Part shown: piece after piece, positions 1 to 40,033 of the stretch | Position numbering within the stretch: the first letter of the stretch is position 1 | Layout of the letters: every line of letters starts with the position of its first letter | NCBI GenBank assembly: GCA_903840265.1 | Contig: CAIMFH010000141.1 | Span: 1-40,033, forward strand | DNA length: 40,033 bases | Origin: an uncultured Schlesneria sp. | Lineage (GTDB): Bacteria > Planctomycetota > Planctomycetia > Planctomycetales > Planctomycetaceae | Reading direction: 5' to 3' | Program-made: the position numbers and the translations under genes | The notes under the pieces: generated by a model | Seen by the model: the letters and a program-made list of their open reading frames with translations, nothing else | Databases searched by the model: none | What the model was told of the DNA's origin: nothing

Positions 1-87
1 TGAGCCGCGCTGCGTCAGCACGCGGATAACTTCGTTTTGGGATTGCCATCGCACCAAGTTATCCGCGTGCTGACGCAGCGCGGCTCA
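1..87. repeat. Perfect 32-bp inverted repeat (family A)
   Basis: Arm 1 (1-32) and arm 2 (56-87) are exact reverse complements around a 23-nt loop. The core reads GCCGCGCTGCGTCAGCACG. A second inverted pair with nearly the same core lies at 18212-18350, so this is a dispersed repeat and not only a terminator. It sits 14 nt beyond the stop of the leftward HEAT/TPR gene and could also act as its transcription terminator, although no T-tract follows. The left arm begins at the first base of the window, so the element may extend further. Confidence 0.9.
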
Positions 88-101
88 CCTAAGCAGATTG
101 C

Positions 102-2912
102 TTACTCTTCGCTCTCCGCCTTCTTATCGTCCGGCTTTGTCGCCGGTTGCGATTCCAGCAGCTTTTTGAATTCGGGTTCATTGTTCAAGGCTTTGAAGTC
201 AGGATCCTTTGCCATCCAGTCAAACTCGGGAAAGCCCTGCTTGATCGACTGTGCCAGATCGGCGAGCGCTTTCTTTTTGTACTCTTCGATCTTCTTGGAA
301 GCATCGGGTGATTCTGGATGCTCCTGCAGATATTGCATCGAGCGGCTATAGACGCAGGCCGTGTTATACAGGTACAGCCCGCGAGGCGTATTTTTATGTT
401 TTTCGCGACCCGCTTCGATCGTTTTGATCGCGTCGTCGAATCGGCCCGCTACGACGCGGCTCAGGGCCAGTCCGGTGACGACTTCACTGTCTTCGGGCTC
501 CAGATTCAACTCGACCGCTTTCTCGAAGTCCTTGCCTGCTTCGGTCATCTTTTCTTGCCGCAGGTACAGTTTGCCTCGCCCGGCATACGCTTCGGGGATC
601 TGCGGATCCAACTGCAGAGCCAGGTCGAAGAACTCCATCGCATCTTTCTCTTGTTGCTTCTTCGCATCTTTGTCGTTCGGGTCGACGGGCATCTGCATTC
701 GCTGCAGACCTTGGCTGACATACTGGAAGCCGGGCGAACGCTGTCGGATCTGGGTCAAGGCAATCGTCGCGTAGTTCTTCTTGTGAGGATCATTGGACAA
801 TTTGGCCTTCATCAGTGCCGCTCGCGCGTCGGGCGTACCGAAGTTGGCGAGGGCGTTGGTAATGCTGTGCAGCAGGTGCGATGTGGTCTGCTTGTCCAGT
901 GCGGCGATCAACAGTTTTTCGCCTTCCGGGTGTCCTTCCTGCATCAACGTGTTGGCCGCGGTCGAGACCAGCGAGCTGTCGTTCGACAGCAATGCGGCTC
1001 CCGCGTATTCACGGAATTTTGGATGGCGGAACTGTCGCAATCCATTCAGGATCTGCACCTTTTCGGAATTGTTCTGCAGCGTGGGGTACTTCTGGGCCAG
1101 CTTCTCTGCGACCGTTTGATCGCCCATCTGGACCAGCAGACTGATCACCGAACTGCGATCGCCGTTGACCTTCTCCAATTGCTCCAGCAAGAGCGGCAGC
1201 GCCCGCGCATCCTTGGTTCGAGTCAGTAACTGCACCATCGGTCCATCCGGAGGCGAATCCTTCAAGTGGACCAGCGTCGCGTCGAGAGCCAGTTTTTCGC
1301 TCCGTTCGTCGCTGCGATTGGCCAGCGTCTGGAAGCAAAAGTCTCGCAGCGGCTTGTCACTTCCCTTCAGGCCCGCTTCCAGGATGTCGACCAGCTTGGG
1401 ATGCCCGACGGCGACCAGTGCTTTGACGGCGTCCAGGTTCAAACCGGCACGCGAATCACTGGCAAACTCATAGAGAACGTCGGACCAGATAGGGCGCGGG
1501 TACTTGGCGAGTACCGTCACGATCCGCTTCTTGGATTCCGGCGGTTCATTCTTCAAGAGATCCAGCAGCGCGTCATGAGCCGTTCCGAATCGTGAACCGG
1601 CCAGGCTTTCGATCGCCGTACTGGACAGAGGTTCGACGTTGCGCTTGGCGTAGAAGACCAACTTCTCGATCGCTTCGGGCTCACCAAAATGGCTCAGCGT
1701 CTGCAAGGCGGCTCGTTGAATTTCTGGATCCTGATCGCCAACCCATTGGAAGATCAGCGGCAGATGCTCGGCATCCAGGCGGGCTCCCCCATAGGCCAGT
1801 GCGGCGGCTCGCGTCAGGGGATGTCCCTCGCGGATCTCCTGCAGCAACTCGTCGCGCGGAAGGGCGACGTAGGCCGTTCTCAGTGCGGCTCCCACGGCAT
1901 CGGCTGCGGACGCATGCACCCGTCCTCCATTGCCAGGATTGCCGCGATAGCCCGTCGCGGCGTTGTCATTTTCGGTGAACCTGACCAGGTGGAATTCGCG
2001 CAGCGACCCTGGTAGTGAAGGGAACAGCTCGTTGTTGTTGCGAGCTTGGCCCAAGTTCGTGGCGTTCTGCAACCAGTTCAGGATCTGACCATCGGGAGCG
2101 GGTGCATCGGAATTCCACCGCAAGACAATGCGGGCGATCTTTTGGGCGGCAACCTTTTCCATCTCATCGGCCAGAGCCTGCGTGTTGAACACGGTCATTG
2201 TTCCGGTGATGGTCATCAATGCCAGCGCACCGCGCGGGCCGATCTTTTCGGTCTCCAATCCCAGCATCGCTCGCTGAACCGAATTGACGTCGATTTCCTT
2301 CTTGGCATCGCCGATCGTTAACTTCAGCTTGCACTTGGGAATCGTGTTACTCATTGCCAGCTTGGGGAACACCAGCCAGAACGAGATCTGTCCGCCGGCG
2401 GGAACCGTGCGGTTCTTTTCAGGCTGCATTGTCTGCAGGTTGTAGTTTTGTCCCTTGTACTGAAATCCATGGTTAGCCAGTTCAGGGGCGATCTTTTCCA
2501 GCTTGCGCGATTCGCCATCAATCTCGCACGTGATCTGGTCTTGAGCGATCAGCACCGGCTTCGTGCCGGTATTAGCGACAATCAGGTGCAGCGCGACATA
2601 GCGAGATTGTCCGCTGGGAAGGTAAACCAGCCCGACTTGAGCGATGTCCAGCAGCGTCATCACGCCATTTTCACCAACCGGCTTTCCAGCGGCCGGTGCG
2701 TCGTTTTTCAGACGTTCGACTTCGGTCTCAAGCTTCTTGATTCGCTCCAGCAGCTCCTTCAAACCCTGAGCTTCCGTCTGCTTGGGCTGCTCGGGCTTGG
2801 CCTCGTCGTTTTGCATTAAGACCAAGGCGGTCGGTAAGAGCCAGGGAACGGCGGCGTTGGCCAGGGAGGGGACCATAGCCATCACGAGGGCGATGAATGG
2901 AAACTTGGACAT
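102..2912 (-). CDS. Secreted HEAT-repeat and TPR protein
   Basis: This 936-residue protein has no recognised enzymatic domain. An N-terminal signal peptide (about residues 1-20, ending ANA) points to export. Residues about 48-71 form a short coiled coil rich in K, E and L. The region to about 330 resembles a beta-sandwich segment without clear family. From about 350 to 720 there are serial HEAT-type helical repeats with recurring A-L-x-x-L patterns, and about 740-900 holds TPR-like helices with A-x-x-D-F-x-x-A-V-x-L spacing. Such superhelical proteins act as scaffolds; the partner is unknown. The ATG is preceded by a GGAGAG site. The epimerase gene lies 54 nt upstream on the same strand, so the two may be cotranscribed. 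The repeat architecture is seen in the sequence; the scaffold role is inference. Confidence 0.85.
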   Translation of the reverse strand: MSKFPFIALVMAMVPSLANAAVPWLLPTALVLMQNDEAKPEQPKQTEAQGLKELLERIKKLETEVERLKNDAPAAGKPVGENGVMTLLDIAQVGLVYLPSGQSRYVALHLIVANTGTKPVLIAQDQITCEIDGESRKLEKIAPELANHGFQYKGQNYNLQTMQPEKNRTVPAGGQISFWLVFPKLAMSNTIPKCKLKLTIGDAKKEIDVNSVQRAMLGLETEKIGPRGALALMTITGTMTVFNTQALADEMEKVAAQKIARIVLRWNSDAPAPDGQILNWLQNATNLGQARNNNELFPSLPGSLREFHLVRFTENDNAATGYRGNPGNGGRVHASAADAVGAALRTAYVALPRDELLQEIREGHPLTRAAALAYGGARLDAEHLPLIFQWVGDQDPEIQRAALQTLSHFGEPEAIEKLVFYAKRNVEPLSSTAIESLAGSRFGTAHDALLDLLKNEPPESKKRIVTVLAKYPRPIWSDVLYEFASDSRAGLNLDAVKALVAVGHPKLVDILEAGLKGSDKPLRDFCFQTLANRSDERSEKLALDATLVHLKDSPPDGPMVQLLTRTKDARALPLLLEQLEKVNGDRSSVISLLVQMGDQTVAEKLAQKYPTLQNNSEKVQILNGLRQFRHPKFREYAGAALLSNDSSLVSTAANTLMQEGHPEGEKLLIAALDKQTTSHLLHSITNALANFGTPDARAALMKAKLSNDPHKKNYATIALTQIRQRSPGFQYVSQGLQRMQMPVDPNDKDAKKQQEKDAMEFFDLALQLDPQIPEAYAGRGKLYLRQEKMTEAGKDFEKAVELNLEPEDSEVVTGLALSRVVAGRFDDAIKTIEAGREKHKNTPRGLYLYNTACVYSRSMQYLQEHPESPDASKKIEEYKKKALADLAQSIKQGFPEFDWMAKDPDFKALNNEPEFKKLLESQPATKPDDKKAESEE

Positions 2913-2966
2913 GAAGACTCTCCATTCGACACTGTCAAAAAGTTCAACGCCGTGATTGAGTTTCGA

Positions 2967-3920
2967 TCATGCCAGCACTCGACCGGCCGTGATGTCGATC
3001 CACGTATGAAATTCGCTTCCGGCGCTCAAAGTTCTCCAACCGCAATGCAATCCGCCTGCCGTCAGATTGATGGCATCTGTCGGACAAGTGTACGGTTCGA
3101 TGCAGACGGCGGCACGGTTTGGCGGGGTGAATGCCACGATTTCTCGGAAGATCGGCGGACAAGTCTGGACCACCTGCAGCCCGGCTCGTTCGTCCATCAC
3201 CACACAATCGAACTGCGGACCGGCACAGTCGATGCGAGTGTAGACATCATCCAATTTCAGCACCGAAACGTAGGCTCCGCTGCGCAGGTCATACGACTCG
3301 TCCAGATCCAGCAAGTTTCCTGTTGGCAGGCAATCGGCCAGTTCCCAACGCTTAGCTGCGGGAACTTCAATCAGGCAATCTCCCGGCTGGCTGTTCTTTC
3401 CCAGAGGTAATTTGAAATACGGATGAGTTCCCAAACCCCACGGCAACGGACGGTTTGACGGATTGCCGATGCGAAAATTGGCACGCAGGCGGTTCTGGAT
3501 GATTTCATAATCGACTTCGATCACAAAGTCGGTGGGCCACAGCGACAGGCGATCGGGGGCATCGACACTGAGTTGAAATTGCCCGGTGACGAAATCGTCT
3601 CGCTGCTCGATCACGCGCCAGGGGCGATCCAGGCACAACCCATGAATGGCATTGCCAAATTTATCGGTGGTGGGCAGCGAGTAGTCTTTCCCGTCCCACG
3701 TAAACTTGCCGGCGCGAATCCGGTTCGGAAACGGAAAGAGGATCGGAATCCCGCTGCCGCTCGCTTTCAGTCCACCACCTTCAAAGCCGGGCATCGCATC
3801 TAGAACATCTACCGGCTGCCCATCAACCATGGCGCGGAATTCAAAGCAATTGAATCCCAAGTCCGGCGCAATTCGCGCCGTCGAGCCGGAATGGCGATCA
3901 GTGATGGTCAGTATGGACAT
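2967..3920 (-). CDS. Aldose 1-epimerase family protein
   Basis: The enzyme probably interconverts alpha and beta anomers of a free sugar, as in the GalM family. With the start at 3920 it has 317 residues, close to the family norm. Three family landmarks are visible: NAIHG with His93, THPYF with His166 (the usual acid/base and substrate His residues) and a late Glu275 in the IEPYT segment at the position of the catalytic base. The reading frame stays open to 3989, but those 23 extra residues have no counterpart in the family, so the internal ATG (MSILTITDR) is preferred. No export signal is seen, suggesting a cytoplasmic enzyme. Substrate is not determined; glucose-6-phosphate epimerases share the fold. 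It may form a two-gene unit with the HEAT/TPR gene downstream. Confidence 0.85.
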   Translation of the reverse strand: MSILTITDRHSGSTARIAPDLGFNCFEFRAMVDGQPVDVLDAMPGFEGGGLKASGSGIPILFPFPNRIRAGKFTWDGKDYSLPTTDKFGNAIHGLCLDRPWRVIEQRDDFVTGQFQLSVDAPDRLSLWPTDFVIEVDYEIIQNRLRANFRIGNPSNRPLPWGLGTHPYFKLPLGKNSQPGDCLIEVPAAKRWELADCLPTGNLLDLDESYDLRSGAYVSVLKLDDVYTRIDCAGPQFDCVVMDERAGLQVVQTCPPIFREIVAFTPPNRAAVCIEPYTCPTDAINLTAGGLHCGWRTLSAGSEFHTWIDITAGRVLA

Positions 3921-4334
3921 GGTCAGCACCCGCAAAAAATAGCCGCAGCGAACAACTGCGGCTGCGACGAGCCAGAGACTATACCACAAGGATTGTCCGG
4001 GAAGCCAATCGTTCTGAGGAGCGTATTTCTGCCAACCGAAGTTGCATAAGTCGAAAAAGGGAAATGTGTTACGGTGTTGTTGTTGAAGTGTCTTGCAGCT
4101 CTCCGCAAATATTCATAAGTAGAAAAGCAACTGGCGATTCGCATCGACCGGAGGGAAATTGGCGGCGATCGGCAGGCTGGCCGCATTGAATTCATCACCC
4201 TGCCATCGATCAAACGGCAATGATCCGAAAATGTGATTGATGTTCCCCTTAATAGGTCATGCGTATTAAACCACGTTGCGTTAGAATCGCCGTGCAATGT
4301 CGAAGATCGCTACTCTCTGCTAGGGCCGCAGTAG
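3921..4334. other. Divergent intergenic region
   Basis: This 414-nt stretch separates the leftward epimerase from the rightward hydrolase and must hold both promoters. No convincing -35/-10 pair is visible. A near-direct repeat, CATAAGTCGAAAA (about 4045) and CATAAGTAGAAAA (about 4111), about 66 nt apart, is the only pattern seen. The open frames here look like chance ORFs. Confidence 0.5.
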
Positions 4335-5345
4335 ATGTTGAACCGAACTTTGTTGGCGGTGGCGTTGGTCTGCGTTGGAGTGACAAAGCCAGTTGACGCA
4401 GGGGCCGAGGATTCTCCGAAGGCGACTCAGACATTTCACGCGCGCGATACAATCGCTCCGCAACCCGATGATTCGCCCGATGCAAGAGCGTGCATAGACC
4501 ATCTCATCTGGAAGCCGGGTGATTTTAAAGTCACCATCGAGCCCGCTAGTGATTCCGAGATTGACGGCTATATTCGATTCCCGTCACCGAAGCCGAATGG
4601 CGTTGCTCAGAATGATCTGGTCGCGATGGAATGGTATGCGGCCAGGGACGAGCAAGGTCGCATGATCGACGCGCCCGCTGTGGTCGTCGTGCATGAATCA
4701 GGATCGGGAATGGATGTCGGGCGTTTGTTCGCGAAGGCTTTTCACGCGAAGAATCTACACGCCTTCATGATTCAATTGCCTTTCTACGGGCTGCGTCGTC
4801 CGACCGGATTTCGGCCGGACGGCCGGCACGTGGAAGCGACAATGATTCAAGGAATTGCCGACGTGCGGCGAGCCAGAGACGCCGTGGCCGTGATTCCGCA
4901 TATCATTCGCACGAATATCGCGCTGCAGGGGACTAGCTTGGGCGGGTTTGTCGCCTCGACGACCGCGGGACTCGACCATGGCTACCAATCGGTCCACATC
5001 ATGGTGGCAGGCGGCGATCTTCATAGTCTGGTCGTCAACGGTCAGCGCGAAGCAGGCAAGCTGCGAGAGATGCTGGCCACGGCTGGTTACACCGGCGACA
5101 AGCTTCGCGATCTGTTCAATCAGGTCGAGCCACTTCGGTTGGCCCACAGGCTCGATCCCGCGACGACCTGGATGTACTCCGCAACTCGAGACCAGGTTGT
5201 GCCGCCGATTCATGCGTTCAAGCTGGCTCAGGCCGCCAGGCTCGCCGACGACCATCACATCCAGCTTTTGGCTGACCATTACACCGGCATCATCTATATG
5301 CCGATTGTCGTGGATGCGATGTCGAAAAAGATTCTTGGCCAGTAA
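4335..5345 (+). CDS. Secreted alpha/beta hydrolase
   Basis: A 336-residue protein with an N-terminal signal peptide (hydrophobic LLAVALVCVGV, cleavage probably near residue 23-25). The fold is recognised from an HESGSG oxyanion-type segment, the nucleophile elbow GTSLGG, an acidic residue in the SATRDQVVPP segment where the catalytic Asp is expected, and a late His in LADHYTG. It is therefore a likely periplasmic or outer esterase or lipase-like hydrolase, but the substrate cannot be told. The ATG at 4335 gives an immediate signal peptide and is preceded by a weak AGGG. The gene stands alone, divergent from the epimerase. An uncharacterised dienelactone-hydrolase-like enzyme is an alternative label. 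Confidence 0.8.
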   Translation: MLNRTLLAVALVCVGVTKPVDAGAEDSPKATQTFHARDTIAPQPDDSPDARACIDHLIWKPGDFKVTIEPASDSEIDGYIRFPSPKPNGVAQNDLVAMEWYAARDEQGRMIDAPAVVVVHESGSGMDVGRLFAKAFHAKNLHAFMIQLPFYGLRRPTGFRPDGRHVEATMIQGIADVRRARDAVAVIPHIIRTNIALQGTSLGGFVASTTAGLDHGYQSVHIMVAGGDLHSLVVNGQREAGKLREMLATAGYTGDKLRDLFNQVEPLRLAHRLDPATTWMYSATRDQVVPPIHAFKLAQAARLADDHHIQLLADHYTGIIYMPIVVDAMSKKILGQ

Positions 5346-5424
5346 CACTCTGACGAACATGCCCGGCGTACTTAACGCAACCACTTGCGACTCGAAAAGA
5401 TCACGGCAAATTTAAAGGGCTTTC

Positions 5425-7122
5425 ATGTCCGTGTCGACTCGCACGTTTGAAAATGGTTCCGAACGAGACGATCCCATGAATCCCGTCTGTCCGTCCGACG
5501 AAATCCTACGAGGGATTCTGCAGAACAGTGATCAGGAAACTCGTTCCACCGAGTGGCTGTCGCACATGATCACCTGTCGGAATTGCCAGGACCGGATTTC
5601 AAATTGGCAGCAGCAGTCTCGATTCGAAGCCCTGATTCAGTCTGCTGCTGACTATGAGATTGAGTACAACAGGCCGCCTGAAAACAGGGACATTTCGCCA
5701 GTCCCAGATGTTACTCCCGGCGAGCCGGACGGCATCACCAACAATTACCAAGACGTTCCTCTGCGCAGAATCGGCAACTACGAGTTGCTGGCATTGATCG
5801 GGACCGGTGGTAGTGGCAATGTGTTCAGGGCTCGGCACATCCATCTCGGCCGCGATGCTGCTGTCAAGCTGTTACTGCCACAGTACTCAGGCAGTCGCGT
5901 GGCCCGACTTCGTTTCTTTCGGGAAATGAAATCGATCGGAAAGCTGGATCATCCTTACATCGTTCATGCGGATGACGCCGGCGAATACGAACAGACGCTG
6001 TACCTGGCGATGAAGCTGGTTGTTGGCGAAAATGTGGATTCATTCGCCCGGCGGTTGGGGCCATTGCCGGTGCCGGACGCCTGCGAAATTATCCGTCAGG
6101 CGTCGATCGGACTTCAGCATATTCACGAGAACGGTCTGGTCCACCGCGATCTCAAGCCGTCGAATCTGCTGCTCTCGAAGAACGGTGTGAAAATCACCGA
6201 CCTTGGCTTGGCGCTGCTGACACGTGAGGTCAAGACCGATCACCGCCTCACTGGAACAGAGACGGTGCTGGGGACGACGGACTATATGGCTCCCGAGCAA
6301 GCCGAGGGCTCTCACGAGGTCGATATTCGTGCCGACTTATACAGCCTCGGCTGCACATTGTATCGCCTGCTGGCAGGTCGGCCTCCCTTTAGCGGAGCCG
6401 CCTATGACACGGCTCTTAAGAAAATGGTGGCCCACGCCTCTCATCCGATTCCCAATATTCAACAATGGCGAGTCGATGTCCCGCCAGAGTTGGCGGCAAT
6501 CATTCAGCGACTGATGTCGAAGGATCGCAATGATCGCTATGCCACCCCGATCGAACTAGCGCACGAACTCGAGCCATTTCGCGGAGATTTGGACCTCAGG
6601 AAATTGGGGATCACCGCGCCAATTCAGCCGCATCTCCCTCGCAGCGAGACCTTCAAAGAGCAGACAGACCCTCTCAGTGCCTCCACGACAAAAGTTGTGA
6701 CTGCGGAAGATTCCGCGGTTCCTCGGTATTTCGTTCAGCATCGTTGGGTCACAGTTGGGATCATCGGAATGGTGGCTTTGATCCTGATGCTTTCGGTTCG
6801 CGAGTTTACGAGAGAATCGGTGATCGAGCGGGATTCCCTTGGGCCCCAAGTAGCCCAAGCCCCCGAACACGCCAATGATGATGCCGTTGGTAACAATGTG
6901 CCGAACCTGGCACCGCCCCCTCCACCTGTACAACCGATCGGAGTCGTGGAAACGCGCTGGCGAGGTAAATTTGGAGACAAGAGAAGGTCTTGGATTGGCC
7001 GGGGTGGCGGCCAGACAGTGCCGAAGTGCGGTTTAGTGATGAATTGGGAGGCCTCAGCATTCAGACCGATAACATTTTGCGGCTGTTTCAGCTGGGAATT
7101 CTTGGCGAGGATGAGGTTGTGA
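5425..7122 (+). CDS. Membrane Ser/Thr protein kinase (C-terminus frameshifted)
   Basis: This 565-residue frame phosphorylates Ser/Thr residues of unknown targets. Residues about 20-70 form a Cys-containing segment (CPSDE ... HMITCRNCQ) like the anti-sigma-type zinc-finger at the front of many planctomycete kinases. The kinase domain (about 119-385) has a Gly-rich loop near 125-133, Lys148, HRDLKPSN with Asp242, DLG at 259-261 in place of DFG (common in this phylum) and APEQA near 290. A single transmembrane helix lies at about 440-457 (VTVGIIGMVALILML), followed by a Pro-rich linker. After about residue 512 the sequence turns Trp/Arg/Gly/Cys-rich and ends abruptly, while a domain-like sequence opens in another frame. 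The product is probably truncated, or the gene has a frameshift. AAAGGGC precedes the ATG; an internal Met at 5476 is the alternative start. Confidence 0.88.
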   Translation: MSVSTRTFENGSERDDPMNPVCPSDEILRGILQNSDQETRSTEWLSHMITCRNCQDRISNWQQQSRFEALIQSAADYEIEYNRPPENRDISPVPDVTPGEPDGITNNYQDVPLRRIGNYELLALIGTGGSGNVFRARHIHLGRDAAVKLLLPQYSGSRVARLRFFREMKSIGKLDHPYIVHADDAGEYEQTLYLAMKLVVGENVDSFARRLGPLPVPDACEIIRQASIGLQHIHENGLVHRDLKPSNLLLSKNGVKITDLGLALLTREVKTDHRLTGTETVLGTTDYMAPEQAEGSHEVDIRADLYSLGCTLYRLLAGRPPFSGAAYDTALKKMVAHASHPIPNIQQWRVDVPPELAAIIQRLMSKDRNDRYATPIELAHELEPFRGDLDLRKLGITAPIQPHLPRSETFKEQTDPLSASTTKVVTAEDSAVPRYFVQHRWVTVGIIGMVALILMLSVREFTRESVIERDSLGPQVAQAPEHANDDAVGNNVPNLAPPPPPVQPIGVVETRWRGKFGDKRRSWIGRGGGQTVPKCGLVMNWEASAFRPITFCGCFSWEFLARMRL

Positions 7123-7553
7123 CACTTTCAGTCAAGGCAATTTCGCGGAGCCGCGTATGCAGTTTTGGAATCTTTACAGGCTTTAAGGTCGAGGACACAG
7201 ATCGACCACAGCAGTCGTGGTTTCATGAGGCCAATGTCTTCTTGCCCAATTCCGGCAGGGACTATTTTTCTGTATATCGTTTGCGCGGATTCATGACGGC
7301 CGAAAACGGAGCACAGGCAGGCACTACTGCGACAGATCCATACACGCGGTCTGCTTCACGAGACCTTAATCAAATTGATCTGAAAGTGGTATTGAGGCCA
7401 AATGCCGTTCCAATTATATATGTTGACTCTAAAGAATGCATCTTCAGGGAGCGACAGTTTCAAGATCCACCATTTAATGGCCCCTTCGGAATATGCGTGC
7501 ATACTGGAACGATGTTGTTTCAAGATCCTCAGATCACTCGGAGTTTAAAGTAG
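6969..7553 (+). pseudogene. Probable extracellular domain of the kinase, in a shifted frame
   Basis: This open stretch overlaps the kinase tail in a different frame and encodes about 194 residues with alternating hydrophobic and polar beta-strand character (ILRLFQLGILGEDEVVTLSV and later FNGPFGICVHTG), resembling the jelly-roll sensor domains that follow the transmembrane helix of planctomycete kinases. It has no good start: the frame opens after a TAA at 6966-6968 and the only early start-like codon is a TTG at 6990 without a Shine-Dalgarno site. The simplest reading is that it is the kinase C-terminus, separated by a frameshift near 6965-7000. That shift may be a real mutation, programmed, or an assembly error. 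A separate small gene is less likely. Confidence 0.55.
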
Positions 7554-7931
7554 ATGCCTGTTACAGCGACTTGTGTTGGAAATGGATCGTTTGTCTTGGG
7601 TGTCAACAACCTGGCCGGTGCCGGAAAGCTTTGGGGGAAGTATTTCACGGGAGTGACAAACCCAGTTCCGTCACTGCCCCCAAATCCATTCCAATACGAC
7701 GGTAGCGGGATTTGGACGCAGATTCCCTACGACAGCTCGACGAATCTCAGTGTGACCGTCTGGCCACCATTGGGATACGGAGTAAATCTCGTCGTGTGGT
7801 TGATTTCAGATACTTCAGCTACGTTCACAGTAACTAGCAGCGAGTTCGTGGCTCCTTGTTCATCCTCGTCCAGTTCTTCTTCTTCAAGCTCACAGTCGAG
7901 TTCCAGCAGAAGTTCCATGTCTAGTCTGTAG
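7554..7931 (+). CDS. Small protein with poly-Ser C-terminal tail
   Basis: A 125-residue protein of unknown function. Its ATG directly follows the stop of the preceding frame (TAGATG), so translation is probably coupled. Residues 1-100 are rich in G, V, T, W and P and look like a small beta-sandwich: VLGVNNLAGAGKLWGKYF and IWTQIPYDSSTNLSVTVW. There is one early Cys and one Cys just before a run of about 23 mostly Ser residues that ends the protein. No signal peptide is evident. The Ser tract is encoded by mixed TCN/AGY codons, so it is not a simple slippage of one codon. It may be a partner or target of the kinase upstream, but only position suggests this. Confidence 0.6.
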   Translation: MPVTATCVGNGSFVLGVNNLAGAGKLWGKYFTGVTNPVPSLPPNPFQYDGSGIWTQIPYDSSTNLSVTVWPPLGYGVNLVVWLISDTSATFTVTSSEFVAPCSSSSSSSSSSSQSSSSRSSMSSL

Positions 7932-7961
7932 TGGTCGGGTCGATACAAGTTCACGTATGTG

Positions 7962-7996
7962 GCAGTGACGCATTAGATATCGTTATGCGTTACTGC
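7962..7996. terminator. Bidirectional hairpin between convergent genes
   Basis: GCAGTGACGCAT (7962-7973) pairs with ATGCGTTACTGC (7985-7996) at 11 of 12 positions around an 11-nt loop. It lies 30 nt after the Ser-rich gene and 15 nt before the stop of the leftward esterase, the right place to end both transcripts. No strong T-tract follows on either side. Confidence 0.5.
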
Positions 7997-8011
7997 TGCA
8001 CTCGCCATTCA

Positions 8012-8890
8012 TTATTTCGAATAGTCGCGCCAAAGCCATCGCAAGGAATCGGGTAGTAACATCCCGCCGTGCTTGCCGCTGTGGCCCCCGTCGCCGAATT
8101 CGAACTGATAGTCGTAGCCTTTGAACTTCAGCGACGATGCCATCTGCTGGTTCGCGAGCGGCCAGTGACCGTGCAAGTTGTCGAGGTCATTTGATCCGTC
8201 CTGCAGGAACACGCGAAGTGGCTTCTGGGGTGTCTTGCGGATGACAGCGGGATACACATGCCCGCCACGAATGTTCGTGAAACTGCCGATGTGGCTGATC
8301 ACCTTGCGAAAATGATCGGGCCGTTCCCAAGCCACGGTAAACGCACAAATCCCACCCGAACTGATCCCGCAAGTGGCGCGGCCTTCGGGGTCGTCGGTCA
8401 GCTTCAATTCGTGCTTCGCCGTCAATCCAGGCAAGGCTTCTTCGATCAAGAACCGAGAGTACTGATCGCCCAGCGAATCGTATTCAAAGCTGCGATTACT
8501 TCGCGCGGCCTGTTTCGGTTCGGCCGGCGGAATCGTCCCAGGATTCAGGAAGATCGCAATCGTGACAGGCATCTCTTTTCGATGGATCAGGTTGTCGAAC
8601 ACAACCGGCATTCGAAATTGGCCACCCGCATTGACGTAAGCACTCCCGTCTTGAACCACCATCAGACAAGCTGGTTTTGAGCCGTCATATTGGGCTGGTG
8701 TGTAGATCCAATAGTCTCGCTCCGTTCCCGGATAGATCTTGTCACTGTTCAGTTTGCCTTGGACAACCTTGCCCTTTGGCACCCCGTCTTGAACCTGCGA
8801 ATCGGGCCCCAGCTGATCGTCGTCCGCGGCGAATGCCGTACTGGCGAACAATGCAATGCAGGTGACCAGGGGAACGAGCTTCAATATCAC
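8012..8890 (-). CDS. Secreted esterase (enterochelin-esterase-like)
   Basis: An alpha/beta hydrolase of the putative-esterase/IroE-like family that probably cleaves ester bonds outside the cytoplasm. The Ser nucleophile is Ser177 in CGISSGG, the acid lies in LQDGSNDLDN and the His in GDGGHSGKHGG. The frame is open to 9028, but that start overlaps the CPBP gene and would give a long unnatural leader. A GTG at 8890, eight bases after AGGA, starts a clean signal peptide (MILKLVPLVTCIALFASTAFA). This choice gives 292 residues. The family hydrolyses siderophore, carbohydrate or drug esters; the substrate here is unknown. It lies 103 nt downstream of the CPBP gene on the same strand. Confidence 0.8.
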   Translation of the reverse strand: MILKLVPLVTCIALFASTAFAADDDQLGPDSQVQDGVPKGKVVQGKLNSDKIYPGTERDYWIYTPAQYDGSKPACLMVVQDGSAYVNAGGQFRMPVVFDNLIHRKEMPVTIAIFLNPGTIPPAEPKQAARSNRSFEYDSLGDQYSRFLIEEALPGLTAKHELKLTDDPEGRATCGISSGGICAFTVAWERPDHFRKVISHIGSFTNIRGGHVYPAVIRKTPQKPLRVFLQDGSNDLDNLHGHWPLANQQMASSLKFKGYDYQFEFGDGGHSGKHGGMLLPDSLRWLWRDYSK

Positions 8891-8993
8891 GATGGCGATC
8901 CTGATGGAGGTAATTCTCGCTGCGGGATCGCTACAGTAAGCAGACGAATTGGTGAACGCAATTGTGTGGTGGAGATGCTCGACGACCGTCGCG

Positions 8994-10145
8994 CTATGTG
9001 GCCACGCTGGCGAACAGAGCCGCCGCAAGAATCGCGTAGGTCAGCAGAACTCCTGCACACTCGCGTAGGCCCAGGGGCGAAGAGACTCGCTGAACTTCTT
9101 CGTCGCCTGTTGGCCCTTCCGCAGTGACGAAGCCGCGTGACCACTCGGTCCCGTCCATTCGCCGCCAGTGCGTGCGCGTTTGATAAAGCGCAAACAGGAT
9201 CATCGCGGCACTCAGGATCGCGGCGACGATCAGCAGTATGGGCGTATGAGCGATCCCTTCTTCAGTTCCCGCGGTAAAGCCCGGAATCGGAGCGTGCTCC
9301 CCATACTTCATCGCGCCGAATGCCAGCGCGTTGTTCAAGGTGTGCAGTAGCACAGCTCCCCATAGCGATTGTGTGGTCAGGAAGACGAACTGCAGGACCA
9401 GCCCCAGCATGAACGCACCGCTCGCCTGAACCGGGTGAATATGCATTGCTCCAAACAGGAACGCCGTGGTCAGCGATCCCCAGTACACGCCATAGCGAGA
9501 TACCAGCCCGCGGCTGAGAAATCCACGGAAAAACAGCTCTTCTCCAACCCCTGGAAACAGGCAGCCCGCCGCGAAGATCAACCACCATGATGAGGTCGAA
9601 AAGTCGGCAAATATCTCCGGCATCGAAAGGTTGGGGAACAGGTACTGGACCCAATTCGTGAATTCGCTCGTTAACACTGCCATCGGAACGGCGGCCATCG
9701 CGACCAGCAGCGCCTGGGCGGCCGACATTCCGCGCAGTCCCATGCAGCGAGCCGTCTGCTTCCAGAACAAGGCCAGTACGACCGCAAATGCCACTGCCAT
9801 CGTCGAAAAAGATGCGACTGGCAACATCCAGGAACTCGCCAACTGTTCCACTTCGCGAGACAGGTCGTTCGAATTCAATGGTCCCTGGTGTTGAATCACC
9901 AAGCCCACAACGATCACAACCAGGAACGCGGCTACGATCCCGACTTGGGCCGCCATCAACAGAAACATCCACAGCAGCGACAACCAGAATCCAGGTCGCT
10001 TGAAAGCCCCATCGAAGGGAGATCGTCGCGGCGATTCAGGCGGTATCAGATCCCCATCGGTGATCTCGATCGCCTCATCAACCGGGATGGACTCCAGCGG
10101 AGCTTCGCGGACTTCAAACGAAGGGCTCGCTTCATCAGGATCCAT
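8994..10145 (-). CDS. CPBP family intramembrane glutamic protease
   Basis: This 383-residue membrane protein belongs to the CAAX-processing/bacteriocin-processing (ABI) protease family. It has about eight hydrophobic helices, the first a long one near residues 50-75. The diagnostic motifs are EELFFRG (Glu202-Glu203 and Arg), FLFGAMHIHP with the conserved His residues, and LLHTLNN near the last core helix. The 50-residue N-terminus is cytosolic, acidic and Pro-rich. The frame extends to a GTG at 10238, but a GGAGG site eight bases upstream of the ATG at 10145, and a palindrome inside the longer version, favour 10145. Substrates are unknown; family members cleave prenylated or signal-peptide-derived peptides in membranes. 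It lies 102 nt downstream of the helicase gene on the same strand. Confidence 0.85.
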   Translation of the reverse strand: MDPDEASPSFEVREAPLESIPVDEAIEITDGDLIPPESPRRSPFDGAFKRPGFWLSLLWMFLLMAAQVGIVAAFLVVIVVGLVIQHQGPLNSNDLSREVEQLASSWMLPVASFSTMAVAFAVVLALFWKQTARCMGLRGMSAAQALLVAMAAVPMAVLTSEFTNWVQYLFPNLSMPEIFADFSTSSWWLIFAAGCLFPGVGEELFFRGFLSRGLVSRYGVYWGSLTTAFLFGAMHIHPVQASGAFMLGLVLQFVFLTTQSLWGAVLLHTLNNALAFGAMKYGEHAPIPGFTAGTEEGIAHTPILLIVAAILSAAMILFALYQTRTHWRRMDGTEWSRGFVTAEGPTGDEEVQRVSSPLGLRECAGVLLTYAILAAALFASVAT

Positions 10146-10153
10146 CTGGAATG

Positions 10154-10158
10154 CCTCC
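10154..10158 (-). promoter_or_regulatory. Shine-Dalgarno site deciding the CPBP start
   Basis: GGAGG on the minus strand lies eight bases before the ATG at 10145. It is the strongest site in the area and supports the shorter CPBP protein over the GTG start at 10238. Confidence 0.7.
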
Positions 10159-10188
10159 AACCAAGTCAATTGGTTATCGGTCCCCTCG

Positions 10189-10224
10189 GTCACATTCGAC
10201 CTATTTGAATAGGACAAATGTGAC
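10189..10224. promoter_or_regulatory. 36-bp near-palindrome between helicase and CPBP genes
   Basis: The outer arms GTCACATT/AATGTGAC and inner arms CCTATT/AATAGG form one dyad centred on two bases, with only two internal mismatches. It lies 23 nt after the helicase stop and 43 nt before the preferred CPBP ATG. It could be a stem-loop ending the helicase transcript or a dimeric regulator site. No T-tract follows, so an operator is equally possible. Confidence 0.5.
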
Positions 10225-10247
10225 AAACGGTTACTCACAAGTCCCCA

Positions 10248-12029
10248 TTACGGCCGGCGAGGTCCGCGACGTGGGGGGCCGTCTCCCGCATTGAAATCGC
10301 GACGCGGAGGCAAACCCGGCATCGCATGAATAATGCGACCGCGGATCTTCACTCCGTCAACGGCGGCCAGGATGTGCTCGGCAAACTCGGCGGCGACTTG
10401 CACGAAGCTGACCGTCGCCAGGATCCGAATGCCGCCGATCACCGTGCGAGGAACATTCGCTTCATTCGCGATGCAACCGACGAAGTCACCCGGTGCGGCA
10501 CCCGCATTGTCGCCGACATTAAACTTCAGCCAGATGCCGGTTTCATCGATGCGCATCGGCGGTCCATCGTCGGGTCGCGCCGAAGATTCGCGAGACTTGC
10601 CGGCGCGTGCTGGACGTTCTTCAAACGAATTCTCTTCCTCGCGGCGAGGCCGCATGGGGCGATCGTCGCGAGATTGTTCACGAGGATTCCGCTGTTGCCG
10701 GCGTGGATCGTCTTCCGGAATCCGCTCCGGAGCACGACCACTCTCGCCCGACAAAAGATGCATCAGTGCCGAGACGATCTCGCCAGGGGCATGACCCGCT
10801 TCAATCAAATCCTGCAGCAGCTTGTCTTGCCGTTTGAATTCGCCTGCCTGAATCGTGTGATGCAGCGACTCGACCAGTCGATTGGCGTGCTTCTCTTCCA
10901 GTTCGTCCAATCGAGGGATCGCAACGCGTGGAATTCGAGCTTTTGTGACGCGGATGATCTGCTGCAGTCGGCCGAATTCGCGACCGCTGACCAGGCTGAT
11001 CGCCAGTCCGCTCTTGCCCGCGCGGCCGGTTCGGCCGATACGGTGCACGTAGTCTTCCGCATCGTGCGGCAGTTCGTAATTGAAGACGATTTCCAGATCA
11101 TCCACATCCAAACCACGCGCGGCGACATCCGTCGCGACCAGAATTTCGATCTTACGTTCGCGGAACCGCTTCATGACGCGCTCGCGCATCATCTGGGTCA
11201 TATCGCCGTGCAGCTTGTCCGCCGAATAACCTCGCGCGATCAAAGCTTCAGTCAGCCCGTCGACTTGAATTTTGGTGAACCCGAACACCAGCCCGTACCG
11301 AACGTCGTGCAGGTCCAGCAGTCGACAGAGCACTTCCGTCTTCGAGCGGTAGTCGACTTCGACGTAGGACTGTTCAATCGCGGGGACGGTCAGCGCCGTC
11401 GCTTCGATTCGCACCGTTACCGGATTGCGAGCGAACCGTTCGATGATCTTGCGGATCGGCGGCGGAACGGTTGCCGAAAATAAAACCGTCTGGCGATCGT
11501 TCGGGACCGATTCCAGGATCTTCTCGATGTCATCGCGGAAGCCCATGTCGAGCATCCGGTCAGCTTCGTCCAGCACGACCATTTTCACTTTATCGAGCTT
11601 CAGCGTCCCCTGTTTGATATGGTCGATCAGGCGACCGGGGGTGCCGATGACAATCTGCGGTCCCGCTTTCAGGCCGCGAAACTGGTGCTCGTAGCTTTGG
11701 CCACCGAAAATCGGCAACTCGCGAATCCCCTTCTTAAAGGCGGCGAGTTTCGCGATCTCCTCTGCCACCTGAGACGCCAATTCCCGCGTCGGGCACAGCA
11801 TCAGCACCTGGACCGAGCGATCGGTAGGATCGGCCAGTTCGACGGCCGGAATGCCGAATGCGGCGGTTTTACCCGAGCCGGTTTGCGACTGCCCAATGAC
11901 GTCGCGACCCTCCAGCAGCGGGGGAATCGCTTCGGATTGAATAGGTGACGCCTGCTCGAACCCCATGCGTTCGACGGCCTTCAGTACTTCGGGCGACAGC
12001 CCCAATTCGGAAAATAGCTTGTGAGTCAT
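10248..12029 (-). CDS. DEAD-box ATP-dependent RNA helicase
   Basis: The protein unwinds or remodels RNA with ATP. All core motifs are present: SQTGSGKT (Lys54), PTRELA (80-85), GTPGR (129-133), DEAD (154-157), SAT, the HGDM segment, VATDVAARGLD and HRIGRTGRAG. After the core comes a charged Arg/Glu/Pro linker (about 430-490), then a DbpA-like RNA-binding fold (about 495-580), followed by a short Pro/Arg tail. At 593 residues it matches the larger CsdA/DeaD-type bacterial helicases that act in ribosome assembly and cold adaptation. The ATG at 12029 gives the usual N-terminal Q-motif region (F-x-x-L-x-L and SPIQ). It is divergent from the AraC-type gene. Assignment to a helicase is firm; the exact orthologue is not. 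Confidence 0.95.
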   Translation of the reverse strand: MTHKLFSELGLSPEVLKAVERMGFEQASPIQSEAIPPLLEGRDVIGQSQTGSGKTAAFGIPAVELADPTDRSVQVLMLCPTRELASQVAEEIAKLAAFKKGIRELPIFGGQSYEHQFRGLKAGPQIVIGTPGRLIDHIKQGTLKLDKVKMVVLDEADRMLDMGFRDDIEKILESVPNDRQTVLFSATVPPPIRKIIERFARNPVTVRIEATALTVPAIEQSYVEVDYRSKTEVLCRLLDLHDVRYGLVFGFTKIQVDGLTEALIARGYSADKLHGDMTQMMRERVMKRFRERKIEILVATDVAARGLDVDDLEIVFNYELPHDAEDYVHRIGRTGRAGKSGLAISLVSGREFGRLQQIIRVTKARIPRVAIPRLDELEEKHANRLVESLHHTIQAGEFKRQDKLLQDLIEAGHAPGEIVSALMHLLSGESGRAPERIPEDDPRRQQRNPREQSRDDRPMRPRREEENSFEERPARAGKSRESSARPDDGPPMRIDETGIWLKFNVGDNAGAAPGDFVGCIANEANVPRTVIGGIRILATVSFVQVAAEFAEHILAAVDGVKIRGRIIHAMPGLPPRRDFNAGDGPPRRGPRRP

Positions 12030-12235
12030 TGCCAGACTTTACCGGGTTTGGGCGCTCGATCACAGTTCATCAGGTATCACCGTACTTCAGATTTCTTGGT
12101 TTCTTCCATTGGATTTGTTTGATATTGGTCGAAATGGCTGTGCGGCGATGATGCGGAATGGCAACTTTGCCCGACTTTGACGTTTCCGCAAGATCGATCA
12201 AGAAGTCCTGTTTCCCGCAGAATAAAGTCCTTCGT

Positions 12236-13096
12236 ATGAGCACGACCCGCGCCACTTACGCCGCTCGCATCCTGCAAGTGCAGCTCTTTATCCAGCAGCA
12301 CCTGAACGAGAATTTGCCTCTGGACCGCTTGGCGGCGGTCGCCGACTACTCACCCTACCATTTTCACCGCATTTTTCGCGGTCAGCTGGGTGAAAGTACG
12401 GACGACTACGTCCGGCGGCTACGAATGGAGCGTGCGGCGCGGTGGCTGCGATATCGCGAAAAATCGGTGCTCGAAATCGCGTTGGATTCTGGTTACGGGT
12501 CGCACGAAGCGTTCACTCGCGTCTTTCAGCGAACATTCGGCGTGGCTCCGACCGAGTACCAGACCCTAGAACTTCCACCCCCGGCCCTGAAGGAGCAAAT
12601 CATGTCGGTTGTCACTCACGCCCCCGCCGATGTTCAAATCAAGCCGTTGCCGTCACGGCGCATCGCCTGCCTCCGCGTCGTCGGCCGTTACTGTCCGGAA
12701 ACGCTCGGCCCGGCCTTTGGACGAATTGGCCAATGGGCCGCCTCTGCCGGAATCTTTAATCAGGACACGCTATGCATCGGCGTCTACCACGATGATCCCG
12801 AAGTGACTGCGCCGGAAAAACAACGTGCCGACGTCGGTGTGACCGTTTCCGATTCCTTCCGACCCACGGGCGAGATCCAAGTACAGACATTGACCAGCGG
12901 GCTGCACGCCGTGCTGACTCACAAGGGCCCGTACGACAAACTCGGCGATTCTTACCGCTGGCTGTACGCGGTGTGGCTCCCCAACAGCGGCCGAGAGCCA
13001 GCTGACGCCCCGCCATATGAAGTCTATCTCAACGACGCCGGCCAAACCCCGCCGGAAGAACTGCTGACAGAGATCTGTATTCCGTTGGTGGCGTAG
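12236..13096 (+). CDS. AraC family regulator with GyrI-like effector domain
   Basis: Residues about 10-110 hold two helix-turn-helix units of the AraC/XylS type (LPLDRLAAVADYSPYHFHRIF and VLEIALDSGYGSHEAFTRVF, ending FGVAPTEYQ). Residues about 125-286 form a GyrI/Rob-type small-molecule-binding domain, recognisable from the repeated beta-strand pattern and the THKGPYDKL segment. The protein, 286 residues from the ATG at 12236, matches the Rob/SoxS-with-GyrI layout. The frame opens at 12158, but those 26 residues have no family counterpart. Members sense hydrophobic or cationic compounds and activate efflux or stress genes; the ligand and regulon here are unknown. No adjacent efflux gene is present. 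The 206-nt divergent region shared with the helicase is where autoregulation would act. Confidence 0.88.
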   Translation: MSTTRATYAARILQVQLFIQQHLNENLPLDRLAAVADYSPYHFHRIFRGQLGESTDDYVRRLRMERAARWLRYREKSVLEIALDSGYGSHEAFTRVFQRTFGVAPTEYQTLELPPPALKEQIMSVVTHAPADVQIKPLPSRRIACLRVVGRYCPETLGPAFGRIGQWAASAGIFNQDTLCIGVYHDDPEVTAPEKQRADVGVTVSDSFRPTGEIQVQTLTSGLHAVLTHKGPYDKLGDSYRWLYAVWLPNSGREPADAPPYEVYLNDAGQTPPEELLTEICIPLVA

Positions 13097-13125
13097 TTGC
13101 TGCGTTGGCCGACAGAATTGTTCTG

Positions 13126-13171
13126 AAGAATAGGACTTATAGGTCCCATGCGACCCATAAGTCCTATTCTT
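13126..13171. terminator. Perfect 15-bp hairpin made of the GGGACYTAT-type repeat
   Basis: AAGAATAGGACTTAT (13126-13140) and ATAAGTCCTATTCTT (13157-13171) are exact reverse complements around 16 nt. The hairpin lies between the convergent AraC (stop 13096) and four-helix-bundle (stop 13177) genes and is well placed as a bidirectional terminator. It is built from the same 9-bp units found at three other places in the next 750 bp. Confidence 0.65.
13139..13165 (-). repeat. GGGACYTAT-type array 1 (three units)
   Basis: Read on the minus strand, three adjoining 9-mers occur: AGGACTTAT, GGGTCGCAT and GGGACCTAT. The array lies just downstream of the four-helix-bundle gene and forms the interior of the hairpin there. 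Confidence 0.75.
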
Positions 13172-13176
13172 GGTCT

Positions 13177-13755
13177 CTATTCTTCATTCTCAGATCGTCG
13201 TTTGTTGCGGTGCTGCAACCGAGCGCGTGTCATCCGTTCTCGCATACCTCCTTCTTTCACGAAATCCTGTTCCAGTCGGCGAATCTGTTGATCCAGCAGG
13301 TAGTTGGTTTGATGGATCAGGCAGATTGCGATATTCGCGACAACTTCGCCAGGTCGTGTTTCCACATAGGTCCGATAGGTCTCATAAGTCCCATCAGGCT
13401 GCTGCCCCAACTTACGGACGAACTGCGCTTCAGCCGAGTCTTTCGTCCACAGCTTCAGATCACGGACACGCAGGAAATCTTGGTAGTCGACCAATAGCTC
13501 TTCCAAGCTTGCACGGGCCACATTGGTTAGTTTGATTTCTGTTTCTTTGGAAGTGCCCGACGCTTTGCTTCCTTCAACGATATTTTGCTTGCCTGATCTT
13601 GCAGCCTGAACCATCTGGTCGACTGTGCGATCTCCTTTGGAAAGAAATCGCTGACAGAAGCGAAACGTCAAATCATAGACAACTTCTGCTTTCTGATAGG
13701 AAAGCAACTCTTGGTAGTGGCCATGTGGCGGGATGAAGCCGGGTGAGTCGGGCAT
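13177..13755 (-). CDS. Four-helix-bundle protein with suffix domain
   Basis: Residues about 10-115 match the S23/Avd-like four-helix-bundle family in its 'suffix domain' subtype: FIPPHGHYQELLSYQKAEVV, then SGKQNIVEGSKASGTSKETE and ARASLEELLVDYQDFL. Residues 122-130 (GTYETYRTY) are translated from three 9-bp repeat units. The suffix (about 131-175, with HQTNYLLDQQIRRLEQDFV) follows and ends in a basic tail. At 192 residues it is longer than the 120-residue core family. Core-family relatives include proteins encoded in 23S rRNA intervening sequences and the Avd accessory protein of diversity-generating retroelements, where a basic bundle binds nucleic acid. No reverse transcriptase is in the window. 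Repeat units of the same type flank it on both sides, suggesting a mobile or repeat-associated cassette. Confidence 0.85.
   Translation of the reverse strand: MPDSPGFIPPHGHYQELLSYQKAEVVYDLTFRFCQRFLSKGDRTVDQMVQAARSGKQNIVEGSKASGTSKETEIKLTNVARASLEELLVDYQDFLRVRDLKLWTKDSAEAQFVRKLGQQPDGTYETYRTYVETRPGEVVANIAICLIHQTNYLLDQQIRRLEQDFVKEGGMRERMTRARLQHRNKRRSENEE
13366..13392 (-). repeat. GGGACYTAT-type array 2, inside the four-helix-bundle gene
   Basis: Three contiguous 9-mers on the coding strand (GGGACTTAT, GAGACCTAT, CGGACCTAT) are read in frame as G-T-Y, E-T-Y and R-T-Y at residues 122-130, exactly between the helical core and the suffix. Confidence 0.85.
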
Positions 13756-13777
13756 GATCGTTGATTGGAAGACAAAT

Positions 13778-13804
13778 GGGACTTATGGGAAGAATAGGAC
13801 TTAT
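13778..13804 (+). repeat. GGGACYTAT-type array 3 (three units, opposite orientation)
   Basis: GGGACTTAT, GGGAAGAAT and AGGACTTAT follow each other on the plus strand, 23 nt upstream of the four-helix-bundle start, opposite in direction to arrays 2 and 4. The middle unit contains the AAGAAT that also borders array 1. Confidence 0.75.
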
Positions 13805-13846
13805 GATTATGTTGGTGCCTGCCGAAAACAAGGTCTTATACGTCGC

Positions 13847-13864
13847 CTAAGTCCCATCGGTCCC
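13847..13864 (-). repeat. GGGACYTAT-type array 4, forming the esterase C-terminus
   Basis: On the minus strand GGGACCGAT is followed by GGGACTTAG. The units are in frame with the large esterase gene and supply its last residues (G-T-D-G-T) and its stop codon TAG. Confidence 0.8.
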
Positions 13865-15934
13865 ATTCTTCACAACCTCACCATTCGGGCCCCAAGCCTC
13901 CACCTGCCGCAGATTTTTCACCGACAAGGCTCGATAACAATCCGGCAAATCGAAACTCTTCAGCACCCCCGGCACGAAAGATGACAGCGGCCATTTATAG
14001 TGTTCGGATTCGGCGATGCTGGTCCAGGACGCGAGCGCATGCTTCAATGTCACTCGCTTCACGTCGTCAGACACGACCGCGGCCAGAGTGGCCGGGATTG
14101 TTCCCCAGCCTTTCGCGGCCAGATGAATCTCGTCACGGCCAACGGACTTCAGCCAGGAGATCACCTGCAAGATGTCGAATGCTCGTTGAACAGGGTAGGG
14201 GGCGCCGAGCATGATCGAATGAGCGGCATAGAAGTAATCGTTTCCGTAGGGCACCAGGAACTGGTTTGGTCCGCAAGTGTCGGGCCGTGAATCGCCGCTG
14301 CCGCGTACGTCGACTGCATAGAAATCTGATTCAGATTCACTGGCGATTAATTCTTTGATAAACGCGTCTTCTCGCAGTTCCACGTCACTCGATTGATGAG
14401 CCACATATAACACGCATCGCTTTGGTGTGGCCGGGGGACGAGCTGAGCGTGGCTTTTCATCCAGGCGATACACGATCGCTCGGACACCCGGCTCTGTCTG
14501 CACGGCGTAAGTTGTAAAAGCGACTTCTGGATACTTACGGCCGCTGACTGGCCGCAGGATTTCATATTCGGGCGGGCTCGCGGATCGCATAGGAAGAATT
14601 GCTTCGATCGCTTTGCGGACGGCAACCGCATCAAGCTCGCCTCGCTTACGGGCTAGATCCTCCGCAGTCGCCTGCGTGAATGAAAACATCGTGCGCGAGC
14701 CCAGATCTTTCACTTGGCCCTTCGGCGTACACTGCAGCGTCTCATCTTTCTCGATCATCAGCTTCGGTTCGGCACTCCCTTTGGTCACATTCGTCTGCTC
14801 GTTGAAGAAGCCATACATCGCTTCACGATTCGGTTGAGTGTACCCATGCTCATTCGGGCCGATGAACAACCGGATGTTCTGCTCAGCACCTACCAGCGAC
14901 CACAGCTTCTTCAATCGTTGGTACGTTTCCGTCGAACCGCGAGCGTCAAAATAGTCTTGCTCGGCAGCCAGAATGATGACCGGCTTGGGGGCCATCGCCG
15001 CCAGAAAGTCGCCGTGATCCAGTCCCAATTTCAAGGCGAGCGGCGGACATTGTTCCGTGTCGGCAGGAAGTTCGTTGTCAAAGTTGCGTCGAAAGGTTGT
15101 CACGGCACAACTGGGGGCGGCCATGGTCCAGCGGGGCTCGACGCCACTCAGCCACATCGTCATTGTTCCGCCACCAGAATTGCCCGTAATTCCCACATGA
15201 TTCGGATCGACTTCAGATCGCGTCAGCAGATAATCCAACGCTCGAATGCCATCCCACGCCCGCCACGAACCGAAGAAGTCTCCGATCAGGAGCTGCTGAT
15301 TGCCTCCCAGCAAGTGCTCATGCACTCCGACGCCGACGGTCGATTTGCTGTGGTGATCATCCAGATATTGAAGGCGTTCGCCTTGCCCGATCGGATCGAA
15401 GATCAGGACCACGTAACCCTGTCGAGCCAACCCTTGAGCGAACGACTGATAGGCCTCGGCTGCTTTTCCATTCGCCGAATGTCCGCAAGACCCCACGACG
15501 CCCGGCAACGGAAACTGACGCCCCTTGGGAACGTACAGATTCGCCGTGACCAGAAACTCGGGTCGACTCTCGAAGATGACGTTTTCAATTCGATAGGCGT
15601 CGCGCTCGACCACCGAAGTCACTCGAGGTTTCAGCGGAGTCCGCTCGGGAAACGGACCGAAGCACTCGCGAATCAGACCTCGAACCGTTTGCACATGCGC
15701 TTCCGCTTCGGCCTTCGTCGTCAACTTGGCCTGACGTGCCTCGGCCAGCTTCTGTGCCGCCGCGACCTGGGTGCCCTGATAGTCCTGCATCATTCGAGGA
15801 AACCGATTCAGTGGCGCAAGCGCCCCTGGTTTGTCACCTGATTGAGCCAACACGGGCGTTCGTTGCGTCAGACCGGCCAACCCCAAAGATGACAACGCCA
15901 GCAGTTCACGTCGTGTCAAAGCAGATGGATGCAT
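13847..15934 (-). CDS. Tat-exported alpha/beta hydrolase (acetyl xylan esterase-like)
   Basis: A 695-residue exported hydrolase. The N-terminus carries a twin-arginine signal (TRRELLALSSLGLAGL, cleavage near AQS), so it is probably folded before export. The first half is an acetyl-xylan-esterase/S9-like alpha/beta hydrolase with Ser253 in the nucleophile elbow GNSGGG. A second hydrolase-like half follows (FYAVDVRGSGDSRPD and later AAKGWGTIPATLAAVV), so it may be a two-domain enzyme with one degenerate site. Similar planctomycete proteins are thought to deacetylate polysaccharides; the substrate here is inferred only from family. The last five residues and the stop codon lie in repeat units of the neighbouring four-helix-bundle locus, so the original C-terminus was probably replaced or trimmed. 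Confidence 0.85.
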   Translation of the reverse strand: MHPSALTRRELLALSSLGLAGLTQRTPVLAQSGDKPGALAPLNRFPRMMQDYQGTQVAAAQKLAEARQAKLTTKAEAEAHVQTVRGLIRECFGPFPERTPLKPRVTSVVERDAYRIENVIFESRPEFLVTANLYVPKGRQFPLPGVVGSCGHSANGKAAEAYQSFAQGLARQGYVVLIFDPIGQGERLQYLDDHHSKSTVGVGVHEHLLGGNQQLLIGDFFGSWRAWDGIRALDYLLTRSEVDPNHVGITGNSGGGTMTMWLSGVEPRWTMAAPSCAVTTFRRNFDNELPADTEQCPPLALKLGLDHGDFLAAMAPKPVIILAAEQDYFDARGSTETYQRLKKLWSLVGAEQNIRLFIGPNEHGYTQPNREAMYGFFNEQTNVTKGSAEPKLMIEKDETLQCTPKGQVKDLGSRTMFSFTQATAEDLARKRGELDAVAVRKAIEAILPMRSASPPEYEILRPVSGRKYPEVAFTTYAVQTEPGVRAIVYRLDEKPRSARPPATPKRCVLYVAHQSSDVELREDAFIKELIASESESDFYAVDVRGSGDSRPDTCGPNQFLVPYGNDYFYAAHSIMLGAPYPVQRAFDILQVISWLKSVGRDEIHLAAKGWGTIPATLAAVVSDDVKRVTLKHALASWTSIAESEHYKWPLSSFVPGVLKSFDLPDCYRALSVKNLRQVEAWGPNGEVVKNGTDGT

Positions 15935-15978
15935 CGCGATCTCCGAGAGTGGTGATGTCGTGCGGATCTCTTACAGTA

Positions 15979-16049
15979 GACGGCACACTCCATGTGCCGA
16001 GGTTTTCTTTCCAAACGAACCTGCCTCAACTGCAGACTCGGCACACGGA
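15979..16049. repeat. Intergenic inverted repeat (family B)
   Basis: CGGCACACTCCATGTGCCG (15981-15999) is itself a palindrome with 7-bp arms. Its right part (15989-16001) also pairs at 12 of 13 bases with CTCGGCACACGGA at 16037-16049. A degenerate copy lies at 18360-18382. It separates two leftward hydrolase genes. Confidence 0.65.
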
Positions 16050-16062
16050 CTGTCGTGTACCC

Positions 16063-18096
16063 TTAGTCAAATAGCACACTCACTCGTTCGCGATGCCGCT
16101 TGATCAGACGCTCGGCATCTTCTTCGAGTAGATAGCCGCCACTTCTCAATTTGTCACATGCAGCTGTGAATTGCCGGACATACTCATCGAGCGACTCGTA
16201 ACGTTCCTGCACGGACAGTCGTGGATCACCGGCTCGTTCGCGATCGGCTCGCGTTCTCGGGAAGGGGATGTACGAGCCCGTCAGGCTCACCAGTTGTCCT
16301 TCGGCACCGACATCGGCCTTGCGAAGATTCCATCCCGTATAGGTTGCCACGGGAACCGCAACTTCCGGTGGCTGCAGGCACCCCAGATCATTGCCGTCGA
16401 CATCACAGCGCGGGGCTAGGACTTTATAGTCGCCACGAATGACGGGCGGCTGATAATCGATGATCCGTTGCGTCAGCCAGCGCGGACCGAAATCCAGAAA
16501 ATGAGGCTGCTGGATGATCTCGGGATAGGACACCTCAGGGATGTTAGGGAACCCGGTCGCGTTGTGCCGCCAGTCGACCAACGTTCCGTCTCGAATCGTC
16601 GGAAAGCGACTGACTGGTGGTTCCGTCCCATCGGTTGCCCAGCGATCAAGGGCCAGTAGCAGAGATTTCAGGAATGGTTTGTAATCGCCGGGATTCGGCA
16701 GGTTCTGACCGCTGCCACCCGGCAAAGGCCAACCGGCTGGACCGTGTTGAGTTCCGCCGAACGCATAGATGCGAACGCCGTCGGGCACCTCACTATCGTG
16801 TACACCCAAGGGTTCGGTGTGAACCAGCGACCCACTGCGCGTCCAATATTCGCCCGATGATTGCGTGTGCATCACCAGCGGGGCTGTCTGCGTGACGACC
16901 GCTCGTCGCAGGATTCCCTCGGTCTGGCCAGACAACGGATCGGTCAGCGTTTCGTAGGCAAACGGAAACCGATCTGGCGGATAGTCATGATGATCATGCT
17001 GATTCGAATGGCGAGTCGGCTGCGCGAAGCGATAGTTGAACGAACCGAGCCCACCCCCGGCAACATGCGGCATGATTCCGTCGAAGACCTTCTTGCCCTG
17101 TTCATCTTCATTGAAGCCCAAGTAAACGAATTCTCGCAGGAAACGACCACTTTGCGAAACCCCGAATCCGTGAGCCCGACGAATGAGCGGTTGCCCCTCT
17201 TTCACCAGCGGATTCGCGTCTCCCGCTCCCGATTTGAATGCTGCGATCAAGTCGCGCACGGAGGCGAAGCCGACCCCCATCACCAGTGGATCTGCTGCTT
17301 CGTAGATCAATTCGTAGATCGCCCCCGGTTGCATACCGGCGGGGATCTCCACTTCGATATTGGGAAGCTGAGTCGGTGAATCGCTGGAGACATCGGCAAC
17401 ATGCATCGTCCATTGCTCGCGCGGGACGATGACTCTTGCTGACGAGGGACGCGGCCGGATTGTCAGCGTCGCCTCACGCAGACCTTTCTCGGTGGGACGA
17501 TACGAACCATGATTGGCCCAGTTCACGACCATTCGTTTCGTGTTGGGTGAGGGCACAAATTCGCAACGCACCTGTCCTGTGATCGATTCATTACCGGATT
17601 TCGCGACAGGTGCCATCAAACGCAAGCGGTCGCCGCCGGGTAGCAGTTCACCGTCCCAGCCGCTCCAGACAACCGTGTATCCCTGCCGCATCAGGAATCC
17701 ATCACCCGCATGTTCGCGCGTCGAGGGATCATTGCCGCCGGCCGAGTTGAACATCCCCAAGGCCAGCTTGTTGCCGCGATTGTTGACATCATACAGCAAC
17801 GCGCCGTTCCCCTTCGCAAGATCAACTGGCGCCAGGATAAACAGGTCCGCCCAGAATTCGACTTGTCCAAGGCTGTTCCGAGGGGCGAGCGCTAGATCGA
17901 CGATCTCGGCGTTCTGACGCAGAGTCGGATCGACTGCAAAGTAGACTCGGCCGATGATGCGTTCGTACGCTCCCGCTGAACCGAAAGTCTCACCCTTCGC
18001 AAACGGTTCACGTCGATTCACCTCGAATCGCACGACCGCCGCCTGCGATGTGGAGACGACCAAGCATGTCAAAAGACCGAATAGCAGTCGCTGCAT
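16063..18096 (-). CDS. Secreted alpha/beta hydrolase domain protein (large)
   Basis: A 677-residue exported protein of the large 'alpha/beta hydrolase domain-containing' family found widely in soil bacteria. The signal peptide (MQRLLFGLLTCLVVSTSQA) starts at the ATG at 18096, preceded five bases upstream by GAGGAGA. The frame is open to 18204 but that leader is unsupported. Typical features are the N-terminal segment RREPFAKGETFGSAGAYERI, the nucleophile region GFGVSQSGRFLREFVY near residue 315-330, and late conserved stretches (GGTQHGPAGWP; GNDLGCLQPPEVAVPVATYTGWN). Biochemical roles in this family are largely unassigned. It is the upstream member of a leftward pair with the Tat-exported esterase, separated by repeat B, so joint transcription is uncertain. 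Confidence 0.85.
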   Translation of the reverse strand: MQRLLFGLLTCLVVSTSQAAVVRFEVNRREPFAKGETFGSAGAYERIIGRVYFAVDPTLRQNAEIVDLALAPRNSLGQVEFWADLFILAPVDLAKGNGALLYDVNNRGNKLALGMFNSAGGNDPSTREHAGDGFLMRQGYTVVWSGWDGELLPGGDRLRLMAPVAKSGNESITGQVRCEFVPSPNTKRMVVNWANHGSYRPTEKGLREATLTIRPRPSSARVIVPREQWTMHVADVSSDSPTQLPNIEVEIPAGMQPGAIYELIYEAADPLVMGVGFASVRDLIAAFKSGAGDANPLVKEGQPLIRRAHGFGVSQSGRFLREFVYLGFNEDEQGKKVFDGIMPHVAGGGLGSFNYRFAQPTRHSNQHDHHDYPPDRFPFAYETLTDPLSGQTEGILRRAVVTQTAPLVMHTQSSGEYWTRSGSLVHTEPLGVHDSEVPDGVRIYAFGGTQHGPAGWPLPGGSGQNLPNPGDYKPFLKSLLLALDRWATDGTEPPVSRFPTIRDGTLVDWRHNATGFPNIPEVSYPEIIQQPHFLDFGPRWLTQRIIDYQPPVIRGDYKVLAPRCDVDGNDLGCLQPPEVAVPVATYTGWNLRKADVGAEGQLVSLTGSYIPFPRTRADRERAGDPRLSVQERYESLDEYVRQFTAACDKLRSGGYLLEEDAERLIKRHRERVSVLFD

Positions 18097-18101
18097 TTGA
18101 A

Positions 18102-18108
18102 TCTCCTC
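18102..18108 (-). promoter_or_regulatory. Shine-Dalgarno site deciding the large hydrolase start
   Basis: GAGGAGA on the minus strand lies five bases before the ATG at 18096, directly ahead of the signal peptide, and rules out the longer frame starting at 18204. Confidence 0.75.
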
Positions 18109-18211
18109 ACGCGGCAAATCTCGATGTGCTGACAAGCTACGAAGTGCGAAACGGTCTCTCAAGCCGTCGAGTCGCCGGCACTTTGAAAAGCGAGTGCGCC
18201 TCATCTCTCAG

Positions 18212-18350
18212 GTGAGCCGCGCTGCGTTAGCACGCGGACTTTGCGCTGCTGCAACTGCAACGCGGGTACCTCAAATCGACACCACCTTGCTTTGTCCTGA
18301 TTTCGGAGTCTCGTGTCCATCGGTCCGCGTGCTAACGCAGTGCGGCTCAC
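18212..18350. repeat. Inverted repeat (family A, second copy)
   Basis: Arms at 18212-18239 and 18323-18350 (28 nt) pair at 27 of 28 positions around an 83-nt loop. They share the core of the 1-87 repeat except CGTTAG for CGTCAG. The change from C to T is matched by a compensating change in the other arm. It lies upstream of the large hydrolase gene. Confidence 0.85.
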
Positions 18351-18359
18351 CACAAAGTG

Positions 18360-18382
18360 GACGGCGTATTCCGTGTGCCGAG
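18360..18382 (+). repeat. Degenerate copy of repeat family B
   Basis: This 23-mer matches 15979-16001 at 19 of 23 positions, ending in TGTGCCGAG in both. It directly follows the family A repeat, so two repeat families are nested in this intergenic region. Confidence 0.5.
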
Positions 18383-18544
18383 TCGCCGAAGACGTGATAG
18401 CGCACTGCGGGCAATTGCCAAGACACATCGTGTCAATACACGATTGCACCATGCTCGACGTTCGGCGTCGTCCATTCGGGTAATCGCTGTGGAATCCCGT
18501 AAATCATAGGGTTTCAATGAGGTCGCCGTTGTTGTGTTGCATGC

Positions 18545-18712
18545 TCAAACCAGTGGCAGAATGCAGTCGAGAATCAATTTCTTCAGCGCGATCTTAGGAT
18601 GTTCTAAGTCGAGTATCCTGCAATCAATCCAGCAATGGAAATCGACATCCGAATGAATGTGCTTCACCTCGTCGGCATACCACTTGCGTCCCAGTGATGT
18701 CGTGACGCTCAC
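18545..18712 (-). CDS. Possible small ORF, unrecognised
   Basis: A 55-codon frame from a GTG at 18712 encodes a protein-like sequence rich in D, H, K, I and L (for example KHIHSDVDFHCWIDC and KIALKKLILDCILPLV). The frame stays open a further 18 codons upstream without a better start, and no good ribosome site precedes the GTG. It may be a remnant of a larger gene or a true small protein. It fills the otherwise empty 18383-18778 interval between the family B copy and the HAD gene, in which nothing else was seen. Confidence 0.3.
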   Translation of the reverse strand: MSVTTSLGRKWYADEVKHIHSDVDFHCWIDCRILDLEHPKIALKKLILDCILPLV

Positions 18713-18778
18713 GTGGGGAGTTCCGAAGTGAACTCCATTTCGAGATATGACGACTCGGTTGAAGACTCAAGGGCTTAT

Positions 18779-19633
18779 ATGCACGGTTACCTGATCGACA
18801 TGGATGGCGTGATTTATCGAGGACACGAATTGATTCCCGGCGCGGATCGATTCATCGGCGAACTGCTGGAGAATCAGATTCCGTTTCTGTTTCTGACCAA
18901 TAACAGCCAGCGGACACGGCGCGATGTGGCGACGCGATTGGAACGGCTCGGCATCAGCGTAGGTGAAGAGCATATCTTCACCTGCGCGATGGCCACGGCC
19001 AGATTCCTCGCTCGTCAGAAGCCAAATGGGACGGCGTACGTGATCGGAGAAGGGGGCCTGTTGACGGCCTTACACATGAACGGCTATTCGATCGTCGACA
19101 AGGATCCGGACTACGTCGTGGTCTGCGAAGGGCGAACGCTGAATTTCGAGATGATGGAAGCGGCCGTCGGCATGATCCTCGGCGGTGCGAAGCTGGTCGC
19201 CACCAATCTCGATCCCAATTGCCCGACGCAAACAGGGACTCGTCCAGGCTGCGGTGCTGTGATCGCAATGCTGGAAGCGGCGACTGGAGTCAAAGCGTTC
19301 AGCGTCGGCAAGCCAAGTCCGGTAATGCTGCGAGCGGCCTTGAGCGACCTCGGTTCCACGAACGAGGAAACGATTGTGATCGGTGACACGATGGAAACGG
19401 ATATCCTCGGTGGCGTACAACTCGGCTTCCGCACGATCCTGGTCCTCAGCGGCGGAACCAGTCGCGAAGATTTAACTCGCTTCACGTATCGACCCGACAA
19501 GATCGTCTCATCGATCGCCGATTTGCATCACACGCAATTGGTACGCGAATTCGCGGTCGCCACCCCTAGCCGGCTGGAATCGCGAAACGGCCAGTCGCTG
19601 CCATCGGGCCGCATGGGCTATGTGACGGCTTAG
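18779..19633 (+). CDS. HAD-IIA (NagD-like) sugar-phosphate phosphatase
   Basis: A 284-residue cytoplasmic phosphatase of the HAD superfamily, subclass IIA. The first motif lies at the very N-terminus (LIDMDGVIYRG, Asp7 nucleophile and Asp9 acid/base). LTNNSQRT is motif II, Lys178 in GKPSPVM is motif III, and IGDTMETDILGG (Asp203, Asp207 region) is motif IV that binds magnesium. Family members dephosphorylate nucleotides, glycerol phosphate, phosphoglycolate or 4-nitrophenyl phosphate; the substrate here is unknown. The ATG at 18779 with AAGGG six bases upstream fits the family start; a GTG at 18713 would add 22 residues absent from relatives. A GC-rich hairpin follows the stop. Confidence 0.88.
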   Translation: MHGYLIDMDGVIYRGHELIPGADRFIGELLENQIPFLFLTNNSQRTRRDVATRLERLGISVGEEHIFTCAMATARFLARQKPNGTAYVIGEGGLLTALHMNGYSIVDKDPDYVVVCEGRTLNFEMMEAAVGMILGGAKLVATNLDPNCPTQTGTRPGCGAVIAMLEAATGVKAFSVGKPSPVMLRAALSDLGSTNEETIVIGDTMETDILGGVQLGFRTILVLSGGTSREDLTRFTYRPDKIVSSIADLHHTQLVREFAVATPSRLESRNGQSLPSGRMGYVTA

Positions 19634-19647
19634 CAGTCAGTTGATGT

Positions 19648-19677
19648 GGGAGGGCTGTGTACACGCATTGCCCTCCC
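19648..19677. terminator. GC-rich hairpin after the HAD gene
   Basis: GGGAGGGC (19648-19655) and GCCCTCCC (19670-19677) are perfect complements with a 14-nt loop, 15 nt after the stop of the phosphatase gene. No T-run follows, so it is a weak candidate. Confidence 0.4.
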
Positions 19678-19702
19678 AACTCGATCTCACAGTGCGGTTC
19701 CC

Positions 19703-19951
19703 AATGGGTGGGACCATTGGCCGTATTGCTATTCAGTTCAGTTCGCCGGTGCCGGTGTTCCAGCGGGACTGATCTATGGGGCGTCGGACCAGCAGGCCGC
19801 TTATCCCAGCCGCGATCCGGTAACGCCCGCAGACATCGCCGCGACGATCTATACTCTGCTCGGCATCTCTCACGACGCGGAGATCTTCGATAATCAAGGT
19901 CGTCCGCATCGCGTCCAGATTGGCAAGCCGATTGAGCCGTTGCTTGGTTAG
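19703..19951 (+). pseudogene. C-terminal remnant of a DUF1501 protein
   Basis: About 83 residues align by eye with the C-terminus of DUF1501 (sulfatase/phosphatase-fold) proteins: NGWDHWPYCYSVQFAGAGVP, YGASDQQAAYP, VTPADIAATIYTLLGI and the ending GRPHRVQIGKPIEPLL. Full-length members have roughly 450 residues and a signal peptide. The frame stays open back to a TTG at 19646, but that stretch is dominated by the hairpin sequence and shows no family similarity, and no further DUF1501 sequence is recognisable before the HAD gene. The element is therefore a decayed, truncated copy left by deletion or recombination. A functional stand-alone peptide is unlikely. Confidence 0.7.
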
Positions 19952-20059
19952 AACTTCCTCCCAATTTGCTGATTGTCGTCTTCAAAGTACGCGCGGTTTG
20001 ACCTGCGTGGCCGACCCTCCTACGATACAGAGCCATACCACTTTGAACGGGAAACCTCT

Positions 20060-20698
20060 GTGAACGACTCTACCTCTGAATCTGACGATTGCGTCCATTC
20101 GTCATCGCCGATCCTCAACCCGATCCCAGAGGGACCGGTCGACCTGCCACGTATTGAACGGGCCGTTCGCGAGATCCTGGCGGCCGTGGGCGAAGACCCG
20201 AATCGAATGGGGTTGCAAGAAACGCCGGCGCGAGTCGCTCGCATGTATGCCGAGTTGTTCTCGGGATTGAGAGCCACACCCGCCAAGCACCTGCAACGCG
20301 TCTTCCCCGAAGACTATGATGAACTGGTGCTGGTGCGGGACATCAGCTTCAACAGCATGTGCGAACATCATCTGTTGCCGTTCATCGGGAATGCCCATAT
20401 CGGTTACTTGCCGCGAGGCAAAGTTGTCGGGCTATCGAAGCTGGCGCGAGTGGTCGAAGAGGTCTCGCATCGACCCCAGGTTCAGGAACGAATGACGCAC
20501 CAGATCGCGGACCTGCTGCAGCAGGAGCTCGATCCCAAGGGAGTGATCGTCGTTATCGAAGCGGCTCACTCGTGCATGACGATCCGGGGCGTTCGTAAGC
20601 CCGGTAGCATCACGATTACCAGTGCCGTTCGGGGGCTGTTCAAGACGAATCAGTCCAGCCGAGCTGAAGTGATGGCGTTTATTCAAGGTCGCAAGTAA
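20060..20698 (+). CDS. folE: GTP cyclohydrolase I
   Basis: The enzyme converts GTP to 7,8-dihydroneopterin triphosphate, the first step of folate and related pteridine or queuosine-precursor synthesis. The zinc ligands are visible: Cys101 and the following His residues in [10 protein letters not shown], and His170/Cys172 in [24 protein letters not shown] and [14 protein letters not shown] are further family signatures. From the GTG at 20060, preceded by GGGA, the protein has 212 residues, close to the usual 200-222. The open frame extends to a TTG at 19973, but that adds an unconserved leader. A strong hairpin terminator follows. It follows the DUF1501 remnant, whose former promoter could be reused. 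Identification is firm; start choice is moderate. Confidence 0.95.
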
Positions 20699-20734
20699 TT
20701 CGACTTGAAGTCATCAAAAACAGATGTACCAATA

Positions 20735-20766
20735 AGAAAAGGCAGGCGATGTCGCCTGCCTTTTCT
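20735..20766. terminator. Strong bidirectional terminator after folE
   Basis: AGAAAAGGCAGGCGA (20735-20749) pairs perfectly with TCGCCTGCCTTTTCT (20752-20766), leaving a minimal loop. The stem is GC-rich in its core with A and T runs at the ends, typical of a factor-independent terminator working in both directions. It lies between folE and the convergent DUF1573 gene. Confidence 0.88.
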
Positions 20767-20794
20767 CTTGATCAATCTGATCTTGGGATCGCAA

Positions 20795-21895
20795 TTACCT
20801 CGAAGCGGTCCCATCAGGAGCGGTGATGCGGCCCTTCGCCTTGAAGGTGATCGGTTGAGCCCGACCGGCGATCACGACTGAAAACTCTTCATCAAACATG
20901 CCCCCTTCGGTGGGCGGTGTCACGGTGACTGTCACCATGTGCAACGCGGCAGATGTCGTAGGAGTCTTCGCGCTGATGGCATCGCCCAGCGAGACGGTAT
21001 CCGCTGCGGCGCCTCCCACGGTGCCGTCTGCTGTCGCTTTGGCAGCCCCTGCGTGAACGACGTGATCAACCTTTTCGATCGTGAACGGCTTCTTCCCGCG
21101 AATGATCACTTGCATCGTCTTCGGTTGACCTGGAGTCAGCGAGCCGAACATCGCGTCGGCCACAACGATATCCGGTTCGACTTTGGCTTCGACCGGAATC
21201 GAAATCGTCGAGTCGCCGCCCACGTCATTCGTGGTCAGGATCAGTTGGTCCCGCAAGACTCCGATGGGGGCGTTCGCAGCAATTTGAACAGTCGCCTCGT
21301 AGGTGACCGAACCGCCGTTGCGGCTCTTTTCCGTAACCTGAGCGGTCAGGTGAGTGTTGTTCACTTTGGCTTGCAAAATCTTCCAGTCGGGACGGCCACC
21401 GTTGTAAGTGATACCAATTCGCTGGATGTAACCTTTTCCCAAATCGATCGGACCGAAACCGACATAGCTGGGACGAACTTCAAAGTCGGTTCGAATGCGA
21501 CCATCCACCGGGATCGTGACTTGAGCCGTCAGGCCCTTAGTTGGTTCCGACAGTGACGCGAACGCACGCACGTGCTTGTCACCTGAGTGACCAATCGTAT
21601 CGAGACGGATCGTCAGTTCGCGCTCGCCCTTTGACGGGATCGAGATCGGGAACTGCTTGTCGGTCCACGAGATACATCCGCACGAGGTGCTCAGATTGGT
21701 GATCTGAATCTCTTCGACATAGGGGTTGCGGACTTTGATCTTGAACGTGGTGTCAGCCAGACGAGCGACCGAGCCGAACTTGATCTCCGTGCGATCGAAC
21801 ATTTTGTTGCCCCACTCTTGCGCGGCGACCGGAGCCGCAGACATTGCAACGACGACCAGTGGGACAAGCAGATGTGAGACAGAGCGGACCGCCAT
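20795..21895 (-). CDS. Secreted DUF1573 domain protein
   Basis: A 366-residue exported protein. Residues 1-25 form a signal peptide (LVPLVVVAMSAAPVAAQ). Residues about 30-125 carry the DUF1573 immunoglobulin-like fold, with the STSCGC signature and the following SIPSKGERELTIRLDT strand pattern. Further beta-sandwich segments occupy about 130-360, including a Thr/Ala-rich stretch near 290-320. The domain occurs in many planctomycete and Bacteroidetes surface proteins and its function is not established; the SCGC cysteines may form a disulfide. An AAGGA site precedes the ATG by seven bases. It is a single gene, convergent with folE and divergent from the DTW-domain gene. Confidence 0.85.
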   Translation of the reverse strand: MAVRSVSHLLVPLVVVAMSAAPVAAQEWGNKMFDRTEIKFGSVARLADTTFKIKVRNPYVEEIQITNLSTSCGCISWTDKQFPISIPSKGERELTIRLDTIGHSGDKHVRAFASLSEPTKGLTAQVTIPVDGRIRTDFEVRPSYVGFGPIDLGKGYIQRIGITYNGGRPDWKILQAKVNNTHLTAQVTEKSRNGGSVTYEATVQIAANAPIGVLRDQLILTTNDVGGDSTISIPVEAKVEPDIVVADAMFGSLTPGQPKTMQVIIRGKKPFTIEKVDHVVHAGAAKATADGTVGGAAADTVSLGDAISAKTPTTSAALHMVTVTVTPPTEGGMFDEEFSVVIAGRAQPITFKAKGRITAPDGTASR

Positions 21896-22324
21896 GATGG
21901 TTCCTTACGGGAGGGGAGAGTATTTCAGGAGTGATGTTGGGTGGTGAGCGGCCCGCCAGAATCGAAGCGAATTCCTCCTGAATTCATCAAGTCGCAGTGC
22001 TGTGTGCACACGTCGATTGCCATGGTCATCTTCCGCCAACGAGATTATGCGCGCTGTATCAGGATGTCAAACAGATTCTTGAACCGTTCTTCGCGTTCCG
22101 AATTGAATTGCCATTTTCATGCCGCGTCCTCAGCGATTTCGGTTAACCTTCGTTATCCCGCAGATTTTGCGAAGGCGGAAAAGTCTATTGGACTATAGGC
22201 TGATCGATCACAGTCCAAGGTGTTCTGCGAACTGACATGCCGGTCAAAGCAGTTGCTGTACCACTCTTGTTCAAATCATCGCCCTGCACTTGATGTTCGC
22301 TTCCTTGTTGACGACATTGGAATC
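21896..22324. other. Divergent intergenic region
   Basis: This 429-nt stretch separates DUF1573 and the DTW-domain gene and should carry both promoters. Short open frames are present on both strands but none has a start site or composition like a gene. No clear promoter pair or repeat was found. Confidence 0.45.
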
Positions 22325-23083
22325 ATGACTCGCCCATCAACAGAACTCCCTCCTCACGTGTTGGCCGTCGATTGGGATCGCATGTTCCCTTCGCAAGAGG
22401 GGAGTCGTACGCGCCATCTGCTGGCATCGCATCGTTGCCCCGGCTGCGAAATCCGCAAATCGCTGTGCTTTTGCGAACACATTCCGCAAATCGCTCTGCA
22501 GACACGTCTCATTGTGTTGATGCATACCTCCGAAGAAGTCCTCCCGAGCAATACCGCTCGGCTGTCGGTGAAGGCGCTCACTAACAGTGAGATTCGCATC
22601 AACGGACGCAAGGAAGATCGTCTGTCGACCGACGGGCTAATCGAAGACGGCCGACAATCGATGCTGCTGTACCCCAGTCCCTTCGCGACGGAACTCACGC
22701 CCGAATTCGTCGCGACGCTGACAGAGCCGGTCAACCTGATTGTTCCGGATGGGAAGTGGCGACAGTGCCAGAAGTACGTCCGACGCGAACCGGCCTTGGC
22801 CGGCATTCGCCACGTGAAGCTTGCTGAAGGGGCGCCTTCGCAGTATCGCCTGCGGACTCAGCCGAATGACAAAAGCCTCTGTACGCTGGAAGCGATCGCG
22901 CGAGCCCTCGGCGTGCTCGAAAGCCGCGAAGCCCAGTTGCAGTTGGAAACCGTGCTGGGTGTGATGGTCGAGCGAACGTTGTGGTGCCGAGGAATACTCG
23001 ATGCCAGGGACTGCAAGATTGGGGGCATCCCTGACGAAGCCTTCCGAACCGGCGGACCCTACGCGAGTCCCACCGGCTACTGA
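22325..23083 (+). CDS. DTW-domain protein (tRNA-uridine aminocarboxypropyltransferase type)
   Basis: DTW proteins such as TapT transfer the aminocarboxypropyl group of S-adenosylmethionine to a uridine of tRNA, giving acp3U. The 252-residue product has the N-terminal Cys cluster HRCPGCEIRKSLCFC (four Cys, probable zinc site), the DTW-type loop VPDGKWRQ (Lys in place of Thr) and the downstream signature QYRLRTQPNDKSLCTLEAIA. A C-terminal extension of about 50 residues follows. The frame opens at 22220, but the ATG at 22325 gives the family start; a weak GGA lies just upstream. It is cytoplasmic and a single gene. The family call is good. Whether it modifies tRNA or another RNA is inferred. Confidence 0.82.
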   Translation: MTRPSTELPPHVLAVDWDRMFPSQEGSRTRHLLASHRCPGCEIRKSLCFCEHIPQIALQTRLIVLMHTSEEVLPSNTARLSVKALTNSEIRINGRKEDRLSTDGLIEDGRQSMLLYPSPFATELTPEFVATLTEPVNLIVPDGKWRQCQKYVRREPALAGIRHVKLAEGAPSQYRLRTQPNDKSLCTLEAIARALGVLESREAQLQLETVLGVMVERTLWCRGILDARDCKIGGIPDEAFRTGGPYASPTGY

Positions 23084-23248
23084 CTTCGGCTTGCGGATGA
23101 AGGCGTCCCTCGCAAGCGAATAGGGCCAGTCGCTGTTTGGATCAGCGCTCGATCACAAACGCACTGGTTGTCCGAAGCGGCCAACGCAGTGACACGGCTG
23201 TTCGCGCGAATTGCGGGAAGTTGAGACCGACTGGACCCTTGCGCCAGC

Positions 23249-23530
23249 TCAGTCTGGACGAATGCATCGCGTCCGATGAAAGTGCAGCTTCGGCAGAGCC
23301 AGGTAGTAGCCCGGTCCCCAGGAACCGTTCCAGCAATAGACCCCGGCGCCACACCGAGGCCGCTGATTGCAATAGGGTTGCTGCATCGGGATGACCATCG
23401 GTGTCGGCGTGGCTTGATACTGGGCCACGGGAGTGATCTCGACTGCTTCATTGGCCAGAGCAGGGGGCTGTGCGAACGACAGCATAATGCAGACTGCGCC
23501 CAAGCCGGTCAGCCAATTCTCGCGAGACAT
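23249..23530 (-). CDS. Small secreted Cys-containing protein
   Basis: A 93-residue protein with a signal peptide (GLGAVCIMLSFAQPPALANE) starting at an ATG preceded by AAGGGA eight bases away. The mature part is Pro/Gln-rich and holds four Cys residues (CNQRPRCGAGVYCWNGSW and near the end CIRPD), probably paired as disulfides outside the cytoplasm. The last 25 residues (SWGPGYYLALPKLHFHRTRC) are aromatic. No family is recognised. Overlapping frames on the same strand look plausible for part of their length downstream, so a frameshift extending the protein cannot be excluded. Lineage-restricted small envelope protein is the best description. Confidence 0.5.
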   Translation of the reverse strand: MSRENWLTGLGAVCIMLSFAQPPALANEAVEITPVAQYQATPTPMVIPMQQPYCNQRPRCGAGVYCWNGSWGPGYYLALPKLHFHRTRCIRPD

Positions 23531-23957
23531 GAGGGTTCCCTTCCGTAGGACACACCGTGGGAGACAACCTCCCTACTGCTTTCTCCAGTCGGAATTCTGT
23601 CGCGATCGTCCGAAGTCTTTCCGTCTTCGCCGCGCGTTCCGTCACGACAGTTAAGTTCAACATCCCGCACGCTCCCGTTTGCGCAAACCTTAACCGCGTC
23701 AATGAGATCCGTCCGGCGAATTCTGCAGGAATTAGCGATCGGCCTGAGGTAAGCCGCGCTGCCTCCACTGCGGTACCGGTCAGCAACCGTCAACGGCAAG
23801 TGGCTAAGCTGGTGTCTGAACCTGCCACTTCGTGCTGAATCACATTGCGGCATATCAAATGCATAAGCTCCACCGTCTTCAGCGAGGTAGTTTTCTCCGC
23901 GAATCACCTGTCATTCGATGTACTGTTGTCTACCGACCCATTGTGAAGGATCCCAAA
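23531..23957. other. Divergent intergenic region
   Basis: This 427-nt stretch lies between two divergent small secreted-protein genes. A sequence near 23750 (AAGCCGCGCTGCCTCCA) resembles half of repeat family A but is degenerate and has no partner arm. Open frames here lack start sites. No promoter was recognised. Confidence 0.4.
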
Positions 23958-24305
23958 ATGTCACGAGCACTCACCGCTGTATTCATCACCGCTCTCATGG
24001 TCGCCACGCTGCAGGCCGAGGAACCTCTCAAACTGCAGACGGTTCAAGGGATCGTCGGCAAGATGGAAAAGGAGACGCTTGTTGTTCATCACAAGACGGA
24101 GAAAACGGATAAGGTCACGACGTTTAAGCTGACGGGGACCAGTCGCTTCTCGGCGCTGTCGACTCGTAAGACCGGCGACAAGATCGTACTGGTCCAGAAA
24201 GATATTGATGCCAAGGCCTTGGCTGACAAGCAGCCGATCTCTGTGATCTACGCGACCAACGGCGGTGATCACGTGCTGTTGACCGCCGTGGTTCAGGCGG
24301 AGTGA
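23958..24305 (+). CDS. Small secreted protein, unknown family
   Basis: A 115-residue protein beginning with a signal peptide (MSRALTAVFITALMVATLQA, cleavage before EEP). AAGGA lies seven bases before the ATG at 23958; the open frame starts earlier at 23832 but without a signal or site. The mature part is Lys/Thr/Asp-rich with predicted beta-strands (QTVQGIVGKMEKETLVVHHK; KVTTFKLTGTSRF; DKIVLVQKDIDAKALAD; VLLTAVVQ), suggesting a small beta-barrel like an OB or copper/calcium-binding fold, but no motif confirms this. It has no Cys. It stands 100 nt ahead of the PA14 gene on the same strand and may share its promoter. Confidence 0.7.
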   Translation: MSRALTAVFITALMVATLQAEEPLKLQTVQGIVGKMEKETLVVHHKTEKTDKVTTFKLTGTSRFSALSTRKTGDKIVLVQKDIDAKALADKQPISVIYATNGGDHVLLTAVVQAE

Positions 24306-24405
24306 TGCGATCTGCGTTGTGAACATCCGCTCTGCTGCCGTTGCCGCTGATCGTCGCATCTCTTAATCTGCCAGCCTGTTTCGATCGCGACTACAGGGCT
24401 GGCTC

Positions 24406-25437
24406 ATGTTTAATGCTTATCACAAGTGGCTGGGAATTGTTTCCCAGGATCAACCGCCAAATCACTATCGCCTGCTTGGCATTGAACTGTACGAGTCTGA
24501 TTCGGACGTGATCGACGGTGCTGCCGATCGGCAGATGAGTTTTATCAGACAGTATCAATCGGGGCCGAATGCCGACGCGGCCGCGCGGATCCTGAACGAA
24601 CTGGCGATCGCTCGCCTGTGCCTACTGAAGCCGGTTACCAAAGCGACCTATGACGACAACCTGCGAAGAACGTTGTCAGCGGCAGAACCGACTCTGCCGC
24701 TGTTCGGAGGAATGAAAATAGGATCTCGCCGCGGTCGACCGGCCAAACGATCGCCAGTCGGTATTGTGGTGGGTAGCATCCTGGGATTGGTTTGCGTGGT
24801 TGTCGGCTGGGCATTTCTGACTAATGGAAAGCCGAATCGTCGAGAGGTTCCGAAACAACAAGCCGCTCCTGCTCCTGCTCCTGTTCCGAAACCCGCTCCG
24901 ATCAAAGCCACTGATGCGATCGCCGCGTCGTCGCCGCCTGTTGCCGCGGTCGCTCGACCAAGTTCACCACCATATTCCGGTCTCAAAGCAGGCCTGCTGC
25001 GAGTCGTCTACAACGGCAAAGACTTCGAGCAAAAGATTCACGCTCGAATCGATCCGCAGATCCGCACCAATTTCGGACTCGGTCCCGCGGCACCAGGCCT
25101 GCCCGATGACAACTATTGCATTCGCTGGTCGGGCGTGATGCGGGTCGCGACGACGCGGAAATACACGTTCCAGTTCGATCACGATGACGGAGGTCGCATG
25201 TGGATGGACGGCAAGCAAGTTGTCGACAACTGGAACGACGGAGTTCACCACGACCGCGTGGAACTGGAACTGACAGCAGGCGACCATCCGATCACGCTCG
25301 AATACTTCGAAGGCGGCTCGTTCGGAGGCATCAACCTCTGGTGGGAATCGGAAGCGTTTCCGCAGGAGATCGTTCCGGAAAAGAACTTCTATCACAGCGC
25401 CGAGTCGGAAAAAGAATTCGCGCCGTTAAACGGTTGA
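24406..25437 (+). CDS. PA14-domain membrane protein with J-like N-terminus
   Basis: Residues about 1-85 resemble a degenerate DnaJ-type fold seen at the start of many planctomycete membrane proteins (PPNHYRLLGIELYESDSDVI ... ILNELAIARLCLLKPVTKATYDDNLRR). The HPD triad of true J domains is absent, so Hsp70 stimulation is unlikely. A transmembrane helix follows at about 120-142 (VGIVVGSILGLVCVVVGWAF), then an Ala/Pro/Lys linker to about 185 and a PA14 beta-barrel (about 190-335) with the DDGGRMWMDGKQVVDNW and YFEGGSFGGINLWWES signatures. PA14 domains bind glycans, so an extracellular carbohydrate-binding role on an N-terminal cytoplasmic stub is likely. The stop overlaps the end of the convergent YcxB-like gene by 12 bases. 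Confidence 0.85.
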   Translation: MFNAYHKWLGIVSQDQPPNHYRLLGIELYESDSDVIDGAADRQMSFIRQYQSGPNADAAARILNELAIARLCLLKPVTKATYDDNLRRTLSAAEPTLPLFGGMKIGSRRGRPAKRSPVGIVVGSILGLVCVVVGWAFLTNGKPNRREVPKQQAAPAPAPVPKPAPIKATDAIAASSPPVAAVARPSSPPYSGLKAGLLRVVYNGKDFEQKIHARIDPQIRTNFGLGPAAPGLPDDNYCIRWSGVMRVATTRKYTFQFDHDDGGRMWMDGKQVVDNWNDGVHHDRVELELTAGDHPITLEYFEGGSFGGINLWWESEAFPQEIVPEKNFYHSAESEKEFAPLNG

Positions 25438-25962
25438 ACCTGCGGATGAGTGAGTCTGTTGCGCATACCTGCGAAACTCATCCAGTTGCTTTGAATCTTC
25501 AAACCACGCCTTCGGAAAGATTTCGTAGGTGCTGTCGGGAGGATACAGCAGCAGGACTGCTGTGCTCTCTTTGAATTGCACGTAGTCGGTCCAGGCTCGC
25601 TCCGATTGCCAGATCGTACTTTCTGCGGCCAGCTTTTCGCTGTTCCAAGTGTAGGTGAACCTCGCATTCAGAAACCCTCGCCGAGTCTGACGCTGCCTGT
25701 CTCGGCGTGGTAGCAGCCACAGATCGAGGACCAGGACTGCGACGATGCCGCTAATACCACAGGTGAGCAGTGCGCTACCGAAAGTGGCCTGGCCTGAAAC
25801 CCAAAGCGCGATGCCGATCAGGGCGGCCACTCCAGAAGCAATGTCGCAACCGACCACAGTCGAGTGGCGGTGCAGTCGCTGCGCGTTCACGTAGTCCTCG
25901 GGAGTCATCGAGCCAGCGATCGGGCGGCGCTCCGATATCAGCAATCCGTCTTTGTCGTTCAT
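25426..25962 (-). CDS. YcxB-like membrane protein
   Basis: A 178-residue protein with two adjoining transmembrane helices (about 37-58 and 62-82; DIASGVAALIGIALWV and ALLTCGISGIVAVLVLDLWL), then a basic loop (RRDRQRQTRR) and a cytoplasmic C-terminal domain whose pattern (W-x-x-Y-V-Q-F-K-E-S-x-x-V-L-L-L-Y, then IFPKAWFEDSKQLDEFRRY) matches the YcxB-like C-terminal domain family. The function of that family is unknown. Its ATG overlaps the stop of the upstream gene (ATGA), so translation is coupled. It is the last gene of a leftward run beginning near 28057 and ends inside the tail of the PA14 gene. Confidence 0.72.
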   Translation of the reverse strand: MNDKDGLLISERRPIAGSMTPEDYVNAQRLHRHSTVVGCDIASGVAALIGIALWVSGQATFGSALLTCGISGIVAVLVLDLWLLPRRDRQRQTRRGFLNARFTYTWNSEKLAAESTIWQSERAWTDYVQFKESTAVLLLYPPDSTYEIFPKAWFEDSKQLDEFRRYAQQTHSSAGSTV

Positions 25963-26201
25963 TTCGCCGGTTCGAGAAGTTTGCGGGACCGCAGCAGTTT
26001 CAGTCGTGGCTTGGGGACGCTGGCGGCCATGTCGCCGAGATCGTCGCAGAAGGTGTGCGAACCGTCGGCTGGGAAGACGATGAAGTCGGCCGTCACGTCG
26101 GCGATTCTGCCACCGACACGAATGTCATATCCAAAAAGGCGGCGTGTGAATCCGTGAGAGTGTCTTGCCATCCATCGCATAGAGCGGTCTCTAGAGGACA
26201 T
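25959..26201 (-). CDS. Small unknown protein, coupled to the YcxB-like gene
   Basis: About 80 residues from the ATG at 26201; internal ATGs at 26180 and 26171 are possible, and the frame is open to 26243 but would overlap the gene upstream. No Shine-Dalgarno site settles the start. The sequence (GFTRRLFGYDIRVGGRIADV; DFIVFPADGSHTFCDDLGDM; basic KPRLKLLRSRKLL end) matches no family known to me. No membrane helix or signal is present. It lies five bases after the upstream stop and overlaps the downstream start by four bases, the strongest argument that it is a real gene in this operon. Confidence 0.6.
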   Translation of the reverse strand: MSSRDRSMRWMARHSHGFTRRLFGYDIRVGGRIADVTADFIVFPADGSHTFCDDLGDMAASVPKPRLKLLRSRKLLEPAK

Positions 26202-26206
26202 CGATA

Positions 26207-26584
26207 TCAGTGTGGGAAGGTGCCCCGATGATAAGCATCCCAAAGCTCCTTGAGCAACGGGGAATCGAGCAAGAGCAGATGGGCGCGTGCGATCAATTCT
26301 AAGTCGTCAGAAACGTAGCTCGCAATTTCATGCTGGCCTGTAACCCTGCTGACCGCATAGAAGGATCTCTGTCGGACGGCTTCGACTTGATTTCGGAGAT
26401 GTTGTGGAAGATCGATGATTTGCCATCGGCGTTCAACCTCCTCCAAGAGTCGGCACCAGCTCGTCTCGAAATCACGGTTGTGATCACGGGCATCTAATGC
26501 CGCGTTGCAATCAAGGTTCGCAAAGGAAGCTGCAAGTGATCCATTCTCAATGATCGACAGTATCTGGCTCACCAGTTCTGGCAT
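26207..26584 (-). CDS. Unknown helical protein
   Basis: A 125-residue, mostly helical, acidic cytoplasmic protein (PELVSQILSIIENGS; SWCRLLEEVERRWQIIDLP; LRNQVEAVRQRSFYAVSRVT; DLELIARAHLLLLDSPLLKEL). No domain is recognised and there is no signal or membrane segment. GGAGGAG five bases before the ATG at 26584 is one of the best ribosome sites in the window and supports the gene. It lies 35 nt downstream of the cold-shock/DUF1294 gene and five bases ahead of the next small gene, so it sits mid-operon. The helical pattern resembles immunity-type proteins superficially, but no toxin partner is seen. Confidence 0.7.
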   Translation of the reverse strand: MPELVSQILSIIENGSLAASFANLDCNAALDARDHNRDFETSWCRLLEEVERRWQIIDLPQHLRNQVEAVRQRSFYAVSRVTGQHEIASYVSDDLELIARAHLLLLDSPLLKELWDAYHRGTFPH

Positions 26585-26619
26585 GCTTGCTCCTCCGGGT
26601 CACACTTCGGATTCTCACG

Positions 26620-27327
26620 CTAGTGAATGGGAGTAATCCGGACGTTGAACTCTTGATCACGGTGAGAGTTGAACTCTTGAGCAACGTGAGAATAGTCGGC
26701 AGTGACGACCTCGACCATGGCGTGGTCAATGGTTTCCATATGACCGCTGGAAAGTAGCCAGGCCAGTCCGGCGCAGTTGAGTGTCACGGCGAACCAGAAC
26801 AGGATCTGGAATTCGGATTTGCTGACTTTATGCCGGAAGGCCTCCTGCGCGAACAGGGCACCGGGCCAACCGCAGAAGAGTCCGACAAATTGCAGCTTTA
26901 ATTCTGGGGTACGCCACCGGTCGTCGTTCGCGGCGGCTTTATCCTGGCCGTACATCTTGAACGCGACGGCACTCATGAAAGCGTAGACTAGGGCGAGGCT
27001 GGCCGGAAACTGCGAAGTCAGACAACCCGCGGTGATCGCGATCAGGAAGAGTGCGGCGATTCCTTTTCGGGGCAGGCCTCTTGGTGTCGTGGCCTTCGGC
27101 TGAACCGCCTGCACTGTAGCGGTGACAAATCCAGGGCGTGAAGCGTGGAAGCGGCCTTTGCCGTCAATACGTATTTCGTAGTCGATGACCGTGCCGACGA
27201 CTGGTCGACGTGAGCCGCGTCGAAATGCGGTGATATGAACGAAGGTTCGGATGCCGCTCCCTTCCGGGGTGACGAAGCCGAAGCCCCGTTCGTCGTTCCA
27301 CTCGATGATGCGTCCGACGTATCGCAT
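26620..27327 (-). CDS. Cold-shock domain plus DUF1294 membrane protein
   Basis: Residues 1-65 form a cold-shock nucleic-acid-binding domain with RNP1-like RGFGFV and RNP2-like TFVHITAF. Two transmembrane helices follow (about 85-120, GIAALFLIAITAG and LALVYAFMSAVAF), then the DUF1294 signature: KMYGQDKAAA, RTPELKLQFVGLFCGWPGAL, RHKVSKSEFQILFWF. The CSD-DUF1294 fusion occurs in many bacteria and is thought to be a membrane-tethered RNA-binding protein of unknown target. The 235-residue protein ends with a short duplicated motif (SHVAQEFN, SHRDQEFN) from a DNA tandem repeat. The ATG at 27327 has GGAG five bases upstream. It is the second gene of the leftward run that starts with the ankyrin gene. 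Confidence 0.85.
   Translation of the reverse strand: MRYVGRIIEWNDERGFGFVTPEGSGIRTFVHITAFRRGSRRPVVGTVIDYEIRIDGKGRFHASRPGFVTATVQAVQPKATTPRGLPRKGIAALFLIAITAGCLTSQFPASLALVYAFMSAVAFKMYGQDKAAANDDRWRTPELKLQFVGLFCGWPGALFAQEAFRHKVSKSEFQILFWFAVTLNCAGLAWLLSSGHMETIDHAMVEVVTADYSHVAQEFNSHRDQEFNVRITPIH
26644..26691 (-). repeat. 24-bp tandem duplication at the DUF1294 gene 3' end
   Basis: Two adjacent 24-bp units (26644-26667 and 26668-26691) match at 21 of 24 positions. They encode two eight-residue copies of SHxxQEFN in frame, so the duplication lengthened the protein without breaking it. Confidence 0.7.
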
Positions 27328-27391
27328 GTGGCTCCATAGACTAGCGCCGAAAGCGGGGGGTCAGTTAGCCCTGTACTTCGCGAACGATTCG

Positions 27392-28057
27392 TCACGTGAA
27401 TAGCGCGCGTAGCTGCTCGCCCCTTGTACAGTCTAGCACAGATTTTCCACTGCCATCTTTCAAGGCCGGACTGATACCGCGCTTGAGGAAGGCGGCGATG
27501 ATCAGCCGTTGAGCGGCTTTCGCCTCGTCCGATCCCGAACCGCCTCGACCCGTGTTTTGAACGGCGAGGTGAAACGGGGTCGAGCCCGAGTTGTTCTGGA
27601 GCAGGGGATCGCAACCTGCATCGAGTAGATACTGGACGGCATCGGCGCAGCGAGTTCGAACGGCGCGATGCAAAGGCGTGGCACCGTTCTTGTCCTGCAG
27701 ATTGATCCTGGCTCCAGCTTCGAGCAACGTCGCGATCGTTTTCACCTGACGCTTCGCATCCCACACGGGACCATTGATATAGCCATCGGCCGCATAGTGC
27801 AGCGGCGCACCGAGACGATGATTCGACGCAGCGTTGGGGTCGGCACCCGCCTTGATCAGGTCCGCGATGATTTCGACTCGATAGCCCGCCGCAGCGAGAT
27901 GCAGCGCGGTATCGCCGACATAGATCCAGTGGTAGATCGAGGAGTCATAGAGGTGTGCCGTGTCGATCAGCCGCGTCGCCAGCGCAGGTTCTTGCTTCAG
28001 CAGGCTGCGGACCAGTCGACGATCATCTTCCACGATGGCAGCGAGAAGTGAATCCAT
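27392..28057 (-). CDS. Ankyrin-repeat protein
   Basis: A 221-residue cytoplasmic protein of stacked ankyrin repeats used for protein-protein binding. Repeat consensus fragments are clear: GDTALHLAAAGYRVEIIADL with KAGADPNA, GAPLHYAADG, then TLLEAGARINLQDKNGATPL, DAVQYLLDAGCDPLLQNNSG, STPFHLAVQN and FLKRGISPALKDGSGKSVLD. About five repeats are present, with a Gly/Ser loop (GRGGSGSDEAKA) in one. No signal peptide. The ATG at 28057 lacks a strong ribosome site. It heads the leftward run of five genes. Its partner is unknown; a regulator or inhibitor role is typical but not shown. Confidence 0.9.
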   Translation of the reverse strand: MDSLLAAIVEDDRRLVRSLLKQEPALATRLIDTAHLYDSSIYHWIYVGDTALHLAAAGYRVEIIADLIKAGADPNAASNHRLGAPLHYAADGYINGPVWDAKRQVKTIATLLEAGARINLQDKNGATPLHRAVRTRCADAVQYLLDAGCDPLLQNNSGSTPFHLAVQNTGRGGSGSDEAKAAQRLIIAAFLKRGISPALKDGSGKSVLDCTRGEQLRALFT

Positions 28058-28379
28058 GAGGTTTGCCTGCGTTGGAATGAAGCTACGGCCACCGAACGAA
28101 TCGATTCGTCTGGGCCGTTAGAGGATAGCAGGAATTTGAAACACAGAGGCTCAGAGGGTACGGAGGAATTCTGAGGAGGGGAACCACGGAATACACTGAA
28201 GGGAGGAAAAAAAGATCGTGAATAGTATTTGAACCCTCCGTGTGAATTGGTCCGGCAGCAGTTCCTCGATATTCAGATCAGCGGAGACGAAAGGTTCTGG
28301 CTGCCGGTTCTCGACATGGTATCGGTCATGGCGTAACGTTGAGCGACCAAACTTCGTTACGCATCACGAGGCAAGCACC
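28058..28379. other. Divergent intergenic region with palindrome and purine-rich repeat-like stretch
   Basis: ACGAATCGATTCGT at 28096-28109 is a perfect 14-bp palindrome 38 nt upstream of the ankyrin start and a candidate operator. About 28138-28210 is a purine-rich run of related short units (ACACAGAGGCTCAGAGG, ACGGAGGAAT, GAGGAGGGGAACCACGGAA) that looks like decayed tandem repeats. No gene is seen; the region also holds the promoter of the VOC gene. Confidence 0.5.
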
Positions 28380-28760
28380 ATGGAATTCCTGAAGACGATC
28401 CCGATCCTGCGGATCTTCGATGTCGCCAAGGCGAAAGAGTTCTACGTCGACTATCTGGGCTTCACGTCGGAATGGGAACATCATTTCGAAGAGAACACGC
28501 CGGCCTACCTCCAGGTTTCACGAGCGGGCCTGACGCTGCATCTATCTGAGCATCATGGCGACTGCTGCCCGGGTTCGACTGTCTTTGTCTGGATGACTGG
28601 GATCGAGGCGTTTCATGCGGAATTGGGAACGAAGAAGTATAAGTATCTGCGACCTGGGATTGAGACCACGTTTTATGACACGAAGTGTGTCGAAGTGATC
28701 GATCCGTTTGGGAATCGCATTCGATTCAATGAGAGCTTGAAACCGACTGAAGCGAAGTAA
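28380..28760 (+). CDS. VOC-superfamily (glyoxalase/bleomycin-resistance fold) protein
   Basis: A 126-residue protein with the paired beta-alpha-beta-beta-beta modules of the vicinal oxygen chelate fold: PILRIFDVAKAKEFYVDYLG with GFTSEWEHHF at the front, LTLHLSEHHGD in the middle and ECVEVIDPFGNRIRF-type ending (here KCVEVIDPFGNRIRF). The His in LHLSEHH and the late Glu (FNES) lie where metal ligands or drug contacts occur. It resembles the bleomycin-binding-protein branch more than glyoxalase I. The ATG at 28380 is preceded by GAGG nine bases upstream; the longer frame from 28242 is unsupported. The cupin gene starts ten bases after its stop, so the two form an operon. Confidence 0.88.
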   Translation: MEFLKTIPILRIFDVAKAKEFYVDYLGFTSEWEHHFEENTPAYLQVSRAGLTLHLSEHHGDCCPGSTVFVWMTGIEAFHAELGTKKYKYLRPGIETTFYDTKCVEVIDPFGNRIRFNESLKPTEAK

Positions 28761-28770
28761 GGAAGCGATA

Positions 28771-29250
28771 ATGACTGGTGTGCCTGTTTTGCGAACGGCG
28801 GCTCAGGGCCGCACAATTGCCGTGGTGGGGGATGTGTACCGGTTTCTCGCCACGGGCGACGAAACAAATGGCAAGTACGCACTGTGGGAAGCGATCGTTC
28901 CACCCGGCGGCGGCCCGCCACCTCATGTTCACAGCCGCGAAGAGGAAGGGTTCTATATCCTCGAAGGCGAGATCACGTTTCAAGTGGAGGGTGTGACTCA
29001 TGTGGCGACAGCAGGGATGTTCGCCAACATGCCGGTCGGAGTGCCTCATTCGTTCAAGAATGCCAGCGACAAACCAGCGAAGATGTTGATCTCGGTCGCG
29101 CCGGCCGGGGCAGAACAGATGTTTTTTGAAGTGGGCGTGGTGTTGCCGGACGGAGCGACCACGGCGCTCCCTCCGTCGAAAGCGGAAATCGAAAAGCTGC
29201 TGGAAGTCTCACCAAAGTACGGGATTGAGATCCTGGTCCCGAAGCATTGA
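28771..29250 (+). CDS. Cupin domain protein (quercetin-dioxygenase-like)
   Basis: A 159-residue single-domain cupin. Motif 1 is GGGPPPHVHSREEEGFYILE with two His and a Glu as metal ligands, followed by GEITFQVEG. Motif 2 is NMPVGVPHSFKN with the third His. This matches the quercetin-2,3-dioxygenase-like branch of small cupins that bind Fe, Mn or Ni and oxidise or isomerise small molecules. The substrate is unknown. AAGGA precedes the ATG by seven bases, and the VOC gene ends ten bases upstream, so the two metal-binding small-molecule enzymes are probably made together. The inverted repeat at 29304-29391 follows. Confidence 0.88.
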   Translation: MTGVPVLRTAAQGRTIAVVGDVYRFLATGDETNGKYALWEAIVPPGGGPPPHVHSREEEGFYILEGEITFQVEGVTHVATAGMFANMPVGVPHSFKNASDKPAKMLISVAPAGAEQMFFEVGVVLPDGATTALPPSKAEIEKLLEVSPKYGIEILVPKH

Positions 29251-29303
29251 GAAAACCCGAAGAGTTCGCCGAAGTTCTGCCGGGGGTTGTGTCTGCAGCC
29301 CAG

Positions 29304-29391
29304 TGTGTGGCACGTCCCTGACGCTTTTGGGAAGGGCGTGGTCTTCGCTTTCTTCACCACGCCCTTCGAAAACTCAGGGACGTGCCACACA
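29304..29391. repeat. Long inverted repeat (family D) after the cupin gene
   Basis: Arm 1 (29304-29342) starts TGTGTGGCACGTCCCTGA and ends GAAGGGCGTGGT; arm 2 (29356-29391) is its complement apart from a three-base bulge and a few mismatches in the middle. The loop is about 13 nt. It lies about 55 nt after the cupin stop and can fold into a strong RNA hairpin, so it may terminate transcription, but its length and boundaries are those of an intergenic repeat. Together with 29392-29631, where only a short GGACGG/CCGTCC hairpin (29593-29612) is seen, it makes up the gap before the next gene. Confidence 0.8.
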
Positions 29392-29631
29392 GCCCGGCCA
29401 ATGTTTTGTCCCCCGCCGGCGACAGTTTTGCAGGATCTGTAAGGTTTCCGAAATCGGGCGGTAATTCTCGATGAAGATTCACAACTGAGTCGCAAATCAC
29501 AGTGACACGCAGCATCATAACTAAATGATCTGCCGTGTCCGCTTCACCCGCTTAGTGAGATAGCCTTCCGAAACGGGAGTTTTTTTCAAATTGGACGGTG
29601 GAAAATCCGTCCTGATCTAAGGGGACCGATC

Positions 29632-30156
29632 ATGTTTTTCAGCCTCACGACTTTTACCGTTGTTCATGTGCTCATCAGTTTGGCCGCGATTGTTGCGGGA
29701 TTTGTCGTCCTTGGGGCGATGATCAAGGGGCGGCACTGGAGCGGTTGGACGGCGTTTTTCTTGACGACAACCGTGCTGACCAGCGTGACGGGCTTCATGT
29801 TCCCAATTCACGGACTGACCCCTGGCTTGGTCGTGGGCGTTCTGTCGCTGATCGTGCTGGGTTTTGCGATCTATGGCCTGTACTCAAAACATCTGGCTGG
29901 TTCATGGCGGTCGGCCTACGTCGTGAACTCGGTGGTGGCTCTGTATTTCAACTTCTTCGTGCTGATCGCTCAAAGCTTCCAGAAGATCCCTGCCTTGAAG
30001 GCTTTAGCTCCGACTCAGTCCGAACCGCCATTCGCGATCGCCCAACTTGTTGCACTGGTCGCGTTCGTTGTTCTGGGAACACTGGCAGTCAAGAGGTTTC
30101 GCGGTGTCGGTCAGCAGACGCGGCCTTCGCTGAAGGTTGTCCCTGCGATTTCGTAG
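29632..30156 (+). CDS. Small four- to five-helix membrane protein
   Basis: A 174-residue integral membrane protein of no recognised family. Hydrophobic helices lie at about 7-30 (VVHVLISLAAIVAGFVVLGA), 38-57 (WTAFFLTTTVLTSVTGFMF), 62-83 (LTPGLVVGVLSLIVLGFAIY), 94-114 (SAYVVNSVVALYFNFFVLIA) and 133-150 (IAQLVALVAFVVLGTLAV), followed by a basic tail. No metal or catalytic motifs are evident. The ribosome site AAGGGGA lies seven bases before the ATG. A clear terminator follows, so it is a single-gene transcript or the end of the VOC-cupin unit. Confidence 0.8.
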   Translation: MFFSLTTFTVVHVLISLAAIVAGFVVLGAMIKGRHWSGWTAFFLTTTVLTSVTGFMFPIHGLTPGLVVGVLSLIVLGFAIYGLYSKHLAGSWRSAYVVNSVVALYFNFFVLIAQSFQKIPALKALAPTQSEPPFAIAQLVALVAFVVLGTLAVKRFRGVGQQTRPSLKVVPAIS

Positions 30157-30191
30157 TGGATCGACTTCCTGCGAAGTCAGCATGTCAAATG

Positions 30192-30216
30192 AAGGCCGAG
30201 TGACACTCGGCCTTTT
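30192..30216 (+). terminator. Factor-independent terminator
   Basis: AAGGCCGAGTG pairs with CACTCGGCCTT (30192-30214) around a minimal loop and is followed by T residues (TTTT at 30213-30216). It closes the membrane-protein gene and separates it from the cluster that follows. Confidence 0.85.
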
Positions 30217-30336
30217 GCGTTTGCACTATCGATGCGAAGCGGTCGCAACTTCAGACATTTCGTATTGGACTTTCCAAACACTGGCGGTGACAATGCTGGC
30301 CGATTGATTCCGCTCCTGTTTTGGACGTTCCATTCC

Positions 30337-33150
30337 ATGTCCAGCACCTCGTTCGACACGACGTTTGAGCGGCTTCGACGCCGGACATTTACCATTCATG
30401 GCTTATCGGGCCTGGGCTGGGGTTGCTGTGGGGCTCTGGTTTTACTGCTCGTTCTGATCTGGATGGATCTGGTCTGGGAACTGTCGTCAGCTTTCCGCAT
30501 GGCGGCCTGGGGGCTGACGACTGCTGCGGCGGTGGGGTTGTTGACGTGGTTCCTGATGAAAGCCGCCAAGTCGGCTCGCCGCAATGTGTTGGCCCGACAA
30601 CTGGACGAGACCGGTCAGACGGGCGGGCAGATCGTTACGGGATTCGAACTTCAACATAGCCGCTCGGCAGCAACCGCGAGTTTGACGCAGGGACTGGCTG
30701 AACTGGCGATCTCTCAAGCCGCTGCGCTGGCCGCATTGGTCCCCACGACATTGGCAATCCCCGCGAAGCCAGCGCAACGGGCTGGTCTGGCCGCGTCTGT
30801 CATTGCCGTCACCTTCCTGGTGGTGGCATTCTTCGCGCCGCATCTGGCCTACACGGAATGGCTGCGCTTCGCTGATCCGTTTGGTGATCACCCGCCGTAC
30901 TCGCCGACTCAGTTCACCATCGAGCCTGGAGATACTCAGGTTCGCTACGGAGATGGGCTGGATGTGATTGTGCAAGTCGCCGGCCCCAGCGTGGACGAGT
31001 TGGAGCTAGTCCTGCGAACGAGCGCCGACGGCAAGACATCTCGCGACGAGAAGTTGCCGATGTTCTTCGATTCAGTGGGGAATTGGCGGGCGACGATTTC
31101 GGCCGTGACGATGCCGGGCAAGTACTTCGTGCAATCGCGATCAACTCGCAGCCATCGTCATGAGATGGGTGTGATCACGGTTCCGCAGATCGAATCGGTT
31201 CGGTTCCGAATCACACCGCCCGCCTACACGCGTGACGCTGTCTTTGAAGGGCCGTTGCCGCAAGGTGGGATCTCGGCTTTGGCGGGGTCGAAGGTGGAAG
31301 TGCGTGCGATCAGCAATCGTCCGCTGAAGAGTGGTTCGATCGATCTCGTGAATGGCGACAAGCGCGAGAACGTGGAACTGGCTTCGGTGACGAGCGACGG
31401 AACCAGCCATGAAGTTCAAGGCGAATGGACGATCGCGGATGCAGGTAGCTTTCATTTGAATGTAACCGACGTGGCGGGGCAACAGTCGCGCGATTCGTTC
31501 AGCGGGACGATCAATCTTCTCGAAGATCAAATCCCGATGGTGCGGATTGTCGAGCCACCCGCCCAGTCGATCGCGACGCCGACTGTCACGATCCCAGTCG
31601 TGATTTCGGCAGAAGACGACTACGGCGTGACGAAGCTACAGTTGTATCGCAGCTTGAACGATTCACGAGCGATGCCGCTGTCGATCGAACTGCCTGTCCC
31701 ACCACCGCGTCGACATGAGCAGATCATTGAATTGCCGTTGTCGGCGTATGGCCTGCAACCCGGTGATGTGATCAAGCTGTTTGCGCGGGCGGAAGACAAT
31801 GATCCGGCACTGGCGAAAGGGTCCGAGAGTTCCGTCGTCGTGATTCAGATCATCTCGGACGAAGAGTTGCAGCGGATGGTGCGAGCCCGCGAAGGGGTCG
31901 ACGCGCTGGTCTCGAAGTACCAGCAGGCTCAGCGTCGGATGGAAGCGTTGCAGGAAGAGATTGAGACCTTACAGAAGCAACTCGAAAAGCGAGATGCCGA
32001 TGGAGAACTGAGCGAGCAGGAACGCGAGCAACTGGAAACGCTATCCAAGCGGATGTCTGACGAAGCCGACGCGATTCGCGAAGCGGCCAAACATAAGTTG
32101 CCGTATGACCTCGATAGGGCGTTGAATGACGAGTTAGAGCAGTTGTCTCAGAAGATCCAGAAATCGGCCGATGAAGTCGCGAAGGCGGCTGCGTCGAAGC
32201 CGAGTGCGGGAAAGGCGGCCAGCAAACTGAATGAGTTGAAAGAACAACTGGCTCAGGAGAGGAATGAGTTCAAAGAGCAGGTCAACGATCCACTCGAACG
32301 ACTCGCCGAGATCTATCCGTTGCTGGAAGATCAGAATCGATTTGAAGAGCTGGTTTATCGACAGAAGGATCTGGCCGAACGGCTGGCATCCCTGAAGAAG
32401 CAGGAAAATCCCAATGATCCCGCGATCAAGGCGCGAATGCGAGAGCTTGAGTCCGAGCAGCGTCGCAACCGCGAAGATCTCGATCAGTTGCTGAACGACA
32501 TCGAATCGCACGCCCAGCGATTGCCGACCGACGATCCGAAGCTGCAGAAACTGGCGAAAAGCTCGCTCGACTTTGTCGAAGAAGTGCGAAAGAGCGGGGC
32601 GGGAACGGCGATGTCTGACGCCGAACTGGGATTGGGAGAATTCTCCGGCGAACGTGGGCATCGCGAAGCGAAGAACGCCGCCGATATCCTCGAGAAGTTC
32701 ATGTCGAAGTGCAAAGGCAACGGACAGCAATGTGAGGGTGCGTGCGACGGACTGAAATTTGGGCCGGGCGAAGGATCGATGGGAGACACGTTGAACCAGT
32801 TGCTGCGAGACGCTGGATTCAAGCCGGGAGGGAAGCCAGGGCAGACCGGACAAATGGGGTCGGGCGGCGGCTATAGTGCGCGTCGCAGTGCCACCAGGAA
32901 CATTGGCATGTATGGCAACATTCCAACGCGCGGCAATCCGCAATCATCCGCCAGCAGCGGCAACAAGCCGTCTCAATCGGTGGGTGGCAGCTATCGCACC
33001 GATACCAATCAAAGTCCCTCCAGCCGCCTCGATCCGCATGGCTTGTTGAAGTCGTCCGGAGTGAGTGAAACCGCAGTCCCGGCTCGTTATCGAGGTCGCG
33101 TGCAAGAGTACTTCCAACGGATTGCGGAAGAAGCTGGTCAGAAGAAATAG
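30337..33150 (+). CDS. DUF4175-like membrane protein with coiled coil
   Basis: A 937-residue membrane protein. Three hydrophobic helices lie at about 26-48, 55-74 and 148-170 (GWGCCGALVLLLVLIW; AAWGLTTAAAVGLLTWFLM; LAASVIAVTFLVVAFFA). Beta-sandwich segments (about 180-500) with the SVRFRITPPAYTRDAVFEGP strand follow, then a long coiled coil from about 509 to 760 rich in Q, E, L and K. The tail holds a Cys patch (CKGNGQQCEGACDG) and a Gly/Ser/Gln-rich end. This layout is typical of planctomycete DUF4175-like proteins of unknown function, often found beside DUF4159, DUF58 and MoxR genes. The frame is open to 30232, but the ATG at 30337 gives the family start. The DUF4159 gene begins 40 bases downstream. 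Confidence 0.78.
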   Translation: MSSTSFDTTFERLRRRTFTIHGLSGLGWGCCGALVLLLVLIWMDLVWELSSAFRMAAWGLTTAAAVGLLTWFLMKAAKSARRNVLARQLDETGQTGGQIVTGFELQHSRSAATASLTQGLAELAISQAAALAALVPTTLAIPAKPAQRAGLAASVIAVTFLVVAFFAPHLAYTEWLRFADPFGDHPPYSPTQFTIEPGDTQVRYGDGLDVIVQVAGPSVDELELVLRTSADGKTSRDEKLPMFFDSVGNWRATISAVTMPGKYFVQSRSTRSHRHEMGVITVPQIESVRFRITPPAYTRDAVFEGPLPQGGISALAGSKVEVRAISNRPLKSGSIDLVNGDKRENVELASVTSDGTSHEVQGEWTIADAGSFHLNVTDVAGQQSRDSFSGTINLLEDQIPMVRIVEPPAQSIATPTVTIPVVISAEDDYGVTKLQLYRSLNDSRAMPLSIELPVPPPRRHEQIIELPLSAYGLQPGDVIKLFARAEDNDPALAKGSESSVVVIQIISDEELQRMVRAREGVDALVSKYQQAQRRMEALQEEIETLQKQLEKRDADGELSEQEREQLETLSKRMSDEADAIREAAKHKLPYDLDRALNDELEQLSQKIQKSADEVAKAAASKPSAGKAASKLNELKEQLAQERNEFKEQVNDPLERLAEIYPLLEDQNRFEELVYRQKDLAERLASLKKQENPNDPAIKARMRELESEQRRNREDLDQLLNDIESHAQRLPTDDPKLQKLAKSSLDFVEEVRKSGAGTAMSDAELGLGEFSGERGHREAKNAADILEKFMSKCKGNGQQCEGACDGLKFGPGEGSMGDTLNQLLRDAGFKPGGKPGQTGQMGSGGGYSARRSATRNIGMYGNIPTRGNPQSSASSGNKPSQSVGGSYRTDTNQSPSSRLDPHGLLKSSGVSETAVPARYRGRVQEYFQRIAEEAGQKK

Positions 33151-33189
33151 CCCGCCGCAAGTTCCCCTCATTTTCGATCTGAGTTGATC

Positions 33190-34086
33190 ATGCAGAATCT
33201 ATTCGATTGGTGTGTCGCACAAGTAAATCGACTTGTGGATGTCCGCGGCCCCGTAGGACGGGTTTCCAACCCGTCGCCTTCGTTTTGGGCTTTGACTGGC
33301 ATACTGCACTTCGTGACTGATCGCGTGCTGCGAAGAATGACGGGTTGGAAACCCATCCTACGAAGGGGGCTCGCGCTATGTGCCACATTGGCTCTGTTGG
33401 CCACGACGATCCTGGGTCAAACCGGAACCGTGAAAGCTCCCGCCACGCCGACGGCGTCCGCCTACGTCATGGTTCCTGAACCACAACAACCGGGTGGCGA
33501 ACCACAAAGTATTGTGCAGGTGGCCAATCTGGTCTATGCGGGGACGAAAAGCAGCAAGTGTTTTTCCGATCACTTCCTGGCAAAGGCCGAGAAGGAATCG
33601 GCGATCTCCACGAGCCGACGTTTTCATGCCGTGAAGCTGGCTAGTGAAGAGTTGTACGCTCATCCGCTGGTGATCATGACCGGGGAAGGTGAGTTCACGC
33701 TGCCTGATAAAGAACGCGAGAACTTGCGACGATTTGTGGAGCGCGGCGGGATGCTATTGGCATCGTCCGGTTGTTCGTCTGCGGACTGGGATCGATCGTT
33801 TCGTCGCGAGATGGCGATCGTCTTTACGGATGCCAAGCTCGGATCGCTGGCGATGGATCATGCAGTCTTTCACACGATCTATGACATTGCCGAGTTGAAG
33901 GCGAAGCACGGCAAGCCCAAGCCGCTGGAAGGGGTGACGATCGGCGGTCGATTGGGAGTGATCTACTCGCCCGATGGTCTGAACGACACCGAACACAGCC
34001 AGGGTTGTTGCTGTTGCGGCGGGAATGAGATCACCAATTGCGTGGATGTGAATGTCAACATCCTGGCGTACGCGTTGATGTATTGA
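33190..34086 (+). CDS. DUF4159 protein whose N-terminus contains an intergenic repeat
   Basis: A DUF4159 domain (about residues 105-298; GEPQSIVQVANLVYAGT, HPLVIMTGEGEFTLPDKE, RRFVERGGMLLASSGCSSAD, HTIYDI) of ThuA/glutamine-amidotransferase-like fold, ending with a Cys cluster (QGCCCCGG). Function is unknown; the family clusters with DUF4175 proteins, as here. From the ATG at 33190 the first 58 codons run through an inverted repeat (33252-33362), encoding GPVGRVSNPSPSF and TGWKPILRR. An ATG at 33337 inside the right arm starts a normal signal peptide (MTGWKPILRRGLALCATLAL). Either the repeat invaded the 5' end and supplied a new start, or the start is there; 33190 is the upstream limit, 33337 the more natural secretory start. 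Confidence 0.8.
   Translation: MQNLFDWCVAQVNRLVDVRGPVGRVSNPSPSFWALTGILHFVTDRVLRRMTGWKPILRRGLALCATLALLATTILGQTGTVKAPATPTASAYVMVPEPQQPGGEPQSIVQVANLVYAGTKSSKCFSDHFLAKAEKESAISTSRRFHAVKLASEELYAHPLVIMTGEGEFTLPDKERENLRRFVERGGMLLASSGCSSADWDRSFRREMAIVFTDAKLGSLAMDHAVFHTIYDIAELKAKHGKPKPLEGVTIGGRLGVIYSPDGLNDTEHSQGCCCCGGNEITNCVDVNVNILAYALMY
33252..33362. repeat. Inverted repeat (family C) inside the DUF4159 frame
   Basis: Arms at 33252-33275 and 33339-33362 (24 nt) are complementary at 23 of 24 positions around a 63-nt loop. Each arm contains the palindrome GACGGGTTTCCAACCCGTC (one base differs in arm 2). The element is read through in the DUF4159 frame without a stop. Confidence 0.88.
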
Positions 34087-34154
34087 AGTGATTCGTTGAA
34101 GGTTCGCCGTGTCTTTCATGAGTGCGAGTAATCCCGTTCCGATTGAACGACCGC

Positions 34155-35519
34155 ATGACCCTCAATAGACAGAGCTCTCAGCAATCGGTTTCCGTAGCGG
34201 TCGCTGCGACGGTGCTTTGTTGCTTGATGATGGGGTGCAAGAAGACAGGCACGCCACCGACAAAGGTGATGCGTCCGTCGGCCGTGATTGTCAGTTGTGA
34301 TACCGCAGGCTGGATCGTTCCGTGCGGCTGCTCGTCGAAGCAGGCGGGCGGTCTATTGAGGCGAGCGACCTATGTCGACGGCGTTCGCCAGACAGCCGAT
34401 GTGCTGCTGGCTGATGCAGGGGGGGCGCCCGGTGGTAGTTCGCCGTACGACCGACTGAAGTTCGAGGCGGTCCTGCGCGGCGAGATTCAGATGCAACTGG
34501 CGGCCCACAACATCGGTGCCGCCGAAGCCGAGTTGGGGGCGAAGTCGCTACGGGAGTTCGCGGACAAACTGAAGGCTCCGCTGATCAGCACGAACGTGAA
34601 AGACGCTGACGGACAGGAGATCGTTCCGACTCATCGCATTGCGAAACTGGGCGACCAGCGGATCGCGATCGCGGGGGTGTTGTCGAAGAAATACGCCCGT
34701 GAAGGGCTGCAGATCGAGAATCCGCGCGATGCACTGATGCGATTGATCCCGAGCTTAAATGGCCAATTCGATCAGTTGCTCGTGCTGGCCTATCTACCGG
34801 AAGACGAATTGGAACAGTTGGTGTCCCAGGTTCCCGAAGCGGACATGATTGTTGGCGGCCCGACTCGACAATCGATCTCGCCCCGTCGGACCGGGCCTGC
34901 CATCTGGGGAGCGACGACCAACAAGGGAAAGTTCCTCGTCCACCTGGAGCGGCCCATTCTTAACGGGCAGTGGGACGGAAAGATTGTCGAACTGAGTGAG
35001 GAGATTGCCGACGACGCCACGCAGGCTAAGAACCTGAAGCGATTTCGCGATGAACTAGCGCGGATCGATTTCACGGCCGATCAAACGGGGTTCGCCCCTG
35101 TCCTGGCGGGCGACCTTCCCTCGAATTTCCAGGTGGCGGGAACCGAGGCTTGTCAGAAGTGTCATCCGAACGACTGTCAGCAATGGTCGAAAACTCGGCA
35201 TGGCCATGCCTGGCAGACGCTGGTCGACAAACAATCGCAGATGGACCCGTATTGCCAGCACTGCCATACGACGGGGTACGGACAGCCGGGCGGTTTCCGT
35301 TCGGTGGCGCTCGGCAATCTGCGACAGAATGTCGGCTGCGAAAGCTGTCATGGACCAGGTCGCGCCCATGTGCTGCGACCGGAAACGCGAACTCTTTACG
35401 ATGCGCGTGATCGTTGCATCCAATGTCACGATCACGAGAACAGTCCCAAGTTCAACTATGACGAATTCTGGTCCGCGATCACTCATGGCCAACCTGCCAG
35501 TCCGCCCAAGGATGACTGA
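34155..35519 (+). CDS. Tetraheme cytochrome c lipoprotein with metallophosphatase-like domain
   Basis: A 454-residue protein with a lipoprotein signal (LCCLMMGC, Cys28) that tethers it to a membrane. Residues about 40-320 resemble the UshA/5'-nucleotidase type metallophosphatase fold found in planctomycete multiheme proteins (CDTAGWIVPCGCSSKQAGGL; VLLADAGGAPGGSSPYDRLK; EADMIVGGP). Metal-ligand residues are incomplete, so catalysis is doubtful. Four c-type heme motifs CXXCH follow at 333 (CQKCH), 367 (CQHCH), 395 (CESCH) and 421 (CIQCH), the cytochrome c554 type. It probably carries electrons at the outer face of the cytoplasmic membrane. The frame opens at a GTG at 34122; the ATG at 34155 gives the better lipoprotein signal. 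The thioredoxin-HEAT gene starts one base after its stop. Confidence 0.87.
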   Translation: MTLNRQSSQQSVSVAVAATVLCCLMMGCKKTGTPPTKVMRPSAVIVSCDTAGWIVPCGCSSKQAGGLLRRATYVDGVRQTADVLLADAGGAPGGSSPYDRLKFEAVLRGEIQMQLAAHNIGAAEAELGAKSLREFADKLKAPLISTNVKDADGQEIVPTHRIAKLGDQRIAIAGVLSKKYAREGLQIENPRDALMRLIPSLNGQFDQLLVLAYLPEDELEQLVSQVPEADMIVGGPTRQSISPRRTGPAIWGATTNKGKFLVHLERPILNGQWDGKIVELSEEIADDATQAKNLKRFRDELARIDFTADQTGFAPVLAGDLPSNFQVAGTEACQKCHPNDCQQWSKTRHGHAWQTLVDKQSQMDPYCQHCHTTGYGQPGGFRSVALGNLRQNVGCESCHGPGRAHVLRPETRTLYDARDRCIQCHDHENSPKFNYDEFWSAITHGQPASPPKDD

Positions 35520-35520
35520 G

Positions 35521-38500
35521 ATGCAAACTGCTTCGATCGCGTTTCGTGGGTTGATCGCCGGTTTCCTGGTGGCGATCTCGGTCTCTGTCTTTGCCGACGA
35601 CGATGTGTTGGGTCCGATCGACGTGGCGGAGAAGCCTGCGGAAGCCAAGTTGCTGGTGTGGCACCGCGGGTTGGCTTCTGCCGTGGAAGAAGCGCGTCGA
35701 CGTAAGACTTCGATCCTGGTCCGCGTCGGAGCAGATTGGTGCGGCTGGTGTAAGCGATTGGATAAAGAGATCGTGCGTCCGGCTGTGCAAAAAGAACTGG
35801 CGGGATGGACATTGGTCTTGCTGGATGCCGACGAGGATGCTGAAGAAGTCCGACGCCTGCGCGTCGGGCCGATTCCGGCTTTGCGTGTACTCAACTCGGC
35901 AGGGCAGCCGGTGCGAACTCATGATGGCTTTCTGCCGGCGGACGATTTAATTCTGTGGTTGCGAGGCGAAGACGCCGAGCCACCGACCGAGATGGTCGAA
36001 GATGTTCGCGAGGTTCCGGAACTGAGTGAATCGACGTTGGCGGAACTTGCCAGGCTGTTGGCTCATCGCGATGCGACGGTTCGTGAAGCAGCCGTCCGGC
36101 GACTGGCTGTGAATAAGGGATTGGCGGGGCCGGGGGTCGCCGAGGTCTTTATCCGTGGCAAGCTGGGAGCTCGACTGGCCGCGCTGGACCTGCTGGTCGA
36201 CTGGCAAGCTCCCGTGGCGGATCTGGATCCCTGGCGGCCTCAAACGATCACCGCCGAACGCTTGCAGGAATTGGAGGACTGGGCGGCGAAACTGTCGGGC
36301 GACGAGGAAACAACGGAGCCGAAGCCAGAGCCGCTGACGGAACAGCAGCTCTCGGAAGCAAAGTCAGAGATTGCTCGGATTGTGACGGTCGATGTTGCGG
36401 AGATGGAAGCCAGCGGGGCTCGGTTGGCTCGGTTCGGAGATCGACTATTACCGCTGGTACAAGAGCAGCGACAACGGGCCGCGTCCGATCAAGATCGCGA
36501 ACGACTCGATTGGTTGCGGTATCGCGTGGTGGCATCGGACGCACTCGTGCTGAAATGGCCGGGTGGCCTGCTGCGGCTGGTGTCGACTGATGCGAAGACT
36601 CGGCGTGACGCCGCGAGCGAGTTGGCCGCGCTAGTGACTCACGGCGACGAACCGTTGCTGATCGAACTTTTCGGGCATCCCGATTCGTTCGTGCGAGAAC
36701 TTAGCCTGAAGGCGCTGCACGACGTTGGCGGTCCGCGAGCGGCGACCGAGCTATCGCGATTGCTGGCGGACCCCGAGCCGAATGTTCGTGCGGCGGTGCT
36801 CAAGCAGATGGCCGAAAGTCCCTCGGCGAAACTGGTACCTCAGATTGCCAAGTACATTGCGGGTGAAACTGATCCCGATTTGATCGTCCATGCCGCTCGA
36901 CTGTTACGAGAAGTAAAGAACGAGGCGGCCTTGGAATGCTTGATCACGCTGTTTCAACACGCGAACTGGCAAGTGCGTGCCGAGGCCGCCGAAGCGGTCG
37001 GCGAATGTGTTTCCGATCGCAATTATGGTGAACAGGAGATCGAGCCCGAAGCCAAAGCTGACGCCTTTACGGCGTTACTGGAATTGCTGAACGACAGCGA
37101 TGGCTTTGTCGTCAGTCGAGCGGTGCTGGCCTTTAAGGGAAGTGATTTTGCGATCGCGGCGGCTCCCTTGGCGAAGGCGGCGGAGCAGCATCCTGAGCTG
37201 GCGACCGTCGTTTCCGAGGCATTGGTTTCGGGGTCCAAGATGCAGCAGAAAGGGGAACCCATTCTGGAAGGGTGGCTGACGCATCCCAACGACAGTCTGC
37301 GGGCCGCAGCGGTTCGCTCGTTGCATCAGGCCGGCCAACTCGATGGTGAAACCCAGTTGATCGCAGCACTGGCCGATGCCAGCGAAAAAGTTCGAACGGC
37401 TGCGGCGAACATGCTGTTGCAGGTTTGTGATTCCGAGCGTCCTGTGATCAGTCGCACGAAGGACAACGCCGACGCCGAAAAGGGATCGCCCTATGAGGAA
37501 TGGCTATCGGAATTCAAATCAGGTGAACGATCGAAGTGGTTGGACAAAGCGATCGAGCCGTTGAAAAAGATGACCGAGTCCACCGCGACTGCCGAGCGAA
37601 TCGACGCCGGACTGGTTCTGGTGGCGTTGGGCGTGGACGGAACTCTGGACCCATTGTTAGAGCTTGCGGCGCGCGAACCGATGACCGTCGTACAGGTCGC
37701 GGCATCGCTGAAGTGGCTGCCTTGGACTGATCGTGAGCAGACCTTCAATCAGTTAAAGTCGCTCGCCGCGGATCAGGAATCGCTGGGACGGCTGTGCATC
37801 GAACTGGTCGCATTGCGCGATGTTCGTGCCAAAGATCTGTTGTGGTCCGTCCTGGCGGACGAGCGGGTTGATGTGGCACTCGCGCAGACCGTGCATGGGT
37901 GCCTGCTGCTGGCTCACGGACTGTCGATGTACACCCACTACTACGATCAGAATGTGCCACGAACGCCGATCGGGTTTGATGCCGCCGAAGTGGCCGCTTT
38001 GGTGACGAAGTCTGAGCACGGATGGCAGCGCCGGGTGGGGTTGGCGTTGCTGCTGCAATTTGATGTCGAATCGGCTGTGGCATCGGCCAAGATCGTCATG
38101 AGCAACGAGCAGGCCGCAAAGCCACTGCGCGTCGATGCCTTTATTGCGACTTTGATCGGCGATGAACCAGCAGCGGCACGAGCTGCCGCCGTGGCCGTGT
38201 TGACCGAGCGAAACGAACTGTTCGCACCGACCGCCATCGCATTCCTGACGACTCAGCGGAAGCTGACTGCGTTTGCCGACGGTCACTTCCACCTTCCGGC
38301 CGAAGTGGCGCTGCATACGGAAGAGGCTGGCAGCAAAGATTTGCTTAAGTTACTGAAGCCAGAACAACTGAGGCCGTATCAACGGAGTAGTGATGCACCA
38401 ACCGCGGCGCGGGCCAGCTATTTGATGGCGATGCTGGGGGATCCTAGCGGATTGGATCGGCTGCTCGACTACTGGAAGCAGATGAAGTCGGACGACGAAT

Positions 38501-38706
38501 GGAACAAGCTGGCCTACGAGGCAATCTCGGCTGGCGACGACGCCAAGTATGTGCCGATCCTCGAGCAGATCTATGAGACGTTTCACAAAGAGGAATCCCA
38601 CCTGATGCGGGATTTTTATTGGTCGATCCGCACCATGCACGGTCCCGAGATTTTGAAGCTGCGGAAACGAATCCGGGATGAAGTCGGTATGGATCAACTT
38701 CGCTAG
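35521..38706 (+). CDS. Secreted thioredoxin-like and HEAT-repeat protein
   Basis: A 1061-residue exported protein starting at the ATG at 35521, one base after the cytochrome stop; the frame is open far upstream inside that gene but without signal. Signal peptide: FRGLIAGFLVAISVSVFA. Residues about 45-145 form a thioredoxin fold with the active-site motif CGWC (Cys74, Cys77), the cis-Pro region (GPIPALRVLN) and a final helix. From about 160 to 1050 there are many HEAT/armadillo-like helical repeats (RDATVREAAVRRLAV; DPEPNVRAAVLKQMAE; ANWQVRAEAAEAVGE). A redox-active head on a scaffold beside a heme protein suggests disulfide handling or heme delivery to cytochrome c outside the cytoplasm, an inference from context. 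Tight spacing argues for one transcript with the cytochrome. Confidence 0.85.
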   Translation: MQTASIAFRGLIAGFLVAISVSVFADDDVLGPIDVAEKPAEAKLLVWHRGLASAVEEARRRKTSILVRVGADWCGWCKRLDKEIVRPAVQKELAGWTLVLLDADEDAEEVRRLRVGPIPALRVLNSAGQPVRTHDGFLPADDLILWLRGEDAEPPTEMVEDVREVPELSESTLAELARLLAHRDATVREAAVRRLAVNKGLAGPGVAEVFIRGKLGARLAALDLLVDWQAPVADLDPWRPQTITAERLQELEDWAAKLSGDEETTEPKPEPLTEQQLSEAKSEIARIVTVDVAEMEASGARLARFGDRLLPLVQEQRQRAASDQDRERLDWLRYRVVASDALVLKWPGGLLRLVSTDAKTRRDAASELAALVTHGDEPLLIELFGHPDSFVRELSLKALHDVGGPRAATELSRLLADPEPNVRAAVLKQMAESPSAKLVPQIAKYIAGETDPDLIVHAARLLREVKNEAALECLITLFQHANWQVRAEAAEAVGECVSDRNYGEQEIEPEAKADAFTALLELLNDSDGFVVSRAVLAFKGSDFAIAAAPLAKAAEQHPELATVVSEALVSGSKMQQKGEPILEGWLTHPNDSLRAAAVRSLHQAGQLDGETQLIAALADASEKVRTAAANMLLQVCDSERPVISRTKDNADAEKGSPYEEWLSEFKSGERSKWLDKAIEPLKKMTESTATAERIDAGLVLVALGVDGTLDPLLELAAREPMTVVQVAASLKWLPWTDREQTFNQLKSLAADQESLGRLCIELVALRDVRAKDLLWSVLADERVDVALAQTVHGCLLLAHGLSMYTHYYDQNVPRTPIGFDAAEVAALVTKSEHGWQRRVGLALLLQFDVESAVASAKIVMSNEQAAKPLRVDAFIATLIGDEPAAARAAAVAVLTERNELFAPTAIAFLTTQRKLTAFADGHFHLPAEVALHTEEAGSKDLLKLLKPEQLRPYQRSSDAPTAARASYLMAMLGDPSGLDRLLDYWKQMKSDDEWNKLAYEAISAGDDAKYVPILEQIYETFHKEESHLMRDFYWSIRTMHGPEILKLRKRIRDEVGMDQLR

Positions 38707-38773
38707 TACAGATTCGCAACCAACTGAACGTCACTTCACAGAACTTCAATTCCCTGTCGCGAGAGGTCGTCCG

Positions 38774-39688
38774 ATGCATCGTGTTTTGTTCACTGTGGCG
38801 GCGCTGTGTCTGGCCGGTCTTCCGCTGGCGTCCCTGCAGGCTCAGGAGCCTGCGGCCGGGACGGGTATTCAGGCGAGTGGTATGGCGACAATCGAGCGGC
38901 CTGCGGAAGTGATGCGGATGCAGGTCGAAATCCTGGCGAAGTCTGCCAAAGATCTGCCGGACGCCTTGGCCAAACTGAAAACTCGACGAACCAAAGTGGA
39001 GAAGGTGCTGGAGTCATTGGGAGCGGACAAGAAAGCGATCGCATTCGGTGAACTGCGGATCGATGAATCTCAGGATGCGAATGTTGCTCGGATGGAGATG
39101 ATGATGCACCAACGGTTGTCGCAACGAGGCAAGAAGCCGACCAAAGACGTGATCGCAAAGCCGGTTCGAGTGGCCTTGCGATTGACGGCAGAGTGGCGGC
39201 TGAAAGAGGGCGACGCGACATCGCAACTTCTCGAATCGAAGAAGCTGCAGGATGCCATCAAGGCCGCGGATTTGGCGGGGGTGAAAGAGACCGAAGAGCA
39301 GACTGCCGAAGAGGCGGAAATCGCGGAAGAATTGGAAGAACCGGTCAATAACTGGGGTGGGCAGAACCAGGCAAAACCGGGGGAACCGCAGTTCACGTTC
39401 GCGGCGAAGATTCCGCCCGCAGATCGCGAGAAGGCGATGGCGGAGGCTTTTCGCAAGGCTCGGGCTGAAGCCGAACAACTCGCCAAGGCGGCCGAAGTCG
39501 GATTGGGCCGCCTGCAAAGCTTGCAGGCCAATTCGGCCGTCGATGCTGAGGATTTCGAGGTCTATCGCCAGTACGGCCTTCCGTATCGCGGTGGCACCGA
39601 CCAATCGAAAGGTGATGACGCGACAGGTCTGAAGCCGGGAATGCTGAAATTACGGGTTGGAGTGACTGTGTCGTTTGCCATTAAGTGA
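38774..39688 (+). CDS. Secreted SIMPL-domain (DUF541) protein
   Basis: A 304-residue exported protein starting with a signal peptide (HRVLFTVAALCLAGLPLASL, cleavage after QAQ) at an ATG preceded by GAGAGG eight bases upstream. The SIMPL/DUF541 fold (about 30-300) is shown by the first strand (GIQASGMATIERPAEVMRMQ), the repeated K-x-x-V-E-K-V-L helix, and a late segment (REKAMAEAFRKARAEAEQLA ... LKLRVGVTVSFAIK). A Glu-rich insertion (EETEEQTAEEAEIAEELEE, about residues 175-195) is unusual. The domain occurs in periplasmic oligomers of unclear function. It lies 67 nt after the thioredoxin-HEAT gene and may end the same operon. Confidence 0.85.
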   Translation: MHRVLFTVAALCLAGLPLASLQAQEPAAGTGIQASGMATIERPAEVMRMQVEILAKSAKDLPDALAKLKTRRTKVEKVLESLGADKKAIAFGELRIDESQDANVARMEMMMHQRLSQRGKKPTKDVIAKPVRVALRLTAEWRLKEGDATSQLLESKKLQDAIKAADLAGVKETEEQTAEEAEIAEELEEPVNNWGGQNQAKPGEPQFTFAAKIPPADREKAMAEAFRKARAEAEQLAKAAEVGLGRLQSLQANSAVDAEDFEVYRQYGLPYRGGTDQSKGDDATGLKPGMLKLRVGVTVSFAIK

Positions 39689-39767
39689 TGTGCGAGTTCA
39701 CGCAATTAAGTCGTCGTAACACGATTGGCCAATACGTTTTTGCTTACGGTAAACCGAACTAAGGCTA

Positions 39768-39797
39768 TTGACAATCCTCGCGCAGAAGTCATAGGGT
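39768..39797 (+). promoter_or_regulatory. Possible promoter of the DUF1559 gene
   Basis: TTGACA (39768-39773) is a perfect -35 box; the best -10, TAGGGT (39792-39797), is 18 bp away and matches only three of six bases. It lies about 50 nt before the DUF1559 start. It is reported as a weak candidate because planctomycete promoters are poorly known. Confidence 0.3.
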
Positions 39798-39845
39798 GGA
39801 TACCCTTGATTTTTCATTCCCATGTTTCGCTGGCAGAGATCCTCT

Positions 39846-40033
<188 letters not shown>

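What the first reader, a model, noticed from the sequence alone, without database searches (positions are those of the whole stretch)
13126..13873. A 9-bp GGGACYTAT-type repeat surrounds and enters a four-helix-bundle gene
Within 750 bp, four short arrays of the same 9-bp unit occur: downstream of the gene (13139-13165), inside it (13366-13392), upstream in the opposite direction (13778-13804) and just beyond (13847-13864). The unit is exactly three codons; inside the gene it is read as G-T-Y, E-T-Y, R-T-Y between the helical core and the suffix domain. The core family includes Avd of diversity-generating retroelements and proteins of rRNA intervening sequences. The simplest model is a small mobile or self-amplifying cassette whose product recognises the repeat, with the repeat also varying a protein loop. 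The arrays and reading frame are seen; the mobility and recognition are inference.
Basis: partly seen in the sequence, partly recalled or inferred. Interest (0 to 1): 0.85.

Follow-up and report, generated by a model that had tools for sequence, protein, structure and literature searches.

The report
Four-helix gene with cognate hairpin repeats
A small bacterial gene of unknown function travels with hairpins built from 9-letter DNA repeats, and similar hairpins are scattered through several genomes that carry the gene, which looks like a partnership between a repeat family and a protein related to Avd.

Summary
The window gene (13177-13755, minus) is a TIGR04258 four-helix-bundle protein. Its "arrays" are two hairpins, 13126-13171 and about 13766-13874, plus three units in the core-suffix linker. 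For 52 such genes (30 of 392 phylum genomes), 53 array calls lie within 1 kb and 1 farther out (reversed motif 0 and 1). In 80 named loci from many phyla, 129 calls lie within 600 bp and 4 farther out (reversed 0 and 2). Gene-less arrays and hairpins are also dispersed: six genomes have 13 or more array matches, all gene-positive; no gene-negative genome (362) exceeds 5. Flavour follows protein lineage; the AANGGACNN pattern matches 125 times in the one tested genome whose gene has AAGGGACNN arrays and 0-2 times in 59 others. A second flavour test was mixed. Best reading: a REP/RAYT-like system with an Avd/IVP-type protein in place of the transposase. Binding and mobility are inferred. The variable-loop idea fails for the main lineage (linker 99 nt in 92 of 124). 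Paper searches showed no description.

The parts
13177..13755 (-). four-helix-bundle suffix-domain protein gene, 192 aa
   Evidence: TIGR04258 E 3.1e-25 (87.8 bits, cut-off 40) and TIGR02436 E 1.2e-7 (31.9, cut-off 24); PF05635 29.5 bits, below its cut-off of 33.8; the only TIGR04258 match in its genome
13489..13710 (-). IVP/Avd-like core helices
   Evidence: PF05635 match by genome search, 28.8 bits, below cut-off; AF2 helices 18-37, 43-65, 70-97
13204..13347 (-). suffix domain: last long helix and basic tail
   Evidence: TIGR04258 match; AF2 helices 136-167 and 170-191
13366..13392 (-). linker array, three 9-mers GGGACTTAT GAGACCTAT CGGACCTAT, read GTY ETY RTY
   Evidence: arrays at the same place in relatives; fixed linker length in 92 of 124
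13126..13171 (.). downstream hairpin made of 9-mer units
   Evidence: fold -27.2 kcal/mol, z -9.18, 0 of 200 shuffles as good
13766..13874 (.). upstream hairpin with + units at 13778-13804 and - units at 13847-13864
   Evidence: fold -37.6 kcal/mol, z -3.75, 0 of 200 shuffles as good; units
13847..13864 (-). two units (GGGACCGAT GGGACTTAG) that form the last codons and stop of the hydrolase ORF 13847-15934

Best explanation
A REP/RAYT-like pairing of a repeat family and a gene. A one-gene cassette encodes an Avd/IVP-type four-helix-bundle protein with a basic C-terminal helix, in some lineages followed by a topoisomerase-type zinc ribbon. It is flanked by hairpins whose arms are tandem 9-mers of a lineage-specific flavour. 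In some genomes hairpins of the same flavour, without the gene, lie dispersed, in the window's own genome next to 3' ends of genes. Shown: the gene-array association, the shared slots, the genome-wide co-occurrence, one clear case of flavour specificity, and hairpin folding of chosen examples. Inferred: that the protein binds the folded repeat (as RNA or single-stranded DNA) through the 9-mers, that this promotes copying or retention of the hairpins, and that the cutting or copying enzyme comes from elsewhere in the cell, since I recognised no nuclease in the cassette.
For: Near versus far array calls: 53 vs 1 and 129 vs 4, reversed-motif controls 0 vs 1 and 0 vs 2; these count overlapping calls on the two strands apart, and merged they are 107 within 700 bp of the 80 genes, 0 in the core-coding part. 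Any-flavour period-9 arrays: 82 of 130 near vs 14 of 130 far; other periods 20 vs 21 and 18 vs 26. Genome-wide: at least 3 matches in 9 of 30 gene-positive and 2 of 362 gene-negative genomes, Fisher p 1.3e-9. Flavour: AANGGACNN x3 matches 125 times in G145 (gene L132 has AAGGGACNN), 2 each in G160 and G386, 0 in the other 57 of 60; flavour-protein Mantel r 0.465, 0 of 2000 permutations (37 of 124 loci usable). No core or suffix domain in 40 fetched and 14 own-genome dispersed loci. Own-genome copies: palindrome score above all 30 shuffles in 10 of 15 distinct loci; in eight copies of one register, arms pair at free positions better than arms of different copies (0.65 vs 0.46, 1 of 2137 derangements). 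Array-bounded duplication in G160.
Against: Only 22 of the 52 phylum genes have a GGACNNATN array within 1 kb, 20 of the 80 named loci have none within 600 bp, and 17 of 30 gene-positive genomes have no dispersed match. RTGGAC-flavour arrays are dispersed in G145, G160 and G324, where I found no gene of that flavour (genomes 89, 61 and 81% complete), and that pattern also matches 1-7 times in 9 of the 30 gene-negative genomes. Gene-negative G141 and G344 have 5 and 3 GGACNNATN matches. Co-inheritance of gene and arrays could give the Mantel signal without binding. No near-identical strain pair with and without a hairpin was available. Five of 15 own-genome loci do not beat their shuffles as palindromes, and in G145 the free positions of paired arms often do not match, by eye.
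Confidence: 0.66

Rival explanations
1. Autoregulation plus passive spread: the hairpins are RNA structures in the UTRs that the protein binds to control its own message; the dispersed ones are host terminators or RNA stabilisers that share the site, not mobile copies.
For: Arrays sit just upstream and downstream of the gene. Own-genome dispersed copies sit at gene ends: 8 convergent, 6 tandem, 0 divergent among the 14 of 16 loci with both neighbours called by mechanical ORFs.
Against: High counts of dispersed matches are confined to gene-positive genomes. I saw no long T-run after the own-genome hairpins printed, by eye; no terminator scan was run.
Confidence: 0.2
2. The hairpins are REPs mobilised in trans by a resident Y1 transposase (RAYT/IS200) or an RT; the four-helix gene is itself a passenger flanked by REPs.
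For: Y1_Tnp matches occur in all six array-rich genomes: G000 4, G145 19, G160 4, G256 2, G324 2, G386 6.
Against: Y1 copy number does not track arrays: G120 28 and G247 24 Y1 matches with 4 and 2 array matches. No RVT_1 match in G160 (61% complete) or G386 (94%). Flavour tracks the four-helix lineage. I did not look at the flanks of the Y1 genes.
Confidence: 0.15
3. Chance or compositional repeats: codon-scale repeats (GAC codons, 9 = 3 codons) that happen to lie near the gene.
For: A generic GGAC period-9 pattern is common: 100 of 392 genomes, and G236 has 77 hits without a TIGR04258 match.
Against: Near-far contrast, reversed-motif and other-period controls; hairpin z-scores -3.75 to -9.35 in the ten chosen examples folded.
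Confidence: 0.02

Closest known systems
REP/RAYT system (REPtron, REPIN)
   Same: Short palindromes dispersed at gene ends, same repeats flanking one gene, gene presence tracks repeat abundance, repeat type follows protein lineage. These are hallmarks given in PMC2817692 (abstract and one section read) and PMC3116915 (passages).
   Different: The protein is a four-helix bundle, not a Y1 transposase; the arms are tandem 9-mers with free positions; matches number tens to about a hundred per genome; a third array lies inside the gene.
Diversity-generating retroelement Avd
   Same: Fold resemblance: 8ub7_B (DGR RNP) ranks fifth in the PDB fold search, Foldseek probability 0.99 but E 0.41. That this chain is Avd is recalled.
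   Different: No RT match on the window's contig; no TR/VR pair was seen, but none was searched for systematically.
23S rRNA intervening-sequence protein (IVP, PF05635/TIGR02436)
   Same: Core domain homology (TIGR02436 over cut-off, PF05635 below it); top fold hit 2gsc_B, E 0.025. That IVS elements are stem-flanked is recalled, not from a call.
   Different: Neighbours are protein genes, not rRNA; the three other IVP-family genes of the same genome have no arrays.
MITEs
   Same: Gene-less inverted-repeat copies alongside gene-bearing ones.
   Different: No target-site duplication or transposase shown.

Membership tests
TIGR04258 four helix bundle suffix domain | profile score over the curated cut-off | tested here: met
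   87.8 bits vs 40
PF05635 23S rRNA IVP | Pfam gathering score | tested here: not met
   29.5 vs 33.8 bits; the related TIGR02436 is met, 31.9 vs 24
REP/RAYT system | Y1 tyrosine transposase gene flanked by the repeats | tested here: not met
   the flanked gene is TIGR04258 and has no Y1 match; whether some Y1 gene elsewhere is flanked by the hairpins was not tested
REP/RAYT system | dispersed palindromes matching those that flank the gene | tested here: met
   in some gene-positive genomes only (13 of 30 have any match)
REP/RAYT system | gene presence correlates with repeat abundance | tested here: met
   Fisher p 1.3e-9 at 3 or more matches
REP/RAYT system | gene flanked by repeats in inverted orientation | tested here: inconclusive
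   a hairpin on each side in the window; among 80 loci, F-R order in 9 of the 13 upstream or downstream slots with two or more arrays, the other 4 RFR, FFR, RR and RF; 54 slots show one array only
Diversity-generating retroelement | adjacent reverse transcriptase | tested here: not met
   the own genome's two RVT_1 matches are on contigs C19 and C161, not on the window's C141
Diversity-generating retroelement | TR/VR pair | not tested
   no systematic search made
23S rRNA IVS | insertion inside 23S rRNA | tested here: not met
   window neighbours are an AraC/GyrI-like regulator and an alpha/beta hydrolase
Transposable element | target-site duplication or occupied versus empty site | tested here: inconclusive
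   hsdS-hsdR junction holds a four-helix gene in L178 and L193, none in L204; array-bounded duplication in G160; no near-identical pair, no target duplication shown

The most novel reading that the evidence does not exclude
A new class of protein-repeat system: an Avd/IVP-type four-helix-bundle protein acts as the sequence-specific reader of modular 9-mer hairpins (conserved GGAC-like block plus free positions) and drives their spread, with lineages carrying orthogonal flavours (ATNGGACNN, GATCNGACN, RTGGACNNN, AANGGACNN, GGTCNGACN).
Probability: 0.45. Interest if true: 0.92.

Novelty: new variant of a known kind. Interest (0 to 1): 0.8.

Why it matters
Outside DGRs I know of no tested function for four-helix-bundle IVP/Avd proteins (from recall). 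A cognate hairpin with lineage-specific flavours gives a concrete substrate to test. It would extend the REP idea to a non-transposase protein, and natural flavour variants provide ready-made specificity swaps. The cassette's frequent place beside type I R-M and CRISPR-Cas genes (37 of 129 loci) adds a link to defence loci.

Tried and rejected
Generic GGAC period-9 pattern over 392 genomes: too noisy (GAC-codon-like repeats; G236 77 hits without the gene); dropped as a test but reported. RVT_1 and Y1_Tnp as drivers: counts do not track arrays. Synteny of the G153 locus in eight genus mates: matches too scattered for a clean empty site. "Hairpins inserted in frame inside long ORFs": of the eight ORFs looked at, most look like antisense or low-complexity readings; only L333 looks like a real coding context, so no claim is made. 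Strand orientation of the linker array: ambiguous, because GGACCTATA and its complement differ little, so not used. Plasmid search: one distant hit (Prevotella nigrescens, 45.5%); phage search: none. Literature: searches listed no paper that I recognised as describing this repeat or a TIGR04258-repeat link (listings seen; one search found 0 papers). PMC10910872: one passage seen, a figure legend that expands the label 23S rRNA IVP. PMC10053308: passages seen, on PF05635 and Avd. PMC6006769: passages seen, nothing on this repeat.
Full report
OBSERVATION. The 9-mer is enriched in the window (18 vs 7.07 expected, 0 of 100 shuffles), and ten of the 18 hits lie in 733 bp around one gene. That gene, 13177-13755 minus, is the only TIGR04258 match of its genome. 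Folding shows that the non-coding units form two hairpins, one on each side of the gene. The upstream hairpin's outer arm supplies the last codons and the stop of the hydrolase ORF 13847-15934.

GENERALITY. TIGR04258 is sporadic: 30 of 392 genomes of the phylum, 52 matches; the window's genome is the only positive one of the 28 of its family in that set (family list). I examined all 52 with the flank that the contigs allowed, up to about 9 kb. Arrays of three GGACNNATN units (up to 3 mismatches of 18) give 53 calls within 1 kb (108 kb of sequence) and 1 in about 620 kb farther out; the reversed motif gives 0 and 1. Overlapping calls on the two strands are counted apart. Only 22 of the 52 genes, in 18 genomes, carry this flavour within 1 kb; many of the others carry another flavour and some show none. 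There, 129 calls lie within 600 bp and 4 farther out, in 60 of 80 loci (reversed motif 0 and 2). Merging overlapping strands leaves 107 within 700 bp: 46 upstream, 24 in the linker, 1 in the suffix part, 36 downstream, 0 in the core. Without assuming a motif, period-9 tandem arrays occur near 82 of 130 genes and in 14 of 130 far windows of equal length; other periods give 20 vs 21 and 18 vs 26. Two of the 132 loci lacked a far window.

ANATOMY. Arrays recur at fixed slots: before the start codon, in the linker between core and suffix, and just after the stop. The AF2 model (pLDDT 86.5, 18 sequences) places the linker before the last long helix. The core-suffix gap is 99 nt in 92 of 124 loci, 96 in 3 and 102-486 in 29, in frame in 124 of 124 (8 of 132 loci lacked a joint core and suffix match). 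So in the main lineage the linker is fixed, and the loop-variation idea is not supported there. Some lineages add a topoisomerase-type zinc ribbon: PF01396 is over its cut-off in the four proteins that I scanned because they seemed to have one (L111, L123, L112 and the second gene of L178).

DISPERSED COPIES. With GGACNNATN x3 (up to 1 mismatch; overlapping matches and gene loci included), the six genomes with 13 or more matches (G145 90, G256 67, G160 30, G000 27, G324 25, G386 13) all carry the gene; the highest gene-negative genome, G141, has 5. Totals are 268 matches in 30 positive and 40 in 362 negative genomes. Seventeen of 30 positive genomes have none. In the window's genome the clearest copies are about 64-bp palindromes with three 9-mers per arm and a short loop. 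The palindrome score exceeds all 30 shuffles in 10 of 15 distinct loci; L005, L018, L021, L136 and L144 do not. In eight copies that I took because they share one register (seven other loci left out), free positions pair within a copy at 0.65, G-U allowed, versus 0.46 between copies (1 of 2137 derangements). In the 14 of 16 loci with both neighbours called, 8 are convergent, 6 tandem and 0 divergent (mechanical ORF calls). In G145 many copies are facing pairs of four- to five-unit arms. No core or suffix domain was found in the 40 fetched and 14 own-genome dispersed loci scanned.

FLAVOUR. AANGGACNN x3 gave 125 exact matches in G145, whose gene L132 has AAGGGACNN arrays, 2 each in G160 and G386, and 0 in 57 others. 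The 60 genomes were the 30 positives and 30 negatives, the latter chosen largely because they had GGAC-type hits. The Mantel test of flavour against protein distance gives r 0.465 (null maximum 0.334, 0 of 2000 permutations) on the 37 of 124 loci with enough non-coding array. Against: RTGGAC-flavour arrays are dispersed in G145 (26 matches), G160 (7) and G324 (10) without a gene of that flavour found, perhaps because these assemblies are incomplete, and the pattern also matches 1-7 times in 9 of 30 gene-negative genomes. In G093, G256, G275, G308 and G061 that flavour occurs only at the gene; in G386 5 of 8 matches do.

MOBILITY AND CONTEXT. In G160, two gene copies share 858 bp at 89% identity, from 34 bp before the upstream array to within the downstream array; beyond that I saw only a 52-bp match to the next ORF's 3' end and short repeat matches. 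Homologous hsd operons carry different four-helix genes between hsdS and hsdR (L178, L193) or none (L204, where another palindrome lies) (hsdM and hsdS of L178 confirmed by Pfam; hsdR by homology only). Of 129 loci, 18 have type I R-M homologues and 19 others have homologues of CRISPR I-C Cas proteins (four of these by Cas1 alone: L105, L110, L186, L249) in the fetched flank. Of 120 control loci, 1 and 0 do (0.40 Mb vs 1.42 Mb). The controls are pattern-hit loci, not random, and the one hit, L289, is itself at the L133 gene. Among 70 named loci with both neighbours called, 5 lie between two gene starts, and in 61 of 76 the upstream neighbour is on the same strand.

MECHANISM. Shown: cassette, slots, hairpins in chosen examples, co-occurrence, and one strong flavour match. 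Inferred: the protein reads the 9-mers in the folded strand, as its fold relatives suggest (2gsc_B of the IVP family; 8ub7_B in the DGR RNP). Those fold matches are weak by E-value (0.025 and 0.41; none of 727 reached 0.001). The copying enzyme is unknown; Y1 and RT counts do not track the arrays.

COMPARISON. The published hallmarks of RAYT/REP systems (repeats flanking the gene, coevolution, abundance tracking the gene; PMC2817692 abstract and one section; PMC3116915 passages) are largely met, except the defining transposase. It works like a REP system but is not a RAYT system.

Noticed in passing
L230, L238, L239, L245; L236: The four-helix gene lies between cas7 and cas4 of type I-C CRISPR loci in L230, L238, L239 and L245, and between cas4 and cas1 in L236 (Pfam check of L230 cas7 and L238 cas4). 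All seven gene-positive f46 genomes have a locus with cas homologues in the flank (L087, L088, L091, L092, L094, L100, L101), as have L093 and L130 from other families.
   Followed up: partly
L178, L193, L204: Four-helix genes of different lineages sit between hsdM and hsdS and between hsdS and hsdR of type I R-M operons; L204's hsdS-hsdR junction holds an unrelated palindrome (CCCCAACGGGGTTGC type) instead.
   Followed up: partly
G236 (C183, C234, C241 among the places listed): 77 GGAC period-9 matches, mostly GGACGMGAG in those listed, in a genome without a TIGR04258 match; nature unknown.
   Followed up: no
L048 1305-1607 in gene-oriented coordinates: Several 7-bp tandem arrays (AGACGAC, CAGTCGG, CAGTAGG) beside the G145 four-helix gene, a different repeat class.
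   Followed up: no
L333 2037-2115: A facing pair of AAGGGACNN arrays seems to lie in frame inside a real-looking coding region (KGTKGTKGTEGTE).
   Followed up: partly
L108 819-1142 and 1345-1736: Arrays of 36 and 43 nine-base copies, ATGGACNNN flavour, around two suffix matches with one core match upstream, in G093.
   Followed up: no
window 26644-26691: Two copies of a 24-bp unit, not examined.
   Followed up: no
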